DNA of 64,000 bases from Methanofervidicoccus sp. A16 (GTDB lineage: Archaea; AGJL01; Methanococci; Methanococcales; Methanococcaceae), in NCBI RefSeq assembly GCF_003351865.1, contig NZ_CP022242.1, positions 1,426,001-1,490,000 on the forward strand. Reading direction: 5' to 3'. Positions 1 to 64,000 of the stretch are shown here, piece by piece. The first letter of the stretch is position 1. Each line of letters begins with the position of its first letter. Under the pieces are notes generated by a model. The model searched no databases and was not told the origin of the DNA. It saw only the letters and a list, made by a program, of their open reading frames with translations. The position numbers were made by a program, and so were the translations under genes.

Positions 1-41
1 TCAATGAAAGATATCACATCCCTTGCCAGTACCTTCTCCAT
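1..41 (-). CDS. Partial CDS, 5' end only
   Basis: Reading leftwards, an ATG at 41-39 overlaps the TGA stop of the upstream methyltransferase gene (ATGA overlap), and a GGTGA ribosome binding site lies just before it. The frame reads MEKVLARDVISFI and leaves the window without a stop. Thirteen residues are too few to name the product. The overlap indicates that it is the next gene of the fumarase beta, PUA protein, methyltransferase group and is translationally coupled to it. Confidence 0.55.
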   Translation of the reverse strand, partial: MEKVLARDVISFI

Positions 42-679
42 CACTTCACCCTTTTAGCAGTTATTAACTGTATCTCCTCATAGAAGAATCTCATAACTGC
101 AGTTTTTTCACCTTTAAATCCGTATCTCTTCAACATTTCAAAGGTTCTCCTCTCTCCAGTTAGGGAGGACTGTACTATCTGAATTATCCCATCCTCCTTT
201 AAATACTCTCCAACCTCCGAGATGAATCTATCCAATACCTTCCTTCCATCGATCCCTCCGTCAAAGGCGTAGTTTATACAATCCTTTAATTTCTCCTCCT
301 GAGAGGTTGGGAGGTAAGGTGCATTAAAGAGGATAACGTCAAATTTATCTATATTAAGATTTTCCATTATTCTATCCATACCCTTAAATAGATCGCTCTG
401 AAAGAAAAATACTTCTCTACCTACTTCTAAACCGTTTAACTCTGCATTTTCCTTACTTAACTCCACTGCATAGGGATTTATATCTACTCCCACAGCAACA
501 TCACAGCCCTTTTTCACTGCATTTATAGTTTGTATGCCAGTACCTGTCCCCATATCTAAAACCTTCTTACCTCTAACATCCACCAAGTTATCCATGAGGA
601 GGATACTGTCCTCTGCAGGTTCATACACTAAGGGATGAACCTTTAAAACAATATCCCTTATCTTTATCACTCCCCCCAT
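41..679 (-). CDS. PrmC/HemK-type N5-glutamine methyltransferase
   Basis: This is a class I SAM-dependent methyltransferase of the archaeal HemK/Mtq2 branch, which methylates the glutamine of the GGQ motif in release factor aRF1. Visible motifs are YEPAEDS near the N terminus, the SAM-binding loop DMGTGTG, the acidic DIN motif that follows it, and NAPYLP, the family's (N/D)PPY-type substrate motif in its archaeal form. The length of about 212 residues fits the short archaeal family, which lacks the N-terminal helical domain of bacterial PrmC. The open frame extends to 715 inside the preceding gene. I prefer the ATG at 679, which has an AGGG ribosome binding site five bases upstream and lies just after the previous stop; ATG at 682 and GTG at 670 are alternatives. 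It overlaps the next gene by four bases. The substrate is inferred from the family. Confidence 0.8.
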   Translation of the reverse strand: MGGVIKIRDIVLKVHPLVYEPAEDSILLMDNLVDVRGKKVLDMGTGTGIQTINAVKKGCDVAVGVDINPYAVELSKENAELNGLEVGREVFFFQSDLFKGMDRIMENLNIDKFDVILFNAPYLPTSQEEKLKDCINYAFDGGIDGRKVLDRFISEVGEYLKEDGIIQIVQSSLTGERRTFEMLKRYGFKGEKTAVMRFFYEEIQLITAKRVK

Positions 680-686
680 CATATCC

Positions 687-1166
687 CTACTTAAGGTTCC
701 AGATGGCATCTCCAACGTAGTGGAGGGTTTTTATAGCCCTACCTCTATTGGAGTTTTTCATCGTAACTCCATCCATCAACGCCCTACCAACTATAAGAGG
801 TTTGTTGTGGGTTTCATCTACTGCAAAGACCATGTCTCCCTCCTTAATATCCTCATCTGCATCTACTATACCTGGAGCCATAACATCTGCCCCCTTAACT
901 AAGAACCTCACAGCGCCCATATCCACCACAACCTTTCCCCTCTCTATATTGTACTTCATTATACAGTGAAGTGTAGGGTACAATTTATCCTCTACCTTGA
1001 AAAGGGTAGGTTCTCCATCTATGAGCATTACCTCGTAGTTATCTACTACTAAAACCTCGCCTTTAACCTTCTTAGGGATCTCCACTCCAAAGGCGTCTCT
1101 CAACTCCTCCAATACCTTTTTCAACTCCTTCTTTTTTAAATGATGTCTCCTCTTTATCTCCAACAT
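687..1166 (-). CDS. PUA-domain RNA-binding protein, MCT-1-like
   Basis: A 159-residue protein with a basic N terminus rich in Lys and Arg (KRRHHLKKKELKK) and a C-terminal PUA domain of about 80 residues, where the patterns VVDMGAVRF, APGIVDAD and GDMVFAVDE are typical. The overall plan matches the small archaeal proteins related to MCT-1/Tma20, which bind RNA and are linked to ribosome or tRNA handling. The start has a GGTGAG box directly upstream. It lies 7 bp after the fumarase beta gene and 7 bp before the preferred start of the methyltransferase, so the three are probably one transcript. The domain call is firm; the exact RNA partner is unknown. Confidence 0.75.
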   Translation of the reverse strand: MLEIKRRHHLKKKELKKVLEELRDAFGVEIPKKVKGEVLVVDNYEVMLIDGEPTLFKVEDKLYPTLHCIMKYNIERGKVVVDMGAVRFLVKGADVMAPGIVDADEDIKEGDMVFAVDETHNKPLIVGRALMDGVTMKNSNRGRAIKTLHYVGDAIWNLK

Positions 1167-1173
1167 CTCACCG

Positions 1174-1755
1174 TTAAATCAACTCTTTAAGTTTTCTCAT
1201 TACCTCCCTATTTACCTCCTCGTAGATACTCCTCCCATGGGAATCCATTGCAACTATTAAGGGACCGAAGTTTTCAACCTCAAGTTCCCATATAGCCTCT
1301 GGCATACCTAACTCCTCTAGATATACTCCCTTTACATCTACCACTGCATCTGCAAGTAGTGCTGCACACCCTCCAGGGGCGGCGAGGTAGACAACTCCAT
1401 ACTCTTTAAAGACATTTAGTAGATCTCCCTTCATTCCTCCCTTCCCAACTATGGCAGAGATGCCAGTAATCCTTATAAAGTCCTCCTCTACCTCGTTCAT
1501 CCTTGCAGAGGTTGTAGGTCCTATGGATACACATCTCCATCTATCTCCTACTTTTTTCATTATTGGTCCAGCGTGGTATATCACACCATCCTTTAACTTA
1601 TTTACGATCTCCTTTATATCCTCTCTATCGGACCCCCTTATAATATTTATATGAGCCTCATCCCTACCTGTATATATCCTTCCATTGAGATAAACTATAT
1701 CTCCAACCTTCAATTTATACACTGTATCCTTTGATATAGGGGTTTTTAACTTCAC
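1174..1755 (-). CDS. fumB: Fumarate hydratase class I, beta subunit
   Basis: This is the C-terminal half (beta subunit) of two-subunit class I fumarase, which interconverts fumarate and malate with an [4Fe-4S] cluster held by the alpha subunit. Family hallmarks are GDIVYLNGRIYTGRDEAH near the N terminus, YHAGPI, GPTTSARM with the Thr and Arg that contact substrate, and GKGGM. The length of 193 residues is normal for the archaeal beta subunit. The alpha subunit is not adjacent, as is common in Methanococcales. Together with TfrA at 34437-36086 it belongs to the incomplete reductive citric acid cycle that makes succinyl-CoA and 2-oxoglutarate in these methanogens. Tartrate dehydratase beta is the alternative by homology but is unlikely in this host. 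Confidence 0.88.
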   Translation of the reverse strand: MKLKTPISKDTVYKLKVGDIVYLNGRIYTGRDEAHINIIRGSDREDIKEIVNKLKDGVIYHAGPIMKKVGDRWRCVSIGPTTSARMNEVEEDFIRITGISAIVGKGGMKGDLLNVFKEYGVVYLAAPGGCAALLADAVVDVKGVYLEELGMPEAIWELEVENFGPLIVAMDSHGRSIYEEVNREVMRKLKELI

Positions 1756-1840
1756 ATTTTCACCATAGATTTATATATTTTATTAATAATTATAATAATA
1801 ATCATCATTTAAAAATATTTAAAAATGATTAGGTGAGAGG
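1756..1840. promoter_or_regulatory. Divergent promoter region between fumB and aIF2-alpha
   Basis: The 85 bp between the two divergent genes are almost entirely A and T. Towards fumB the minus strand reads AAATATATAAATC, a good archaeal TATA box. Towards aIF2-alpha there is TTTAAAAATATTTAAAA, followed by AGGTGAGAGG directly before the ATG at 1841. No inverted repeat that would suggest a shared operator is visible. Confidence 0.5.
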
Positions 1841-2632
1841 ATGAGAAAGGATTTCCCAGAGGAGGGAGAGTTGGTTATAGGTACAGTTGTAGATGTTAAA
1901 CCTTATGGGGCATTTGTAGAGTTGTTGGAGTATCCAAATAGAGAGGGAATGATTCATATATCTGAGGTATCCTCTGGATGGGTAAAGAATATAAGGGATC
2001 ATGTTAAAAGGGGCCAGAGGGTAGTGGCAAAGGTAATGAGGGTGGATAGGAAGAAGGGACATATAGATCTATCCCTAAAGAGAGTTACAGAACAGCAGAA
2101 AAAGGCTAAAATCCAGGAGTGGAAGAGATTCCAGAGGGCGGAGAAGTTGCTACAGTTTGCAGGGGAGAAACTTGGGAAGTCCCTTGAGGAGGCATGGGAG
2201 GAGGTAGGATACAAGTTAGAGGAAGAATTTGGAGAACTCTACAACGCCTTAGAGTGTATCGCCATAGAGGGTAAAGAGATCTTAGAGGAGTTGGATATTC
2301 CTGAGGAGTGGAGAAATGTACTCTACGAGGTGGCAGTGGAGAACATAGAGTTGCCTACTGTAAAGGTGGATGGTGTATTAACAATTACTACAACAGAACC
2401 TGACGGTATCAAGGTTATAAAGAAAGTTCTGAAGAAGGCATTAAAGGCCAATCCCTACGAGGATGTTGTTGTAGATATAAGATACATCGGGGCTCCAAAG
2501 TACAGGATAGAGGTTGAGGCTCCAGACTATAAGAGTGGGGAGGAGGTACTGAAGAAAGTTGCAGATACCGCTATAAAACATATAAAGAAGTACAAGGGAG
2601 GAGAAGGTAGTTTCGTAAGGGAGTACCACTAA
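1841..2632 (+). CDS. eif2a: Translation initiation factor aIF2, alpha subunit
   Basis: aIF2-alpha is part of the heterotrimer that delivers initiator Met-tRNA to the small ribosomal subunit. The first 85 residues are an S1 OB-fold (GELVIGTVVDVKPYGAFVEL, then GMIHISEVSSGWVKNI and GQRVVAKVMRVD). A helical middle domain follows, and the C-terminal alpha-beta domain ends near KAPDY-like sequence (VEAPDYKSGEEVLKKV), which contacts aIF2-gamma. The length of 263 residues is standard. A strong AGGTGAGAGG site precedes the ATG. The gene is followed after 13 bp by nop10, an arrangement widely conserved in archaea, where it usually also includes ribosomal protein S27e or L44e genes upstream. Confidence 0.95.
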   Translation: MRKDFPEEGELVIGTVVDVKPYGAFVELLEYPNREGMIHISEVSSGWVKNIRDHVKRGQRVVAKVMRVDRKKGHIDLSLKRVTEQQKKAKIQEWKRFQRAEKLLQFAGEKLGKSLEEAWEEVGYKLEEEFGELYNALECIAIEGKEILEELDIPEEWRNVLYEVAVENIELPTVKVDGVLTITTTEPDGIKVIKKVLKKALKANPYEDVVVDIRYIGAPKYRIEVEAPDYKSGEEVLKKVADTAIKHIKKYKGGEGSFVREYH

Positions 2633-2645
2633 ATAAGTTGAAAAC

Positions 2646-2810
2646 ATGAGGATAAGAAAGTGCCCAAAATGTAAGAGATACACCTTGAAGGATATCTGTA
2701 GTGCCTGTGGAGAGAGGACTGTAACTGTTAAACCACCGAGGTTCTCCTTAGAGGACAGATATGGCAAGTACAGGAGGATGTTGAAGAAGAGATTAAAGGG
2801 TAAGGAATAA
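2646..2810 (+). CDS. nop10: Ribosome biogenesis protein Nop10
   Basis: This 54-residue protein is too short for most gene finders. It begins MRIRKCPKCKRYTL and has a second pair of cysteines in CSACGE, giving the CxxC...CxxC zinc ribbon of archaeal Nop10, followed by the conserved PPRFS and DRYGKYRR segment. Nop10 is a core protein of H/ACA RNPs: it binds Cbf5 and supports guide-directed pseudouridylation of rRNA. It follows aIF2-alpha after 13 bp, the usual archaeal gene pair, and is probably translated from the same mRNA. The start ATG at 2646 is the only sensible one before the zinc ribbon. Confidence 0.93.
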   Translation: MRIRKCPKCKRYTLKDICSACGERTVTVKPPRFSLEDRYGKYRRMLKKRLKGKE

Positions 2811-2911
2811 TAAAATTCCCTATTCTACTCCTTTCAGAATGTCTCTATAAAGAATAAGTGTCCAATGTTGCTCAATAACTTCTTTTGTATATTTAACAAT
2901 TATTTTAAATT

Positions 2912-3221
2912 ATTCTAATTCCCATCAAAAGGATAGTTTAAAAAATAATAAGAATTATAAAAATAATAAGATAAAAAATAAGAAAAAATTAAAAATAAAA
3001 ATAAAATAAAAATGTTTAAAAAATAAAAAACTTCTGTTATCCTAGATATAACATTTTAAAAAGAGGATTGAAGGAAAATGATCCTCTGAATATCTTTTAA
3101 TACAGGAAATTAGAATAAGATCTCCTATCTTAACTAAGGGCTCCGGAAAGATCTTGGATATTTAATGATTTTTATATTATCTTTTATTATTCTTTTAATC
3201 ACTACTGATGGGAACTAAGAT
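2912..3221 (+). mobile_element. MITE-like element, family A, copy A1
   Basis: The gap 2811-3390 holds this non-coding element of about 310 bp. Its left end is ATTCTAATTCCCATCAAAAGG and its right end is CACTACTGATGGGAACTAAG, an imperfect terminal inverted repeat. The core contains the family A landmarks: an AGAGGATTGAAGG segment, GATCCTCTGAATATC, AAGATCTCCTATCTTA and TCCGGAAAGATC. AACAATTATT occurs near both ends (2895-2904 and 3223-3232) but is offset on the left, so a target duplication is only suggestive here. No reading frame of note. Confidence 0.75.
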
Positions 3222-3348
3222 AAACAATTATTATAAAAATTAAAAAATATTAATTTAATAAAGAAGAAGAAAAATAAAAACTCCTGGAAGTACCATCTTT
3301 CAATGTTTAGGGGTCCCAAGGATAGTTTTAATTGCATACTTTTCAGTT

Positions 3349-3385
3349 GCCACCTCTCACTATAGAGGTGAGGCTTAAGGTTGTG
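3349..3385 (+). promoter_or_regulatory. Leader hairpin and GGTTGTG box
   Basis: Directly before the gene at 3391 lies an inverted repeat, GCC-ACCTCT (3349-3357) with AGAGGT-GA-GGC (3364-3374), followed by TTAAGGTTGTG. Nearly the same tail, GAGGCTTCAAGGTTGTG, ends a hairpin directly before the unrelated gene at 30631. The GGTTGTG part may serve as a weak ribosome binding site. The function of the shared element is unknown. Confidence 0.4.
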
Positions 3386-3390
3386 AAATT

Positions 3391-4827
3391 ATGGATAGTA
3401 GTGTTTTGATCAGGAGATGTAATGAATTTTTAGAGGAGTTGTCAAAATTTAGAGAGGAAATATCATTAAAATTTTCAGAGAATTTAGATAGTGATTTCTA
3501 TAATAATTTAATAGATATTTTAAGTAGGAATTTAAAAATTTTAGAGGAGTTAAAGGAGAAGATGGAATTACAGGGTTTCGATACTCCCTTTATAGGTGTT
3601 GGGAAGTTAAAGGGGTGTGATGAGGAGGATCTCTACGAGATAAAGTCTTACGTCTCCTACCTTAGGAGGATGGTGGATGAGAAGAAGGGGGTACTGGAGA
3701 GGGTAAGGTACGCTATAGTGTCCCACAGGATAGCCTTAGGACATCTAAAGGAGAAAGAGGGAAATAGGAGAATAGTACATTTTCTACCTTACGACGGCTC
3801 CAATAAAGATATACTCTTCAATATGCCAACTCTCTTTATTAGGACGTACAAGAGACTTTTAAATATATTGGAGTCCGAGGGCAAGGGGGCAGTTAGTTCT
3901 GTTACTATAACATTTCTAGTAATGGAGGATGGAAAGAGGAAGTTAAAAAGGGTAAAGATAGAAGAGGAAGATTATGAGGGATACCTTAAGAAAAACTACG
4001 GAGATGTACTTATAACCTCTATAAAGAAAAACTACACTAAAAATAAACTGATATCCGACGGTTATGTAAGGAAAACCTTGGCACTGACTTATTTACTGGC
4101 TTATTGGAACGAGATAGAGGAGAAGATAAAAAAGAATTACGAGGAAAAACTCTCTGAACATCAGAGAAAATTAATAGAGAGATATAGGAGTACTGTGTTA
4201 GATCTAAGGGAGGATGTAGATGAGGGAACTATAGATATTAGGGTATTGGAGGAGTTGAAGATAAAGAGGATAAGGATGAGGGAGGAGTTGGAGAGGTTGG
4301 GACTCTACAGAGGAGGAAAACCAGTAAAGGAGTTGGAGAGTGCTCTCAAGGTTGAGAGGGAGATCTCGGAAAATCTCTCATACAGTACAGTTGTAAAGTA
4401 TCTCTCTCAAGATGTCTTTAAATACTACCTCTATAAGACTCCCGATGAGAGGGATAGGTCTAGTATGTTCCCATCTATTCTTACTACACCTTCTCCCTTA
4501 AATCTTAAGTGGATGGAGATAGATGGAATAGATCCTGTAAATGTTTTAGATGTTAAATTCCTACTTGAGAGGGAACTTCCAAAGTACAGCATTCCTATTA
4601 AGAACCTTGGAGGAGTAGCCCTATATCTAGTCCATGGGTGGGACGAGGTGGAGAGGTACGGATTCAAAAGGGAGGATGTTGAGGAGATCCTTAAAAATAT
4701 GGCTCCTATAGATAAATTGAAATCCCTTTTGAGTAAAAAGGGAATAGATATAAAGAAGTTAGAGAAGTACAACTCTATAAAGAGGGAGAGGACAAAGAGG
4801 TTCTTAGATGCCCTCAGTAGGTTGTAA
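3391..4827 (+). CDS. Uncharacterised methanogen protein (DUF530-like?)
   Basis: A 478-residue soluble, highly charged protein that I do not recognise with confidence. It has no signal peptide or membrane segment. The N-terminal 120 residues and residues 225-310 are rich in Glu, Lys and Leu with heptad-like spacing and are probably long helices or coiled coil. The middle (about 140-215) contains PYDGSNKDILFNMPTLFIRTYK and a segment that looks like beta strands. It lies two bases before cbiB and is surely co-transcribed with it, which hints at but does not prove a link to corrinoid metabolism. My best guess at a family is the methanogen-specific DUF530, held at low confidence. The ATG at 3391 follows GGTTGTG by five bases. 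Confidence 0.6.
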   Translation: MDSSVLIRRCNEFLEELSKFREEISLKFSENLDSDFYNNLIDILSRNLKILEELKEKMELQGFDTPFIGVGKLKGCDEEDLYEIKSYVSYLRRMVDEKKGVLERVRYAIVSHRIALGHLKEKEGNRRIVHFLPYDGSNKDILFNMPTLFIRTYKRLLNILESEGKGAVSSVTITFLVMEDGKRKLKRVKIEEEDYEGYLKKNYGDVLITSIKKNYTKNKLISDGYVRKTLALTYLLAYWNEIEEKIKKNYEEKLSEHQRKLIERYRSTVLDLREDVDEGTIDIRVLEELKIKRIRMREELERLGLYRGGKPVKELESALKVEREISENLSYSTVVKYLSQDVFKYYLYKTPDERDRSSMFPSILTTPSPLNLKWMEIDGIDPVNVLDVKFLLERELPKYSIPIKNLGGVALYLVHGWDEVERYGFKREDVEEILKNMAPIDKLKSLLSKKGIDIKKLEKYNSIKRERTKRFLDALSRL

Positions 4828-4829
4828 CT

Positions 4830-5759
4830 ATGCTCAATCCTCTAATACTCTGGGGCGCTGTTATATTGGATAGAGTTCTTGGAGAACCTCCTGAGAGGAT
4901 ACACCCTGTAGTTTGGATAGGTAGGTTGATCTATTTTCTGGAGGATATTTTTAAATCTACCTACTCAAGGAATAAAGTTAGAGATCTCCTTTTTGGATCC
5001 CTTACTACATTAATTACTTTAACAGTGGTACTTTTATTATCCTACGCCCTTGAGATATCTATAAATAGATTACCTGAGATTCTTCAGTACCCTCTCTACT
5101 CCCTTATTCTCTCGACGACAATAGGGTATAAGTCTCTTCTGGACTTTTCAAGGAGACCTATAGAATGTATAAAAGAGGGAGATATAGAGGGTGCAAGGAA
5201 ACATCTTCAGTGTATCGTAAGTAGGGATACTTCAAAGTTAGATGTTGAACATATCCTATCTGCATCGGTGGAGAGTCTATCTGAAAATATCACAGACAGT
5301 ATTATCGCTCCTCTAATATATGGAGCACTCTTTGGACTTCCTGGAGCCTTTCTCTACAGGGCTGTGAATACCTTAGACGCTATGATAGGATACAGAAACG
5401 AGAAATATGAATACTACGGCAAGTTAGCTGCTCGCTTAGATGACATATTAAATATTATACCTTCACGTGTTGCAGGACTACTCCTTGTAATAACCTCGCC
5501 ACTCTATGGTGGAAGTGTAAGGAGGGCACTATACGGTTTCCTTAAGGAGGGTTCTAAAACTCCCTCTCCAAATTCAGGCTATACCATGGCAACGGTTGCC
5601 AACAGTTTAAATATGACCCTTGAGAAAATAGGATACTACAAACTGGGAGAGGGAAAGATAGATCTTAAGAAGGCTTACGACTCTTTAAAGGCAGTAGATA
5701 TTGTGGTGATATCTTTCCTTGTACTTTATACTCTTTTGTATTGGTTATTAATTAAATAG
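4830..5759 (+). CDS. cbiB: Adenosylcobinamide-phosphate synthase CbiB/CobD
   Basis: CbiB is an integral membrane enzyme that joins the aminopropanol-phosphate side chain to adenosylcobyric acid in cobamide synthesis. The signature near the N terminus is the motif LGEPPERIHPVVWIG. Further conserved blocks are SRDTSKLD, HILSASVESLSENITDS, the GLPGAFLYRAVNTLDAM segment, and GYRNEKYEYYGKLAARLDD. Five or so hydrophobic segments are visible, including one at the very C terminus. Its length of 309 residues is normal. Start ATG is two bases after the previous stop. CbiE, another enzyme of the pathway, is encoded at 15963-16592, so the organism makes its own corrinoid for methanogenesis. Confidence 0.93.
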   Translation: MLNPLILWGAVILDRVLGEPPERIHPVVWIGRLIYFLEDIFKSTYSRNKVRDLLFGSLTTLITLTVVLLLSYALEISINRLPEILQYPLYSLILSTTIGYKSLLDFSRRPIECIKEGDIEGARKHLQCIVSRDTSKLDVEHILSASVESLSENITDSIIAPLIYGALFGLPGAFLYRAVNTLDAMIGYRNEKYEYYGKLAARLDDILNIIPSRVAGLLLVITSPLYGGSVRRALYGFLKEGSKTPSPNSGYTMATVANSLNMTLEKIGYYKLGEGKIDLKKAYDSLKAVDIVVISFLVLYTLLYWLLIK

Positions 5760-5843
5760 TGGTTATTGGGGATCTGGATGGGAAGAATAGTAATGGAGAA
5801 ATAACATATTACTAAAAAAATTCTGATAAAAATAATATAAAAA

Positions 5844-6150
5844 ACCCTAGTTTCCATCAAAAGGATAGTTTAAAGAATAATAAAAATAATTATAAAATAA
5901 AATAAAGAAAAGATTTTAAAATAAAAACTTCTATCATTACCAAATACAAAATTTAAAAAGGAGATTGGAGGGATAGTTCTTTAAATACCTTCTAATATAG
6001 TAGATATCAGATAGGATTTCTTATCTTTATCTAAGTGATCAGAAAGATCCTTATAGTTTAATGGTCTTATCTGATATTTTAATCGTGATTTTTATTATAA
6101 CAATTATCATTTTCACTGTTCTTTTAATCACTACTGATGGGAACTAAGGT
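5844..6150 (+). mobile_element. MITE-like element, family A, copy A2
   Basis: This element fills most of the gap 5760-6330. It runs from ACCCTAGTTTCCATCA to TGATGGGAACTAAGGT (307 bp). It is flanked by a perfect 10 bp direct repeat AATATAAAAA at 5834-5843 and 6151-6160, which is the expected scar of an insertion. The core has the family A landmarks GGAGATTGGAGG, GGATTTCTTATC and GATCAGAAAGATCC. The rest of the gap, 6161-6330, is plain AT-rich DNA leading to the 3' end of bioW. Confidence 0.85.
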
Positions 6151-6330
6151 AATATAAAAAATATTTTAAATAAATAAAGAAATAAACGAATATCATCCTA
6201 CATTTATTTTTATTATTTTTAATTTGAGTAGAATTTTTAATATCTTTTATAATTATTGTTTTATTATTTTTAATATTATTTTAATTAGGAATCAGGGATT
6301 TTATTTTAATCTCCAGATAATTATTAATTT

Positions 6331-7044
6331 TTATCTCACAATATAGGGCCTATTCTCCAGATCCCTTATCAACCTCTCCAACCTCTCCCTATCCTCCTTA
6401 GGAATATCTACAAAGAACACCCTGCCCCCCGGTTCCCCCCTCTCCTTTAAATTTGTAATCCTAAAGTATCCCTTTTTAGTGGCTACATAACCTGTGGTAT
6501 AGGACGGATTATCTGAGATACACAACTCTGCAACAACTCCCAGATCTATAACCTTAGTTGCTATTGCTATAGCATCTACAGTTCTCTCTGTTCCCAGATT
6601 ATCCTTTAATATCCTCTCTTTTAACTCCTCAGATGTAGATATGCACTTTACCCTCACACCTCTCTCCCTGTCAGGTTCCAGCCTATCTCCCTCTAAATTC
6701 ATTATACTTGCTCCCCTCATACCTCCTTTATCTACTATTTTAAATGCTTTCTCTATTATATCCTCCTTTATCCCTTCTTTTTTCAAAATATCCTTGGCAA
6801 CCTCTCTGGCTTCCTCCTTACTTTTAGACTCAATAGTTTTAATAGGTAGATGATCTATGTACTTTATATCCTCTTTAATCTCCTCGATCTTTATGTTTAT
6901 GAAATCTGGAACTCCATTCTCGTGAGAGAATGCCCTCCTTATGAATTTAATGGCGTACTCCTCTATTTTCTCCTTTTCAACTATAGTTTCTGCCCCTGAG
7001 ATATGTCTACCATTTTTCGATGCTCTCATCTTTATGCTGTACAT
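6331..7044 (-). CDS. bioW: 6-carboxyhexanoate--CoA ligase BioW
   Basis: BioW activates pimelate with CoA and ATP to pimeloyl-CoA, the first committed step of one biotin route. The N terminus [19 protein letters not shown] is diagnostic for the family. Later conserved blocks are [26 protein letters not shown] (nucleotide and pimelate binding), [19 protein letters not shown] and GGRVFFVD. The length of 237 residues is normal. No other biotin gene is adjacent; the gene stands alone between two repeat-filled gaps. Assignment rests on the whole-length motif pattern. Confidence 0.92.
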
Positions 7045-7308
7045 ACATCTATCTATAGGTTTTATAGTATTTATACTAATTACCCATTTTTTCAGGAGTT
7101 TTCCTGCCCTTCTAAAATTTAGTTAAAGGAAAAAATTTAGTTATTGCTTTAAAATCTCTATAATAATAATGACAAACTAACTAAATAATAAAATAAATAA
7201 AATAATTATATAATAAAATTATTAAATTAAACCTTAATTCCCATCAAAGTAACGATTTAAATAATATTTAAATAATAAAAATAAGAATAATAAAAAAGAC
7301 TAGAAAAA

Positions 7309-7597
7309 ACCTTAGTTTCCATCAGTAGGGATTAAAAGAACAGTGAAAATAACCAATATAAAAATTATTAAATACCCTTAGGGATCTTTCTGAACACTTA
7401 GGTAAGATAAGAAATCTTATTTTGGTATCCACCATATTAGAAGATCTTCAGAGGATCATTCACCTCCAATCTTCTTTTTAAAATTTTGTATCTAGGATAA
7501 TAGAAGTTTTTTATTTTTAATTTCTTCTAATTTTTTTAATTATTATAATTTTATTGATCATTATTATTTTTAAACTATTTTTTTGATGAGAACTAGG
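7309..7597 (-). mobile_element. MITE-like element, family A, copy A3 (reverse)
   Basis: Read on the minus strand this is a family A element. On the plus strand it starts ACCTTAGTTTCCATCAGTAGGG and ends TTTTGATGAGAACTAGG, with the core landmarks reversed (GGGATCTTTCTGAACACTTAGGTAAGATAAG, then GAGGATCATTCACCTCCAATCTTC). A separate left-type end, ACCTTAATTCCCATCA, stands alone at 7231-7246 as a remnant of another insertion. The whole gap 7045-8109 is made of such elements plus AT-rich DNA. Confidence 0.75.
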
Positions 7598-7808
7598 ATA
7601 ATAATTTTATTATGATAAGATAATAAAAGTTTCTAAGAGGAATAATAAAAGGAATAAAATTCTGATAATGTAAAAAATAAAATAACCCTTTCTTCATATA
7701 TTAGACACTGAAGAAACAGAGGTAGGATTACTTTTTAATTTTTTAGTTTTATCCTTATTTTTATTTTATTAATATTTTTTATATTATCACTTTGGTGGGA
7801 ACTAGGGC
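7598..7808 (-). mobile_element. MITE-like element, family C, copy C3 (reverse, truncated)
   Basis: Joined directly to A3. Read on the minus strand it begins GCCCTAGTTCCCACCAAAGTGATAAT at 7808 and contains the family C core AATCCTACCTCTGTTTCTTCAGTGTC, ending in the AAAGTTTCTAAGAGG-like D-type right half without its own terminal repeat. It therefore shares the end of the neighbouring A element. A weak further end, TTTGATAGGAATTAG, lies at 7842-7856. The remainder up to 8109 shows only AT-rich sequence. Confidence 0.65.
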
Positions 7809-8109
7809 AATTTTATCATTATTTTTTTATAAATTTATTATTTTGATAGGAATTAGAGGACTATAAAAAGTGAAATTATAAAATAAAAAATAAAATAAAG
7901 TTAAAAAGTAATATTTTAAAAAGGTTAACAAAAACTGACCCGTTCCCAGTACTCAATGTAAATGGAGAATTATAATCACATTTAGTTTTCTGATTTTAAT
8001 TGTTTATTTATATTTATAATACTATTATTTTTATCATAACTATTAATAATTTATATAGGTTCAAAATAGTTTTTATTCAATTCTCTATAAAAGTTATCAG
8101 GTAATCTCC

Positions 8110-8562
8110 ATGTTAGACATTCCAAACTACAAGAGAATCACAGCCAGAAATGTTATATTCGATTTAAACGGTACATTAGCAGTAGACGGACATATAGATA
8201 AAGAGGTATTGGATCTCTTGAAAGAACTAAGTAAAACTTACAAGATAGTTGTTCTAACTGCAGATACCCTTGGAAATGCCAAGGAAATATTTAAGGAATT
8301 GGATAGTATAACCTTGGAGGTTATAAGAGATACTGAAGAAAAAACAGAAGTTGCCAAAAAATACACTCCATACATTGGAATAGGCAACGGCAACAACGAT
8401 ATAGGAGTATTTAAAAATGCAGAGTTAAGTATAGCAGTTATAGGAAGAGAGGGATGTAGTGCTAAACTCCTCCTCTCTGCAGATGTTGTAGTATGTGATA
8501 TAGTTGATGCCATAAATCTACTACTGAAGGAAAAAAGATTGATAGCAACACTTAGGGGGTAG
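8110..8562 (+). CDS. Soluble P-type ATPase-like HAD protein
   Basis: A 150-residue HAD-superfamily protein without a cap domain. Motif I reads FDLNGTLAVDG, with the nucleophilic Asp but Asn in place of the second acidic residue of classical DxDxT phosphatases. VVLTAD is motif II, the KK near residue 85 is motif III, and GNGNNDIGVFKNA is motif IV. This pattern is that of the archaeal soluble P-type ATPase-like family (COG4087), whose members resemble the P-domain of cation pumps and have shown phosphatase activity in vitro. It ends tail to tail with gatD with no gap. The physiological substrate is unknown. Confidence 0.75.
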   Translation: MLDIPNYKRITARNVIFDLNGTLAVDGHIDKEVLDLLKELSKTYKIVVLTADTLGNAKEIFKELDSITLEVIRDTEEKTEVAKKYTPYIGIGNGNNDIGVFKNAELSIAVIGREGCSAKLLLSADVVVCDIVDAINLLLKEKRLIATLRG

Positions 8563-9828
8563 TTAGTAGCAGTCAAACCTTGTAGATGGTGTTATCTCTC
8601 CCTTGAGGTTCTTAGTTAGTAGCCTCTTAGCCTCTTCCAATGGATAGTTTCCAAGTAGATACATCATCTTAACTAACGCCACTTCAGGGAGCACGTCCTC
8701 ACAGGGTATTACACCTAACCTTAGAAGTTTTCTACCATTGGAGTATACGTTCATATTTACCCTACCATTTATACACTGGGAGGTCATAGTCACTAAAACA
8801 CCCCTATCTACAGCATACTTTATGTTATCGAAGATAGTCTCTGGAGCATGTCCTAACCCGGTGCCTTCAAGTAGGATACCTTTATACCCCCTATCTACAT
8901 AATAGTTAATTATCTCCCCATCTATTCCTGGATATACCTTTACTAGGGCCACTCTCTCCTCTAAATTGGTGTTTATTTCAACCTTAGGATCCTCTCCCTC
9001 TACCCTTTCTACATCCTTTAGATACTCTATCTTTCTTAAAGTTGGGTATATCTTTGCAAGGGGTATAGTATTCACAGATCTAAAGGCGTCCCTTCTGGAG
9101 GTGTGGCACTTCCTAACCTTTACACCCTCGTGGAGGTATGTAAAGGTGTCTCCACTTTCTCCATGCATAACAACGTAGACTCCTTTTATAGGTTCCGTGG
9201 CAGCCATCACTGCAGATATAAGGTTCAGAGAGGCGTCTGAGGAGGGCCTATCACTACTCCTCTGGGCACCTACGAGTACGATAGGTATGTTAGTTTCTAC
9301 CATAAAGGAAAGTGCAGCAGATGTGTAGTGCATAGTATCGGTACCGTGGGTTATAACGATCCCCTCTGCTCCACTTTCCACCTCTCTTTTTATCTCCTCT
9401 GCAATCCTTTTCCAATGGAGAGGTAATATATTCTCACTTAGTATGTTCATAAGGGGCCTACCTGATATATTTCCAATCTCCAACAACTCTGGAAATGTAA
9501 GTATTAAATCCTCTGCAGTAAATGCTGGATGAACTGCACCAGTGTTGTAATCCACCCGTGACGCAACAGTACCACCAGTGGATAGAATAGAGATGTTTTT
9601 TAGGTTTTCCCTCTTTTCAAGGGCAATCTCTGGTTTTGTATACTTTGGAGTTTCTCCACCTTCTATCTTTTTTATGGATACTATCCGCCTCTTTGAAATA
9701 CCTACGTTGTATCCATTTTTCATCTTGATAACGAGGATATCTTCATCTAAGGAGGGCATTACTATACCTGTATATTGAGTATTTTCTGTTTTTACAGAGA
9801 CTAGGTCTCCAATTTGATAGTTGTCCAT
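8563..9828 (-). CDS. gatD: Glutamyl-tRNA(Gln) amidotransferase subunit D
   Basis: GatD is the asparaginase-like subunit that frees ammonia from glutamine for the archaeal GatDE complex, which converts Glu-tRNA(Gln) to Gln-tRNA(Gln). An N-terminal beta-barrel domain (about residues 1-70, [15 protein letters not shown]) distinguishes it from plain asparaginase. The catalytic motifs follow: [13 protein letters not shown] with the first Thr and [14 protein letters not shown] with the Thr-Asp pair, then a Lys in the LVGAQR block. The length of 421 residues is normal. The partner gatE is not in the window. Reading starts at an ATG at 9828 with a GGTGG-like box upstream. Confidence 0.95.
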
Positions 9829-10508
9829 TTTTCCACCATTTTAGGATATTTTTACAGTTCGAAGTAAAAAATATAGATATATGTTAATAGGAACAAGTTA
9901 GGTTTTATTATATTTATTATAAATTTAATATAATAAACTAAAATTACCAACATTAATAAAAATATGCTCCAATTCAACAGTTTCATAATAAAAATAATAA
10001 AAAATTTAAATAAAAAATTTAAAAATTATAATAATAATGTTATTTTATTAATAAGTATGTAAAAAATCTCATACATTATGCTTTATCTTAATAATAATCT
10101 TAAAACACTATAAAAAAAGGATAATTTTATGTTCTTTTGGTAGAATTCCATCTATAACTCCTATAGAATCTGTATATCTTTAAGAGAAATATTTTAAAAA
10201 ATAATAGTTAAAATTTTTCCATTTTAATATCAATTACTACTTTGTTATATGACCATCACATCAAAAATAACAATTGAAACGATAATCTTATTGGGAAGAA
10301 TCCATACCTTTTATTTTTGGTACCAAGAGCATCTAAAAATACCCTATTAGTCCTTTTTATTATTATTTTCCAATTTTATTAATTAATTTTATAATAATTA
10401 TTTTATTATAATTAGAATAATAACTTCTTTATTATTGTCATAAACTATAACTATTTTAACTTCTAAAAAATATATACAGATCTAAATTATAAAGAATTAT
10501 GGGATATC
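9829..10508. other. AT-rich intergenic region without recognised features
   Basis: About 680 bp between the divergent gatD and the permease gene. I see only A/T-rich sequence, no MITE end with the TTCCCATCA motif, no GC-rich island suggesting an RNA gene, and no reading frame with a ribosome binding site. Two TATA-like stretches near 10470 and 9870 probably serve the flanking genes. Confidence 0.5.
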
Positions 10509-11549
10509 ATGGATAATACAGAGTTTAAAATATTAACGAGAATCTTTGTGGCATCTGTATTTCTCCTAGTTTTATATTTAATATATCCTTTTATAGACGC
10601 TATAGCCCTCTCCTGCGCATTTGCATATATGGGCAAACCTATATACGATGGAGTTAGGAAATACCTTGGAAGATCTACTTCTGCGCTGATCTGTCTTCTT
10701 ATTTTTATAATTCCAACGGTACTAGTAGGTATTATAGTGTTGAGAGATTTAACAATGTTTATACTTCAGATAGATATTCAGAGTGCTATTAACTCTTTAA
10801 ATACCACTTTAACTGAAATATCCAACCAACTAGGTTATAACCTCCATATAAACGAAGGTACTGTAGTAAAAAATATATTACAGATTTGGACATATTTAGA
10901 GCCTCATATAAGAGAATTGGCATTTCAAGTTATGGCTCTTCCAATACTTCTTATAAAGGTACTTGTAATTTTGTTTTTAACCTATTATCTTTTAAAAGAT
11001 GGAGATGTCATTAAAAAAGTAATAATTTCCCATGTTCCTAAGGAATATCATCAAAAGACAGAGATATTCTTGGATAAACTAAATGAATCTTATAAAAATT
11101 TGTTCATAGGCAATGCTTTAACATCCATTGTTATCGGAATCATGGCAGGTATAGGGTTCTACATATTTAACGTACCTAATCCTTTCATATTAGCAGTTTT
11201 AACAGGTATATTTGCACTGTTGCCAGTAGTAGGAGGCTGGACTGTTTATATACCTTTATCTTTGTACTATATCTTAATAGGGGAGATCTTAAAAGGTATA
11301 GGGATATTTATCTTTGGCTCAATATTTCTATCCCTTCTACCTGATTTCGTAGTAAGACCTCTTATCGTAAAAAATGAGAGTAATATCCATCCTTCTCTCG
11401 TTTTAATAGCCTTCTTAATGGGACCTCTCACCTTAGGACTTGGAGGTTTTGCTATAGGGCCGTTGATTATTGGAGCCTTCGATGCTATATGTAGGATAAA
11501 ACTAGAGGAGGAAAAGTATAAAGATGAAGAGAATAATCAGACAATTTAA
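10509..11549 (+). CDS. AI-2E family transporter (UPF0118 permease)
   Basis: A 346-residue polytopic membrane protein of the AI-2E exporter family, named after E. coli TqsA but with varied substrates, including Na+(Li+)/H+ exchange in some relatives. Hydrophobic segments occur near residues 10-45, 65-90, 150-175, 205-235, 240-300 and 305-335, with the soluble stretch (about 90-150) after the third helix that is typical. The motifs YYLLKDGD, LPVVGGWTVYIP and GPLTLGLGGFAIGPLIIG are family hallmarks. The gene stands alone and is followed by a tRNA gene on the other strand. Substrate cannot be inferred. Confidence 0.85.
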   Translation: MDNTEFKILTRIFVASVFLLVLYLIYPFIDAIALSCAFAYMGKPIYDGVRKYLGRSTSALICLLIFIIPTVLVGIIVLRDLTMFILQIDIQSAINSLNTTLTEISNQLGYNLHINEGTVVKNILQIWTYLEPHIRELAFQVMALPILLIKVLVILFLTYYLLKDGDVIKKVIISHVPKEYHQKTEIFLDKLNESYKNLFIGNALTSIVIGIMAGIGFYIFNVPNPFILAVLTGIFALLPVVGGWTVYIPLSLYYILIGEILKGIGIFIFGSIFLSLLPDFVVRPLIVKNESNIHPSLVLIAFLMGPLTLGLGGFAIGPLIIGAFDAICRIKLEEEKYKDEENNQTI

Positions 11550-11592
11550 ATATCTAAAAATATGAATTATAGGAAATATAAAAAATATCTTA

Positions 11593-11681
11593 TGGCGCGG
11601 AGGCCGAGATTTGAACTCGGGAAGGGCATACGCCCAACGGGATTAGCAGTCCCGCGCCGTACCAGGCTGGGCCACCTCCGC
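11593..11681 (-). tRNA. tRNA-Ser (GCU)
   Basis: The minus strand folds as a class II tRNA. The acceptor stem is GCGGAGG with CCTCCGC, the anticodon stem-loop is CGGGA-CTGCTAA-TCCCG with anticodon GCT, a variable arm (TTGGGCGTATGCCC) is present, and the T arm contains GAGTTCAAATCTC. Discriminator G and an encoded CCA end the gene at 11593. The long variable arm and the GCU anticodon agree on serine (AGC/AGU codons). No intron is visible. Confidence 0.96.
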
Positions 11682-11863
11682 ACCAAATCCATTATAGTAA
11701 AAATATATTACTACTATATAAACTTTTCGATTAATGATCATCAATATCATAATTTTAAAGAATACTAGTTAATAAAAGATACTAACGTAAGTTATATATA
11801 CTAAGATAAAATAGAAATGAGTATCTTTACTTTTATACTGTTAAAAATTGAGAAGGTGAAGGG

Positions 11864-12277
11864 ATGAGGGTGGTTAGCAACCGTGGGACAGCAATAGTTC
11901 CTGAATACAGTGAGGGTGCTATTAAACTAAAGATGGTAGATGAAAATGATAAAGAGATAGAATCAATAGAGATGGATCTTGAAAGTGCATCTCTACTTAC
12001 AACTTTACTAGACTATGGCGCCATATCTGCAGAGAATATAACCAAGGATTTCAAAAAAGACGGTGTAATGCTAAGAAGAATAAAGGATATTGGAACATGT
12101 TTTGCAGGTAATGGTAATAGGGTATCTATTGCCATCCTCCCTGCCGATGAGAGGAGAAGTGCATCTATACTTATAGGATTCCATAAGGGAAATAATCACT
12201 CCTCAATAATACTAAAACCAAAGAAGGTTGCCTACCTAAGTAAAATATTAACAAAGTTGATAATCTCCAATTTATAA
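11864..12277 (+). CDS. Uncharacterised small protein
   Basis: A 137-residue protein I do not recognise. It begins MRVVSNRGTAIVPEYSEGAI and appears to be an alpha-beta protein: strands near residues 1-30, a helix-rich stretch at 40-65 (MDLESASLLTTLLDYGAIS), then strands again around VSIAILPADERRSASILIGFH and a C-terminal helix. It has no signal peptide, no cysteine pair and no nucleotide-binding motif. A clean AGAAGGTGAAGGG ribosome binding site precedes the ATG, supporting expression. TATA-like ATATATACTAA lies about 70 bp upstream. It stands alone; nothing around it suggests a role. Confidence 0.65.
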   Translation: MRVVSNRGTAIVPEYSEGAIKLKMVDENDKEIESIEMDLESASLLTTLLDYGAISAENITKDFKKDGVMLRRIKDIGTCFAGNGNRVSIAILPADERRSASILIGFHKGNNHSSIILKPKKVAYLSKILTKLIISNL

Positions 12278-12336
12278 TTATCTTATTTTACCTGTATCTC
12301 TCTATAAATACTAAAACTAAAATTAATAAGGTCGCT

Positions 12337-12399
12337 ACCTGTTTTTACAGGTTTTCAGCCGATAAGGAGAGGACTTCAATCTCTCTATAACTATTTTTT
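12337..12399 (+). other. Two hairpins followed by a T-run
   Basis: In the 284 bp gap after the previous gene lie two stem-loops: ACCTGT-TTTT-ACAGGT (12337-12352) and GAGAG-GACTTCAAT-CTCTC (12367-12385), followed by a run of T at 12393-12399. This segment is clearly less AT-rich than its surroundings. It could be the 3' end and terminator of the preceding transcript, or a small structured RNA or leader element of the permease operon starting at 12562. Confidence 0.4.
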
Positions 12400-12561
12400 T
12401 ATCACTATTTTTATTAAAATTCTTGATAAATAAAATATTTTTATATATTTTTAAAGTATTAGATAAAAAAGATCAAGAATAACGACTAATAAATTATATA
12501 AAATTAAAAAATTAAAAATAAAATAAAAAATTTAACTAAATATAAAAACAGAGAGGATATT

Positions 12562-13659
12562 ATGGACATCTCGGAACTACTTATCTACACCCTAAACACC
12601 ATGATAAAAACAATATTGGATTACCTAAGTATCAATAGAGTGATAGCATTAACATTTTCCTTTCTTATGGCAGGTGGTATTGCTACGATGATAAATAGGC
12701 AATTTATATTGAAGTACTTCGGTCCAGATACACCTAAGAGGATATCCTACCTCGTTGCCGCCGTAAGTGGATGTATCCTTGCAGTATGTTCCTGTACTAT
12801 TCTACCACTGATCTCCAGTCTCTACAAGCGGGGAGGAAGTATAGGGCCTGTTACCACCTTACTCTTTTCAGCACCTGCTATTAACGTCCTTGCAATTTTT
12901 TACTCTGCCGCAGTTTTTGGATGGGACATTGGATTTTTAAGGGCATTATATGCTGTATCCTTCTCTATAGTTATAGGTCTAGCCATGGAATTACTTTTTG
13001 AAAGAGGGGGTAAAAAGAGAGAGAGTAAAGGTATAAGGAGAAGTGTAAGTAGTATTACCTCTAGACCTTGGTATCAAACTCTGACATTTTTCCTAATACA
13101 GTTGTTGATACTCATCGTTATAACAGCCTCTCCAAAGTTTGTACCTCTTCTAAATATACCTGTCTATGGTGGAATACTAACTAAACATATTGTTACAGCC
13201 ATCCTCATTGTAATCTTGGCTATAGTGGTAAAGAGATGGTATAAACCTGAGGAGATAAAAGCCTGGCTCCTAGAGAGTTATATCTTAATGAAGATGCTAT
13301 TCCCTCTCCTAATAATAGGGGTGGCCATTGCAGGCTTAATAAGTGTATTCGTTCCACCTGAGTACATTAGTAGATACGTTGGTGGAAACTCCATATTTTC
13401 TAACTTCATAGCCTCCCTAGTAGGAGCCCTTATGTACTTTGCAACATTGACCGAGGTGCCTATTGTAAAAACGTTGATGGACCTAGGGATGGGTGTTGGG
13501 CCTGCTATGGCTCTACTCTTAGCAGGTCCAAGTTTAAGTATCCCTACTGTACTTACAATCTCTAGGGTATTTGGAAGTATAAAGGCTATTACCTACTTAG
13601 CCCTTGTAGTGATACTCTCCACATTTGCAGGGTATATCACTGGTATTATATTACAATAA
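12562..13659 (+). CDS. ArsP/DUF318-type permease
   Basis: A 365-residue membrane protein of the PF03773 permease family, which includes the organoarsenical exporter ArsP. At least eight hydrophobic segments are visible. Three cysteines cluster in GCILAVCSCTILPL (Cys71, Cys76, Cys78), matching the family's CxC motif, followed by GPVTTLLFSAPAINVLA, a conserved pore segment; the same fold repeats after a charged loop (about residues 145-165) with LTEVPIVKTL and LLAGPSLSIPTVL. The next genes encode a thioredoxin-like protein and a CGGC-domain protein, a frequent company for this permease. Transport of a thiol-reactive metalloid or metal is inferred, not shown. Confidence 0.82.
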   Translation: MDISELLIYTLNTMIKTILDYLSINRVIALTFSFLMAGGIATMINRQFILKYFGPDTPKRISYLVAAVSGCILAVCSCTILPLISSLYKRGGSIGPVTTLLFSAPAINVLAIFYSAAVFGWDIGFLRALYAVSFSIVIGLAMELLFERGGKKRESKGIRRSVSSITSRPWYQTLTFFLIQLLILIVITASPKFVPLLNIPVYGGILTKHIVTAILIVILAIVVKRWYKPEEIKAWLLESYILMKMLFPLLIIGVAIAGLISVFVPPEYISRYVGGNSIFSNFIASLVGALMYFATLTEVPIVKTLMDLGMGVGPAMALLLAGPSLSIPTVLTISRVFGSIKAITYLALVVILSTFAGYITGIILQ

Positions 13660-13722
13660 AAAATTATAAAAATTTTTAGCGACAATAGATTGTAGGTAAA
13701 GGAAAAAATAACTGGTGATAAT

Positions 13723-13965
13723 GTGATAATCAGAGTACTAGGAACAGGATGTCCCAAGTGTAAGAAAACCTATGAGAATGTTAAGAAGGCTGTAGAGGAG
13801 TTAGGTATAGATGCAGAAATTATAAAGGTTGAAAACATAGACGAGATATCTGAATGGGTAATGCTTACTCCAGGGGTGGTTTTTGACGATGTCGTAGTAT
13901 TTGAGGGGAAGATACCAACTGTAGAGGATGTAAAGAGAGGATTAAAGGAGTATCTAGAAGGTTAA
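13723..13965 (+). CDS. Small thioredoxin-like redox protein (MTH895 type)
   Basis: An 80-residue thioredoxin-fold protein beginning MIIRVLGTGCPKCKKTYENV, with the redox pair Cys10-Cys13 in a CPKC motif. The cis-proline region is TPGVVFDDVVVFEG. This is the small archaeal family typified by MTH895. The start is GTG: GGTGATAAT directly before it provides the ribosome binding site, while the overlapping ATG is out of frame and runs into a stop at once. It lies 63 bp after the permease and 16 bp before the CGGC gene, so it is probably the reductant of that small operon. Confidence 0.85.
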   Translation: MIIRVLGTGCPKCKKTYENVKKAVEELGIDAEIIKVENIDEISEWVMLTPGVVFDDVVVFEGKIPTVEDVKRGLKEYLEG

Positions 13966-13981
13966 AGATGATGGTGATATT

Positions 13982-14371
13982 ATGAAGGTTGGAATAATAG
14001 CATGTGAAAAGATGGTTATGGCAGGATGTCCTGGAAAGGAAGCATGTGTATCCTGTTTTAAGGCTATAAATGAAAAAAGTGGAGCCTTTGAAAGATACAA
14101 AGATGTGGAGTTAGTGGCATTCACCACCTGTGGAGGGTGTCCAGGTAAGAGATTCCCATCTAGAATAAAACTCCTTAAAAATGCCTGTGATGCAGAGGCT
14201 GTCCATATAGCAAACTGCACTCTTTTAGAGCCTAAATGTCCATATATAGATATTGAAAAAATTACTGAAAAGTTAATGAGGGAGTTGGAGATTCCTATAG
14301 TATTGGGCACACATAAGGCTATAAAAAAAGATATTGTAGTATGTACCTGTGGAGATGAGGAAAAAGAGTAA
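13982..14371 (+). CDS. CGGC-domain cysteine-rich protein
   Basis: A 129-residue protein of the CGGC family (PF08821), named for the motif seen here at residues 50-53 within AFTTCGGCPGKRF. Additional cysteines at 8, 16, 22 and 25 (MAGCPGKEACVSC), in ANCTLLEPKCPY and at the C terminus (VVCTCGDEE) suggest a metal or Fe-S site. The family is found in anaerobes and is presumed to bind metal; its reaction is unknown. It follows the thioredoxin-like gene after 16 bp and has a GATGGTGATATT site before the ATG. Confidence 0.82.
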   Translation: MKVGIIACEKMVMAGCPGKEACVSCFKAINEKSGAFERYKDVELVAFTTCGGCPGKRFPSRIKLLKNACDAEAVHIANCTLLEPKCPYIDIEKITEKLMRELEIPIVLGTHKAIKKDIVVCTCGDEEKE

Positions 14372-14473
14372 AAAGATTGGATTATTATTTTATCTTTTTT
14401 ATTTAATTATAATTAAATTTATTATATAATTATTGTTAAAACTTATTTTATAAACTTTTTTGAGGGATGTATA

Positions 14474-15952
14474 ATGAAGGAGGTTGTAGGCACAACAGTA
14501 TCTATCTGCCCTAAATGTTATAAAAAGATCCCTGCCACCCTCTACGAAGAGGATGGTAAGGTATTTATAGAAAAAACATGCCCTGAACATGGAAAATTTA
14601 GAGATATCTACTGGGGTGATGCAGAGTTATATAAGAAGTATAACAGTTATCAGTATATAAGTAGTATTGAGGTAACCCATAGTAAGACAGAAAAAGGCTG
14701 TCCATACGACTGTGGATTATGTCCCAACCATAAAACAACAACTGTACTTGCAAATATCGATTTAACTAACAGATGTAATTTGAACTGTCCCATATGTTTT
14801 GCAAATGCAGGTAAAACTGGGGTAGTCTATGAGCCAACTTTTCAGGAAGTAAAGAGGATGATGGAGATCTTAAGAAGTGAGATTCCACCTACTCCCGCCA
14901 TACAGTTTGCAGGGGGAGAGCCTACACTGAGGAAGGACCTCTTCGATATTATAAAGTTGGCCAAGGAAATGGGATTTCTACATATCCAATTGGCTACAAA
15001 CGGTATAAAGTTAAAAAACAAAGAGTATTTAAGAGAACTTAAAGAGGCAGGTTTATCTACAATCTATCTCCAATTTGATGGAATGTCAGAGAAACCCTAT
15101 TTAATTGCCAGAGGAAAGAACCTTCTACCATTTAAGATGAAGGTAATTGAGAACTGTAGAGAGGTAGGATTCAACAGTGTAGTTCTCGTTCCTACCTTAG
15201 TAAGGGGAGTTAACGATGGAGAGGTTGGAGATATAATAAACTATGCAGTTGAAAATTTTGACGTTGTTAGAGGTGTTAACTTTCAACCAGTCTCTTTTAC
15301 TGGCAGAACAGATGAGAAGAAGAGACTTGAGAGTAGGATAACAATTCCCGACTTTATGAAATTAGTTGAAGAGCAAACTAACGGAGAGATCTCTAGGGAC
15401 GACTTCTATCCAGTGCCTGTTGTTGCTCCAATATCTTCATTTGTTGAAAGTATATCAAATATGAAAAAACCTATTTTAGGATCCCATCAACACTGTGGAG
15501 TATCCACCTATGTATTCGTTGAAGATGGTAAGATGATCCCTATTACAAGGTTCTTTGATGTTGAGGGCTTTTTGGAGATTATAAGGGAGAAAAATGAGGA
15601 GTTAAAAGATTCAAAAAAGGGTAAAATTAGATCTGTTTTAGATCTAAGTATAAATATATTGAAACTAATTGATAGAGAAAAGGCACCTAAAAGTATCAAT
15701 GTAAAAAATTTTGCCAACGTTATAATAGGGATATTGAAAGGTAACTACAATTCACTTGCCAAGTTACACCATAACCTCCTTATGATAAGTTGTATGCACT
15801 TTATGGATCCCTATAACTTCGATATAAGGAGATGTGAAAGGTGCTGTATCCACTACGCCATTCCAGATGGGAGGGTCATACCTTTCTGTACCTTCAATAC
15901 CATCCACAGACCTTTAATGTTCAATAAAAATAATAAAAATAAAGATAATTAA
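14474..15952 (+). CDS. Radical SAM protein of the Tes/MJ0619 family
   Basis: A 492-residue radical SAM enzyme. Cys101, Cys105 and Cys108 in NRCNLNCPICFA bind the SAM [4Fe-4S] cluster. Before it lie a rubredoxin-like CPKC (12-15) with CPEHG (36-40) and the extra cluster motif CPYDCGLCPNH (76-86). The C terminus has CMHFMDPYNFD and RCERCCIHYAIPDG, again cysteine-rich. QFAGGEPTLRKDL is the GGE motif. This layout matches MJ0619, described as a tetraether lipid synthase (Tes), earlier proposed to methylate methanopterin. Lipid crosslinking in a thermophile fits, but several paralogues exist in methanogens, so the exact substrate is inferred. A gap of 102 bp separates it from the CGGC gene; GAGGGATGTATA precedes the ATG. 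Confidence 0.78.
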   Translation: MKEVVGTTVSICPKCYKKIPATLYEEDGKVFIEKTCPEHGKFRDIYWGDAELYKKYNSYQYISSIEVTHSKTEKGCPYDCGLCPNHKTTTVLANIDLTNRCNLNCPICFANAGKTGVVYEPTFQEVKRMMEILRSEIPPTPAIQFAGGEPTLRKDLFDIIKLAKEMGFLHIQLATNGIKLKNKEYLRELKEAGLSTIYLQFDGMSEKPYLIARGKNLLPFKMKVIENCREVGFNSVVLVPTLVRGVNDGEVGDIINYAVENFDVVRGVNFQPVSFTGRTDEKKRLESRITIPDFMKLVEEQTNGEISRDDFYPVPVVAPISSFVESISNMKKPILGSHQHCGVSTYVFVEDGKMIPITRFFDVEGFLEIIREKNEELKDSKKGKIRSVLDLSINILKLIDREKAPKSINVKNFANVIIGILKGNYNSLAKLHHNLLMISCMHFMDPYNFDIRRCERCCIHYAIPDGRVIPFCTFNTIHRPLMFNKNNKNKDN

Positions 15953-15962
15953 AAAGATAATT

Positions 15963-16592
15963 ATGAAAATATACATTGTAGGTATAGGACCTGGATGTAA
16001 AGAGTACCTTACATTGAAGGCTGTTGAAACTGTAAGGGACGTTGACATAGTGGTAGGTAGTAGTAGAGCGTTGGAACTTTTCGATATTGAGGAGAATAGA
16101 AAGTATATTTTATCAAAAAATATTGTAGAAGATTTAAAAAAGATTATAGACTATAGTAAGAGAGAGAACAAAAGTATTGCCATACTATCAACAGGAGATC
16201 CCTGTTTCAGTGGATTGTTAAAGACCCTATTAAAATATAGTATAGTAGATAAGGATGACATAGAGGTTATATCTGGTATCTCTTCCATCCAAGTTGCAGC
16301 CTCTAAACTTAAAATCTCCTGGGAGGATTATCATATAGTCACCCTCCATGGAAAGGAGGAGAATAGAAAACTACTGTTAGAACTTGTCAAAGATAATAAA
16401 AAGGTGATCTTTTTACCTAATAAAAATCTAAAGGATGATGTAAAGTATCTAATAGAAAATGGAGTAGATGTAAATAGAAAAATAATAATATGTGAAAATC
16501 TAACATATCCTAATGAGAGGATAATAGAGTGTAGGTTGAAGGATGTCCTAGATTTGGAGTTATCCTATCTTTTAGTGTGTGTTATGGAATAA
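15963..16592 (+). CDS. cbiE: Cobalt-precorrin-7 C5-methyltransferase CbiE
   Basis: A 209-residue tetrapyrrole methylase (CbiE branch). The N terminus MKIYIVGIGPGCKEYLTLKA contains the GIGPG loop; VVGSSRAL, the STGDPCFSG SAM-binding block and the EVISGISSIQVAASKLKISWED block are conserved in CbiE. The enzyme methylates C5 in the anaerobic corrin pathway; the C15 methylation and decarboxylation partner CbiT is not in the window. It starts 10 bp after the radical SAM gene and its end lies close to the next gene, which suggests one transcript. Confidence 0.9.
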   Translation: MKIYIVGIGPGCKEYLTLKAVETVRDVDIVVGSSRALELFDIEENRKYILSKNIVEDLKKIIDYSKRENKSIAILSTGDPCFSGLLKTLLKYSIVDKDDIEVISGISSIQVAASKLKISWEDYHIVTLHGKEENRKLLLELVKDNKKVIFLPNKNLKDDVKYLIENGVDVNRKIIICENLTYPNERIIECRLKDVLDLELSYLLVCVME

Positions 16593-16611
16593 GAATAATA
16601 GGGGGATGGTT

Positions 16612-17307
16612 ATGTTTAAACTCTATAGTAGAACAAAGTACCTTCTATCTATTTTAATACTCTTCATTTTTGTACAGAGTATAAATTTAGTAAACGCTGA
16701 AGAATCTTTTAACAGTATAGTGGAGAACAGTCCATACCCAGAGTTTATATATATAGATAAAAATATACTACCTGAAGTTGTTAAAACCTCCGGTGTCCAC
16801 GTACCTTCCTTTTTATTCTTCTTCGTGGATGGAGTATACATCAATCTGGAAAACCCTGAAGAGAAGGCTATTAAGACACCTATGTGGTATTTATTGAAAA
16901 TAGTCAAATCCCTAAATCTACTAGATGAACTTGAATATATAAATCCAGAGAATGGTTTTGTATTTATAAACTCCAGATATGTAGGAAAACCTGTTTATTA
17001 TACCTCTATGGAGGTGCCACCTGGAGATATACTGGTATACTCTAAAGACCTTGTTAAAAGTATTAGGTTTGAGGGAGAGAATACCGCCTACGTTAACATA
17101 GTAATAAAAAAAGAGGAGTTGCCAGACACTTTAAGGGATGAACATATGTTAAAAAGAATGATAGAGAATAAGATAGAGAATATAAAAGATGTTAAAGTTA
17201 GAGAATTTAACGTTCAGATTCAAGGAGATCTGATACTTATTAATATGGAGATGGAGGCTAATATATTAGATATAGACAAACTAACAAGTATAGGAAATAT
17301 ACATTAA
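16612..17307 (+). CDS. Exported protein of unknown function
   Basis: The mature frame starts MFKLYSRTKYLLSILILF and has a typical Sec signal peptide: basic n-region, hydrophobic core, and a likely cleavage after VNAEE-like sequence near residue 30. The remaining 200 residues look like a soluble alpha-beta protein with no cysteine and no family I recognise. GVHVPSFLFFFVDGVYINLENPEEKAI suggests a pseudo-thioredoxin or similar pocket but this is speculative. The frame is open back to a GTG at 16579, overlapping cbiE. I prefer the ATG at 16612, since AGGGGG lies six bases before it; ATG at 16606 is an alternative. Confidence 0.65.
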   Translation: MFKLYSRTKYLLSILILFIFVQSINLVNAEESFNSIVENSPYPEFIYIDKNILPEVVKTSGVHVPSFLFFFVDGVYINLENPEEKAIKTPMWYLLKIVKSLNLLDELEYINPENGFVFINSRYVGKPVYYTSMEVPPGDILVYSKDLVKSIRFEGENTAYVNIVIKKEELPDTLRDEHMLKRMIENKIENIKDVKVREFNVQIQGDLILINMEMEANILDIDKLTSIGNIH

Positions 17308-17334
17308 AAATTATAAAAATAAAAGGGGATAAGT

Positions 17335-17637
17335 ATGGATATTCTTCAATTCTTACCTGATTTAGGTGTTGGATTTATAAGTGGGGTAATTGTAGGATGG
17401 GGGGTAAAGGTAGCCTTAAAAATCGTTGTCGCTCTAATAGCCCTTTATGTCTTAAGTTTGCTATATCTGGCGAAACTTGGAGTGATCACTATAAATAAAG
17501 ATGCTCTCTTAGGACTGTTGGGAAGTGTAGGAAATTCACTTGTATACTTTGGAGGGGAGATGGTAGGGTTGATCCATTCCATTTCCTTAGGTACTGGATT
17601 TGTAGCAGGGTTTATGGTAGGATTTAAGAAAGGGTAG
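17335..17637 (+). CDS. FUN14-family membrane protein
   Basis: A 100-residue protein with two or three membrane segments and the glycine-rich N terminus LPDLGVGFISGVIVGWGVKVALK that defines archaeal FUN14 proteins (PF04930). It continues with VALIALYVLSLLYLAKLGVITIN, and a C-terminal Gly-rich helix FVAGFMVGFKKG. Eukaryotic homologues sit in the mitochondrial outer membrane, but the archaeal role is unknown. It lies 27 bp after the exported protein with an AGGGGATAAGT site, and is likely the last gene of that transcript. Confidence 0.8.
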   Translation: MDILQFLPDLGVGFISGVIVGWGVKVALKIVVALIALYVLSLLYLAKLGVITINKDALLGLLGSVGNSLVYFGGEMVGLIHSISLGTGFVAGFMVGFKKG

Positions 17638-18065
17638 ATATTTGTTAAACGTCTAGAAATACTTTTATTAATTTGTCCAAATTATTATTAAAAGTCTATA
17701 AAAATTATAAAAATAATTAAACTAAGAATAACAAAAATCTTTTTTTAATAAAATAAAAAATTTATCTAATCGAATACAAATTTTAAAAAGGTGTATAAAC
17801 AGATAGATTAATGATAGAATACCTTTCTTACATCTTAAACTGTTTAGAAACACTCTGATAGCAAGGTTTTTTATTACAGTCATTAATAACAAAAATATTG
17901 CACTAAAAAATGATCGTTGTAGATTTTTAATAAAAAATAATAACACTTAAATAAAAGAACAAATTCCCTTATCAGTATAAGTTCCGTATTATAAAAGAAG
18001 GTTAACAGAAATCATTTTTCATTTTTTATATTTAAAGTAGGTTGGGAGGATAATAATTAAAATTT

Positions 18066-18339
18066 ACCCTAATTCCCATCAAAAAATCCTGATAAGAATA
18101 GCAATAATTATAATAAAAAAGTTAATTATAATAAAAATATAAAAAGAAGATATTAAAACCAAAATAAGAGATAATCTCCTAAGATTGCCCTAAGATACTA
18201 TAGAAGTGGAGCAGATCCTTCTTAGCAGGTTGCTATTATTAATTTTGTTAAAAGTATTATATTTTAATAATATTTTAATATTTTTTCAGTTTTTATTATT
18301 TTTTATTATTCAAATCATTACTTTGATGGGAATTAAGGT
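18066..18339 (+). mobile_element. MITE-like element, family B, copy B1
   Basis: In the gap 17638-18438. The element runs from ACCCTAATTCCCATCAAA to TTTGATGGGAATTAAGGT and is flanked by a perfect 9 bp direct repeat TTAAAATTT at 18057-18065 and 18340-18348. The B core is GAAGTGGAGCAGATCC followed by TTCTTAGCAGGTTGCT. The rest of the gap is AT-rich; I see no gene in it. Confidence 0.88.
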
Positions 18340-18438
18340 TTAAAATTTATTTTTTTATATTGTTTATTATTATAAGATTTTTAGTTTTTATTTCCTATAT
18401 ATTTTATTATGATAATTATGAAATTATTATTTTTTTAA

Positions 18439-19488
<1,050 letters not shown>

Positions 19489-19657
19489 CTAATATGTTAG
19501 AAATAGAGACGATATTAAAGAGGTTTTTTATCCTAAAACTTACTAGGTGTAAGTGCATATTAAATTTGTTAAGATTTGACTATATTAGTAACTTCATAAG
19601 AGTGTGTCTAAAATCTCCATAAACAAGATAAAAAGTTTCCTATTAAAATATAATAAA

Positions 19658-19903
19658 ACCCTAGTTCCCACCAGTGATAATATAAAAATAATAATAAAAT
19701 AAGAAATAAGAATAAAAACTAAAAAAATTAAAAAGTAATCCTACCTGTTTCTTTCAGTGTCCAAAAGGTTATATTTTGTTTTTTACATCTATCAGAATTT
19801 TATTAATTTTATTATTCCTCTTAGAGACTTTTATTATTTTTTTATTATGATAATCATTTTTATTATTTATTCTTCTAATCACAATCCTGATGGGAATTGG
19901 GGC
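19658..19903 (+). mobile_element. MITE-like element, family C, copy C1
   Basis: In the gap 19459-19932. Left end ACCCTAGTTCCCACCAGTGA, right end CCTGATGGGAATTGGGGC. The family C core is AATCCTACCTGTTTC then TTTCAGTGTCCAAAAGG. Flanks ATAATAAA (before) and ACAATAAA (after) match at 7 of 8 positions, an eroded target duplication. The right end lies only about 30 bp from the stop codon of the ParA-like gene. Confidence 0.8.
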
Positions 19904-19932
19904 ACAATAAAATATTGGAACAAAAGAGTGGA

Positions 19933-20712
19933 TTACATATATTCTTCGTCTTCTTCTCCACTTTTTCCCAATATTTGACTTTTAAACTCTTTTGCTATCT
20001 TTATAGCCCTCATAGTGGCTAGATCTTTCTCAATATAAGACTCTGCTAATTCTCTAGCTAAGAAACTTAGTTCTTTCCCAAAAGATGTTTTCTTCTTTAT
20101 TATTGGTTCTCCTTTAATCCAATGTTCCTCTACTTCTTCATCGTAGGGCAGTATTGCAATAATATTGTCTATTACATCTTCATAACTTACAATATCCCTA
20201 TCCTTGTTGATAATAGTACCAATTACTTCGATACCTAAGGCATCTAATAACTCTAAGGTTTTTAATGTCCCACTTATTCCTGGTACACTATCTTCACCCA
20301 CTACTATCATCTTGCAGGAGAGTTCCTCGTTGGAAAAGAGTATATTCCCCTCAGTGATGTTTGGAGGTAAGTCGAGTATAACTACCTCATACTCTTCATC
20401 GATATAATTTATCAGATCTATAAATTTTCTTATATCGAAATCTGTATTGAATGCGTTAGGAGTAGAATCACTAACTATTAGGGAAAGATCCTCATATTCG
20501 TGTATAACTTCATCTATCGTATACATTCCATTTAAGTAAGTATTTATTGTCTTTGGATCAGATTCTATATTGAAAAATAAAGCGCTGTTGCCACCGTATA
20601 TATCACAATCTACATATATTGTTTTTATAATACTGCTTATGTAATATGCAATATTTATAGCAAGGGTAGTTTTCCCTGTGCCTCCTTGTATGTTGTAAAA
20701 TCCTATCTTCAT
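19933..20712 (-). CDS. ParA/MinD-type ATPase, orphan
   Basis: A 259-residue SIMIBI-class ATPase. The P-loop is YNIQGGTGKTTLA at the N terminus, IYVDCDIYGGNSALFF is the switch I region and VVILDLPPNI the Walker B/switch II. The signature lysine that precedes GG in ParA and MinD (KGGxGKT) is Gln here. No MinD membrane-targeting amphipathic helix is visible at the C terminus, which instead ends in an acidic tail (KSGEEDEEYM). No ParB, centromere repeat or partner gene lies next to it, so a role in chromosome, plasmid or cell-structure positioning is open. It diverges from the HTH-CBS gene. Confidence 0.78.
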   Translation of the reverse strand: MKIGFYNIQGGTGKTTLAINIAYYISSIIKTIYVDCDIYGGNSALFFNIESDPKTINTYLNGMYTIDEVIHEYEDLSLIVSDSTPNAFNTDFDIRKFIDLINYIDEEYEVVILDLPPNITEGNILFSNEELSCKMIVVGEDSVPGISGTLKTLELLDALGIEVIGTIINKDRDIVSYEDVIDNIIAILPYDEEVEEHWIKGEPIIKKKTSFGKELSFLARELAESYIEKDLATMRAIKIAKEFKSQILGKSGEEDEEYM

Positions 20713-20815
20713 ATTACCCCCGAATGGATATTATAAACAAAGATATTTAAATATATAGTGAATTTATATAATTTATAATATTTGGTATTAATTATAATAG
20801 TCTTTACTGATATTA

Positions 20816-20829
20816 AAAGGGTGCCCTTT
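20816..20829. promoter_or_regulatory. Inverted repeat at the start codon
   Basis: AAAGGG-TG-CCCTTT lies directly before the ATG at 20830 and includes the GGGTG that could act as the ribosome binding site. It might be an operator for self-regulation by the HTH protein it precedes, or an RNA hairpin limiting translation. Only position and symmetry support this. Confidence 0.3.
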
Positions 20830-21741
20830 ATGGACCTAACTGTAATTCAAAAGGAGATACTTCAAGAGTTGATTAATATCTACGAGGAAAAAAATAGACC
20901 TGTTAAGGGAACTGAGATAGCAAAAAGGTTGAATAGAAATCCTGGAACTATAAGAAATCAGATGCAGGCTCTGAAAGCCCTGAACTTGGTAGATGGAGTA
21001 CCTGGCCCTAGGGGAGGGTATATTCCCACAAGCAATACCTACAAGGCATTAGGTTTAACATATAAAGATACTATAGAAGTACCTATATACAAGGGGAATA
21101 AAAAGGTTGAAGGTGTGTGTGTCGAGAAAATAATCTTCGACACTGTAGCCCATGAGAAAGCCTGTTCCTCCATGATACAGATAAGAGGGGATACAAGGTT
21201 GTTCAAGGAAGGAGATATAATAAGGGTAGGTCCCACATATCACAACAAGATCGTAGTATTTGGTAAGGTTATAGGTAGGGATGATATAAATCATATACTC
21301 CTTATAAATGTTATGGGGGTTGCAAGTGTCCCCAATATAAAAGTAGAGACTGTGGCTACTAAGGATAAACTTATATGGATAGAACCTACTACGAAGATAA
21401 AGGATACTGCCAAAATCCTATATGAGAACAGTATAAGTGGAGTACCTGTTATATCTGAGGGTAAGTTAGTCGGTGTATTTACTCATCATGATTTAGCCCA
21501 TGCAATCTCCGAGGGTATGGAGGATGAACCTGTGGAGAAGGTGATGTCAAAGGATCCTGTTACCATAACTCCAGATAAGAAGATATACGACGCCCTTATG
21601 CTTATGGAGGAGAAGGATGTAGGCAGGTTGATAGTTGTAGATAGGGATGGAAAGGTTGTAGGTATTATTACGAAGACTGATGTTTTAAAACTTATTGGAG
21701 GGGCACTCTTTAACAAGATACTGAAAAATATAAGGGATTAA
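20830..21741 (+). CDS. HTH and CBS-domain regulator
   Basis: A 303-residue protein starting MDLTVIQKEILQELINIYEE. Residues 1-70 form a winged helix like that of HrcA-type or archaeal HTH regulators (TEIAKRLNRNPGTIRNQMQALKAL, then GPRGGYIPT). A middle domain of about 110 residues follows and ends near VETVATKDK. Two CBS domains occupy roughly 185-300 (ISGVPVISEGKLVGVFTH and VGRLIVVDRDGKVVGIITKTD), which typically sense adenine nucleotides or SAM. The open frame reaches back to 20782, but the ATG at 20830 starts the HTH cleanly. The family is common in methanogens; its targets are unknown. Its end overlaps the convergent thiC by four bases. Confidence 0.82.
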   Translation: MDLTVIQKEILQELINIYEEKNRPVKGTEIAKRLNRNPGTIRNQMQALKALNLVDGVPGPRGGYIPTSNTYKALGLTYKDTIEVPIYKGNKKVEGVCVEKIIFDTVAHEKACSSMIQIRGDTRLFKEGDIIRVGPTYHNKIVVFGKVIGRDDINHILLINVMGVASVPNIKVETVATKDKLIWIEPTTKIKDTAKILYENSISGVPVISEGKLVGVFTHHDLAHAISEGMEDEPVEKVMSKDPVTITPDKKIYDALMLMEEKDVGRLIVVDRDGKVVGIITKTDVLKLIGGALFNKILKNIRD

Positions 21742-23018
21742 TCTTTGAATATACTCTCCGCTATCAACAGGGCACAGAGATCCCCACAGACACTACAGGC
21801 TTTCTCATTGGAAGAGGGCAGTTCCTCCCTCATCTTCTTAGGTTTCTCACTGTCAAAGGCAAGTTGGAACTGCTTCTCCCATAGGTGATGCTTCCTAGCA
21901 AGGGCCATCTCCCTCTCCATCTCCCAGGCTATCCTATTGCCCCTTGCAACATCTGCAGCCTGGGCAGCTATCTTTGTAGCGATAAGTCCCTCCTTTACAT
22001 CCTCCTCCTTCATCAGTCTAACATGTTCTGCAGGGGTTACATAACATAGGAAGTTTGCACCTGCGTATCCTGCAATGGCTCCACCTATGGCAGCAGTGAT
22101 GTGATCATAACCTGGTGCCATATCGGTTACAACGGGACCTAGTACGTAGAAGGGAGCATTCTTACAGATGGACTTCTGTAGCCTTATGTTACTCTCTATG
22201 TTGTTAAGGGGGATATGACCAGGGCCTTCTACCATGGCCTGCACTCCAGTTTCCCTACATCTCTCTACAAGTTCCCCCAGTACGATAAGTTCATGTATCT
22301 GAGGTCTATCTGTATTATCACATAGACAGCCTGGTCTCATACCATCCCCTAAACTTATAGTTACATCATGCTCCTTCAGTATCTCCAAGAGGTAGTCGAA
22401 GTTCTCATATAGAGGGTTCTCCTTACCATGGTGGATGATATAGGCAGCCAAAAATGCCCCTCCCCTACTTACTATCCCCATTATCCTATTACTCTTCTTC
22501 AAGGTTTCCACAGTTTCCTTGGTGATACCACAGTGAAGGGTCATAAAGTCTACCCCTTCCTTAGCCTGCCTCTCTATAACCTTGAATATTAGATCCTCAT
22601 CCATATCCACTACACTTCCATACTTCTTTTTGGACTCAACCCCCACCTCGTATATAGGTACAGTTCCAAGAGGTAAATTGGTATGTTCCATAATCCTTTT
22701 TCTTATCTCAGGTAGGTTCCCCCCAGTACTTAGATCCATTATGGCATCTGCACCGTACTTATTGGCAATTTCAGTTTTCCTTATCTCCATCTCTATATCT
22801 ACACAATCTGGAGAGGTTCCAATATTTACATTTACCTTTGTCCTTAGATCCTCTCCAATACCTACAGGTGTTGTATCTCTATGGATATTTTTTGGAATAA
22901 CAACGTATCCCTTGGCTATAAGTTTCCTTAATCTCTCAGGATCTATTCTCTCCTTTTTAGCAACCTCTTTCATCTCTTCTGTTATTATCCTGTTTTTGGC
23001 CTCTGTCATCTGAGTCAT
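21738..23018 (-). CDS. thiC: Phosphomethylpyrimidine synthase ThiC
   Basis: ThiC is a radical SAM enzyme that turns aminoimidazole ribotide into the hydroxymethylpyrimidine phosphate of thiamine. Diagnostic blocks are GTSPDCVDIEMEIRK, DAIMDLSTGGNLPEIRK, DFMTLHCGITKETV, SLGDGMRPGCLCDNTDR, MVEGPGHIPLNNI, and near the C terminus CSVCGDLCAL, the CxxCxxxxC cluster motif peculiar to ThiC. About 426 residues is the usual archaeal length, shorter than bacterial ThiC. The start at 23018 has GGTGGA four bases upstream; a GTG at 23030 is also in frame. A thiamine riboswitch is not visible in the upstream region. Confidence 0.95.
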   Translation of the reverse strand: MTQMTEAKNRIITEEMKEVAKKERIDPERLRKLIAKGYVVIPKNIHRDTTPVGIGEDLRTKVNVNIGTSPDCVDIEMEIRKTEIANKYGADAIMDLSTGGNLPEIRKRIMEHTNLPLGTVPIYEVGVESKKKYGSVVDMDEDLIFKVIERQAKEGVDFMTLHCGITKETVETLKKSNRIMGIVSRGGAFLAAYIIHHGKENPLYENFDYLLEILKEHDVTISLGDGMRPGCLCDNTDRPQIHELIVLGELVERCRETGVQAMVEGPGHIPLNNIESNIRLQKSICKNAPFYVLGPVVTDMAPGYDHITAAIGGAIAGYAGANFLCYVTPAEHVRLMKEEDVKEGLIATKIAAQAADVARGNRIAWEMEREMALARKHHLWEKQFQLAFDSEKPKKMREELPSSNEKACSVCGDLCALLIAESIFKD

Positions 23019-23165
23019 AAAATCCACCACGATTAAAATTATTAATTAAAGAATATAAAATTGATAATCTACTAAGGTTTTGTATTTATAAATTTTATAC
23101 CTAAACTATTTATTAATAATTTAATATATTAAAATTTTTAATATAAATATTAAAACGGTGAGTAG

Positions 23166-24134
23166 ATGGGAGTACAGTTTGGCGATCTTATCCCAAAGAG
23201 GGAGATAACTTTAAAGGATCTAAAGGGTAAAACCTTAGCCATAGATGGAATGAATGCCCTATATCAGTTTCTATCCAGTATAAGGTTGAGGGATGGTAGT
23301 CCCTTAAGGAATTCCAAAGGTGAGATCACATCTACCTATAACGGTCTCTTTTACAAGAATATATACATGTTAGAAGAGAATATTACTCCTGTATGGGTCT
23401 TCGATGGAGAACCTCCCAAGTTGAAGTATAGAGTATGGGAGGAGAGAAGAAAGATGAAGGAGAAGGCAGAAGAAGAGTATAGGAGGGCGAAGGAGGAGGG
23501 AAAACTAGAGGAGATGTACAAGTATGCAAAGAGGGTTAACTACCTAGATTCGAAGATAATAGATAACTCAAAGAGACTGTTAAAACTTATGGGGATACCA
23601 TACATAGAGGCACCTTCAGAGGGGGAGGCTCAGTGTTCCTATATGGTAAAGAAGGGAGACGCCTACGGAGTTGTTAGCCAGGATTACGATGCACTCCTCT
23701 ACGGAGCCACTAGGGTTGTTAGAAACATCACTACAAATAAGCCCTTGGAGTTGATAGAGTTAGAGGAAGTATTAAAATGCCTAGGTATAACCTTGGAGGA
23801 TCTCATAGATATGGCGATACTCATAGGTACAGACTATAACAGAGGAGGTGTGAAAGGTATAGGCCCAAAGAAGGCTTTGGAGATTGTGAAAAATAAAAGG
23901 ATGAAACTCTATACGAAGTATATTCCAAACTATGAGGAGATAAAGGAGATATTCAAAAATCCGAAGGTAACTGATAACTACGAGATAAAGTTGGAGCGTC
24001 CAGATGTAGAGGGCTTAAAGAGATTCCTTATAGATGAGATGGACTTTTCAGAGAAACGTGTACTCCCACATATTAAAAAGTTAGAGAAGATTTATGAGAG
24101 GAGAAATCAATCTACATTAGAGGCGTGGTTCTAA
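23166..24134 (+). CDS. fen: Flap endonuclease 1
   Basis: FEN1 cleaves 5' flaps in Okazaki-fragment processing and long-patch repair. The N-terminal XPG domain has GKTLAIDGMNALYQF with a metal-binding Asp, and VWVFDGEPPKLK; the I domain has EAPSEGEAQCSYM, SQDYDALLYGA and IGTDYNRGGVKGIGPKKAL with the helix-hairpin-helix. The C terminus QSTLEAWF is a PCNA-interacting PIP box. At 322 residues it is of normal size. The next gene begins at the 3' end. No PCNA gene is in the window. Confidence 0.96.
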   Translation: MGVQFGDLIPKREITLKDLKGKTLAIDGMNALYQFLSSIRLRDGSPLRNSKGEITSTYNGLFYKNIYMLEENITPVWVFDGEPPKLKYRVWEERRKMKEKAEEEYRRAKEEGKLEEMYKYAKRVNYLDSKIIDNSKRLLKLMGIPYIEAPSEGEAQCSYMVKKGDAYGVVSQDYDALLYGATRVVRNITTNKPLELIELEEVLKCLGITLEDLIDMAILIGTDYNRGGVKGIGPKKALEIVKNKRMKLYTKYIPNYEEIKEIFKNPKVTDNYEIKLERPDVEGLKRFLIDEMDFSEKRVLPHIKKLEKIYERRNQSTLEAWF

Positions 24135-24157
24135 ATATAAAATATAAACGTGAGAGA

Positions 24158-24769
24158 ATGATCAAGGAGTATAGATTTACAGGACTTTCAGCACTTCTAA
24201 TTATTTTACTAATAATTCTACTTATAATAACTTTTACCATAATAATATCTCCACTTATTATACTACTTATAATCTTAATAACTTTTTATCTTATATACAA
24301 AAGATTCAAAAAATCTATAACTAAATTCTTGAAAGATCTTAGGAAAAGGAAGATAAAGATATCAGATGAATCTACCACAGGTGAGGTAGAAATACATTTT
24401 GCAAAGAACATACCTGTAGAGTCTGGAGATGGAAACCTTAAAAATAAGGAGATAGAACGTATTAATTCCTTGGAGATAGATCCTGAAATCAGAGATTTTA
24501 TAGAGTATTTGATAAGCAAAGGTTTTAAATACGACACTGAAAGTGGAACACTCTTCTACGGAGATAAATCTGTATATCCTGTATATAAGAAGACGTATCC
24601 ACCTAACAATATAGTTAGACTCTATACCTCTAAACCTGAGGCGGATATTATAGCCTTGGGACTTAAGGGAACCCCAGGTAATCCTAAATTTATCTACCTT
24701 ATACCTGTAGAGGAATCTAAGGAGAGGATGCTTATAGAGGAACTTAAGAGGTATTTAAAAAACTTTTAA
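24158..24769 (+). CDS. Membrane-anchored protein of unknown function
   Basis: About 203 residues. The N terminus (MIKEYRFTGLSALL...) is followed by two very hydrophobic Ile/Leu-rich segments spanning residues 10-55, a basic stretch KRFKKSITKFLKDLRKRK, then a soluble domain of about 140 residues with DFIEYLISKGFKYDTESGTLFYG and ADIIALGLKGTPGNPKFIYLIPV. The soluble domain resembles a small alpha-beta fold and ends with an amphipathic helix. I know no family for it. The frame is open to 24125 (overlapping fen), but ATG 24158 has GTGAGAG before it. It is probably co-transcribed with fen and the following gene. Confidence 0.6.
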   Translation: MIKEYRFTGLSALLIILLIILLIITFTIIISPLIILLIILITFYLIYKRFKKSITKFLKDLRKRKIKISDESTTGEVEIHFAKNIPVESGDGNLKNKEIERINSLEIDPEIRDFIEYLISKGFKYDTESGTLFYGDKSVYPVYKKTYPPNNIVRLYTSKPEADIIALGLKGTPGNPKFIYLIPVEESKERMLIEELKRYLKNF

Positions 24770-24781
24770 ATAGGGAAAGTT

Positions 24782-25285
24782 ATGGACGTATACGAGGTGT
24801 TGTTCCAGAGGTGTTTAGAACATAGGGTTATAGTAGATGATAAGAAGGTCCCCCTCTGGACTATATCTAAAGAGGATATTGAAGAAGGGAGAGTAGATTT
24901 TAATTTACAGTGGGAAAGTCTCCAAGATTTAGCAATATCCCTTTATGAATTTAAAAGGGAGCAGTTGAAATCTAAGGAACTTATAAAATTACCTATAGAG
25001 GAGATCTTAGTGGGTATTGCATTTTTAAAATCTAAAGAGTCTGGCTACCTAATTATCGACGATACGAGTAATATGTATACATGTATAAACTATCTAAGTG
25101 ATATTATAACTGCAAGAATAAACTGCATCGCTAAGTATTACTATCTCATTAAAAAACCCCTAAATACAAATATTTTCGACGAGGTAATTCTCAAATTCCC
25201 TCAAAAAAAAGATATCAGAACTAACAACATGCAGGATCTAAAGGAGATTGTTTTCAAACTTAAAAATCTACAATTCGATATCTAA
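24782..25285 (+). CDS. Uncharacterised protein
   Basis: A 167-residue soluble protein starting MDVYEVLFQRCLEHRVIVDD, rich in helices, with no signal peptide, membrane segment or recognisable catalytic motif. KLPIEEILVGIAFLKSKESGYLIIDDTSN in the middle looks like a helix-strand unit. It follows the membrane protein after 12 bp and is likely to be the last gene of the fen transcript. I do not recognise a family; conservation in other Methanococcales is expected but not checked. Confidence 0.6.
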   Translation: MDVYEVLFQRCLEHRVIVDDKKVPLWTISKEDIEEGRVDFNLQWESLQDLAISLYEFKREQLKSKELIKLPIEEILVGIAFLKSKESGYLIIDDTSNMYTCINYLSDIITARINCIAKYYYLIKKPLNTNIFDEVILKFPQKKDIRTNNMQDLKEIVFKLKNLQFDI

Positions 25286-25411
25286 ATCTCATCGTTATAT
25301 CTCTGTAGAATGCATACTCTTTTATCAACGGTTTTGCGAAGAGAGATTGTCATATATAAACTAATAGATAGAAACAGTAAAAAACTTAAAAAATACTGTA
25401 AACATAAAAAA

Positions 25412-25827
25412 ACCCTAGTTCCCATCAAAAGGATAGTTTAAAGAATAATAAGAATTATAAAAATAATAAGATAAAAAATAAAGAAAGAAAGGTTTTAAAA
25501 ATAAAAAAACTTTTATCATCCCAGTATAACATTTTAAAAAGAAGATTAGAGGAGAACGACCCTCTGAATACCCTCTAATACGGGGATTCAGAATAAGATC
25601 TCCTATTTTATCTAAGTGTTCAGAAAGATCCTAAGAATATCTAATGATTTATATTGATTATTTTTATTGCCCTTTTAATCACTACTTGGTGGGAATCAAG
25701 GTTATTTACTTTTTTACCTCTATCCCTTTTACTTTATTGTTATTACTCTTAAGATCTTTATTATTCTTATTATAATAATTATTATTTTTATTGTCCTTCT
25801 AATCACAATCTTGGTGGGAACTAGGGT
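25412..25827 (+). mobile_element. Composite MITE, A4 plus module D1
   Basis: In the gap 25286-25906. A4 (25412-25702) runs from ACCCTAGTTCCCATCAAAAGG to TTGGTGGGAATCAAGGT; module D1 (25703-25827) follows without a left end of its own and closes with CTTGGTGGGAACTAGGGT. The pair as a whole is flanked by a perfect 8 bp direct repeat ATAAAAAA (25404-25411 and 25828-25835), while no repeat flanks A4 alone, so the composite probably inserted as one unit. Confidence 0.82.
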
Positions 25828-25906
25828 ATAAAAAAGAGAAATCGAGTTATGTTAAAAGAGAAAAATCGATAAGGAGTATCTACTGTATATTCTAGATAAA
25901 GTTTTT

Positions 25907-26980
25907 TTATAGATCTTTTTCCAATCCTAACTTTATCATCTCATCAAAGAGATACCTGGCATCATGAGGTCCTGGACCTCCCTCTGGATGGTATTGGACA
26001 CAGAGGATATTTTTTTCCTTAGATATTAATCCCTCTACTGTGTTATCGTTCAAGTTAATATTCCATACTGCAATATCCTTAGGTAGTGTTTCACTTTTTA
26101 CCGCATAACCATGGTTTTGAGATGTGATATGTACCTTATCTCTATCTAGATCCTTAACAGGCTGGTTTCCCCCTCTATGTCCAAACTTCATCTTGTAGGT
26201 TTCCCCACCTAAAGCCAGGGTAATTATCTGATGGCCTAAACATATACCTGTAAGGGGAACCTTTCCCATAAGGGATTTTACGGTCTCTACAGTCTCCTTA
26301 ACTGCCACAGGATCCCCAGGACCATTGGATATCAATACAAAGTCAGGTTTGTACTTCAGTATCTCCTCTGAGGGTGTGTTGTATGGTACCTGAATAACTG
26401 TACAGTTTCTTTCAAGTAGACATCTGATGATGCTTCTTTTAACTCCACAGTCTACAAGAACACACTTAGCAACCTCATTCTCAGCCCTATGGATAACAAC
26501 CTCATTTGTAGATACCATAGGTACGAGATCTATCTCTGATAAATCTTTATGGCTCCTGGCCAACTCTATATACTCCTCAATCTCTTTGTCTTCTATAGGT
26601 TCAGAGGATGTTTTCAAGAGGGCTTTTACAACTCCCCCAGATCTGATCTTCCTAGTTATAAATCTCGTATCTACGTGGTAAATACCTGGAACATCGTACT
26701 CTTTTAAAAAATCATCTAACTCCTTCCCAGTTAGATCCTTTATAACAAAACCCTCTACTTTAATACCATCTGATTCGTACCACCTCTCCTCAACCCCATA
26801 GTTTCCAATAAGAGGGTAAGTCATAGTAACGATCTGCCCCTTATAGGAGGGATCTGTAAGTACTTCAACGTATCCTGTCATACTTGTGTTAAATACAAGT
26901 TCTCCTAAAACCTCCTTTTCAGCACCAGATCCTTTACCTTTTAGTACAGTTCCATCCTCTAATACTAATACTCCATACAA
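25907..26980 (-). CDS. carA: Carbamoyl-phosphate synthase small subunit
   Basis: CarA is the glutaminase subunit that feeds ammonia to CarB for carbamoyl phosphate, used in arginine and pyrimidine synthesis. The N-terminal CPSase small domain includes [24 protein letters not shown] and [10 protein letters not shown]. The class I glutamine amidotransferase domain has the nucleophile in GICLGHQI and the His-Glu pair in [12 protein letters not shown]. The length is normal. For the start I prefer TTG at 26980 with GGTGA five bases upstream, giving [10 protein letters not shown]; a GTG at 26989 is in frame but lies inside that binding site. pyrB lies 1.7 kb away on the other strand. carB is not in the window. 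Confidence 0.94.
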
Positions 26981-27084
26981 GACAATCACCAGTTATATAG
27001 TTTAACTATTTTTTGTTATCTTATTATATTTAATTTTAATTGTAATATAATAAACCTCCTTCTTACTACTTCTTAATTTATCTA

Positions 27085-27882
<798 letters not shown>

Positions 27883-27887
27883 TTACC

Positions 27888-28328
27888 CTATTTATTTCTA
27901 ATCTTAGATAGGATCTTAAGATACATCATTGCAGCGATCACTAAAAAGATAGGTGTTATTAAATATCCTGCTAATTCATGCACCCAGTAAATCTCTTTAA
28001 TAAAGATCTTTCCAAAGATCCCAGTTATAATTATCCTTAAAAGGTTTCCAAAGTAAACCACTACAAGTAAGGGCAATCCAGCCAATACCTCCTTAATATC
28101 CCTAGATAGAGAGAGAATTAGTGCTAAATATATAGAGATAAATACCACACCTGTACAAGGAGCTATTACCTCTATGTTGATACCATTTAGATATATACGA
28201 TCTCCATAGTAGGAGACTTCTGTGAAAATCCCTAGAAGTAGACAACTATGATAGGCTACAGTAAATACTAAGTAATTTTCTAAAGGTTTTAATATAGAGT
28301 ATATAATTATAATGTAGACAATAAACAT
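27888..28328 (-). CDS. Small exosortase/archaeosortase-family protein
   Basis: A 146-residue membrane protein with four or five hydrophobic segments. The three conserved residues of the exosortase/archaeosortase family are visible in order: Cys in VIAPCTGVVF, Arg in YFGNLLRIIITG, and His in YWVHELAGYLITP. Such enzymes are thought to cut and anchor surface proteins at a C-terminal sorting signal. The protein is short compared with ArtA. It lies directly upstream of the Trm4 gene on the same strand. The N terminus may start a few codons earlier, since the ATG at 28328 has no clear ribosome binding site. No target protein with an obvious tripartite C-terminal tail is seen in the window. Confidence 0.75.
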   Translation of the reverse strand: MFIVYIIIIYSILKPLENYLVFTVAYHSCLLLGIFTEVSYYGDRIYLNGINIEVIAPCTGVVFISIYLALILSLSRDIKEVLAGLPLLVVVYFGNLLRIIITGIFGKIFIKEIYWVHELAGYLITPIFLVIAAMMYLKILSKIRNK

Positions 28329-29555
<1,227 letters not shown>

Positions 29556-30007
29556 ATCCAAATTTTTTATTTTATTATATAAATCAGAAATTAATCTTCA
29601 AACTATTGGACGATGGGAAAATAACAGAGAGAGTAATTTTTTCTAGGGTTGTTTCTAAACATTGAAGAAATATAGTTTTTGACTCTGAAATTTATTGAGA
29701 ATTATAATACCAATATCTTCAAAAATATCTCACAATTATTATTTTTTTATCACATTTTTATTTTTTAAATTATTATTTTAATAAAAATTATGAGAATAAT
29801 TAATTATAAAGTTAAAAAAGTAATAAACTCAATTAATCTAAATGCTAGACAATAGAGAAGTCGAAGAATGCTGTTAACTCCTTTTTTAAGTGTGTATAAT
29901 CTGCAAAAGATTGGGAATCCATCCTTTACTTATATTCCTAATATTTAGCTAGGGGATTATTTAATAGTTTATTATTTAATTCCTCTTTTTTAAAATAGTG
30001 AATATTA

Positions 30008-30402
30008 ACCCTAATTCCCATCAAAAAATTCTGATAAAAACAATAATAATTATAAAAAATAAAAGTATAAAAAGAAGGGTATTAAAATCAAAATAAGAGA
30101 TAAATAATCTCCTCCTGGGACGCTCTAAGATACCTATAGAAGTGGAGCAGATCCTTCTTAGCAGGTTGCTATTATTAATTTTTATTAAAGGATTGTATTT
30201 TAATAATATTTTAATATTTTTTCAGTTTTTATTTATTTTTATTATTTAAATCATTACTTTAAATGGGAATAAGGTTATTTACTTTTTATCCCTATCCCTT
30301 CAGAATTATTTTATTGTTATTATTCTTAAGATTTTTATTATTTTTTATTATGATTATTATTTTTATTATTCTTCTAACTACAATCTTGATGGGAACTAAG
30401 GT
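30008..30402 (+). mobile_element. Composite MITE, B2 plus module D2
   Basis: In the gap 29556-30630. B2 (30008-30275) runs from ACCCTAATTCCCATCAAA to TTAAATGGGAATAAGGT and contains the core GAAGTGGAGCAGATCC plus TTCTTAGCAGGTTGCT. D2 (30276-30402) ends CTTGATGGGAACTAAGGT. The composite is flanked by the perfect 8 bp repeat GAATATTA at 30000-30007 and 30403-30410. Sequence 29556-29999 is AT-rich with no recognised feature. Confidence 0.87.
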
Positions 30403-30578
30403 GAATATTATTAAGTTCTAAGTTTTCTATTAAAAAAATTCTAAAAAATTATAATTTTAGATACAGCCAAATAAAAAGAAAAGTAGTACCTTATTACTCC
30501 CTGACCTCATAGATTTCAACATCTTAAACATTCCATACCCTACTCTACTGATAAATTAAAAGGGTTTATATTTTATTA

Positions 30579-30624
30579 GCCTCATCTTTTTTACTACTCT
30601 AAAGGACGAGGCTTCAAGGTTGTG
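30579..30624 (+). promoter_or_regulatory. Leader hairpin and GGTTGTG box
   Basis: GCCTC (30579-30583) can pair with GAGGC (30608-30612), followed by TTCAAGGTTGTG up to 30624, six bases before the ATG. The tail repeats that of the leader at 3349-3385 (GAGGCTT-AAGGTTGTG) with a single base inserted. A TATA-like TTTATATTTTATT at about 30564-30575 would start RNA inside the loop, so the stem may act in DNA rather than RNA. Confidence 0.4.
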
Positions 30625-30630
30625 GTACTT

Positions 30631-31392
30631 ATGAAGATCGGAGTATCCTGTAGTGTATTTTTAGACTCTAAAATAACTCTTACAGATGCTTTAAACTTCT
30701 TAGAGAAAAGGGTAAAGTACGTTGAGTTGCTATGTGATGGTAATATGAATATTATGAAGAAAGAGAATATCGAGGTGGTAGACTCCTACAACTTAAAATA
30801 CACACTACACTGTCCATTAACAGATCTAAATCTTTCATCTTTTAGGGAGAAGATCAGACTAGTAAGTTTAGATTTCGTCAAAGATATTTTACAGATTGCC
30901 AATAAGGTAGACAGTTCTATTCTTGTACTTCATCCAGGTTACTGTGTATTTAAAGATGATTACAGTATGGCCTTGGAATCCCTTATAAAAACCTTGAAGG
31001 AGTTGAATAGGATTCAGGAGGAGTACAGTACTAAAATCACCATTGAAAATATGCCCTCCTACAGTATGTTCATGTTCAGGGAGCCTGATAAGGAGATCTT
31101 TGAACATCTAGGTGATATAAAGATAACCTTCGATATAGGCCATGCCTTCTTAAATAAAAATATAGAGGATTTCTTAGATAGGGATGTAGTGAAGAAAATA
31201 GCGCATACTCATATACATGACAACAACGGAGATCTCGATGAACACCTGTGTATAGGGAAGGGAAAAATACCCTTTGAAGATTACAGGAATCGATTGAAGA
31301 AAATAAAAGGTATAAAGATGATAGAGATGCAAAATAAAAGTATAAGAGATATAGACAGATGTATTGAATACCTAAAGAATCTGTTAGAATAG
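30631..31392 (+). CDS. Sugar phosphate isomerase/epimerase-like TIM barrel
   Basis: A 253-residue protein of the AP-endonuclease-2/xylose-isomerase-like TIM-barrel superfamily. Metal-ligand positions typical of the fold are present: YTLHCPLTDLNL, LVLHPGYCVF, TIENMPSY (Glu), ITFDIGHAFL (Asp, His), IAHTHIHDNNGDLDEHLCIGKGKIPFEDY (His pair, Asp, and Glu-like) and IEMQNK at the end. Such proteins act on sugars, inositols or DNA with divalent metals; the substrate here is unknown. The ATG at 30631 is preferred over the in-frame GTG at 30622, which lies within the GGTTGTG box. It stands alone. Confidence 0.8.
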   Translation: MKIGVSCSVFLDSKITLTDALNFLEKRVKYVELLCDGNMNIMKKENIEVVDSYNLKYTLHCPLTDLNLSSFREKIRLVSLDFVKDILQIANKVDSSILVLHPGYCVFKDDYSMALESLIKTLKELNRIQEEYSTKITIENMPSYSMFMFREPDKEIFEHLGDIKITFDIGHAFLNKNIEDFLDRDVVKKIAHTHIHDNNGDLDEHLCIGKGKIPFEDYRNRLKKIKGIKMIEMQNKSIRDIDRCIEYLKNLLE

Positions 31393-31514
31393 TTATAAAT
31401 CTTTTAATATTTGAAAATAAGCATTTTAGAATTAAAAAAAAGTATTAATAGCATTAGAATTATTAGTTATCCTTAGTTGTTTTGATACTTTTTATCTCTT
31501 AATCTGGTGGTAGG

Positions 31515-33818
31515 ATGATAAGTAGTAAATACTACAGTGGTTACAAGATCTATGTTGTTAAAAAGAACGGTGTAAGGGAGTTATTTGATGTAAATAAGTT
31601 AGTTAAATCCCTTTTGAACTCCCAAGTTGACTACAGACATATAAATAGGATCCTCGCAATACTTCACTCTAAGTTATACGACGGAATAACTACTGGGGAA
31701 ATAAAGGAAGTTGTATGTGAATTACTAAAAGAGATAGACAGGGAGAATGGGACCAACTACTTAGAAAAATATAGGGAGGAAACTAACTTAGTGGTTAGAA
31801 CCTCCAACAACGAGATTCAACCATTTGATAAAAACAGAATTATCAAAAAACTCATAGATGAAACTGGCTTAGATGGAAAAACTGCAGAGAAGATAGGAAA
31901 TGAGATTGAAAAATCTTTAAAGAAACTTAACCTTAAGTATATCACGGCACCTATGATAAGGGAACTGGTAAATGCAAAGTTGATAGAGTACGGGTTGGAG
32001 GAGTACAGAATAAGGCATACAAGGTTAGGTATCCCTATATACGACATTAAAAAACTGATAAATGAGGGGTGCAGGGAGAACGCCAACCTTATGCACAACC
32101 CAGAGTCTATACATAAGTGGGTTGCAGACGAAACGATGAAGCAGTACGCCCTCTTAGAGATATTTCCCAAGGATATTGCAGATGCACATATGAGGGGAGA
32201 TATCCACCTCCACGACTTGGAGTACGCTGCAATAAGGCCTGTATGCTGTCAACATGACTTAAGGAACTTCTTCATGTACGGTTTAAGGGTAGATGGAACT
32301 GGACGGCATACAAGTGTTTCAAAACCTGCAAAACATCCAGAGGTTGCAATACAACATGCTGCCAAGGTACTAAGTGCTGCCCAGTGTGAGATGAGTGGAG
32401 GCCAGTCGATAGACGAGTTCAACATATGGTTGGCCCCTTACATGAGGGGGCTGTCCTACAGTAGGATAAAACAACTTATGCAGATGTTTATCTACGAGAT
32501 GAACCAGATGTACGTTGCAAGAGGGGGACAGACAGTTTTCAGTAGTATAAACTTAGAGTTGGAGGTGCCAGAGTACTTAAGGGATAAGGAGGCTGTTGTT
32601 GCAGGGGATGTTAGGGGTACCTACGAGGAATACGAGGAGGAGGCTCAACTTATCCTACAGGCTCTCATAGATGTAATGATGGAAGGGGACGCTGTAGGGA
32701 AACCTTTCCTATTTCCAAACTTCATTGTGAAGTTGAGAGGGAGGGCATTTAAGGATGAAAACAGGGAGTTGATGGTAAAACTCCATGAACTTAGTAGTAA
32801 GTGGGGGATACCTTACTTTATAAACATGTACCCTGAATGGCAGGTGGAGAATACAAACGCCATGGGCTGTAGGACGAGGTTAAGTGGAGACTGGAAGGGA
32901 GACGTTGAGATGGACACCTTGAGAACTGGAAATATGCAGTGGTACACCGTCAATCTACCGAGGGTAGGTTACGAGGCTAAGGGAGATGACGACAGATTAT
33001 TCGAGGTACTCCATGAGAGGTTGGAAATAATTAAAAGAGCACTGTATATAAAACACCATGTAACAGAGAGGATCCTCAAAGGAGGAATACTGCCATTTTT
33101 AACACAGAAGTTCAACGGAGAGCAGTACTATAGGTACGAGAACACCACTAAAACCTTCGGTTTCGTGGGGTTGAATGAACTTCTCAAGTACCACATAGGA
33201 GAGGAACTCCACGAGTCCAAGTACGCCCTTAAGTTTGGAGAGAAGGTAATTAAATATATTAGAGATTATGCAGATAACTTAAAGGAGGAGACAGGTTTAA
33301 GGTGGAGTGTAACCCAGACACCGGCAGAGAGTACTGCAGGAAGGTTTGCCAGGTTGGACTACAGGTACTATAGGGAGGAGTGTGAATCTGTGGTAAATGG
33401 AGATCTCTCCAATCCAAATACCCTCTACTATACAAACTCTTCACATGTTAGGGTAGATGCTTCAGTATCTGTAGGAGAGAAGGTAAGAATAGAGGAGAAG
33501 TTCCATCCACTCTGTAATGGAGGACATATTGCCCACTTCTGGAATATTGAGGCTTACTCAGATCCAGAGGTACTTATGGAGATAACTAGGAAGATAGCAG
33601 AAAGATCTGATATTGGTTTCTGGACCTACACGAAGAACTTAAGTATATGTGAAAGATGTGGAAGAACTATTGCTGGTCTCAAGGATAGATGCGCCTATTG
33701 TGGTAGTAATGTTCAGAGGTACAGTAGGATAACTGGCTATCTACAGAATGTCTCTAACTGGAACGATGCAAAGAGGAGGGAGTTGATAGATAGGAGGAGT
33801 AATATCCCTAGGATTTAA
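31515..33818 (+). CDS. nrdD: Anaerobic ribonucleoside-triphosphate reductase
   Basis: NrdD makes deoxyribonucleotides with a glycyl radical. The N terminus holds an ATP-cone-like regulatory region (YKIYVVKKNGVRELFDVNKLVKSL and NEIQPFDKNRIIKKLIDETG, two copies). The catalytic barrel contains DIHLHDLEYA, GGQSIDEFNIWLAPYM, GMRTRLSGDW-like MGCRTRLSGDW, and TQTPAESTAGRFARLDY. The C-terminal zinc site has CERCG and CAYCG, and the glycyl radical site is RITGYLQNVSNWN. At 767 residues no intein is present, unlike some Methanocaldococcus homologues. GGTGGTAGG precedes the ATG. The activase NrdG gene is not in the window. Confidence 0.95.
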   Translation: MISSKYYSGYKIYVVKKNGVRELFDVNKLVKSLLNSQVDYRHINRILAILHSKLYDGITTGEIKEVVCELLKEIDRENGTNYLEKYREETNLVVRTSNNEIQPFDKNRIIKKLIDETGLDGKTAEKIGNEIEKSLKKLNLKYITAPMIRELVNAKLIEYGLEEYRIRHTRLGIPIYDIKKLINEGCRENANLMHNPESIHKWVADETMKQYALLEIFPKDIADAHMRGDIHLHDLEYAAIRPVCCQHDLRNFFMYGLRVDGTGRHTSVSKPAKHPEVAIQHAAKVLSAAQCEMSGGQSIDEFNIWLAPYMRGLSYSRIKQLMQMFIYEMNQMYVARGGQTVFSSINLELEVPEYLRDKEAVVAGDVRGTYEEYEEEAQLILQALIDVMMEGDAVGKPFLFPNFIVKLRGRAFKDENRELMVKLHELSSKWGIPYFINMYPEWQVENTNAMGCRTRLSGDWKGDVEMDTLRTGNMQWYTVNLPRVGYEAKGDDDRLFEVLHERLEIIKRALYIKHHVTERILKGGILPFLTQKFNGEQYYRYENTTKTFGFVGLNELLKYHIGEELHESKYALKFGEKVIKYIRDYADNLKEETGLRWSVTQTPAESTAGRFARLDYRYYREECESVVNGDLSNPNTLYYTNSSHVRVDASVSVGEKVRIEEKFHPLCNGGHIAHFWNIEAYSDPEVLMEITRKIAERSDIGFWTYTKNLSICERCGRTIAGLKDRCAYCGSNVQRYSRITGYLQNVSNWNDAKRRELIDRRSNIPRI

Positions 33819-34436
33819 ATTATTTTAAATTATAATTTTTATAAAAAGGAAGAGGATTAAAAGATCCTATAAATCATTGATGGATCCTATTTCAGTATTT
33901 AAGAAAATATTATTTAGTTTTTTAATTTTATTATAAAATTATACTAAACATGTCTTGAGAATTTTTGTTAAATAACGAAAATAAATAATATTTTATAATT
34001 TTATAATAATATTATAATTATTATAATTATTAAAAATAATAAAAAAATCTTAAACACTTAAAAAGAATTAAACTTTTTTATTTACCACTTTTCTATTCAA
34101 AAAATATGACCTAAAATTATACATTCACTATAGATTAAAAATATAATATGTGGCAGAAAAAATAGTAAAAATTAAGAAATAAAATAAAAAAGAAAAAATG
34201 TAGAAAATACTTGAGAAAACACTACATTAATAAGAATCTCGTTCTTCTTCAGTGCTCACTGTAATCCCGAAGATATTATTTCTTTAGATGATTTAATACT
34301 TCTAAGAATACTTTATTTTTTTTAATACTTAAATATTATTCCTTTTTTATTTTAAATTAAAATCTTTATAGTAAGTGTCCAGTCACAATAAAATAAATTT
34401 TAGATAAGTTCAAAAAAGATAACTATGTATTACATT
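33819..34436. other. AT-rich intergenic region between convergent genes
   Basis: About 620 bp between the ends of nrdD and tfrA. It is mostly A and T. I see no TTCCCATCA end, no reading frame with a ribosome binding site and no tRNA-like fold. A less AT-rich patch near 34228-34275 (CTCGTTCTTCTTCAGTGC) has no recognised identity. Confidence 0.45.
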
Positions 34437-36086
34437 TTAGATAGGAGGAACCTCTATAAACCTTATCCCATCTTTAGATACAACTAAATTCCCCCTCCAC
34501 TCTTCCTTAGTCTCTGGATAGTCTGATCTATAGTGAGCACCCCTACTCTCCCTCCTCTCTAAAGCACACCTAGTTACAAGTTCTGCAACTGTTATCATAC
34601 TCTTAAATTCGAAGTATCTTTGAATCTCAAATACACCCCTTAACTTTACATTTTCTAAGTTATTTTTTAAAACTTCTATCTTAGATAGAGCACTTCTTAA
34701 TCCCTTCTCATTCCTAACTATAGATACGTTATCCCACATGGTACTTTTAAGATCCCTTATAAGTGAATGTATCGAGTATCCCCTCTCTCTCCCTACCTTC
34801 TCCCCTATCTCCCCCTTTATCTTACTAATTATACCCTTTACATCTACCACATCCCTAAGACTTTCCCTATCCTCTACAAACTCCCCTGCACTTCTCCCTG
34901 CAATCGCCCCAAATACCTGAGTATCTGCAAGGGCGTTGCCACCTAACCTGTTTGCCCCATGGATACCTCCTGTAACCTCTCCACAGGCGAATAACCCCTC
35001 GATGTTTGTCTCACATCTTTCGTTTATCCTTATACCTCCCATAAAGTGATGGGCAGTAGGTGCCACTATCATAGGTTCCTTTCTTATATCGATCCCTACA
35101 TCTAGGAACTGTTTAAGTGTAGTCTCCAACCTTTCCTCGATAACATCATCTCCTAAATGAGATACATCTAAATACACTCCTCCGTTAATACCTCTTCCCT
35201 CCTTTATTTCGGTGTATATGGCCCTTGCAACAACATCCCTTGTAGATAACTCCATCCTCTCCTTATCGTAATTTACCATGAACCTCTCTCCATACCTGTT
35301 ATAGAGTATGCCCCCCTCACCTCTCACAGCTTCAGTGACTAAGGTACCGCTATTTACCATCCCTGTAGGGTGGAACTGCACCATCTCCATATCTATTAAC
35401 TCTGCCCCCTCCCAGTAGGCCATTGCAAAACCGTCCCCTACCTTCTGGATAGGGTTGGAGGTTATAGGATATATCTGTCCAGCGCCTCCTGTAGCAAGTA
35501 CTGTAGATGTTGCATATATGGGAAATATTTTTCCATCTATGAGATCTAAAAAAATAGCACCATAGCATCTGTTATTTTTAACTATTAGTTTTATAGCCAT
35601 TACATCCTCCAATACTGTAACATTATCCAACTTACAGATATACTCCATCAGGGACGTCATTATCTCATGTCCAGTCCTGTCTCCACTGTAGCACGTCCTG
35701 TTGAAACTCTGTCCCCCAAAGGGCCTCTGGGCTATACTACCGTCTTCTTTTCTGTCAAACAGTGCTCCAAATTTCTCTAAGTTTCTCAACTCCCTTGGGG
35801 CGTTTTTTACTAATATCTTAACTAACTTAGGGTTATTTATATAACCTCCTCCCTTTAGAGTATCCCTGAAGTGTCTCTCAAAGTCATCCTCAGGATCCAG
35901 TACAGCGTTATAACCTCCTTCAGCCATTACAGTACATCCACTTTTGCCAAACAACCCCTTAACTGCCACTACAACCCTCTTATCACTACACTCTATTGCA
36001 CATCTGGCACCAGCCCCTCCCCCTCCTATTATAAGAACATCTGTTATCACAGTATCACCGAGAACTTGATATTTAGTATTCGGCAA
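34437..36086 (-). CDS. tfrA: Thiol:fumarate reductase subunit A (flavoprotein)
   Basis: A 549-residue flavoprotein of the succinate dehydrogenase/fumarate reductase family. The FAD-binding N terminus reads TDVLIIGGGGAGARCAIEC, followed by VMAEGGYNAVLD, RPFGGQSFNRTCYSGDRTGHEI (with the flavin region), ATGGAGQIYPITSNP, MVQFHPTGM, and EVTGGIHGANRLGGNALADTQVFG. In methanogens this subunit works with TfrB, oxidising CoM-SH and CoB-SH while reducing fumarate to succinate for biosynthesis. TfrB is not adjacent, as is usual in Methanococcales. Aspartate oxidase is the alternative but the C-terminal segment (ESRGAHYRSDYPETKEEW) fits fumarate reductase. Confidence 0.88.
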   Translation of the reverse strand: MPNTKYQVLGDTVITDVLIIGGGGAGARCAIECSDKRVVVAVKGLFGKSGCTVMAEGGYNAVLDPEDDFERHFRDTLKGGGYINNPKLVKILVKNAPRELRNLEKFGALFDRKEDGSIAQRPFGGQSFNRTCYSGDRTGHEIMTSLMEYICKLDNVTVLEDVMAIKLIVKNNRCYGAIFLDLIDGKIFPIYATSTVLATGGAGQIYPITSNPIQKVGDGFAMAYWEGAELIDMEMVQFHPTGMVNSGTLVTEAVRGEGGILYNRYGERFMVNYDKERMELSTRDVVARAIYTEIKEGRGINGGVYLDVSHLGDDVIEERLETTLKQFLDVGIDIRKEPMIVAPTAHHFMGGIRINERCETNIEGLFACGEVTGGIHGANRLGGNALADTQVFGAIAGRSAGEFVEDRESLRDVVDVKGIISKIKGEIGEKVGRERGYSIHSLIRDLKSTMWDNVSIVRNEKGLRSALSKIEVLKNNLENVKLRGVFEIQRYFEFKSMITVAELVTRCALERRESRGAHYRSDYPETKEEWRGNLVVSKDGIRFIEVPPI

Positions 36087-36134
36087 ACATATAAGATCTT
36101 TTAAAAGTAATTGTTTCTCCTTTATATAAATAAA

Positions 36135-36400
36135 ATCTTAGTTTCCATTAAAAATGTAGTAAAAAAATAAAAATAAATATAAAAAATAAAAAATAATCCT
36201 GATACAATTAATATAAAAGAATAAGTAAAAACCAGTACCTTAGGGTCTTTCCTGAATACCAATATTGGAAGATATTTAAAGGATCACCTTTCTCCAGTAT
36301 TTAAGAGTAGCAGTAGGAAATATCTGTTTATATTTTTCTTTTCTAATCATTATAATTTTATCTTCTTATTGCTTTTTTATCATTTTTGATAGAATTAGAT
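36135..36400 (-). mobile_element. Degenerate MITE-like element, family A (reverse)
   Basis: Most of the gap 36087-36404. The plus strand begins ATCTTAGTTTCCATTAAA and ends TTTTTGATAGAATTAGAT. Remnants of the reversed A core are seen: CTTAGGGTCTTTCCTGAATACC and GGATCACCTTTCTCC. Ends and core are eroded and no target duplication is left, so this looks like an old copy. Confidence 0.6.
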
Positions 36401-36404
36401 TTTA

Positions 36405-37250
36405 TTAAATCCTTATGTCCTTCTTTAGAGAATACCTTATAGGGATAAAAATACCCAAGAATATGATCAACATAACAAGGGCTGCTCCCCAAGCCATCTT
36501 ATGATCCTCAGGGGATGGACTTTGAACCAGGTTGTAGATTAGAAGAGGAAGGGCCCCAATGGGTTCAAATAGGCTAGTAGGATAGGACTCGTAAAGACCT
36601 CCAGCGGTATACAGTAGGGGAGCAGTCTCTCCAGCAACTTTGGCCATACCTATAAGTATTCCAGTTAGTATTCCCTTTTTAGCCATTTTTGTAATGATTT
36701 TAAATATAACTTGAGCCCTTGTACACCCTAAAGCGTATCCTCCCTCCTTATATATCTTAGGGATCTCTGACATAGCCTCCTCTGTATAGATGGCTACGTA
36801 GGGCATGAGGATTATTGCCAATGCCAAGGCTCCAGCTAAGGCTGAATAGGTTCCCATTGGGAATACAACAACTCCAGCTATAAAGGTACCTACAAGTATA
36901 GTTGGAAACTCTAACATTATCTGAAGTAGGACCTTAGTAGCCCTACCAACTAGACTCTCTGGGAACTCATAGACATAAGTTCCAGCGAGGAATGCTAGAG
37001 GTACTCCAACTATTGTTGCTGTAAATGTTAAGATAAGAGTACCTACTATGGCAGGTCCGATTCCTCCATTACTGAAAGTCTCGGTTATAAAGGATAAACC
37101 CCTTTCTGCAATTACTGGGGCCCCCTTTAGAAATATAGATATAATAATATGAAAAAGGGGCAGTATGGCCAGTAGTGTTAGAGTTCCGAGAGTAATTAAA
37201 AATATCTTCTCTTTTAATACCCTTAACTTTTTATATTCAGTGCGAAACAT
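36405..37250 (-). CDS. pstA: Phosphate ABC transporter permease PstA
   Basis: A 281-residue inner-membrane permease with six hydrophobic segments. The EAA loop signature is at the cytoplasmic side in EEAMSEIPKIYKEGGYALGCTRAQVIFKI, and the family-specific block GGIGPAIVGTLILTFTATIVGVPLAFLAGTY precedes it. MAKVAGETAPLLYTAG is a PstA hallmark. Its start overlaps the end of pstC by 14 bp, so both are translated from the same mRNA. The ATP-binding subunit PstB and the regulator PhoU would be expected next, but the gene following downstream in the window is absent (a repeat gap and tfrA), so pstB lies elsewhere. Confidence 0.93.
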   Translation of the reverse strand: MFRTEYKKLRVLKEKIFLITLGTLTLLAILPLFHIIISIFLKGAPVIAERGLSFITETFSNGGIGPAIVGTLILTFTATIVGVPLAFLAGTYVYEFPESLVGRATKVLLQIMLEFPTILVGTFIAGVVVFPMGTYSALAGALALAIILMPYVAIYTEEAMSEIPKIYKEGGYALGCTRAQVIFKIITKMAKKGILTGILIGMAKVAGETAPLLYTAGGLYESYPTSLFEPIGALPLLIYNLVQSPSPEDHKMAWGAALVMLIIFLGIFIPIRYSLKKDIRI

Positions 37251-38175
37251 GAGATCTCCACCTCTTGAGATAGTATAGCCCTATTATGTTAACTATAAGA
37301 CCTATAAGGAACAGTACCAGTCCTCCTGCATACAGTGTAGGAGTCATATACTGATATATAGCTGCATTTCCAAACTGATTTGCTATCAGGGAGGAAATGG
37401 TATATCCTGGAGCAAACAACTGATATGTTAAGTTAAAGGAGTTACCTATAACCAGAGATACTGCAACTGTTTCACCGAGGGCCCTACCAAAGGCTAAAAT
37501 AAACCCGGAGAGGATAGCAGGCTTAATATATCCAACTAAAACCTTTGTAGCCTCATATCTCGTTGCTCCCAATGCATAAAGTCCTTCCTTATACACCGTA
37601 GGTATCATGGAATAGGCTTCTCTGATAATGGCAGAGGCAAAAGGTATAACCATAATCCCTAAAAGAATACCTGCAGATAGATAACAGTATCCAGTTAAAG
37701 GAGGATAACTGAAGAGAGGTATGAAGGAGAAGTTTTCATATAAGAATTTCATGATATAATCTCTAAGTATAGGAACAAGTATAAGTGCCCCCCATATACC
37801 GTATATTATGGTAGGTAGTCCAGCCATTATATCAGATATTATTATCAGAGGATACTTTAATTTTTGAGGAGCGTAGTCGTTTACATATATGGCATAGGCT
37901 ACAGAAATGGGAATTGCAAATATTATTGCGATTATTGAGGTGTATATACTACCCCAAATAGGTGCTGCCAACCCGTATACTTCTTTACTAGCCTCTTCAG
38001 CTGCAACCCATACATTTTTTATGAATAGATCTATACCGTACTTCTCAATTGCTGGATAGGAGGATACAAAGTAAAATACCAACATTGAAACAAACAATAG
38101 AAATACTACTATGACTGCTGGCATTGTTATTATCTTAAACCCATCGAACCTTCGTAAAATCTTCCTTAGATCCAT
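37237..38175 (-). CDS. pstC: Phosphate ABC transporter permease PstC
   Basis: A 312-residue permease with about seven hydrophobic segments, partner of PstA. Family blocks are GLAAPIWGSIYTSIIAIIFAIP, PLIIISDIMAGLPTIIYGIWG, the EAA loop IIREAYSMIPTVYKEGLYALGATRYEATKVLVG, and FGRALGETVAVSLVIGNS. It lies 114 bp downstream of pstS and overlaps pstA. Such order (pstS, pstC, pstA) is standard, with phosphate import as the role. Confidence 0.94.
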   Translation of the reverse strand: MDLRKILRRFDGFKIITMPAVIVVFLLFVSMLVFYFVSSYPAIEKYGIDLFIKNVWVAAEEASKEVYGLAAPIWGSIYTSIIAIIFAIPISVAYAIYVNDYAPQKLKYPLIIISDIMAGLPTIIYGIWGALILVPILRDYIMKFLYENFSFIPLFSYPPLTGYCYLSAGILLGIMVIPFASAIIREAYSMIPTVYKEGLYALGATRYEATKVLVGYIKPAILSGFILAFGRALGETVAVSLVIGNSFNLTYQLFAPGYTISSLIANQFGNAAIYQYMTPTLYAGGLVLFLIGLIVNIIGLYYLKRWRSHVSH

Positions 38176-38289
38176 GCTATCTACCTAATTTTGTATTGTT
38201 AATAACTTATAATTTTTATATTATATTAAAATAATTTTAAAAATTAAAAATAAAAATTAAATAAAAATAAAAAAAGAGGAAAAGTATAT

Positions 38290-39480
38290 TTATTCTTTTA
38301 TCATATCTACAGCCTTTAATCCAATCTTAGCAACTTCTTCTGGTAATCCTACATATCCTTCTGCCAGGTTCTCTGGCTTCTGTCCCTCAGTTAATACCCA
38401 TCTTAGGAAATCCTTAATAGCCTTAGCCTCCTCTGGACTGTAGTGTTTGTGGTTTATATTCTCCCAGACTAGGAAGTGTGTGAATGCTACTATTGGATAG
38501 GCATTCTCGCCAGGGGCGTCTAACAACTGTTTTGTATCTTCTTTGTATCCTTCTTTAGGTTCTGGTATGTAAGCCTTAACACCTGCAACAGCTGCCTTAA
38601 TTGTATCTGTATCTGGTTTAATAAACTTACCTTCTTTGTTTTCTATGGCAGCAGTTGGTAGATTATTTTCAATGGTATAGGACAATTCGGTGTATGCTAT
38701 ACTGTACTTAGTACTCTGTAATGTATTGATTACTCCAGAGTTACCCTTTCCTCCAACTCCTCTACCTACCTTATCAACTGGCCAGTCTACAAGTTTTCCA
38801 CTTCCTACTTCCTTAGCCCACTCCTCACTTATCATACTTAGGAATGTTGTGAATATCTTTGTGGTACCACTACTGTCACTTCTGTGTACAACTATTATTT
38901 TCTCATGTGGTAGTTTATCTGCAACATCTGGGTTCAACTTCTTTATTCTCTCGTCATCCCAGTATTCGATCTTCCCTAGGAATATATCTGCCAATACATC
39001 CCTACTTAACTTTAAGGTATGATCTCCAATCTCTGGAATATTGTAGGTTATAACTACCGCTCCCACGATCTCTGGGAACTGCAATGGCTGATCTCCAGTT
39101 TCTAAGAACTTCTTCCACATCTCCTCTTTTACTGGTGGATCTGTTCTTCCAATGTGTGTAAGACCCATTAAGAAGTCTTTCTGTCCCTTTCCACTTCCTC
39201 CTCCTTCGTATTCAATCTTTACATTTGGATTTATCTTCTGATACTCAGCTATCCATTTCTGTACCTGATACTTTGGGAATGTTGCTCCAGAGGTTCTAAT
39301 TGTAATAGTTTTAGGGGCAGTTGTAGGCTTGGTTGCTGGCTGAGTAGTTTCTTGAGGTGAGGTTGTAGGTGTAGTAGTCTCTTGAGACTGGGCCTTCTCT
39401 TCAGTACCCATACATCCACTTAGGGATACTACTGGAATAATAAGTAATATCCCTAAAATTAATGCTATCGCCTTCTTCAA
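38290..39480 (-). CDS. pstS: Phosphate-binding lipoprotein PstS
   Basis: A 396-residue periplasm-facing substrate-binding protein. It has a lipoprotein signal (LSGC at residues 20-23), a Thr/Pro-rich linker of about 30 residues, then the phosphate-binding fold: TIRTSGATFPKYQVQKW, YEGGGSGKGQKDFL, HRSDSSGTTKIFTTFL and GKGNSGVINTL, whose Ser and Gly residues bind phosphate. The start codon is TTG, preceded by GGTGATACG. The first 34 residues and the upstream DNA are nearly identical to those of the carbonic anhydrase gene next upstream (28 of 34 residues). This links the two 5' ends by recent duplication or conversion. Expression is presumably phosphate-dependent; no experimentally known box is visible. 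Confidence 0.95.
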   Translation of the reverse strand: MKKAIALILGILLIIPVVSLSGCMGTEEKAQSQETTTPTTSPQETTQPATKPTTAPKTITIRTSGATFPKYQVQKWIAEYQKINPNVKIEYEGGGSGKGQKDFLMGLTHIGRTDPPVKEEMWKKFLETGDQPLQFPEIVGAVVITYNIPEIGDHTLKLSRDVLADIFLGKIEYWDDERIKKLNPDVADKLPHEKIIVVHRSDSSGTTKIFTTFLSMISEEWAKEVGSGKLVDWPVDKVGRGVGGKGNSGVINTLQSTKYSIAYTELSYTIENNLPTAAIENKEGKFIKPDTDTIKAAVAGVKAYIPEPKEGYKEDTKQLLDAPGENAYPIVAFTHFLVWENINHKHYSPEEAKAIKDFLRWVLTEGQKPENLAEGYVGLPEEVAKIGLKAVDMIKE

Positions 39481-39639
39481 CGTATCACCAAATATTCTTT
39501 TTTAACATTCATCTATTAGGTCATATAATAGTATATAAAATTTTCTATATAGAATTATATTTCATAAAATATGAATATTATATATTAGCCAAAATTAATA
39601 ATATTGTATCTGTATAAAAAAATAGATAAAAAAATAGAT

Positions 39640-40446
39640 TTAATCTTTATACAGTTCCAATGGGATGAAATTATCCTTTTCTTGATCGTAATATTCAATC
39701 TCTCCAGTCCCTATATTGAAGTACCATCCATGTATGGAGAGTTCCCCATTTTCTACCCTTCTCTTTACCCCTGGATAGGTCATAAGGTTTTTAATCTGGA
39801 ACTTTATGGAAGTCTTCTCAGTAAGTTCTGCAAGTTCCTCTTTATCCACTGTCTTATTCCCGATCTCCTTTAAAACATACTCCTTAACTGGCTCTGCCAC
39901 TTTTAACCACTTTTTTATAGCCATCATCTCTGGATCCTCTGGAATATCTTGGTAGAGTGCTTTACAGGCCCCACACTGTGAGTGGCCACAGACTATGATA
40001 TGATCCACTTCTAACACAGAAACTGCATACTCTATTGCCGATGCAACACCACTGTATTCTAGGGCAGATTCATAAGGTGGTACAAAGTTCCCTATAACTC
40101 TCAGGACGAAGAGATCTCCAGGATCACTTTTTGTTATTATACTTGGAACAACCCTTGAATCACTACATGTGATGAAGAGCACCTTTGGTTTTTGACCCTC
40201 TTCAGCCAATTTAGTGAATAGATCTTTATTCTTTTCATAGTAGTCCTTTCTGTACTCTTTATAGTTTTTTATTAGCGTTTTCAGATCTTTACCTTCCACG
40301 CTTACAACCTCCTGTCTATTTTTAGTAGTTGGCTTAGCAGGGGATTCCTGAGGTTGGGCATTCTCTTCAGTACCTATACATCCACTTAGGGATACTACTG
40401 GAATAATAAGTAATATCCCTAAAAGTAGGGCTACTATCTTCTTCAA
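39640..40446 (-). CDS. Exported lipoprotein beta-class carbonic anhydrase
   Basis: A 268-residue protein combining a PstS-like lipoprotein signal (MKKIVALLLGILLI, lipobox LSGC at residues 20-23) with a complete beta-class carbonic anhydrase. Zinc and catalytic residues are in ITCSDSRVVP (Cys, Asp, Arg) and CGHSQCGACKALY (His, Cys). The domain continues normally to SIHGWYFNIGTGEIEYYDQE at the end. The enzyme interconverts CO2 and bicarbonate; with this signal it would be anchored outside the cell membrane, whereas archaeal beta-class enzymes are usually cytosolic. Start codon TTG after GTAGGTGGTATC, as in pstS. It lies 159 bp upstream of the pstS start, on the same strand, with its own promoter. 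Confidence 0.88.
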   Translation of the reverse strand: MKKIVALLLGILLIIPVVSLSGCIGTEENAQPQESPAKPTTKNRQEVVSVEGKDLKTLIKNYKEYRKDYYEKNKDLFTKLAEEGQKPKVLFITCSDSRVVPSIITKSDPGDLFVLRVIGNFVPPYESALEYSGVASAIEYAVSVLEVDHIIVCGHSQCGACKALYQDIPEDPEMMAIKKWLKVAEPVKEYVLKEIGNKTVDKEELAELTEKTSIKFQIKNLMTYPGVKRRVENGELSIHGWYFNIGTGEIEYYDQEKDNFIPLELYKD

Positions 40447-40497
40447 GATACCACCTACAGTTCTTTTTTTAACATATATCTATAAGGTCATTAACGG

Positions 40498-40544
40498 TAT
40501 ATATAATTTTCCTACACGAATAATATTATTCGCTACGAATAATA
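40498..40544 (-). promoter_or_regulatory. Promoter of the carbonic anhydrase gene with palindromic operator
   Basis: The minus strand has the TATA box TTATATATACC at 40498-40507. Ten bases further upstream lies a perfect 16 bp palindrome CGAATAATATTATTCG (40517-40532), and after three bases another half-site CGAATAATA (40536-40544). Position just upstream of TATA/BRE suits an activator, or a repressor overlapping BRE. The pstS promoter (39500-39590) is alignable with this one but its palindrome is altered. Confidence 0.5.
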
Positions 40545-40652
40545 CTTTCAAATCAACAATTTTAATAAAAATATGTAAATTAATAAATAAAAATAGTAAT
40601 ATTATAATTAGAGAAATAAAAAGGTATAAATTAATGTATAGGAGGGATAAGG

Positions 40653-41510
40653 ATGATGACTACTCTAAAAACTATAATATTGATGGCCCTACTGACGGGA
40701 ATACTCTATGGGGCATGTTTACTGTTCCATATTCACCCTCTAATTGCCATAATAATTGCACTGATACCTAACCTTATTGCCTACTTCTTCAGCGATAAGA
40801 TAGTACTTATGAGTTACGGGGCGAGGATAGTAGATGAGAGGGAGGCACCTTATCTCCACAGGATTGTAGAGAAGGTGGCAAGAAGGGCAGGTATTCCAAA
40901 ACCGAAGGTTGCCATAATAGACACTCCAACACCAAATGCCTTTGCAACAGGTAGAAGTCCAAAACATGGAGTGGTGGCAGTTACTACGGGAATTATGGAT
41001 CTACTTAACTCCCAGGAACTGGAGGGGGTAATTGCCCACGAGGTAAGTCATATAAAAAATAGGGATATTCTTATAGGCTCTATAGTGGCAGTACTTGCAG
41101 GGGCTATTGTATACCTTGCAGATATGCTCCAGTGGGGATTATTCTTTGGATTCACTAGGGACGATGAAGATAATCCCTTCCAGTTTATTGGTTCTATACT
41201 CTTTATAATACTTGCACCAATTGCGGCAACCCTTATACAGTTTGCCATCTCTAGACAGATGGAGTTCCGTGCAGATGAAGGAGGGGCTAGATATTCCCAT
41301 CCACTCTATCTGGCGAATGCACTAATCAAACTTGAAAAAGGAGTAAGTATGTATCCTTTAGATAGAGGCAATCCAGCAACTGCACACCTCTTTATAGTAA
41401 ATCCATTTAGAGGGGAAAGTATACTAAAACTCTTTTCCACACACCCACCAACAGAGGAGAGGGTAAAGAGACTTCTAGAAATGGCAAAAAATCCAAGGTA
41501 TCTACAATAA
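40653..41510 (+). CDS. htpX: Protease HtpX homologue
   Basis: A 285-residue membrane metalloprotease of the M48 family. Two hydrophobic segments lie at residues 6-45, and two more after the zinc motif. The active site is [12 protein letters not shown] (HExxH), and the third ligand Glu lies in [22 protein letters not shown] and [13 protein letters not shown] are conserved ahead of it. HtpX removes damaged membrane proteins. GGAGGGATAAGG precedes the ATG at 40653; ATG 40656 is equally possible. It diverges from the carbonic anhydrase. Confidence 0.93.
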
Positions 41511-41640
41511 CAAATTAAGACCTTCACTATAATATGAGGTACCCCATTAATATGGATGTACATTTAACACTAGGTTTCTAGAGTTAACAGAAACTTACAA
41601 TATTGGATACTCTGTCAGGATAAGGTCTATTTCCGAAAAA

Positions 41641-41693
41641 TTTATATATATCCTTTTTTAAACTTAGGAATATAAAGTATATGAGGTGATGAG
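41641..41693 (+). promoter_or_regulatory. Histone gene promoter and ribosome binding site
   Basis: GAAAAA (BRE-like) followed by TTTATATATA at 41641-41650 is a strong archaeal promoter core. Transcription should start near 41670, giving a leader of some 25 bases with the strong site GAGGTGATGAG before the ATG at 41694. This suits a highly expressed gene. Confidence 0.65.
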
Positions 41694-41915
41694 ATGGCAG
41701 AACTACCAGTTGCACCAGTAGCAAGAATATTAAAAAAAGCAGGTGCAGAGAGAGTAAGTGAAAAGGCTGCCAAGGCATTAGTTGAGGCCCTTGAAGAAAT
41801 AGCAATGGATATTGCCAAGGGAGCCGTAGAGTTGGCAAAACATGCCAACAGGAAGACTGTTAAAGAGGACGATGTAAAAATGGCCTTGAAGATGATAATA
41901 AACAAGTGTAAATAA
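41694..41915 (+). CDS. Archaeal histone
   Basis: A 73-residue HMf-type histone. The fold is visible throughout: [22 protein letters not shown] (alpha-1 and loop), [45 protein letters not shown] (alpha-2, loop 2 with the RKTVKEDDV motif, alpha-3). The protein is slightly longer than the usual 66-69 residues, ending INKCK with a C-terminal cysteine. It binds DNA as dimers and forms hypernucleosomes. The gene stands alone with a strong promoter. Other histone genes are expected elsewhere in the genome. Confidence 0.96.
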
Positions 41916-42369
41916 CTTCCTTTCAGTTTTTTAATTAGTTTTTTATAGTAGGATATTAGAAGTTATTTTTAGGAAGGAGGAGTTAGGTGGAATCCTGTTC
42001 TACTTCTACAGCACTTGGTGTAAGGTAGAGAATAGGGATAGATCTTACTTTTTTACTGATTTTAATTATTTTTATAATGATTGTTATTTAAATAAAGGCT
42101 CTCGGAGTTCTTGTTTAGATATTTTCATTCAGAATCTAAAATAACAATTAATCTAATACCTAATTTTTAAGGAGTTTCCTGAATATAAGATAAGAATAGG
42201 GAAATAAATATTATACCTTTTTGATTTTTTGAATAACTAACTTTTATATTATATTATTTTTTTACTTCATTATTTTTTTGATTATTTTAATTATTATCAT
42301 TTAAATTTGTCATTTTTAAACCATTACTACTTAAGGAGTTAGGATTATTATATTATATTATATTTTAAA

Positions 42370-42690
42370 ACCCTAGTCCCCATCAAGATTGTGATTAAAA
42401 AAAATATAATAATTATCATAATAAAAAAATAATAAAAATCTTAAGAGGAATAATAATAAAATAAACTTTCATTCCCATCATAATAAGATTTAGATAATAA
42501 AAAAGATAATAAAATTAATAATAGCAGACTGTTAGGGAGGATCTGCTTTATCCCTACAGTATCTTAGAGCATTTCAGGAGAAATTATTTATCTCTTGTTT
42601 TGATTTCAATAATTTTAATACTTCTTTTTATATTTTTATTTTTTATAATTATTGTTATTCTTATTAGAATTTTTTGATGGGAATTAGGGT
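42370..42690 (-). mobile_element. Composite MITE, B plus D (reverse)
   Basis: In the gap 41916-42781. Read on the plus strand: module D reversed from ACCCTAGTCCCCATCAAG at 42370 to about 42466, then B reversed from CATTCCCATCATAATAAG with the core GCAGACTGTTAGGGAGGATCTGC, ending TTTTGATGGGAATTAGGGT at 42690. The flanks carry the perfect 8 bp direct repeat ATTTTAAA (42362-42369, 42691-42698). The segment 41916-42369 is AT-rich; a patch at 42000-42040 (CTACTTCTACAGCACTTGG) is not recognised. Confidence 0.85.
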
Positions 42691-42781
42691 ATTTTAAAAT
42701 TTTTAAAAAAAATTAAAAAAACTATATAAAAAATTATAACTATTAATACAAAACTACCATTCTAATCTTTTATAAAAAATA

Positions 42782-43297
42782 ATGAAATTTGATGTTATGC
42801 TCTCTGTTGCTACTGCTGAGTGTTTTACACATGGGAAGATAGGAGTTATCTTACATAAAATGGCCATGGGACATGAAGATGTAAAGAGATGTCCCTATTA
42901 CTCTATTTTTAATAACAATATATACGTAATAGCATCGATGTTTTTACCTCAGAAGGATGTCATAGAGTGTATTTTAGATATAAAACTACCACCTCCAGAC
43001 TACAAATACAGGTACGCCAAAGTATACAATGAAAAAAATGATCTTAAGGTAGCGTATCTTATAGCAAAGGGATTGAAGGATAAGTTAGGGTGTAATATTG
43101 CGATAGGAACTACAGCAGGTGTTGGTAGAGGGGGTATATGTATCCTTACAGATAGCAGGAGATACCTATTTACAACCGATGTTTACGGGAATGTGCTAAC
43201 TGGAGAAAATTTAGTTGAAAGATCAAAGGATGGTTTATATAAAACTTTAAATAAACTTGCGGAGATTTTAAGTAATGAATATGGTATTAGAGCGTAA
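42782..43297 (+). CDS. UPF0254 family protein
   Basis: A 171-residue protein of the methanogen-specific UPF0254 family, recognised from the N terminus VMLSVATAECFTHGKIGVILH and from KVAYLIAKGLKDKLGCNIAIGTTAGVGRGGICI. No function is known. It looks like a soluble alpha-beta protein with conserved Cys and Gly residues; the TTAGVGRGG loop could bind a ligand. It has a short, plain AT-rich upstream region and no close neighbours, with a reverse-strand composite MITE about 90 bp upstream. Confidence 0.82.
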   Translation: MKFDVMLSVATAECFTHGKIGVILHKMAMGHEDVKRCPYYSIFNNNIYVIASMFLPQKDVIECILDIKLPPPDYKYRYAKVYNEKNDLKVAYLIAKGLKDKLGCNIAIGTTAGVGRGGICILTDSRRYLFTTDVYGNVLTGENLVERSKDGLYKTLNKLAEILSNEYGIRA

Positions 43298-43588
43298 TTG
43301 TTTATTGATACTTAATATTCTAGACATTTCAAAAGAATAACAACGGAAATTATACGTCTAACGGCTCATATAATTAATTTCTATCTTTATTTTTTATTAT
43401 CTCATCCCTATCAAAAAACTCTAATAAAAAATAATATCCTAAATAGAATAACAATTAGAATAAAATAAATTAGACCAGAAAACAGAAAATATTCTCTCTT
43501 AAAAGATCCGTGGACATGTATATAAGAACAAAATCCCTAACAGGAATACTCATTATAAATATCAACCAATCTGTTAAATTTTTAATTT

Positions 43589-44305
43589 TTAGCACAAAAA
43601 GTTCTGTTCATAACTATAACTGTTTTCTTTGTAGAAGTGGAGGCCATGTTCCTTGAGAATGATTTCAATCTGTTTTTTCAAATATTCATCATCTGAAACT
43701 ACACCATAGGGATAGATGTAAGCCTTATTATCTACATTTATACGGGGGTACATAGGTTCTAAGTATACCTCCTCTAGGAGGGATTTTTTTAAGTACTGGG
43801 TTGTCTTTGTTAAATTTACAAGTACTGGCGGTACATATGGAGGGTTGTTCTTAGGTATGATCCACTTGGTACCGTAGTATATGAAGTAGTTGGGATTTAT
43901 CAAAAGATATATTTCTCCATGGATCTCTAAAGCAAGTGTCCAGGAAAAAACTCCTCTTGTAAATCCTAAAAGTCTTCCCAGATACGCCGTCTTAGGGTTG
44001 TTGTATCCAACCTTTAAGGTTCTACCTACTATCCTTGAGAGTGCCTCTTTAACATGGATATTCTTTGGATTTGTAGGGAGGGAGGTTTTAGGTAGGATGT
44101 TTGTAGGTACATGGTTCTCAGGTTTTATCATATGGAGTGCCCTTAAGGGATAAAAATAGTAATGGTTCTTCTTATTCAACATTACAACTCCTTCTAAGGG
44201 TCCGTTGAAGTCGAACTTTATCAACTTCCCTCTGTAGGTGTTGAAGGATTTGTTCAGTGTAAATTCCCCATAGGTGTTATTTTTTAACAGGTACTTTACC
44301 TTCAA
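43589..44305 (-). CDS. Uncharacterised protein
   Basis: A 238-residue soluble protein that I cannot place. The N-terminal half is rich in aromatic residues and appears mostly beta (KVKYLLKNNTYGEFTLNKSF, GPLEGVVMLNKKNHYYFYPL); the middle has KEALSRIVGRTLKVGYNNPKTAYLGRLLGF and a segment that resembles a small beta-barrel (IHGEIYLLINPNYFIYYGTKW). No signal peptide, no catalytic motif. It stands alone, 63 bp downstream of ftr on the same strand, so it may share the transcript. Its base composition matches that of its neighbours. Confidence 0.6.
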   Translation of the reverse strand: MKVKYLLKNNTYGEFTLNKSFNTYRGKLIKFDFNGPLEGVVMLNKKNHYYFYPLRALHMIKPENHVPTNILPKTSLPTNPKNIHVKEALSRIVGRTLKVGYNNPKTAYLGRLLGFTRGVFSWTLALEIHGEIYLLINPNYFIYYGTKWIIPKNNPPYVPPVLVNLTKTTQYLKKSLLEEVYLEPMYPRINVDNKAYIYPYGVVSDDEYLKKQIEIILKEHGLHFYKENSYSYEQNFLC

Positions 44306-44368
44306 ATTAAATCCCCTGTAAAACTTTTTTAAAATAATAAAAATAAAAAATTATAAAAAATAAAATAA

Positions 44369-45274
44369 TTATTCAAATAACTCCCTTAACTTTATCTGAT
44401 ACTTACCTAACTTACCCCCGTAGTTACCTGCAGTTATCTTTTTAACACCTTTCACAGTTGTTGCTGCCAAGATACCTACCCTCATAGCCTCCTTAACAGA
44501 CTCCTCATCTACTCCATCTATTACGATCTCATATACTCCATTTACATCCTCTGGGATCTCAGAGTCCTCTACAACATCCTTAAGTGTTGGACACATCTTG
44601 TGGTTAGTAGTAGCGGTCATAAACTTATACTTTGGATTGGAGGCACCTACCTTACTACCGGAGGCTACTATTCCTCCAGGGAATGGAGTAATTACCTTAT
44701 CTACAGATCTGATGGCATTCACTGCAGCCTCTGCTGCCACCAGTGCAGTCATATTAGCATCTGCCATTATGAAGAAGTTCCCACCTGCAACTCCCTTCTT
44801 GATACCGAACTTGTTCTCTACTATGAACTCCCCTCCCATTATAGGTATCCTATATACTGTTCTGTCCCCTAACTTATCTTTCTTCTCGTAACCGTCTCCA
44901 AAGAACTTCAACTTAAACCCCACCTTTAGATGCTCCTCTGCATCCTCACCCATGGCATCAAATGCTGCAGTTGTAGGTGCAGTTAAGACACACTGTCCAA
45001 GTCTCTCTAAGAGTTGCTTTTCCAACTCTGATTTTTTAGGATGACATATCTCAATTATAAAACCAGGTCTTCCATCTGGAGTCTTTGTTGGAGGTACGTA
45101 CTTCTCAATCCCTGCCTCTGCAGGACACATAATAACTGAACATCCAAACCCTGTAGCCTCTGTTGCCGCTATTTTCGCAAGTCTCTTTGTAGCTGCAGTT
45201 ATTAAAACTCTAGAAACCCATATAGGAAATGCTTCAGCAAAGGTATCTTCTATATACACACCATTTATTTCCAT
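44369..45274 (-). CDS. ftr: Formylmethanofuran:tetrahydromethanopterin formyltransferase
   Basis: Ftr passes the formyl group from formylmethanofuran to tetrahydromethanopterin, the second step of CO2 reduction to methane. The N terminus [27 protein letters not shown] is diagnostic. The further blocks [39 protein letters not shown], and [23 protein letters not shown] are well conserved. At 301 residues it is of normal length for the homotetrameric enzyme. The acidic character of hyperthermophilic Ftr is present. Mch, the next enzyme, is encoded at 52741-53712; Mtd, Mer and Fwd are not in the window. A GGTGAGAAG site precedes the ATG. Confidence 0.96.
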
Positions 45275-45635
45275 CTTCTCACCTTTTCAGTTTTATATAT
45301 TTACTATCTTTATTAATATTATTTAAATTTTTATTTTTAATTTTACAAACTGTTAGATAAAATCAAGTAATAAAGACTTTAGAAGACATGGTTATTAGAT
45401 TTTTAAAAGGTAGATGTTTTAGAATTTAATCTTTTTTCATAGTGTACTCTTACAAGTATAGGAGAGTAGAGAAGATGACTGATTACTAACAAAAAGACTT
45501 ATATTCAGGTTCATTCTTTATTAGTAAAGTAGACACAAACCTTAATAATCCATTAGCGAAATACAAATTTATTAAACAAAAATTATTAATATAGATATAT
45601 TATAACCAATTTTTTATTAGGATCTTGGTGATAGT
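45275..45635. other. Intergenic region between ftr and a small gene
   Basis: About 360 bp between divergent genes. AT-rich, presumably with the strong ftr promoter near 45300-45340. A patch at 45430-45480 (AGTGTACTCTTACAAG) is less AT-rich but I recognise no RNA or repeat in it. No MITE ends. Confidence 0.4.
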
Positions 45636-45881
45636 ATGGTGTCTGAAAATATAAAAAACTTTGTCGATGAAATCAGTGGTCAAGTTCAGAAAGAGGCTAA
45701 ATATATCGAGTTGGTTTTTACGATCTATTATCTCATAAGTTTAGTAGAACCTGGTAAAAGGGAAAGTTTTCAGGAGGCTATTAACAACGCCGAAAGTATA
45801 GAGGATGCCTACGAGATACTTAACGCCTTAAAATTACAAATTGGTGCACAGGGTGCTAAAAAATTACTTAAAAACCTATAA
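45636..45881 (+). CDS. Small helical protein of unknown function
   Basis: An 81-residue protein, almost wholly alpha-helical: MVSENIKNFVDEISGQVQKEAKYIEL, then a moderately hydrophobic stretch VFTIYYLISLVEPG and AINNAESIEDAYEILNALKLQIGAQGAKKLLKNL. It has no cysteines and no motif I know. A TTGGTGATAGT ribosome binding site precedes the ATG, which supports it as a real gene. The position between ftr and a transporter gives no hint of its role. Confidence 0.6.
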   Translation: MVSENIKNFVDEISGQVQKEAKYIELVFTIYYLISLVEPGKRESFQEAINNAESIEDAYEILNALKLQIGAQGAKKLLKNL

Positions 45882-45891
45882 TTCTCATTTT

Positions 45892-46317
45892 TCAGTTATT
45901 ATTTATGGAGAGGAGTATAATTCCCAAGATCACCAGTACAATACCTATTATCTGGTTGATAGATAGATGTTCCTTGAGAAAGAGGACTGCCAACACCGTA
46001 GTGATAGCCGGTCCTATGGAGGACAGAGGTACAACGATACTGGCCTTTCCCTTGTTAAGCATATAATAGAGAAGTAAGCTCCCCAATACTACCATTACTG
46101 CAGATATCACTCCATAGATCAGAATTTTTCCCTGTATTTGCCACAATCTCTGGGGGTCTTTTACTACTATAAACATAGAGAGTACAATACCTACGATATT
46201 AACTATAATCCACTGTATAAAAGGGTCCTTCTCAGAGACAATCTTTGCAAAGAAGGTACCTACACCGTAGAGGATCGCTATAAGGATCCCCGCTATAACT
46301 TCATTTATAGTAACCAC
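45892..46317 (-). CDS. Half-size DMT/EamA-type transporter
   Basis: A 141-residue membrane protein with four to five hydrophobic segments. It ends GPAITTVLAVLFLKEHLSINQIIGIVLVILGIILL, the hallmark final helices of the EamA domain, where the conserved Pro/Ala-Glu segment LKEHL occurs. Only one EamA domain is present, so it would act as a dimer, as SMR-like proteins do. It has KDPQRLWQIQGKILIYG in the middle. Substrate unknown. It converges on the small gene at 45636 and its start is close to the 3' flank of serA (230 bp of AT-rich DNA). Confidence 0.8.
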   Translation of the reverse strand: MVTINEVIAGILIAILYGVGTFFAKIVSEKDPFIQWIIVNIVGIVLSMFIVVKDPQRLWQIQGKILIYGVISAVMVVLGSLLLYYMLNKGKASIVVPLSSIGPAITTVLAVLFLKEHLSINQIIGIVLVILGIILLSINNN

Positions 46318-46547
46318 CGTTATTTCGTTATATTGTCATCGCTTCACCAACAGAAAAATAGAGAAATAGTGTGTTATAGGTCCTTTAAAGGAGTTTTAGA
46401 AGAGGATATTATTTTGCTTTTTTACAACGTAAATAGTAAGATATACCTCTTTAATGTTTTATTTTCAAGTATTTTTACCTTCTCCATTATTTTTTATTAT
46501 AATTATTATTTTTTATAGAGGGTTGTAGGAAGATTAGAAATATTTTA

Positions 46548-48122
46548 CTACAAATTAATAACCTTGGCATCTTTGATATTCTCCAAATTTTTTAACCTCT
46601 CCAACACATCCTCAGGTATTACATGATCTACGTTGAGAATCATTATACTCTCTCCGCCAGGTTCTTTCCTACCAACTTGCATTCCTGCAATGTTTATACC
46701 ATAGTCCCCTAGGAGTAATCCCACCTTACCTATCATCCCAGGTCTATCTATATGCCTAATTATACAGATAATACCCTCAGGTTTTATATCCACCTTGTAT
46801 CCGTCGATCTCCTTAAGTACAGGTTTGCCCTCTATTACAGAACCAACCAGCGACACTTTTTCTGACTTACCTTCCGCCAATACCTTTATGGCATTACCGT
46901 GCTCACTCTCAGATATTGTACCCTCAATTACCTTTATGTTTCTACTTTTAGCCACACTAGGAGCATTTACAAGATTTACTCCTGCAAGGAGTATTGGAGA
47001 GAGCATACCCTTGAGGAAAGATCTCTTTACCATCTCAGTATCCTCCTTTGCTATCTCACCACTGTATATCAACTCTACCTTCTCTATGGATCTATCAAGT
47101 AGTTGTATAGCCATAAGTCCTAACTTCTCTGCAAGTTCCATATAGGGCTTTAACTTACCCATCTTTTCAGAAGGAATCGCAGGGAGATTTACAATATTCT
47201 CCGCAGGTTCTCCCCTAAGTATCTTTACAATCTGCTCTGCAACTATGATACCTGCACTCTTCTGTGCCTCTTCTGTAGAGGCTCCCTGATGAGGAGTTCC
47301 TATGACGTTGTCCAATGTAAGTAGTGGGTTATCCTTTGGGGGCTCCTCCTCGAAGACATCCAGTGCTGCAGATCTTATCCTCCTATCCTTAAGAGCCTCG
47401 TAGAGAGCCTTCTCATCTATTAGCCCTCCCCTTGCACAGTTTACAATTATTGCATTTTTCTTCATCAGTGATATCTGCTCTTTGCCTATTATATGTCTAG
47501 TTTTTGGAGTTAGAGGAACATGGAGGGTGATGAAATCACTAACCTTACAGAGTTCGTTGATATCATTTAATAACTTAACACCTAAACTCCTTGCAACATC
47601 CTCAGGTATATAGGGATCGTAACCTACAATATTCATTCCAAAGGCCTTCGCCCTCTTCACTACCTGCTGTCCTATTCTACCTAATCCAATAACTCCAAGG
47701 GTTTTACCGTAAAGTTCAATACCTTTAAAGGATTTCCTATCCCACTCTCCCCTCTTTAGCGAGGCTGTAGCCTGAGGTATATTTCTCGCTGCAGATAACA
47801 TCAACCCCATGGTTAATTCAGCAACAGAGATGGAGGACGCATCTGGAGAGTTAACCACTATAATACCTTTCTCTGTTGCATACTGTACATCTATGTTGTC
47901 TACACCAACTCCCGCCCTTGCAATGATTTTTAACTTCTTTGCGTGCTCTAAGACGTCCCTTGTTAATTTTGTTCCACTTCTAACAACAATAACATCAACA
48001 TCCTCTATTTTCTTTTTTAACTCCTCCTTACTTAGGTTAGTTGCTATCTCTACATCACCAACTCTCTCAAGTATTTTTACAGCGTCTTCGTGTATCTCAT
48101 CTGTAATAAGTATCTTTACCAT
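46548..48122 (-). CDS. serA: D-3-phosphoglycerate dehydrogenase
   Basis: SerA makes 3-phosphohydroxypyruvate, the first step of serine synthesis. The catalytic domain starts MVKILITDEIHEDAVKIL; the NAD-binding Rossmann domain has GKTLGVIGLGRIGQQV; catalytic residues occur in NCARGGLIDE (Arg), DVFEEEPP (Glu) and GTPHQGASTEEAQ (His). An intervening domain of some 130 residues and a C-terminal ACT domain (IICIIRHIDRPGMIGKVGLLLGDYGINIAGMQVGRKE) follow, the site of serine feedback. Length 524 residues is typical of the long form. It stands alone. Confidence 0.95.
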   Translation of the reverse strand: MVKILITDEIHEDAVKILERVGDVEIATNLSKEELKKKIEDVDVIVVRSGTKLTRDVLEHAKKLKIIARAGVGVDNIDVQYATEKGIIVVNSPDASSISVAELTMGLMLSAARNIPQATASLKRGEWDRKSFKGIELYGKTLGVIGLGRIGQQVVKRAKAFGMNIVGYDPYIPEDVARSLGVKLLNDINELCKVSDFITLHVPLTPKTRHIIGKEQISLMKKNAIIVNCARGGLIDEKALYEALKDRRIRSAALDVFEEEPPKDNPLLTLDNVIGTPHQGASTEEAQKSAGIIVAEQIVKILRGEPAENIVNLPAIPSEKMGKLKPYMELAEKLGLMAIQLLDRSIEKVELIYSGEIAKEDTEMVKRSFLKGMLSPILLAGVNLVNAPSVAKSRNIKVIEGTISESEHGNAIKVLAEGKSEKVSLVGSVIEGKPVLKEIDGYKVDIKPEGIICIIRHIDRPGMIGKVGLLLGDYGINIAGMQVGRKEPGGESIMILNVDHVIPEDVLERLKNLENIKDAKVINL

Positions 48123-48554
48123 AGTTCTTCACTTCCAACTTTGTGGTTCCTTAATTTTTAATATATTACTTTTATATTTATCCTCCCTGTCAAAAACCCT
48201 TACCTTAAAAAATAAAAAATTTTATATTATAAATATTTGTAAGCAATTAAATACTGTTGAGATGAATATAAAAATTTAATAATAAAAATTTTAAAAATAT
48301 AAATTGTTTTATAAAAATTTAGAAATAGAGACTTCAATAAAGTTGAATAGTTATAATATTCTCTAAACCTTTATTATTATACAGTTATTTTTATAATGAC
48401 TTATAGTTTTCTATATGAATATACTCTTAAATTTACAACATCTCCAAGAAAATAAGTACAAATTTTTTCTTTAATTGAAATTTAGTAAATGTTAGTTTTC
48501 TAATGGATATAATACTATCTAAATATTGGAATAAATTAAAAGTTTGTGATAACT
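48123..48554. other. Intergenic region between serA and mcm
   Basis: About 430 bp between divergent genes. I see only AT-rich DNA, with TATA-like stretches for both genes (for example near 48510) and no repeat resembling an origin-recognition box (no GC-rich inverted repeat with a long A/T core pattern). An origin beside mcm is therefore not supported. Confidence 0.4.
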
Positions 48555-50708
48555 ATGGACAAATTTACAATAGAGTACGATGAAGAAGAATTTATGGAGA
48601 GATATGAAGATAAGATAAAGCAGTACATTAAAAGCAAGTTATCAGAAGATACAATAAAGAACAATATTTTCGAGTTTAATATAAAGGACTTTTTAAGATA
48701 CTTTCCAGAGGCGGGAGAGGTAAATGATATTATTATAGAGTATCCGATAGAGGTAGAAAATACCCTCTTCTATATATTTAAAGAGACGTATAGAGAGGTA
48801 TTTGGCGAGGATAGTAAAACAGAGAAGGAATTAGAGAAGATCCAGATATCTCTAAAGAACCCCATAGGTTGTGAGAAAAAAATAGAAGATATAAACTCCT
48901 TCGATATCAACAAACTTGCTACATTTGAGGGAGATATTATATCTGCAGGTAAGGTGTGTGCTTTACTTAAGAAGGCGTACTTTGTATGTCCCCGTTGTGG
49001 AAATGTGAAAAAATATACTATCCACGATTACTTTAAAAAGTTGTCTAAAGTAGTATGTGATGTAGAGGATTGCAAGGAAGAGATGGTACTGGACCTGGAC
49101 AACTCTACCTATGTAAATATTCAGGAGTTAGAGATTCAACAGCCTATTGATCTTATGAAGAATCCTGAGGATCCTCCAAAGAGTATAAAGGTGTTCCTGG
49201 AAAACTCTCGAGGAATATATTCAGGAAGAGTAAAGGTTGTAGGTACTGTAATAAGAAAAAGTACACGTTCCAATCTAAACTCCCCAATTTTCGAAATATG
49301 TGTTAGGAGTAACAGTGTCTCTCTAATTGAGAGTTATCAGAAAATTGAAGTTAGAGACATTCTTAAACCTGATCTAATAGAAACATTAAATGAACTAGGT
49401 AAAAAGAAGAACATAGTGGATATACTCTCTAATTACCTCATATCCCAGATTAAAGGATACGAAATTGTAAAGAAGGCAATATTTCTACAGCAGATAAAGG
49501 GATGTATGAAGTTTCTACCAGATGGTACCCCTCTAAGGAGGGACAGTCATATACTTCTAATTACAGATCCTGGAATAGGAAAATCTACCATGTTAAGAAG
49601 GATAGCGAGACTCTTCCCTCAGAACTCCTACGCTTCAGTTACCACTGCTACAGGTGGAGGGCTTACAGCCAACGTTATAAGGGAGAGTACAGACATAGGA
49701 GATGGATGGGTAGTGAAACCTGGGGTATTTGTAAAATCCAACGAAGGTACAGCCTGTATAGATGAACTTACTGTAGATAAGAACGTTATGAAGTACATCC
49801 TCGAAGCTATGGAGTCCCAGACAATACATGTGAATAAGGGAGGTATAAATGTAAAACTTCCCGCTAAATGTGCAGTCCTTGCAGCCTGTAATCCAAAGAG
49901 AGGGAGGTTCGATCCCAACTTAGGAGTAGTTGAGCAGATAGATATACCACCACCACTCCTAAGTAGGTTCGATCTCATATTTCCCCTTAGGGATATACCT
50001 GATAGAAGGAGGGACGAGGAGATTGCAGAACACATCTTAGATGTCCACATAGAAACTGCCACTAAGGAGTACTCTATACTAAAACCTATTGAGATAGACG
50101 GTATAATAGTAGATGAAAATCTAATTAAAAGTTATATCATCTATGCTAGAACCTGTGCATACTTTGAGGAGAATCAATCACTCTTTATGGGAGATGAGGT
50201 AGACGAAAGGCAGATAAAAAACCCCTATTTAACAAAATCTGCAAAGAAGATCATAAAAGACTTCTACATAGATATGAGGAAGTTGGGAGAGGAAGATAGC
50301 CCAATACCAGTTACAGCAAGGCAGTTAGAGGCTATTATAAGAATATCAGAGATGCATGCAAAGGCTAGGTTATCAAAGAAGGTTGAGGAAAAGGATGCAA
50401 AGGTAGCCATAGAGATCATAGAGGAGTGTTTAAACCAGGTTGCCTACGATCCAGAAACTGGTAAGTACGACATAGGAAAGATTATGGGACAACTGCCTAA
50501 GTCTAAGTACGACAAGATGGACAAGATACTAGAGATTATAAAGGAACTCTCTGCACTCTCCAACGACGGTTTAGCCTCAGAGGATGATATAATAGAGAGA
50601 GCCTCTGAATTTGGTATCTCTGAGAAGGAGGTAGAGGAACTACTGGAGAAATTAAAGAAGAACGCCGAGATATACTCACCAAGGTTTGGATACTATAGGG
50701 TTACATAA
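48555..50708 (+). CDS. mcm: Minichromosome maintenance helicase MCM (divergent paralogue)
   Basis: A replicative helicase of 717 residues. The N-terminal part has a zinc motif (CPRCG, then CDVEDC) and an OB-fold (about residues 100-260). The AAA+ domain has a Walker A written DPGIGKST in place of the usual DPGTAKSQ, a Walker B in ACIDEL, sensor 1 in ACNPKRGRFDP and the arginine finger LLSRFDLIF. A winged helix at the C terminus follows (EDDIIERASEFGISEKEVEELL). Methanococcales carry several MCM paralogues; this looks like one of the divergent ones, possibly of mobile origin, though the flanks are ordinary. No intein. The frame is open to GTG 48546; ATG 48555 is preferred. Confidence 0.9.
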   Translation: MDKFTIEYDEEEFMERYEDKIKQYIKSKLSEDTIKNNIFEFNIKDFLRYFPEAGEVNDIIIEYPIEVENTLFYIFKETYREVFGEDSKTEKELEKIQISLKNPIGCEKKIEDINSFDINKLATFEGDIISAGKVCALLKKAYFVCPRCGNVKKYTIHDYFKKLSKVVCDVEDCKEEMVLDLDNSTYVNIQELEIQQPIDLMKNPEDPPKSIKVFLENSRGIYSGRVKVVGTVIRKSTRSNLNSPIFEICVRSNSVSLIESYQKIEVRDILKPDLIETLNELGKKKNIVDILSNYLISQIKGYEIVKKAIFLQQIKGCMKFLPDGTPLRRDSHILLITDPGIGKSTMLRRIARLFPQNSYASVTTATGGGLTANVIRESTDIGDGWVVKPGVFVKSNEGTACIDELTVDKNVMKYILEAMESQTIHVNKGGINVKLPAKCAVLAACNPKRGRFDPNLGVVEQIDIPPPLLSRFDLIFPLRDIPDRRRDEEIAEHILDVHIETATKEYSILKPIEIDGIIVDENLIKSYIIYARTCAYFEENQSLFMGDEVDERQIKNPYLTKSAKKIIKDFYIDMRKLGEEDSPIPVTARQLEAIIRISEMHAKARLSKKVEEKDAKVAIEIIEECLNQVAYDPETGKYDIGKIMGQLPKSKYDKMDKILEIIKELSALSNDGLASEDDIIERASEFGISEKEVEELLEKLKKNAEIYSPRFGYYRVT

Positions 50709-51056
50709 GGAGATCCATAACTATAGTATAATGACTTAGAAACCTTAAAATAAAAATAAAATATTTAAATATTTAAAAATAATGAGAGTAAAAAAGTAAA
50801 AGATTAATAAAAGAGGGCAAAAACTCCCTAAAAAAGAGTTATCGGAAATCTTATTTTCATTTCTTATAGTGTTTAATTTTGTCTAACTGTTTGTAGAGAT
50901 TTTTATTTTCTTTTTTATTTTTATTGAGATCCTAAAAACAAAAACAACGTTCTTTTAATATCTTTATTTTTTCGAACATCTTTTCGGAGATCCTGAACAT
51001 TTTAATATCATTAGAGAGTTTTATATCTTTTTTCATTTTTTAACTATTATTTATAA

Positions 51057-51402
51057 ACCCCAATTCCCATCAAAAAATTCTGATAAGAATAGCAATAATT
51101 ATAAAAAATAAAAGTATAAAAGGAAGGTATTAAAATCCAGAATAAAAGATAATTTCCTGGAATGCTCTAAGATGCTATGGAAGTGAAGTAGATTCTTCTT
51201 AATAGATAGCATTAATTTTAATCATTTTTTTCAGTTTTTTTTATTATTTAAATCATTACTTTGATGGGAATTAAGGTTATTCACTTTTTTATTTCTATAT
51301 CTTTAGAATTATTTTATTATTACTCTTAAGATTTTTATTATTTTTTATTATGATTATTATTTTTATTATTCTTCTAATTACAATCTTGATGGGAACTAAG
51401 GT
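51057..51402 (+). mobile_element. Composite MITE, B3 plus module D3
   Basis: In the gap 50709-51483. B3 (51057-51277) begins ACCCCAATTCCCATCAAA and ends TTTGATGGGAATTAAGGT; D3 (51278-51402) ends CTTGATGGGAACTAAGGT. The composite is flanked by a perfect 11 bp direct repeat ATTATTTATAA at 51046-51056 and 51403-51413. The B core is eroded here (GAAGTGAAGTAGATTC). Sequence 50709-51045 is AT-rich with a patch TAACTGTTTGTAGAG, not recognised. Confidence 0.87.
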
Positions 51403-51450
51403 ATTATTTATAATTTATCTTCCATCACAATCTTTGAAGTCCCATAAGAA

Positions 51451-51460
51451 AATTATATAA
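51451..51460 (+). promoter_or_regulatory. TATA box of the C/D sRNA
   Basis: AATTATATAA at 51451-51460 lies about 24-30 bases before the expected 5' end of the box C/D RNA at 51484, the normal archaeal distance. This gives the sRNA its own promoter, independent of the MITE and of the neighbouring genes. Confidence 0.6.
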
Positions 51461-51483
51461 ACATGTGGAGATATCTATATTAG

Positions 51484-51544
51484 TGGTGGATGATGATCGG
51501 TGGTAGCTTCTGACCTGTGATGAATGATGGGCGAACTGACACCG
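51484..51544 (+). ncRNA. Box C/D guide sRNA
   Basis: A complete archaeal C/D sRNA. Box C is ATGATGA (51490-51496), box D' CTGA (51510-51513), box C' GTGATGA (51517-51523) and box D CTGA (51536-51539). The terminal stem pairs GGTG (51485-51488) with CACC (51540-51543). The spacers are 13 and 12 bases, the canonical spacing for the double guide. Guide sequences are TCGGTGGTAGCTT (D' guide) and ATGATGGGCGAA (D guide), which would select 2'-O-methylation targets containing AAGCTACCACCGA and TTCGCCCATCAT, respectively, at the position fifth from the box. rRNA or tRNA targets are presumed; I cannot check them. Confidence 0.88.
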
Positions 51545-51811
51545 TTATTTATTTTTATCTCCTTTTCTCATAACCATAGAGAATGCAATCGTTCCAACAG
51601 GTCCTGCCACAATTATAAAGAGTGCTACTGTTTCTCCAAAGGGTATATTAAATCCCTGAGAGAGTACTACTAAAAAGGTAGCTACAATAATGGCCATTAA
51701 ACCCTCTCCAATGAGTACGTTAGATGTATTTTTATGGAAACAGAGTTTCAGGGAGGAGAGTGCTCCAATTATCAAGGAGAACATGGTAAAGTACAGAACA
51801 TACTCGTTCAT
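51545..51811 (-). CDS. Small membrane protein, MrpF/MnhF-like
   Basis: An 88-residue membrane protein with three hydrophobic segments (residues 5-22, 32-52, 60-80), beginning MNEYVLYFTMFSLIIGALSS. The last helix, ETVALFIIVAGPVGTIAFSMVM, resembles MrpF/MnhF subunits of Mrp antiporters. In Methanococcales the genes of the energy-converting hydrogenase Ehb, which include Mrp-like subunits, are scattered, so this could be such a subunit; I cannot say which. Its stop codon lies directly next to the C/D sRNA. Start ATG at 51811 has GGGGAT before it. Confidence 0.55.
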   Translation of the reverse strand: MNEYVLYFTMFSLIIGALSSLKLCFHKNTSNVLIGEGLMAIIVATFLVVLSQGFNIPFGETVALFIIVAGPVGTIAFSMVMRKGDKNK

Positions 51812-52079
51812 TATATCCCCTCGTTAAAGCATTATTTTAGTGAATATTGTTGTTGAAATAAATAGAACAATAATTACATGGAGCTAATAACATCTTTAAA
51901 GAGAAGATCAACATGGAGAAATTTTCTTCTTCATTCAGTACTCAAAAATAAATCCGCAGAAGTTATAACAAAGAGTTTATTTTTTATTAATATTAAAAAT
52001 AATTATTAAGTTTTATTTTTTATCATATTTATTATTTAAATTTATTTAAAGAGTATACTACAATATTCTAGATCATCTC

Positions 52080-52256
52080 TTAAATTATCCCTAAATACCT
52101 TACAGCCCATACTATAAAAATTAAAGCCCCAAGGACTACTGCAAACCATACCCAGAGAGATATAATATAGTAAAGTTTATACAACCTCTCTATATTTTTT
52201 GGGTTGTTCAAAAGTCTCTTAAATGGGTCTGTACCTCTGTACTTTCTTTTCTTCAT
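52080..52256 (-). CDS. Small single-pass membrane protein
   Basis: A 58-residue protein too short for many gene finders. It begins MKKRKYRGTDPFKRLLNN, basic and cytoplasmic, followed by one membrane segment of about 24 residues (YIISLWVWFAVVLGALIFIV) and AVRYLGII. Its ATG overlaps the TGA of the upstream UPF0216 gene (ATGA), so translation is coupled. I know no name for it. The coupling and coherent membrane segment support a real gene. It may assist or anchor the UPF0216 protein. Confidence 0.65.
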   Translation of the reverse strand: MKKRKYRGTDPFKRLLNNPKNIERLYKLYYIISLWVWFAVVLGALIFIVWAVRYLGII

Positions 52257-52651
52257 TCTATCACAGGTCCCATTCTAAAGAGATAGACTGTAGTAGTAGG
52301 GAGATGTCTCCTAACTATTTTTAACTCAGGTTTATAGATATATAAAGTACTCTCCTCACTGAAAGGACTTATATCCCTCCCCAGTATTTTAGATATCACC
52401 TTTACCTCTTCACGGCCACTGATTTTCACAGTCCCAGACTCTAAGGAGGCGTCTATCTCTAAAACTATAGGTATTTTCAGATCTAAGTTGTCAGTTAACT
52501 CCTTCAGAAGATTTAACTCTCTCTTTTTTATTCTATGTCTCTTACCATTTATAACAACATGAGGTTTTTCCTCTTCTAAAAGTTCCCTCAGTGTTTTTTT
52601 CCTAAAGTTTATATTTAAACTACGTAGGAATCTGTAGATCTCCCTATCCAT
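52253..52651 (-). CDS. UPF0216/DUF61 family protein
   Basis: A 132-residue basic protein of the archaeal UPF0216 family (DUF61), seen from PHVVINGKRHRIKKRELNLLKEL, then a beta region IPIVLEIDASLESGTVKISGREEVKVISKILGR and a C-terminal KIVRRHLPTTTVYLFRMGP. The function is unknown. The ATG at 52651 has GGTTGAT four bases before it and is preferred over TTG 52660. The next gene overlaps by ATGA. It diverges from mch with an 89 bp region between. Confidence 0.8.
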   Translation of the reverse strand: MDREIYRFLRSLNINFRKKTLRELLEEEKPHVVINGKRHRIKKRELNLLKELTDNLDLKIPIVLEIDASLESGTVKISGREEVKVISKILGRDISPFSEESTLYIYKPELKIVRRHLPTTTVYLFRMGPVIE

Positions 52652-52740
52652 ATATATCAACCCCTATTTAATACTATAAATAAAAAAGTATAAAAAATAA
52701 TATTAAAAAAAAATTAAAAAAATAATAAAGGGTGATAGAG

Positions 52741-53712
52741 ATGCTAAGTGTAAATCTAAAGGCACTCCCTATAGTAGAGGAAATGATGAAAAAGAAGGAG
52801 GAGTTGAACATAGAGGTAAAAACCTTAGAAAATGGGGCAAAAGTTATAGACTGTGGGGTAAATGTACCTGGTAGTTTTGAGGCAGGTAAGGCATTTACAA
52901 AGGTGTGTCTAGGTGGATTGGCAGATGTAGGTATCGCCCTAGATGAGGGATTAAATGATGGATTGGCACTGCCATCTGTAAAGGTGATCACATCCCATCC
53001 TGCAGTATCCACCTTAGGTTCCCAGAAGGCAGGATGGGTTGTGAAGGTTGGTAAGTACTTCGCCATGGGTTCAGGACCTGCCAGAGCCCTTGCAAAGATG
53101 CCTAAGAGCACCTACGAGGAGATAGGATACGAAGATAACGCCGATGTAGCTATACTGTGTTTAGAGTCCTCAAAACTTCCAAATGAGGATGTCGCCCAGC
53201 ATGTAGCAGATAAGTGTGGAGTAGATGTTGAAAAGGTCTATCTCCTAGTTGCTCCAACCTCATCCCTTGTAGGTTCTATACAGATCAGTGGTAGGGTTGT
53301 GGAGAATGGAACCTACAAGATGTTAGAGGTACTAAACTTCGATGTAAAGAAGGTTAAATATGCAGTAGGTATTGCACCTATCGCCCCAATTGTTGGAGAC
53401 GACTTAGTTATGATGGGTGCCACTAACGATATGGTACTCTACGGAGGTAAGACCTACTACTATATAGAGAGTGATGAGGGGGACGATATAGAGGAGTTAT
53501 GTAAAAAACTGCCCTCCTCTGCATCACCAGACTATGGAAAGCCCTTCTTAGAGGTATTCAAAGCTGCAAACTACGACTTCTACAAGATAGATAAGGGAAT
53601 GTTCGCTCCTGCAGTGGTAACGATAAACGATATAAGGACTGGAAAGTTAGTAAGTTCCGGAGAGATAAACGTTGAGGTAATCAAGAAATCCCTGAACTAC
53701 AGAACTATTTAA
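52741..53712 (+). CDS. mch: Methenyl-tetrahydromethanopterin cyclohydrolase
   Basis: Mch interconverts formyl- and methenyl-tetrahydromethanopterin, the third step of CO2 reduction, after Ftr. Family blocks include [64 protein letters not shown] and [17 protein letters not shown]. About 323 residues is normal. The frame extends to GTG 52732; the ATG at 52741 is preferred and follows AGGGTGATAGAG. It stands alone; a long gap with nested MITEs follows. Confidence 0.96.
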
Positions 53713-53868
53713 ATATTTTTATTCCCTTTAAAATAACTATTTTTTATATTATAAACACCCTGAACAGGAATAAATTTTTAACAAGTATGATAATTATTAG
53801 CAGAGTATATAGCATTTAAAATAAAAAACCAATACTAAACAAAGTGATAATTATAATAAAAGTTAAAA

Positions 53869-54415
53869 ACCCTAGTTCCCATCAAAAGAATAGTTTAAAG
53901 AATAAAATAAAAATAATTATAAAAATAATAAAGAAAATGTTTAAAAATAAAAACTTCTATTATTCCAAATTTTAAAAAAGGAGATTGAAGGGAAATGAAC
54001 CTCTGTATATTTTCTAATATAGGAAATTAGAATAAGATCTCCTATCTTACCTAAGGGTTCGGAAAGATCCTAAGGATATTTAATATTTTTATATTGAACC
54101 TTACTCCCATCAAAAATTCTAATAAGAATAATAATAATTATAAAAAATAAAAGAATATAAAAAGAAGGTATTAAAATCAAAATAAGAGATAATCTTTCTA
54201 GGACGCTCTAAGATACTATGGAGAAGTGGAGCAGATCCTTCTTAGCAGGTTGCTATTATTAATTTTGTTAAAAGTATTATATTTTAATAATATTTCAATA
54301 TTTTTCAGTTTTTATTATTTTTTATTATTTTTATCATTACTTTGATGGGAATTAAGGTTTTTATATTGATTATTTTCATTATTCATTTAATCACTTACTT
54401 AATGGGGACTAAGTT
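53869..54415 (+). mobile_element. MITE-like element, family A, copy A5 (split by B4)
   Basis: In the gap 53713-54846. The left part (53869-54097) begins ACCCTAGTTCCCATCAAAAG and carries the full A core. The right part (54359-54415) has the family A tail TTATATTGATTATTTTC and ends TTAATGGGGACTAAG. The two are separated by a complete B element. The 11 bases TTTTATATTGA occur at both junctions (54087-54097 and 54359-54369), whereas A copies without an insert have this sequence once. Confidence 0.85.
54098..54358 (+). mobile_element. MITE-like element, family B, copy B4 (inside A5)
   Basis: A complete 261 bp B element from ACCTTACTCCCATCAAA to TTTGATGGGAATTAAGGT; the ends match inversely at 17 of 18 positions. 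The core is GAAGTGGAGCAGATCC followed by TTCTTAGCAGGTTGCT. Its insertion point inside A5 with an 11 bp duplication fixes the element ends exactly and shows that B is mobile or was mobile after A was in place. Confidence 0.9.
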
Positions 54416-54527
54416 TTTACTTTTTATCTCTATCCCTTCAGAATTATTTTATTATTACTTTTAAGATTTTTATTATAATAATCATTTTTATTATTCTTCT
54501 AATTACAATGTTGATGAGAACTGGGGT
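54416..54527 (+). repeat. MITE module D4
   Basis: Right-hand module following A5: TTTACTTTTTATCTC and TATCCCTTCAGAATT, an AT-rich middle, ending ATGTTGATGAGAACTGGGGT. As in other composites, it has no left terminal repeat of its own. From 54528 to 54846 the DNA is AT-rich; a patch at 54570-54600 (ACCTTGCTTTTCTAGTAC) is not recognised. Confidence 0.75.
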
Positions 54528-54846
54528 AAAAATAATTATATAAAATAAGTAATATAATAGAAACCCTACCTTGCTTTTCTAGTACTAATGTAATCCAAGA
54601 ACAATAAAAGTTATATTTTGCTTTTTCCTGTTATATTCTTTATTTTTATCCTAATTATTTTTAATTATTATTTTTATTTGAGATCTTTATATTTTATTAG
54701 TTTAAAAAAGATTTTTTTATTATTAAAAATCTCACATAACTGTAGTGAAGTATTTAGTTTTATCATTTTGATTATGATAATTTTAATAAGATTTTTATAA
54801 TTATTATAATTATTATTCTCCTATAAACATTTAAACAGGTGAAGTT

Positions 54847-55326
54847 ATGATCCTCTTAGATTTAGAGTTAAAGGATTCACCTGGGGAACTTCTAAAGGCA
54901 CTAACACCTATATCTGAGATGGGCATAAATATTCACAGTGTTATACACCTAAGGGAGAAGAAGAGCGATGGTAGGATCCCTGTTAGGATAGTACTTGAGG
55001 ATATAGATGAGGATACCTTGGAGAGGATAGTAGAAAAACTTGAAAATAGAGATATTATAGTTACAAAAGTGAATAACAACGTTAGAAAGATGGATGTAGA
55101 TGTAGTAGTTATAGGCCATGTTGTAGATACTGATATAAGGGATACTATAGATAGGTTAAATAAATACGGGTTAGTTATAGATCTCGATCTAACTATGCCC
55201 CATCCATTTAAAGAGTCCTCTGCAAGAATGAGAATAGTAGTAGATAGTAAGAAGTTAGAGGACTTATGTATGGAAATGGATAGGATCTCAAAGGAGAAGG
55301 ATCTGCTATTTATAAAATCCTTTTAA
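54847..55326 (+). CDS. ACT-domain regulatory protein
   Basis: A 159-residue protein with an N-terminal ACT domain (MILLDLELKDSPGELLKALTPISEMGINIHSVIH) and a second alpha-beta half beginning KMDVDVVVIGHVVDTDIRDTIDRLNKYGLVIDLDLTMP that looks like a degenerate second ACT domain. ACT domains bind amino acids. The gene lies 15 bp before homoserine dehydrogenase, which here lacks an ACT domain of its own, so it is likely to give feedback regulation of that enzyme by threonine or a related amino acid. This role is inferred from position. A GGTGAAGTT site precedes the ATG. Confidence 0.85.
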   Translation: MILLDLELKDSPGELLKALTPISEMGINIHSVIHLREKKSDGRIPVRIVLEDIDEDTLERIVEKLENRDIIVTKVNNNVRKMDVDVVVIGHVVDTDIRDTIDRLNKYGLVIDLDLTMPHPFKESSARMRIVVDSKKLEDLCMEMDRISKEKDLLFIKSF

Positions 55327-55341
55327 ATCTATGGGGAGAGC

Positions 55342-56358
55342 ATGAAGGTAATACTGGTAGGTTTTGGAGTAATAGGAAGAGGAGTTATCAACGTTATAAA
55401 GAAGAAGAGAGAGTACCTTAAAAAGAGATACGGTATGGATCTTAAGGTTGTTGCCATATGTGACAGTAGTGGTGCGGCGATAGATGAGAATGGTTTAGAT
55501 TTAGATTTAGCCTTAGAGGTTAAGAAAAAGAAGGGAAAGATATCTGAGTACCCAGATAAAGGGGTCTCCATGCCGGTAATAGAAGTTATAAGGTCTGTAG
55601 ATGGAGATGCCCTTATAGAGGCAACACCTACAAATATAGAAGATGGAGAGCCTGCAAAGACATACATCATCGAGGCCTTTAAAAGTGGAAAGCATGTAAT
55701 AACTGCTAATAAGGGACCTCTTGCCCTCTATTTTAAAGAACTAATGTCATGCGCCAAAAGATACAATAGAATATTTAGATATGAGGCATCTGTTGGAGGT
55801 GCCATGCCTATTATTAACCTAGCAAGGGAGACCCTCGCTGGAAACGAGATTATAGAGATAAAGGGAATATTAAATGGAACTACCAACTACATCCTCACAA
55901 AGATGGAGAGGGAGAAGTTAGACTTCGATACTGTACTTAAGGAGGCTCAGGAGTTAGGTATTGCTGAAACTAATCCATACCAGGATATCAGTGGCCTCGA
56001 TACCGCTGCAAAGATAGTGATCCTTGCAAACTCTATTATGAATATGAATGTCACCATAAAGGATGTGAAGATAGAGGGAATTACTAGAATAACTCCCGAG
56101 GCACTTACAATGGCAAATAAGGGAGGATACACTATAAAACTCATTGGAGAGGTAAAGAAGAACAAGTTAGAGGTGTGTCCCAAGTTGATACCTTTAGATG
56201 ATCCACTAAACGTGAAGGGAACTCTGAATGTTGCCAAATTATACACCGACTTAGCCAAGGAGGTTATAGTAGTTGGGAGAGGTGCAGGAAGTATAGAGAC
56301 ATCCTCTGCAATTCTAAGTGATATTATCAACATATACCTACAGGACAGAAAAGGATAG
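55342..56358 (+). CDS. hom: Homoserine dehydrogenase
   Basis: This enzyme reduces aspartate semialdehyde to homoserine for threonine, isoleucine and methionine. The N-terminal NAD(P)-binding domain starts [25 protein letters not shown] and [12 protein letters not shown] are next; the catalytic domain has [16 protein letters not shown] and [20 protein letters not shown], then [22 protein letters not shown] with the catalytic Lys/Asp region. The length of 338 residues without a C-terminal ACT domain is the short archaeal form. It is co-transcribed with the ACT-domain protein. Confidence 0.95.
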
Positions 56359-56402
56359 GAATATTTGGATGAATATCTCTGTTTTATTATCTTTTTTAAA
56401 TA

Positions 56403-56641
56403 ACCCTAGTTTCCACCAGTGATAATATAAAAAATAATAATAAAATAAGAAATAAGGATAAACTAAAAAAATTAAAAAGTAATCCTACCTGTTTCTTCCA
56501 GTGTCCAAAAGGTTATTATATTTTGTTTTTTATATTATCAGAATTTTATTAATAATTTTATCCCTCCTAGAAACTTTTATTATTCTTATTATAATAATAC
56601 TTATTATATTTTTAATCACAATCTTTAATGGGAACTGGGGT
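56403..56641 (+). mobile_element. MITE-like element, family C, copy C2
   Basis: In the gap 56359-56756. From ACCCTAGTTTCCACCAGTGA to TTAATGGGAACTGGGGT (239 bp), with the family C core AATCCTACCTGTTTC and CCAGTGTCCAAAAGG. It is flanked by a perfect 9 bp direct repeat TTTTAAATA at 56394-56402 and 56642-56650. Confidence 0.88.
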
Positions 56642-56756
56642 TTTTAAATAATATTCAAAATTTATAGTTTTGAGTAGATACATTATATACTAACATATGA
56701 TCAATAGAAATATCATCATAATCCACACTCCTATTCTATTATTGTTGAGGGATCTT

Positions 56757-57293
56757 ATGAATCTCGTTCAATTGGTATTTAACTCCCTGTTATATATTCT
56801 ACCAGCCTACGTTGCAAATGCTGGAGCCTGTATATTCGGTGGAGGTACTCCAGTTGATTTAGGAAGATACTTCTTAGATGGAAGGAGGATATTAGGTAAC
56901 GGAGTTACATACCGGGGGTTTTTCTTTGGTCTACTCTGTGGATGTATCACTGCCACTCTTGAAGGTATCCTTATAAATCTAGATTTACTGGGAACTCCTG
57001 AATTTCACTACAATCTTTTTAAATGGATGTATGTGGGTTTTTTCCTATCTTTAGGTGCTCTCTTTGGAGATATGGTTGGTAGTTTTATCAAGAGAAGACT
57101 GGGAATAGAGCAGGGAAAACCTGCGCCTCTACTAGATCAACTTGACTTTGTTGTATTTGCCATACTATTTGCATATCCCTTTGCACCTATAACCTTGGAT
57201 ATGATAGTTACAATATTGATTATTACACCTATCATACATCTATCAGGTAATATTGTGGCCTATTTGTTGGGGATTAAAAGTATGTGGTGGTAG
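56757..57293 (+). CDS. carS: CDP-archaeol synthase
   Basis: CarS activates digeranylgeranylglyceryl phosphate with CTP, giving CDP-archaeol for polar lipid synthesis. The protein of 178 residues has about five membrane segments. Family motifs are LPAYVANAGACIFGGGTPVDLGR near the N terminus, FLDGRRILGNGVTYRGFFFGLLCG, and SLGALFGDMVGSFIKRRLGIEQGKPAPLLDQLDFV, with the conserved Asp residues. The frame extends 20 codons upstream, but the ATG at 56757 has GAGG in front and starts the conserved region. It lies alone between two MITE-filled gaps. Confidence 0.9.
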   Translation: MNLVQLVFNSLLYILPAYVANAGACIFGGGTPVDLGRYFLDGRRILGNGVTYRGFFFGLLCGCITATLEGILINLDLLGTPEFHYNLFKWMYVGFFLSLGALFGDMVGSFIKRRLGIEQGKPAPLLDQLDFVVFAILFAYPFAPITLDMIVTILIITPIIHLSGNIVAYLLGIKSMWW

Positions 57294-57342
57294 GTGCAGT
57301 TTTACTGTTTTAATAAGAATAATAAAAAATAATAATGTTATA

Positions 57343-57734
57343 ACCCTAGTTCCTATCAAAAGGATAATCCAAAAAATAATAAAAATAAAAAATAAAGAAA
57401 AGGTTTAAAAAACAAAAACTTCTATCATCTCAGATATAAAACATTTTAAAAAGGAGATTGGAGGAGAATGATCCTCTGAATATCTTTTAATATAGTGAAT
57501 ACCAGAAATAAGATCTCCTATCTTAACTAAGGGTTCGGAAAGATCCTTAAGAGTATTTAATGATTTTTATATAAATTATTTTCATTGTCCTTTAATCACT
57601 ACTTGGTTGGAACTAAGTTTTTTAAATATTATCTTTATCAGAATTTTATTAATTTTATTCCTCCTAGAAACTTTTATTATTTTTATAATAATAATTATTC
57701 ATATTTTTAATCACAATCTTGATGGGAACTAGAT
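57343..57734 (+). mobile_element. Composite MITE, A6 plus D-type module
   Basis: In the gap 57294-58041. A6 (57343-57619) begins ACCCTAGTTCCTATCAAAAGG and has the core GGAGATTGGAGGAGAATG, AAGATCTCCTATCTTA and GGTTCGGAAAGATCC, ending TTGGTTGGAACTAAG. The attached module (57620-57734) resembles the right half of family C (TATCAGAATTTTATTAA, CTCCTAGAAACTTTTATT) and ends CTTGATGGGAACTAGAT. No clear target duplication. The rest of the gap to 58000 is AT-rich. Confidence 0.78.
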
Positions 57735-57987
57735 TAATATTAATCCTTTAATGAAGTTCATAATGAGACTCCTGTTAAGGGATATTTATCCTTTTTTGAT
57801 TTTAATAACTTATAATATTTAGTGGAGTTAAACACTGTAAGGAAATAAAAATTAGCGGGATTTTACCCTCTTCTAACATATTTTTGTTAATCTAATGTAA
57901 TTAACTCTTTAACAGTAGTTAATCGATTATAGTATATTTAATAAAACTTATTAAATAGGTTAAACAGTATATTTTTATAATACTTTT

Positions 57988-58030
57988 TATATAATATAAC
58001 CTTTGTAATACCATACCTTACCATACCTTG
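57988..58030 (+). promoter_or_regulatory. hdrA promoter with tandem repeat
   Basis: A TATA box TTATATAATATA lies at 57988-57999. About 20 bases downstream a perfect tandem repeat TACCATACCT-TACCATACCT spans 58009-58028, right where transcription should begin. GGAGGTGAAT is the ribosome binding site before the ATG at 58042. The repeat could be a repressor site for a selenium- or hydrogen-responsive regulator; no binding protein is known from the sequence. Confidence 0.5.
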
Positions 58031-58041
58031 GAGGTGAATAT

Positions 58042-60018
58042 ATGGAAAGCCCCAGAATAGGGGTCTTTGTCTGCCACTGCGGTGCCAATATTAACGGCAT
58101 CGTAGATTGTGAGGCGGTAAAAGAGTTTGCCTTAAAACTTGATGGAGTAGTATACGCAGAGACCTACCCCTTTTACTGCTCCGATCCAGGGCAAAAGTTG
58201 ATCAAAAATGCAATAAAGGAATACAATTTGAATAGAATAGTTGTTGCAGCATGTACTCCTAAAATCCACGAGCCTACCTTTAGAACCTGTATTGCAGAGG
58301 CAGGATTGTCTCCATACTATTTAGAGTTCGTAAATATCAGGGAACAGGATTCCTTCGTCCATTTGAGCGATAGAGAAGCGGCGACAAAGAAGGCGATGGA
58401 GTTAGTTGCAGGAGGTGTGGAGAGAGCTAAGAGGTTAGAGGATGTACCTCAAAAAGTTGTAGAGGTAGATAGATCCTGTCTCATCATTGGAGGAGGTATT
58501 GCTGGTATTCAGGCAGCCCTCGATTTAGGAGATCAGGGTTATAAGGTATATCTGGTGGAAAAGGAGGAATCTATCGGAGGTAGAATGGCCCAATTGGCCA
58601 AGACATTCCCAACAGACGACTGTGCTCTTTGAATCTTGGCTCCTAAGATGGTTACAGTAGCAAACCACCCTAACGTTGAAATAATCACCTACGCAGAGAT
58701 AAAAAATGTATCAGGGTACGTAGGTAACTTCGAAGTAACTATAGAGAAAAAGCCAAGGTACGTAGATGAGTCCAAGTGTACAGGATGTGGTGCCTGTGCT
58801 AAAGTATGTCCTATTGAAGTGCCTAACGAATTTGACTTAGGGTTAGGTACTAGGAAAGCCATATACGTACCATTTGCTCAGGCTGTCCCCTTGGTATATA
58901 CCATAGATAAGGAATACTGTATCGACTGTAGGTTGTGTGAAAGTGTCTGTGGACCTGAAGCCATAGATTTCAACCAGAAACCTGAGGAGATCAAATTAAA
59001 GGCAGGGACAATAATTGTAGCGACAGGTTATGACGAGTTCGATGCAACCTTAAAAGAAGAGTACGGATATGGAGTTTATGACAACGTAATAACTACCTTG
59101 GAATTGGAGAGAATGATCAACCCTGCAGGGCCCACTGGAGGACATGTAATAAGGCCAAGTGACGGAAAGCATCCCCATAAGGTAGTGTTTATACAGTGTG
59201 TAGGTTCCAGAGATCTGAAAGTTGGTAACCCTTACTGTTCAAGGATCTGCTGTATGTTTGCCCTAAAGAATGCACAACTGATAAAGATGCACGAGCCAGA
59301 TGCAGAGGTTTACATCTGCTACATGGATATAAGGGCCTTTGGAAAGGGATACGAGGAGTACTATCAGAGAGCCCAGGAACAGTTCGGGGTTAAATTTATA
59401 AGGGGAAGACCTGCATGTGTCATCGAGGATCCAGAGACTAAAAACCTCATCCTCCGAGTAGAGGATACACTGATGGGAGAGATAGTAGAGATAGATGCCG
59501 ACCTAGTGGTACTATCTGCAGGACTTGTACCACGACCAGATACCAGAGATATAGCAAAGATGTTAGGATTGGATATCAGTCCAGATGGATTCTTCAAGGA
59601 ACTCCATCCAAAGTTGGCACCAGTTAATACCAAGGTAGATGGAATAGCCATTGCAGGTGTGGCTCAAGGTCCAAAAGATATACCTGATACAGTGGCTCAG
59701 GCTAAAGGTGCAGCAAGTGCAGTGGCAATACCGATGGCCAAGGGTAAATTTGAGATAGAGATGATAAGAGCAATAGTAAATAAAGAGGTCTGTGGAGGAT
59801 GTGAAATCTGTGCTCAAGTATGCCCATACAATGCTATATCCTATAAGGATGTTGAGGGCCATATTATAGCAGATGTAAATGATATCGCATGTAAAGGTTG
59901 TGGATCCTGTTGCGCTACCTGTCCAAGTGGAGCCCTGCAGTTAAGATACTATAGAGATGAACAGATAATATCTGCAATAGATGGGATCTTAGATATTCAC
60001 AATATGATAAATCAATAA
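58042..60018 (+). CDS. hdrA: Heterodisulfide reductase subunit A, selenocysteine-containing
   Basis: HdrA is the FAD-bifurcating subunit of heterodisulfide reductase, a 658-residue protein with one in-frame UGA at 58630-58632 (Sec197, context DDCAL-U-ILAPK). A gene caller would split it there. Order: N-terminal CHCG motif, FAD-binding [21 protein letters not shown], Sec region (the Cys in this place in other HdrA binds the peripheral cluster near FAD), ferredoxin-like [27 protein letters not shown]-like fold, and C-terminal [12 protein letters not shown] and [12 protein letters not shown]. With HdrB, HdrC (not here) and Vhu it couples H2 oxidation to ferredoxin and CoM-S-S-CoB reduction. The SECIS lies 79 bp downstream of the stop. 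Confidence 0.95.
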
Positions 60019-60096
60019 AAAGGGGACAGCCAATTTAAAAAATAAACAATAATACACAACGTTAGGGTGGTTTGCTAGAGATAATAAAGGGATGAT

Positions 60097-60127
60097 GTCC
60101 CATCCGAAGGCGCTGCCAGGATGGGAC
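60097..60127 (+). promoter_or_regulatory. SECIS element of hdrA
   Basis: GTCCCATCC pairs with GGATGGGAC (9 bp), enclosing GAA, the short stem GGC-GCT-GCC, and a lone A on the 3' side. This is exactly the archaeal SECIS plan: helix I, GAA/A internal loop, GC-rich helix II and a small apical loop. It lies in the 3' UTR of hdrA. Confidence 0.93.
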
Positions 60128-60202
60128 TGATTTATAGGTAAACTTTTGAAGGAAAACTATATTCTAAATTACTAAACTATTGGATTCCACTACACCTATG
60201 AC

Positions 60203-60231
60203 CCTATAGGGGCGCTCTTAATCCCTATAGG
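60203..60231 (+). other. Perfect hairpin in the hdrA-vhuD spacer
   Basis: CCTATAGGG (60203-60211) pairs with CCCTATAGG (60223-60231); the loop is 11 bases. CACCTAT (60193-60199) and ATAGGTG (60227-60233) offer an alternative pairing. No GAA/A internal loop exists, so it is not a SECIS. It may be a processing or termination signal or a leader structure of vhuD. The spacer 60019-60331 has no other gene. Confidence 0.45.
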
Positions 60232-60331
60232 TGAGGTGAAAGTTTCTAAAATATAATACAGAGTAAAAATAATCCTTATAATATTATTTTATTAATTATC
60301 ATTTATTACCATTTTTTAAAGGTGAAGGGGT

Positions 60332-60745
60332 ATGGATAGCCCAGTAATAATAGCATTTGCATGCTACCAGTGAGGGTATGGTGCTGCAGATCTTGCTGGA
60401 ACTAGCAAGATGCAGTACCCTCCGTCTGTTAGAATTATAAGAATACCCTGCACTGGTAGATTTGATATATCCTATGCCCTTAGGGCCTTCCAAAAGGGTG
60501 CTGATGGGGTTATGGTTGTAGGGTGAAAACCTAACGAGTGTGTCTATGAAAGTGGAAACTTTAGGGCCATGGAGAGGGTAAAACTTATGAAGGAGATACT
60601 GGAGGAACTTGGGATAGGGGGAGAGAGGATAGAGATATTCCTCATGAGTGCAGCAGACGCTGCCAAGTTTGTAGAGGCAGTAAATACAATGACTGAGAGG
60701 GTTAACAGGTTGGGCCCTAATCCACTAAAGAGCCAGTGCGGGTAA
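60332..60745 (+). CDS. vhuD: F420-nonreducing hydrogenase subunit VhuD, two selenocysteines
   Basis: VhuD carries electrons from the hydrogenase to HdrA through its [2Fe-2S] centre. The frame runs through two UGA codons at 60371-60373 (Sec14, context ACYQ-U-GYGAADLAG) and 60524-60526 (Sec65, context VMVVG-U-KPNEC). In Cys-type MvhD the corresponding positions are the cluster ligands, the first in a CxxC-like site and the second in GCxxxxC-type context. At 137 residues it has normal length and ends KSQCG. The ATG follows AAGGTGAAGGGGT. No ordinary annotation would produce this gene since both UGA would be read as stops. Confidence 0.95.
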
Positions 60746-60765
60746 AAGAGTAAAAGGGATGAATT

Positions 60766-60792
60766 CCGTAGGGAACCGAGAGGGACCTACGG
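60766..60792 (+). promoter_or_regulatory. SECIS element of vhuD
   Basis: CCGTAGG pairs with CCTACGG (7 bp) around GAA, helix II of CC/GG, the loop GAGAG and a single A on the 3' side. It lies 20 bases after the vhuD stop. One SECIS thus serves two Sec codons. Confidence 0.92.
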
Positions 60793-60800
60793 GAGGACCG

Positions 60801-60816
60801 CCTCCTAAGCAGGAGG
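60801..60816 (+). other. Hairpin between the vhuD SECIS and vhuG
   Basis: CCTCCT (60801-60806) with AGGAGG (60811-60816), loop AAGC, followed by TGCTTTTATTT. It resembles an intrinsic terminator or RNA-processing site. As the GGAGG resembles a ribosome binding site it may also mask a false start. vhuG begins 40 bases further. Confidence 0.45.
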
Positions 60817-60855
60817 TGCTTTTATTTACTTACTATACCTTAACAGGGTGATGAG

Positions 60856-61722
60856 ATGGGAGATAAGGTAAAGTTAGGGATGATCCAACTATGTGGATGT
60901 TCCGGTTGTCATATGTCTCTGTTAGATCTCCATGAACAACTTCTCAAGGTACTTCCAAATGTAGAGGTCCTATTTGGTCCTATAGTGGCAGATATGAAGG
61001 AGATCCCAGAGGGTATAGATGTATTCCTAGTAGAGGGAGGTATTAGAAACGAACATGAGAAACACCTCTTAGAGGAGATCAGGGAAAGATCAAAGGTTGT
61101 TGTGGCATGGGGAACCTGTGCAGCCTATGGAGGAATACCAGCCTTAGGTAACCTATATCCTACTGAGAAACTCCTTAATGAGGCATTCTCTACAGGTACT
61201 GTAGACAACCCTGGAGAGGTACCAGGAGAGGATATTCCAAAACTACTAGAGAGGATATATCCAGTATCTCACTTTATAGATGTAGATCTTGTACTACCTG
61301 GATGTCCTCCAAAACCTGAACACAATGTAGAGTTGATAACTGCACTGTTAGAGGGGAAGAAACCTAAGGTATCTACAAAGATAGTATGTGATGAGTGTCC
61401 AAGGGAGAAGGAAGGGACCTATCCTAAGGAATTAAAGAGAACCTTTGATGGAACTCCCGATGAGAAGAAATGTCTCTTTGAACAAGGTTATACATGTGTA
61501 GGAATGGCTACAAGAGCAGGATGTGGAGCAATGTGCCCATCTGTAAATGTACCCTGTAGAGGATGTTATGGAAAAACAGATGCAGTTCTTGACCAGGGAG
61601 CTGCAGTTGCAAATGCATATGCAGTTACTGGTGATGCAGTACTGAAACTCCCTGATAAATTAGGATTATTCTATAGGTTCTCCATGGCTGCAGGATTAAT
61701 TCCTAAGAAGATCCACAAGTAA
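60856..61722 (+). CDS. vhuG: F420-nonreducing hydrogenase small subunit VhuG
   Basis: The small [NiFe]-hydrogenase subunit holding the Fe-S relay. 288 residues. N-terminal MIQLCGCSGCHMSLLDLHEQL contains the proximal-cluster CxxC; VAWGTCAAYGGIPAL, LPGCPPKPEHN, CDECPREKEG, and C-terminal CVGMATRAGCGAMCPSVNVPCRGCYG bear the other cluster ligands. It is 110 bp after the vhuD stop, and 15 bp before vhuA. ATG follows AGGGTGATGAG. No twin-arginine signal is present, in agreement with a cytoplasmic enzyme. Confidence 0.95.
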   Translation: MGDKVKLGMIQLCGCSGCHMSLLDLHEQLLKVLPNVEVLFGPIVADMKEIPEGIDVFLVEGGIRNEHEKHLLEEIRERSKVVVAWGTCAAYGGIPALGNLYPTEKLLNEAFSTGTVDNPGEVPGEDIPKLLERIYPVSHFIDVDLVLPGCPPKPEHNVELITALLEGKKPKVSTKIVCDECPREKEGTYPKELKRTFDGTPDEKKCLFEQGYTCVGMATRAGCGAMCPSVNVPCRGCYGKTDAVLDQGAAVANAYAVTGDAVLKLPDKLGLFYRFSMAAGLIPKKIHK

Positions 61723-61737
61723 GGATGGTGACATACT

Positions 61738-62997
61738 ATGGGCAAGATCACTATAGAACCCCTAAGTCGTGTTGAAGGTCATGGTAAAGTTACTATTACA
61801 CTAGACGAATCGGGAAAACCAGTTGAAGTTAAACTACATATTACTGCAATAAGGGGGTTTGAGCAGTTTGTAGTAGGAAGGCCTGCTGAAGAAGTGCCAA
61901 GGATTGTACCTAGGATCTGTGGGATATGTCAGACACCCCACCACCTAGCAAGTGTCAAGGCAGTTGATGCCGCCTGGGACGTTGAGATACCTAGTGCTGC
62001 AAAGAAACTTAGGGAGTTGATGCTATTAGGTAATATGATCCACAGTCATGCATTACACTTCTACTATCTAGCAGCACCAGATTTAATACTTGGGCCAGAT
62101 GCAGACCCTGAGGTTAGAAATATTGTAGGATTGATTGAAAAATCCCCGGAAATTGTCAAAAAAGCCATAGCATTGAGGAAGTTCGGTCAGAGTATAGTGG
62201 AAAAAGTTGGAGGTAGGCCCATACACCCAGTTACAGGTATTCCAGGGGGTGTATCCAAATCACTAAGTGAAGAAGATAGGGATGCATTCCTAAAGGAAAT
62301 CGACACTATGATAGAGTACGCCAAGGAGAGTGTAGAGTTGATCAAATCATTAAATGAGAAACATATGGATATGATAAAATCCCTGGGAGTGATAGACTCT
62401 TGGTACCTAGGAATAGTTAAAGATGGAAAACACTCCTTCTACGATGGAGTTTTAAGATTCCTATCTCCAGATGGTAGTGAGAAGGTGGAATTCCCATTCT
62501 CTGAATACCAGGATTACATAGGAGAACACAGTGTACCATACAGTTATGTAAAATACCCCTACTATAAAAAGGCTGGATATCCTGAAGGAATCTACAGAGT
62601 TGGACCCTTGGCAATGATAAATATATGTGATAGTATTCCTACACCACTGGCTGAAGAGGCTAGAAAGGAGTTTATAGATATATTTGGAAGTCCAGCAAAT
62701 CAGTCTTTGGCTTACCACCATGCGAGACTTATAGAGTTACTTACAGCATGTGAAAGAACTAAAGAGTTATTGGAGGATAGTGAGATCACCTCTACAGATG
62801 TAAGAGTAGAGGTGGAGCCAAAGGCAGGTAGTGGTGTCGGTATTGTAGAGGCTCCAAGAGGTGTTTTAATACATCACTACGAGACAGATGAGAATGGAAT
62901 AGTCATAAAAGCCAACATGATAGTGGCATCGACACATAACGTACCTACAATGGAGAAGGCGCTCAAACAGGCTGTAATGGAGGTATTTAAAAAATAA
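61738..62997 (+). CDS. vhuA: F420-nonreducing hydrogenase large subunit VhuA
   Basis: The large subunit carrying one half of the [NiFe] site: 419 residues starting MGKITIEPLSRVEGHGKV, with the N-terminal nickel motif RICGICQTPHH (RxCGxC). The C-terminal DPCxxCxxH motif is missing because in this enzyme it is on the separate peptide VhuU, whose gene follows after 14 bp. The protein ends KQAVMEVFKK, without the usual cleavable tail. ATG follows GGATGGTGACATACT. It is translated with vhuG and vhuU from the same mRNA. Confidence 0.96.
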   Translation: MGKITIEPLSRVEGHGKVTITLDESGKPVEVKLHITAIRGFEQFVVGRPAEEVPRIVPRICGICQTPHHLASVKAVDAAWDVEIPSAAKKLRELMLLGNMIHSHALHFYYLAAPDLILGPDADPEVRNIVGLIEKSPEIVKKAIALRKFGQSIVEKVGGRPIHPVTGIPGGVSKSLSEEDRDAFLKEIDTMIEYAKESVELIKSLNEKHMDMIKSLGVIDSWYLGIVKDGKHSFYDGVLRFLSPDGSEKVEFPFSEYQDYIGEHSVPYSYVKYPYYKKAGYPEGIYRVGPLAMINICDSIPTPLAEEARKEFIDIFGSPANQSLAYHHARLIELLTACERTKELLEDSEITSTDVRVEVEPKAGSGVGIVEAPRGVLIHHYETDENGIVIKANMIVASTHNVPTMEKALKQAVMEVFKK

Positions 62998-63011
62998 TTT
63001 AGGTGATGATT

Positions 63012-63149
63012 ATGGAGATAGACGAAAAAAAGTTGAACCTATTAGAGGCTGTCTTGAGAGCCTACGATCCTTGATACTCATGTGCAGCTCATGTAATAGT
63101 CAAAAATGAAAAAGGAGATCTCCTATTCGAGATAAAAAAGGAAGAATAG
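63012..63149 (+). CDS. vhuU: Hydrogenase selenopeptide VhuU
   Basis: A 45-residue subunit giving the C-terminal part of the active site of the [NiFeSe] hydrogenase. The UGA at 63072-63074 codes Sec21 in DP-U-YSCAAHVIV, the DPUxxCxxH motif: Sec and Cys bind nickel with the two cysteines of VhuA. The peptide begins MEIDEKKLNLLEAVLRAY and ends FEIKKEE. AGGTGATGATT is the ribosome binding site. Its length is typical, and without the Sec reading it would be only 20 codons long. The stop TAG is at 63147-63149 and lies in the first base pairs of the SECIS stem. Confidence 0.95.
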
Positions 63150-63191
63150 TTTCCTACATACCGAACCCTTTATGGGAGGTTGTAGGAAACT
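63148..63191 (+). promoter_or_regulatory. SECIS element of vhuU
   Basis: AGTTTCCTACA pairs with TGTAGGAAACT, one T bulged, then ACC with GGT; the internal loop is GAA opposite A; helix II CCC/GGG has the loop TTTAT. The stem begins within the stop codon of vhuU, so the terminating ribosome must melt or abut it. Confidence 0.93.
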
Positions 63192-63321
63192 GTTAATGTT
63201 CCTGAGATATTCTTAAATAACTATTAGATATTTTAATAAGTTTTCAAATATTTTTATAAAAGAATCGTTATAATGAGATTAATCTATACTATTAAAATTA
63301 AAATGAGATATAGGAGATACT

Positions 63322-64000
63322 ATGGGGGGAATAAAAATCCAGGAAGATCTCTGTCTAGTATGTAACGCCTGTACTGCCGTCTGTCCTACAGAGGCTATAG
63401 AGATATCTCCCTTTAAAACCTGCATAATATGTATGGACTGTGTTGAGGTCTGTCCAACTGGAGCACTCTACGAATCTAATGGTGTTATATCTTACAATCC
63501 ATCAAAGTGTGTAAAGTGTGGAGACTGTGCAGAGGCCTGTCCAACTAAGATAAAAAAGGTTGATGATAGATACCCCTATTCAAAGGGGCACTGTATTTTA
63601 TGTAAAAGATGCGTAGAGATATGTCCAATAGATATCATCTCCATACCTGGGATAGTGGAAAAGCCTAAGAAAAAGATCGAGATTCCCAATGAGCCAATAG
63701 TGGTTACCGAGGACTGTGTAGGTTGTGAGATCTGTGTCCCAGTGTGTCCTGTAGAGGCTATTACTATGGAAAAGGGCAGGGCAGTTATCGATAGAGAAAA
63801 GTGTATATACTGTTCCATATGTGCCCAAACCTGTCCATGGAATGCTATTTACGTCTCTGGCAAAATACCGAAGAAGAGGAAAAAGGAGATATTGAAGTTT
63901 GAAGTAGATGAGAGCAAGTGTATAGGATGTATAGTCTGTGCCGAGATCTGTCCAGGGGATATGATAAAGTACAACAGCGAAAAGAATATAGTAGAAGTTC
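63322..64000 (+). CDS. vhuB: Polyferredoxin VhuB, 3' end outside window
   Basis: The first 226 residues of a polyferredoxin associated with the Vhu hydrogenase. It consists of successive 2[4Fe-4S] motifs: [72 protein letters not shown] and [12 protein letters not shown] are all complete. More repeats should follow outside the window. The role in electron transfer is unproven. An AT-rich 130 bp separates it from the vhuU SECIS, with TATA-like sequence, so it might have its own promoter. TAGGAGATACT precedes the ATG. Confidence 0.93.

Follow-up and report, generated by a model that had tools for sequence, protein, structure and literature searches.

The carbonic anhydrase (CA) CcaA is a carboxysomal enzyme that is not known to carry a lipoprotein signal. 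Methanogens are represented by the gamma-class CA Cam of Methanosarcina, for which activity on the external side of the membrane has been proposed (PMC7399021) and a signal peptide noted (PMC5746736), and by the signal-less Cab-type beta-CAs (PDB 1g5c) of about 150-180 amino acids. In Bacteria, export of certain beta-CAs is predicted from an N-terminal signal (PMC5746736). A system in which a segment of adjacent or paired genes is kept alike in each strain by gene conversion is found in the babA and babB genes of Helicobacter pylori (PMC3960876).

The CA considered here is encoded next to pstS in Methanofervidicoccus sp. A16 (genome G000), within a window of 64,000 nucleotides that comprises the whole stretch of DNA analyzed (Table 1). 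Its best sequence and fold matches are the CcaA and plant-type beta-CAs (PDB 5swc, 1ekj), with which it shares the zinc ligands and the Asp-Arg dyad, but unlike CcaA the enzyme has in front of it a lipobox followed by some 30 residues of spacer. Cam likewise belongs to a methanogen, and the CA would resemble it in acting on the outer side, but Cam has an unrelated fold, was proposed for acetate-grown cells, is not a lipoprotein of this kind and has no link to pstS. The Cab-type enzymes belong to the same Pfam family, but are shorter, lack a signal and show only weak similarity. The signal-bearing beta-CAs of PMC5746736 are bacterial and of separate origin, and no signal common with a neighboring gene is described there. 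Finally, babA and babB encode paralogous adhesins with a common 3' segment, whereas CA and PstS are unrelated proteins that have only a promoter-signal module in common. A literature search that covered only a minority of the subscription journals found no archaeal lipoprotein beta-CA combining a neighbor-homogenized module with an operator that points to another regulon, and a search on this CA in Methanothermococcus yielded nothing specific.

Table 1. Features of the CA-pstS locus, in positions of the window
Feature	Position	Strand	Basis
pstS, donor of signal and promoter core, TTG start	38290..39480	-	TIGR00975, 406 bits
Duplicated 5' segment, copy at pstS	39380..39545	-	84% match to CA segment
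pst box TTCATAAAATATGAA preceding pstS, not present in the CA promoter of G000	39561..39575	.	promoter comparison
Beta-class CA with lipoprotein signal	39640..40446	-	intact ORF, 268 aa, TTG start
Catalytic beta-CA domain	39697..40182	-	Zn ligands C94, H155, C158 and D96-R98 dyad
Glu/Gln/Thr/Lys-rich spacer, residues 24-53, from lipidation-site Cys to enzyme domain	40288..40377	-	sequence; predicted disordered
Duplicated/homogenized 5' segment in full, from promoter core through leader, TTG and signal to linker start	40346..40511	-	84% to 39380-39545
Run of 49 nt matching pstS 39410-39458 exactly, the most recent conversion tract; codon bases 23-71	40376..40424	-	run test p=0.0004
Captured lipoprotein signal, residues 1-23, LKKIVALLLGILLIIPVVSLSGC, lipobox LSGC	40378..40446	-	90% DNA identity to same-genome pstS signal; hydropathy
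BRE/TATA of CA promoter, pstS-derived core	40496..40512	-	alignment to pstS promoter
Palindrome GAATAATATTATTC, putative Eha-type operator	40518..40531	.	PWM from eha sites 21.1; exact copy unique in genome
M48 protease gene, divergent neighbor, marks conserved insertion site	40653..41510	+	PF01435; synteny

On every feature tested, the gene product is a beta-class CA. The Pro_CA domain of Pfam is recognized over residues 89-250 with 172.2 bits against a cut-off of 25.7, and sequence comparison finds all five catalytic residues in place. The best solved relative is cyanobacterial CcaA (PDB 5swc; sequence E=2.7e-49, Foldseek 41% identity); the AlphaFold model, built from four sequences and mediocre in quality (pLDDT 64), serves for fold assignment only. 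The protein is longer than a Cab-type enzyme of about 170 amino acids, and 1g5c is its weakest PDB match (26 bits). No Cab-type CA is present in the genome of strain A16, and many other Methanococcales have a short Cab-type CA in place of the CcaA type. A second CcaA-type CA of 240 amino acids is encoded elsewhere in the A16 genome (1029369-1030091 of C1; locus L003 7361-8083, minus strand). It has no signal but carries a Glu/Thr-rich, lipoprotein-like linker similar to that of the signal-bearing CA, which suggests, without proving it, descent from an exported form. Its third-position identity to every relative is at most about 66%, and thus it is not a recent copy of the CA gene in the window.

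The N-terminus of the CA has a KK n-region, a hydrophobic core IVALLLGILLIIPVV with a mean hydropathy of 3.3 and a lipobox containing Cys23, in agreement with the archaeal lipoprotein pattern of [L][AS][GA]C near residue 20-25 together with an n-region and a core. Residues 1-53 have a pLDDT below 50 and are predicted to be disordered. The CA is predicted to be exported and lipid-anchored at Cys23. The first-pass annotation of this DNA had noticed that the signal resembles that of PstS, and its counts hold: 28 of the first 34 residues are identical, both genes start with TTG, and the stretch of identical DNA, given as more than 40 bp, reaches 49 nt in its longest exact run. The promoters, which it had called alignable, align in the BRE/TATA core only; the operators do not, the pst box being gone and an Eha-type box standing in its place. 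The 5' likeness of CA and pstS is far beyond chance. The segment matches over 166 bp with E=2.4e-44, and the next match in the 1.5-Mb genome has E=0.04, by which a generic lipoprotein signal as the source of the likeness is rejected. With the 39 residues of the signal as a protein query, CA and PstS are the only matches.

The first-pass annotation had also suggested asking whether the signal in each species resembles that of its own PstS, as expected from gene conversion, and the CA 5' end does so in each of the three genomes compared, namely G000, Methanothermococcus sp. SCGC AD-155-E23 (G032, locus L004) and G031. Over the 69 nt of the signal, CA and the pstS of the same genome are 100% (G032), 94% (G031) and 90% (G000) identical, and the CA orthologs are 67-86% identical to each other. 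For G032, no difference separates CA from pstS across 130 nt (-25 to +104). The G031 leaders agree in 96% of the aligned bases, and leader plus signal in 170 of 188. In a tree of the 5' region, the CA of G031 joins its own pstS (96%) and that of G032 joins the pstS of G032 and G026 (99%); forcing CA monophyly on this tree costs 107.5 units of lnL and is rejected (AU p=7.7e-8), and with it a single old duplication without later exchange. A run test gives uncorrected p values of 0.0002 (G032), 0.0004 (G000) and 0.08 (G031, not significant), and when corrected for the 66 pairs the values for G032 and G000 become about 0.013 and 0.026. In the CA of G000, the first 22 bases are like the CA of G032 and the next 49 equal the local pstS, as expected from a conversion tract of limited length. 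As read from these comparisons, the CA and pstS 5' ends are kept alike by repeated gene conversion within genomes.

The CcaA-type CA is restricted to one genus among the 36 Methanococcales genomes surveyed. The gene order of M48 (divergent), CA, pstS, pstC and pstA is common to G000, G032 and G031, and is also found in G026 (locus L005). In G022 and G028, relatives that have no CA, the M48 gene adjoins pstS at a distance of about 180-210 bp. Excision of a cassette at the direct repeats as the source of the CA-less loci is unsupported, as the pst box, unchanged or in closely similar form, is present in the promoters there. In G025, a contig with the CA-type promoter ends and a contig with pstS starts with the identical 95 bp; we infer that the CA is present and that a short contig was dropped by the assembler through the long CA/pstS repeat. 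The signal is not retained throughout the genus: in G026 the CA ORF is intact but lacks both the signal and an Eha-type box, and G027 has a CA pseudogene (L045 4534-4985) with stop codons, deletions and a damaged pstS-like signal with the lipobox LNRC. The loss of the signal in G026, the broken CA of G027 and the signal-less second CA of G000 show that the trait is dispensable.

These losses bear on two alternative explanations. The signal might be untranslated or ignored, with translation starting downstream, for instance at the GTG of codon 50, and the product would then be a cytosolic CA that makes bicarbonate for carboxylations after loss of the Cab-type enzyme. Signal-less versions do exist, in G026 and in the paralog of G000, with an in-frame ATG where the exported forms have GTG/Val, and the absence of a Cab-type CA from G000 fits as well. 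However, the search of relatives for lipobox-bearing beta-CAs, also put forward in the first-pass annotation, finds reading frame, lipobox and ribosome-binding region intact at the same locus in G000, G032 and G031, the lipobox being lost only in the G027 pseudogene. Start and signal are moreover renewed together by the repeated conversion, and a signal-less CA is already available in G000, which makes a cytosolic product unlikely. Alternatively, the 5' ends of two adjacent homologous genes may exchange mechanically, so that the CA signal would be a neutral by-product without a selected role. Close direct repeats favor conversion, and the losses in G026 and G027 are in line with such neutrality, but a distinct and conserved operator has persisted through the homogenization of the remaining 5' module. 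The CA gene itself also stands out, the third codon positions of its body being 83% identical between G000 and G032 as opposed to 60-70% in each of five flanking genes (Fisher p 5e-4 to 1e-8). This suggests transfer of the CA gene from one lineage to another at the M48-pstS locus, with a stronger codon constraint on the CA as an alternative explanation of the high identity. Taken together, a neutral signal appears improbable.

The direction of the capture can be read from the distribution of the parts. PstS-type signals are spread across Methanococcales, including species without this CA, and the N-terminal extension is absent from the nearest CA relatives seen outside the genus, in Arcobacter (L006, 215 aa, 49-50% identity) and Sulfurovum (211 aa, 49%). 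The scan for CA relatives in the collection yielded only three loci. Hence the module passed from pstS to the CA and not the other way. That a CA gene captured the 5' end of pstS, as proposed in the first-pass annotation, is well supported, but the present identity is the product of repeated conversion instead of the fossil of one duplication and, for this reason, cannot date the capture.

The operator of the CA promoter is not that of pstS, and the promoter comparison rejects an operator common to both genes. At pstS, the box TTCATATTTTATGAA lies upstream of BRE/TATA, and many genomes of the order have it close to pstS. The palindrome TTCATAWWWTATGAA occurs upstream of pstS in many genomes and is a candidate archaeal phosphate box. 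Against this palindrome, the CA promoter of G000 has five mismatches versus none at pstS, and the CA promoter of G032 retains a relic of the pst box (2 mismatches, p=0.007) beside the new one. The new box, GAATAATATTATTC, is accompanied in G000 by a third half-site GAATAA at 40537-40542. With a PWM made from eha sites, the CA site scores 21.1 bits and the runner-up within the 64 kb 12.0, and the palindrome appears in 0 of 20000 simulated intergenic sequences. The exact 14-mer occurs once each in G000 and G032, both times at the CA, and once in 12 other genomes, each time ahead of an HTH_3 protein gene that ehaA follows. A box is present upstream of this HTH-ehaA operon in most of Methanococcales, the eha operon of G000 itself having a version with one mismatch, GAATAAAATTATTC. 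The CA boxes of G025 and G031 also have one mismatch (simulation p=0.0005 and 0.003), and the Eha-type box is never found at pstS. One-mismatch matches to GAATAATATTATTC in G000 do not exceed those of the reversed control pattern (14 control matches), and thus the argument for the operator rests on exact matches, position and recurrence in four species. An operator belonging to the divergent M48 gene is unlikely, as the M48-pstS interval of the CA-less G022 and G028 is boxless (at least 4 mismatches).

The CA thus carries RRATAAYRTTATTC near its core promoter, the feature by which a putative Eha regulon can be recognized. Throughout Methanococcales, the conserved HTH_3 protein is a candidate for the regulator of the Eha hydrogenase operon, and the palindrome RRATAAYRTTATTC near the core promoter a candidate for its operator. 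At the CA this palindrome precedes BRE/TATA, but at eha it lies downstream of TATA, and the sign of control could therefore differ between the two. With the pst operator lost and an Eha-type operator in its place, co-regulation of the CA with phosphate uptake is unlikely. This also affects the idea that the exported CA is de facto part of the pst operon, serving phosphate uptake or local pH beside PstS by supplying protons or bicarbonate. The CA does adjoin pstSCA on the same strand, with the same export signal and promoter core, but most pst operons of Methanococcales have no CA and the pst box is absent or decayed at the CA promoter, leaving such a role with little probability.

We infer the localization, activity, regulation and physiological role of the CA from its sequence. 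The reading preferred here, which we consider probable, is that of an active beta-CA of bacterial type (CcaA/plant-like), lipid-anchored outside the cell, that equilibrates bicarbonate and CO2 at the surface and is co-controlled with Eha. A gene for a soluble CA, located between M48 and pstS, would have acquired a copy of the pstS 5' module, with promoter core, leader, TTG start and signal, upon which the CA would be exported and lipidated at Cys23, with the flexible spacer holding it outside the membrane. Gene conversion within the genome re-homogenizes the modules of CA and pstS, and, as far as the pattern goes, the pst operator of the CA has given way to the palindrome that elsewhere precedes the HTH-regulator-ehaA operon. 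Formylmethanofuran dehydrogenase uses CO2 and not bicarbonate (Vorholt and Thauer 1997, as cited in PMC10880623), and an extracytoplasmic CA is able to hold external dissolved inorganic carbon near equilibrium (PMC10880623). The energy-converting hydrogenase Eha couples H2 oxidation to the reduction of ferredoxin, which in turn serves CO2 reduction; it is an essential enzyme with an anaplerotic function (PMC10025317; PMC3087415). In Methanocaldococcus, eha transcripts drop under H2 limitation (Topcuoglu 2019, as cited in PMC10025317). A surface CA might thus keep CO2 near equilibrium with the larger bicarbonate pool when H2 is plentiful and the demand for CO2 highest, so that CO2, the substrate of formylmethanofuran dehydrogenase, would not be locally depleted and would diffuse into the cell.

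A more tentative extension, to which we give somewhat less than even weight, is that the exported CA and Eha make up a very small regulon governed by a single HTH protein, in which a surface arm for CO2 supply is wired to the arm that provides reductant for CO2 reduction, the CA being a horizontally acquired bacterial enzyme that was fused to the pstS export module and had its operator swapped. The locus of these deep-sea-vent methanogens indicates that an archaeon can turn a cytosolic enzyme into a surface enzyme in a single step by borrowing the promoter-signal module of a neighbor, and that such a module can stay alike between two unrelated proteins through gene conversion. If the reading of the operator is true, a candidate regulator and a second target are named for the essential Eha hydrogenase, and it becomes possible to test directly how hydrogenotrophic vent methanogens acquire CO2, a process commonly taken to be passive.

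Several minor observations were made alongside. The HTH_3 gene directly upstream of ehaA in G000 lies at C1 307350-308047 (locus L088), with homologous sites across Methanococcales. Another Eha-type palindrome with one mismatch, at C1 1073331-1073344 of G000, lies upstream of an OMP decarboxylase-like gene, in the interval that separates it from a divergent neighbor, and may be due to chance; this and the other one-mismatch boxes, located within or at the end of ORFs in G031 and G032, were set aside as probable chance matches. The window further contains dispersed repeats of 50-78 bp, comprising the GAAGTGGAGCAGATCCTTCTTAGCAGG... family and a second AT-rich one, at 18198-18275, 30134-30233 and 54222-54295, and at 30324-30377 and 51324-51377.
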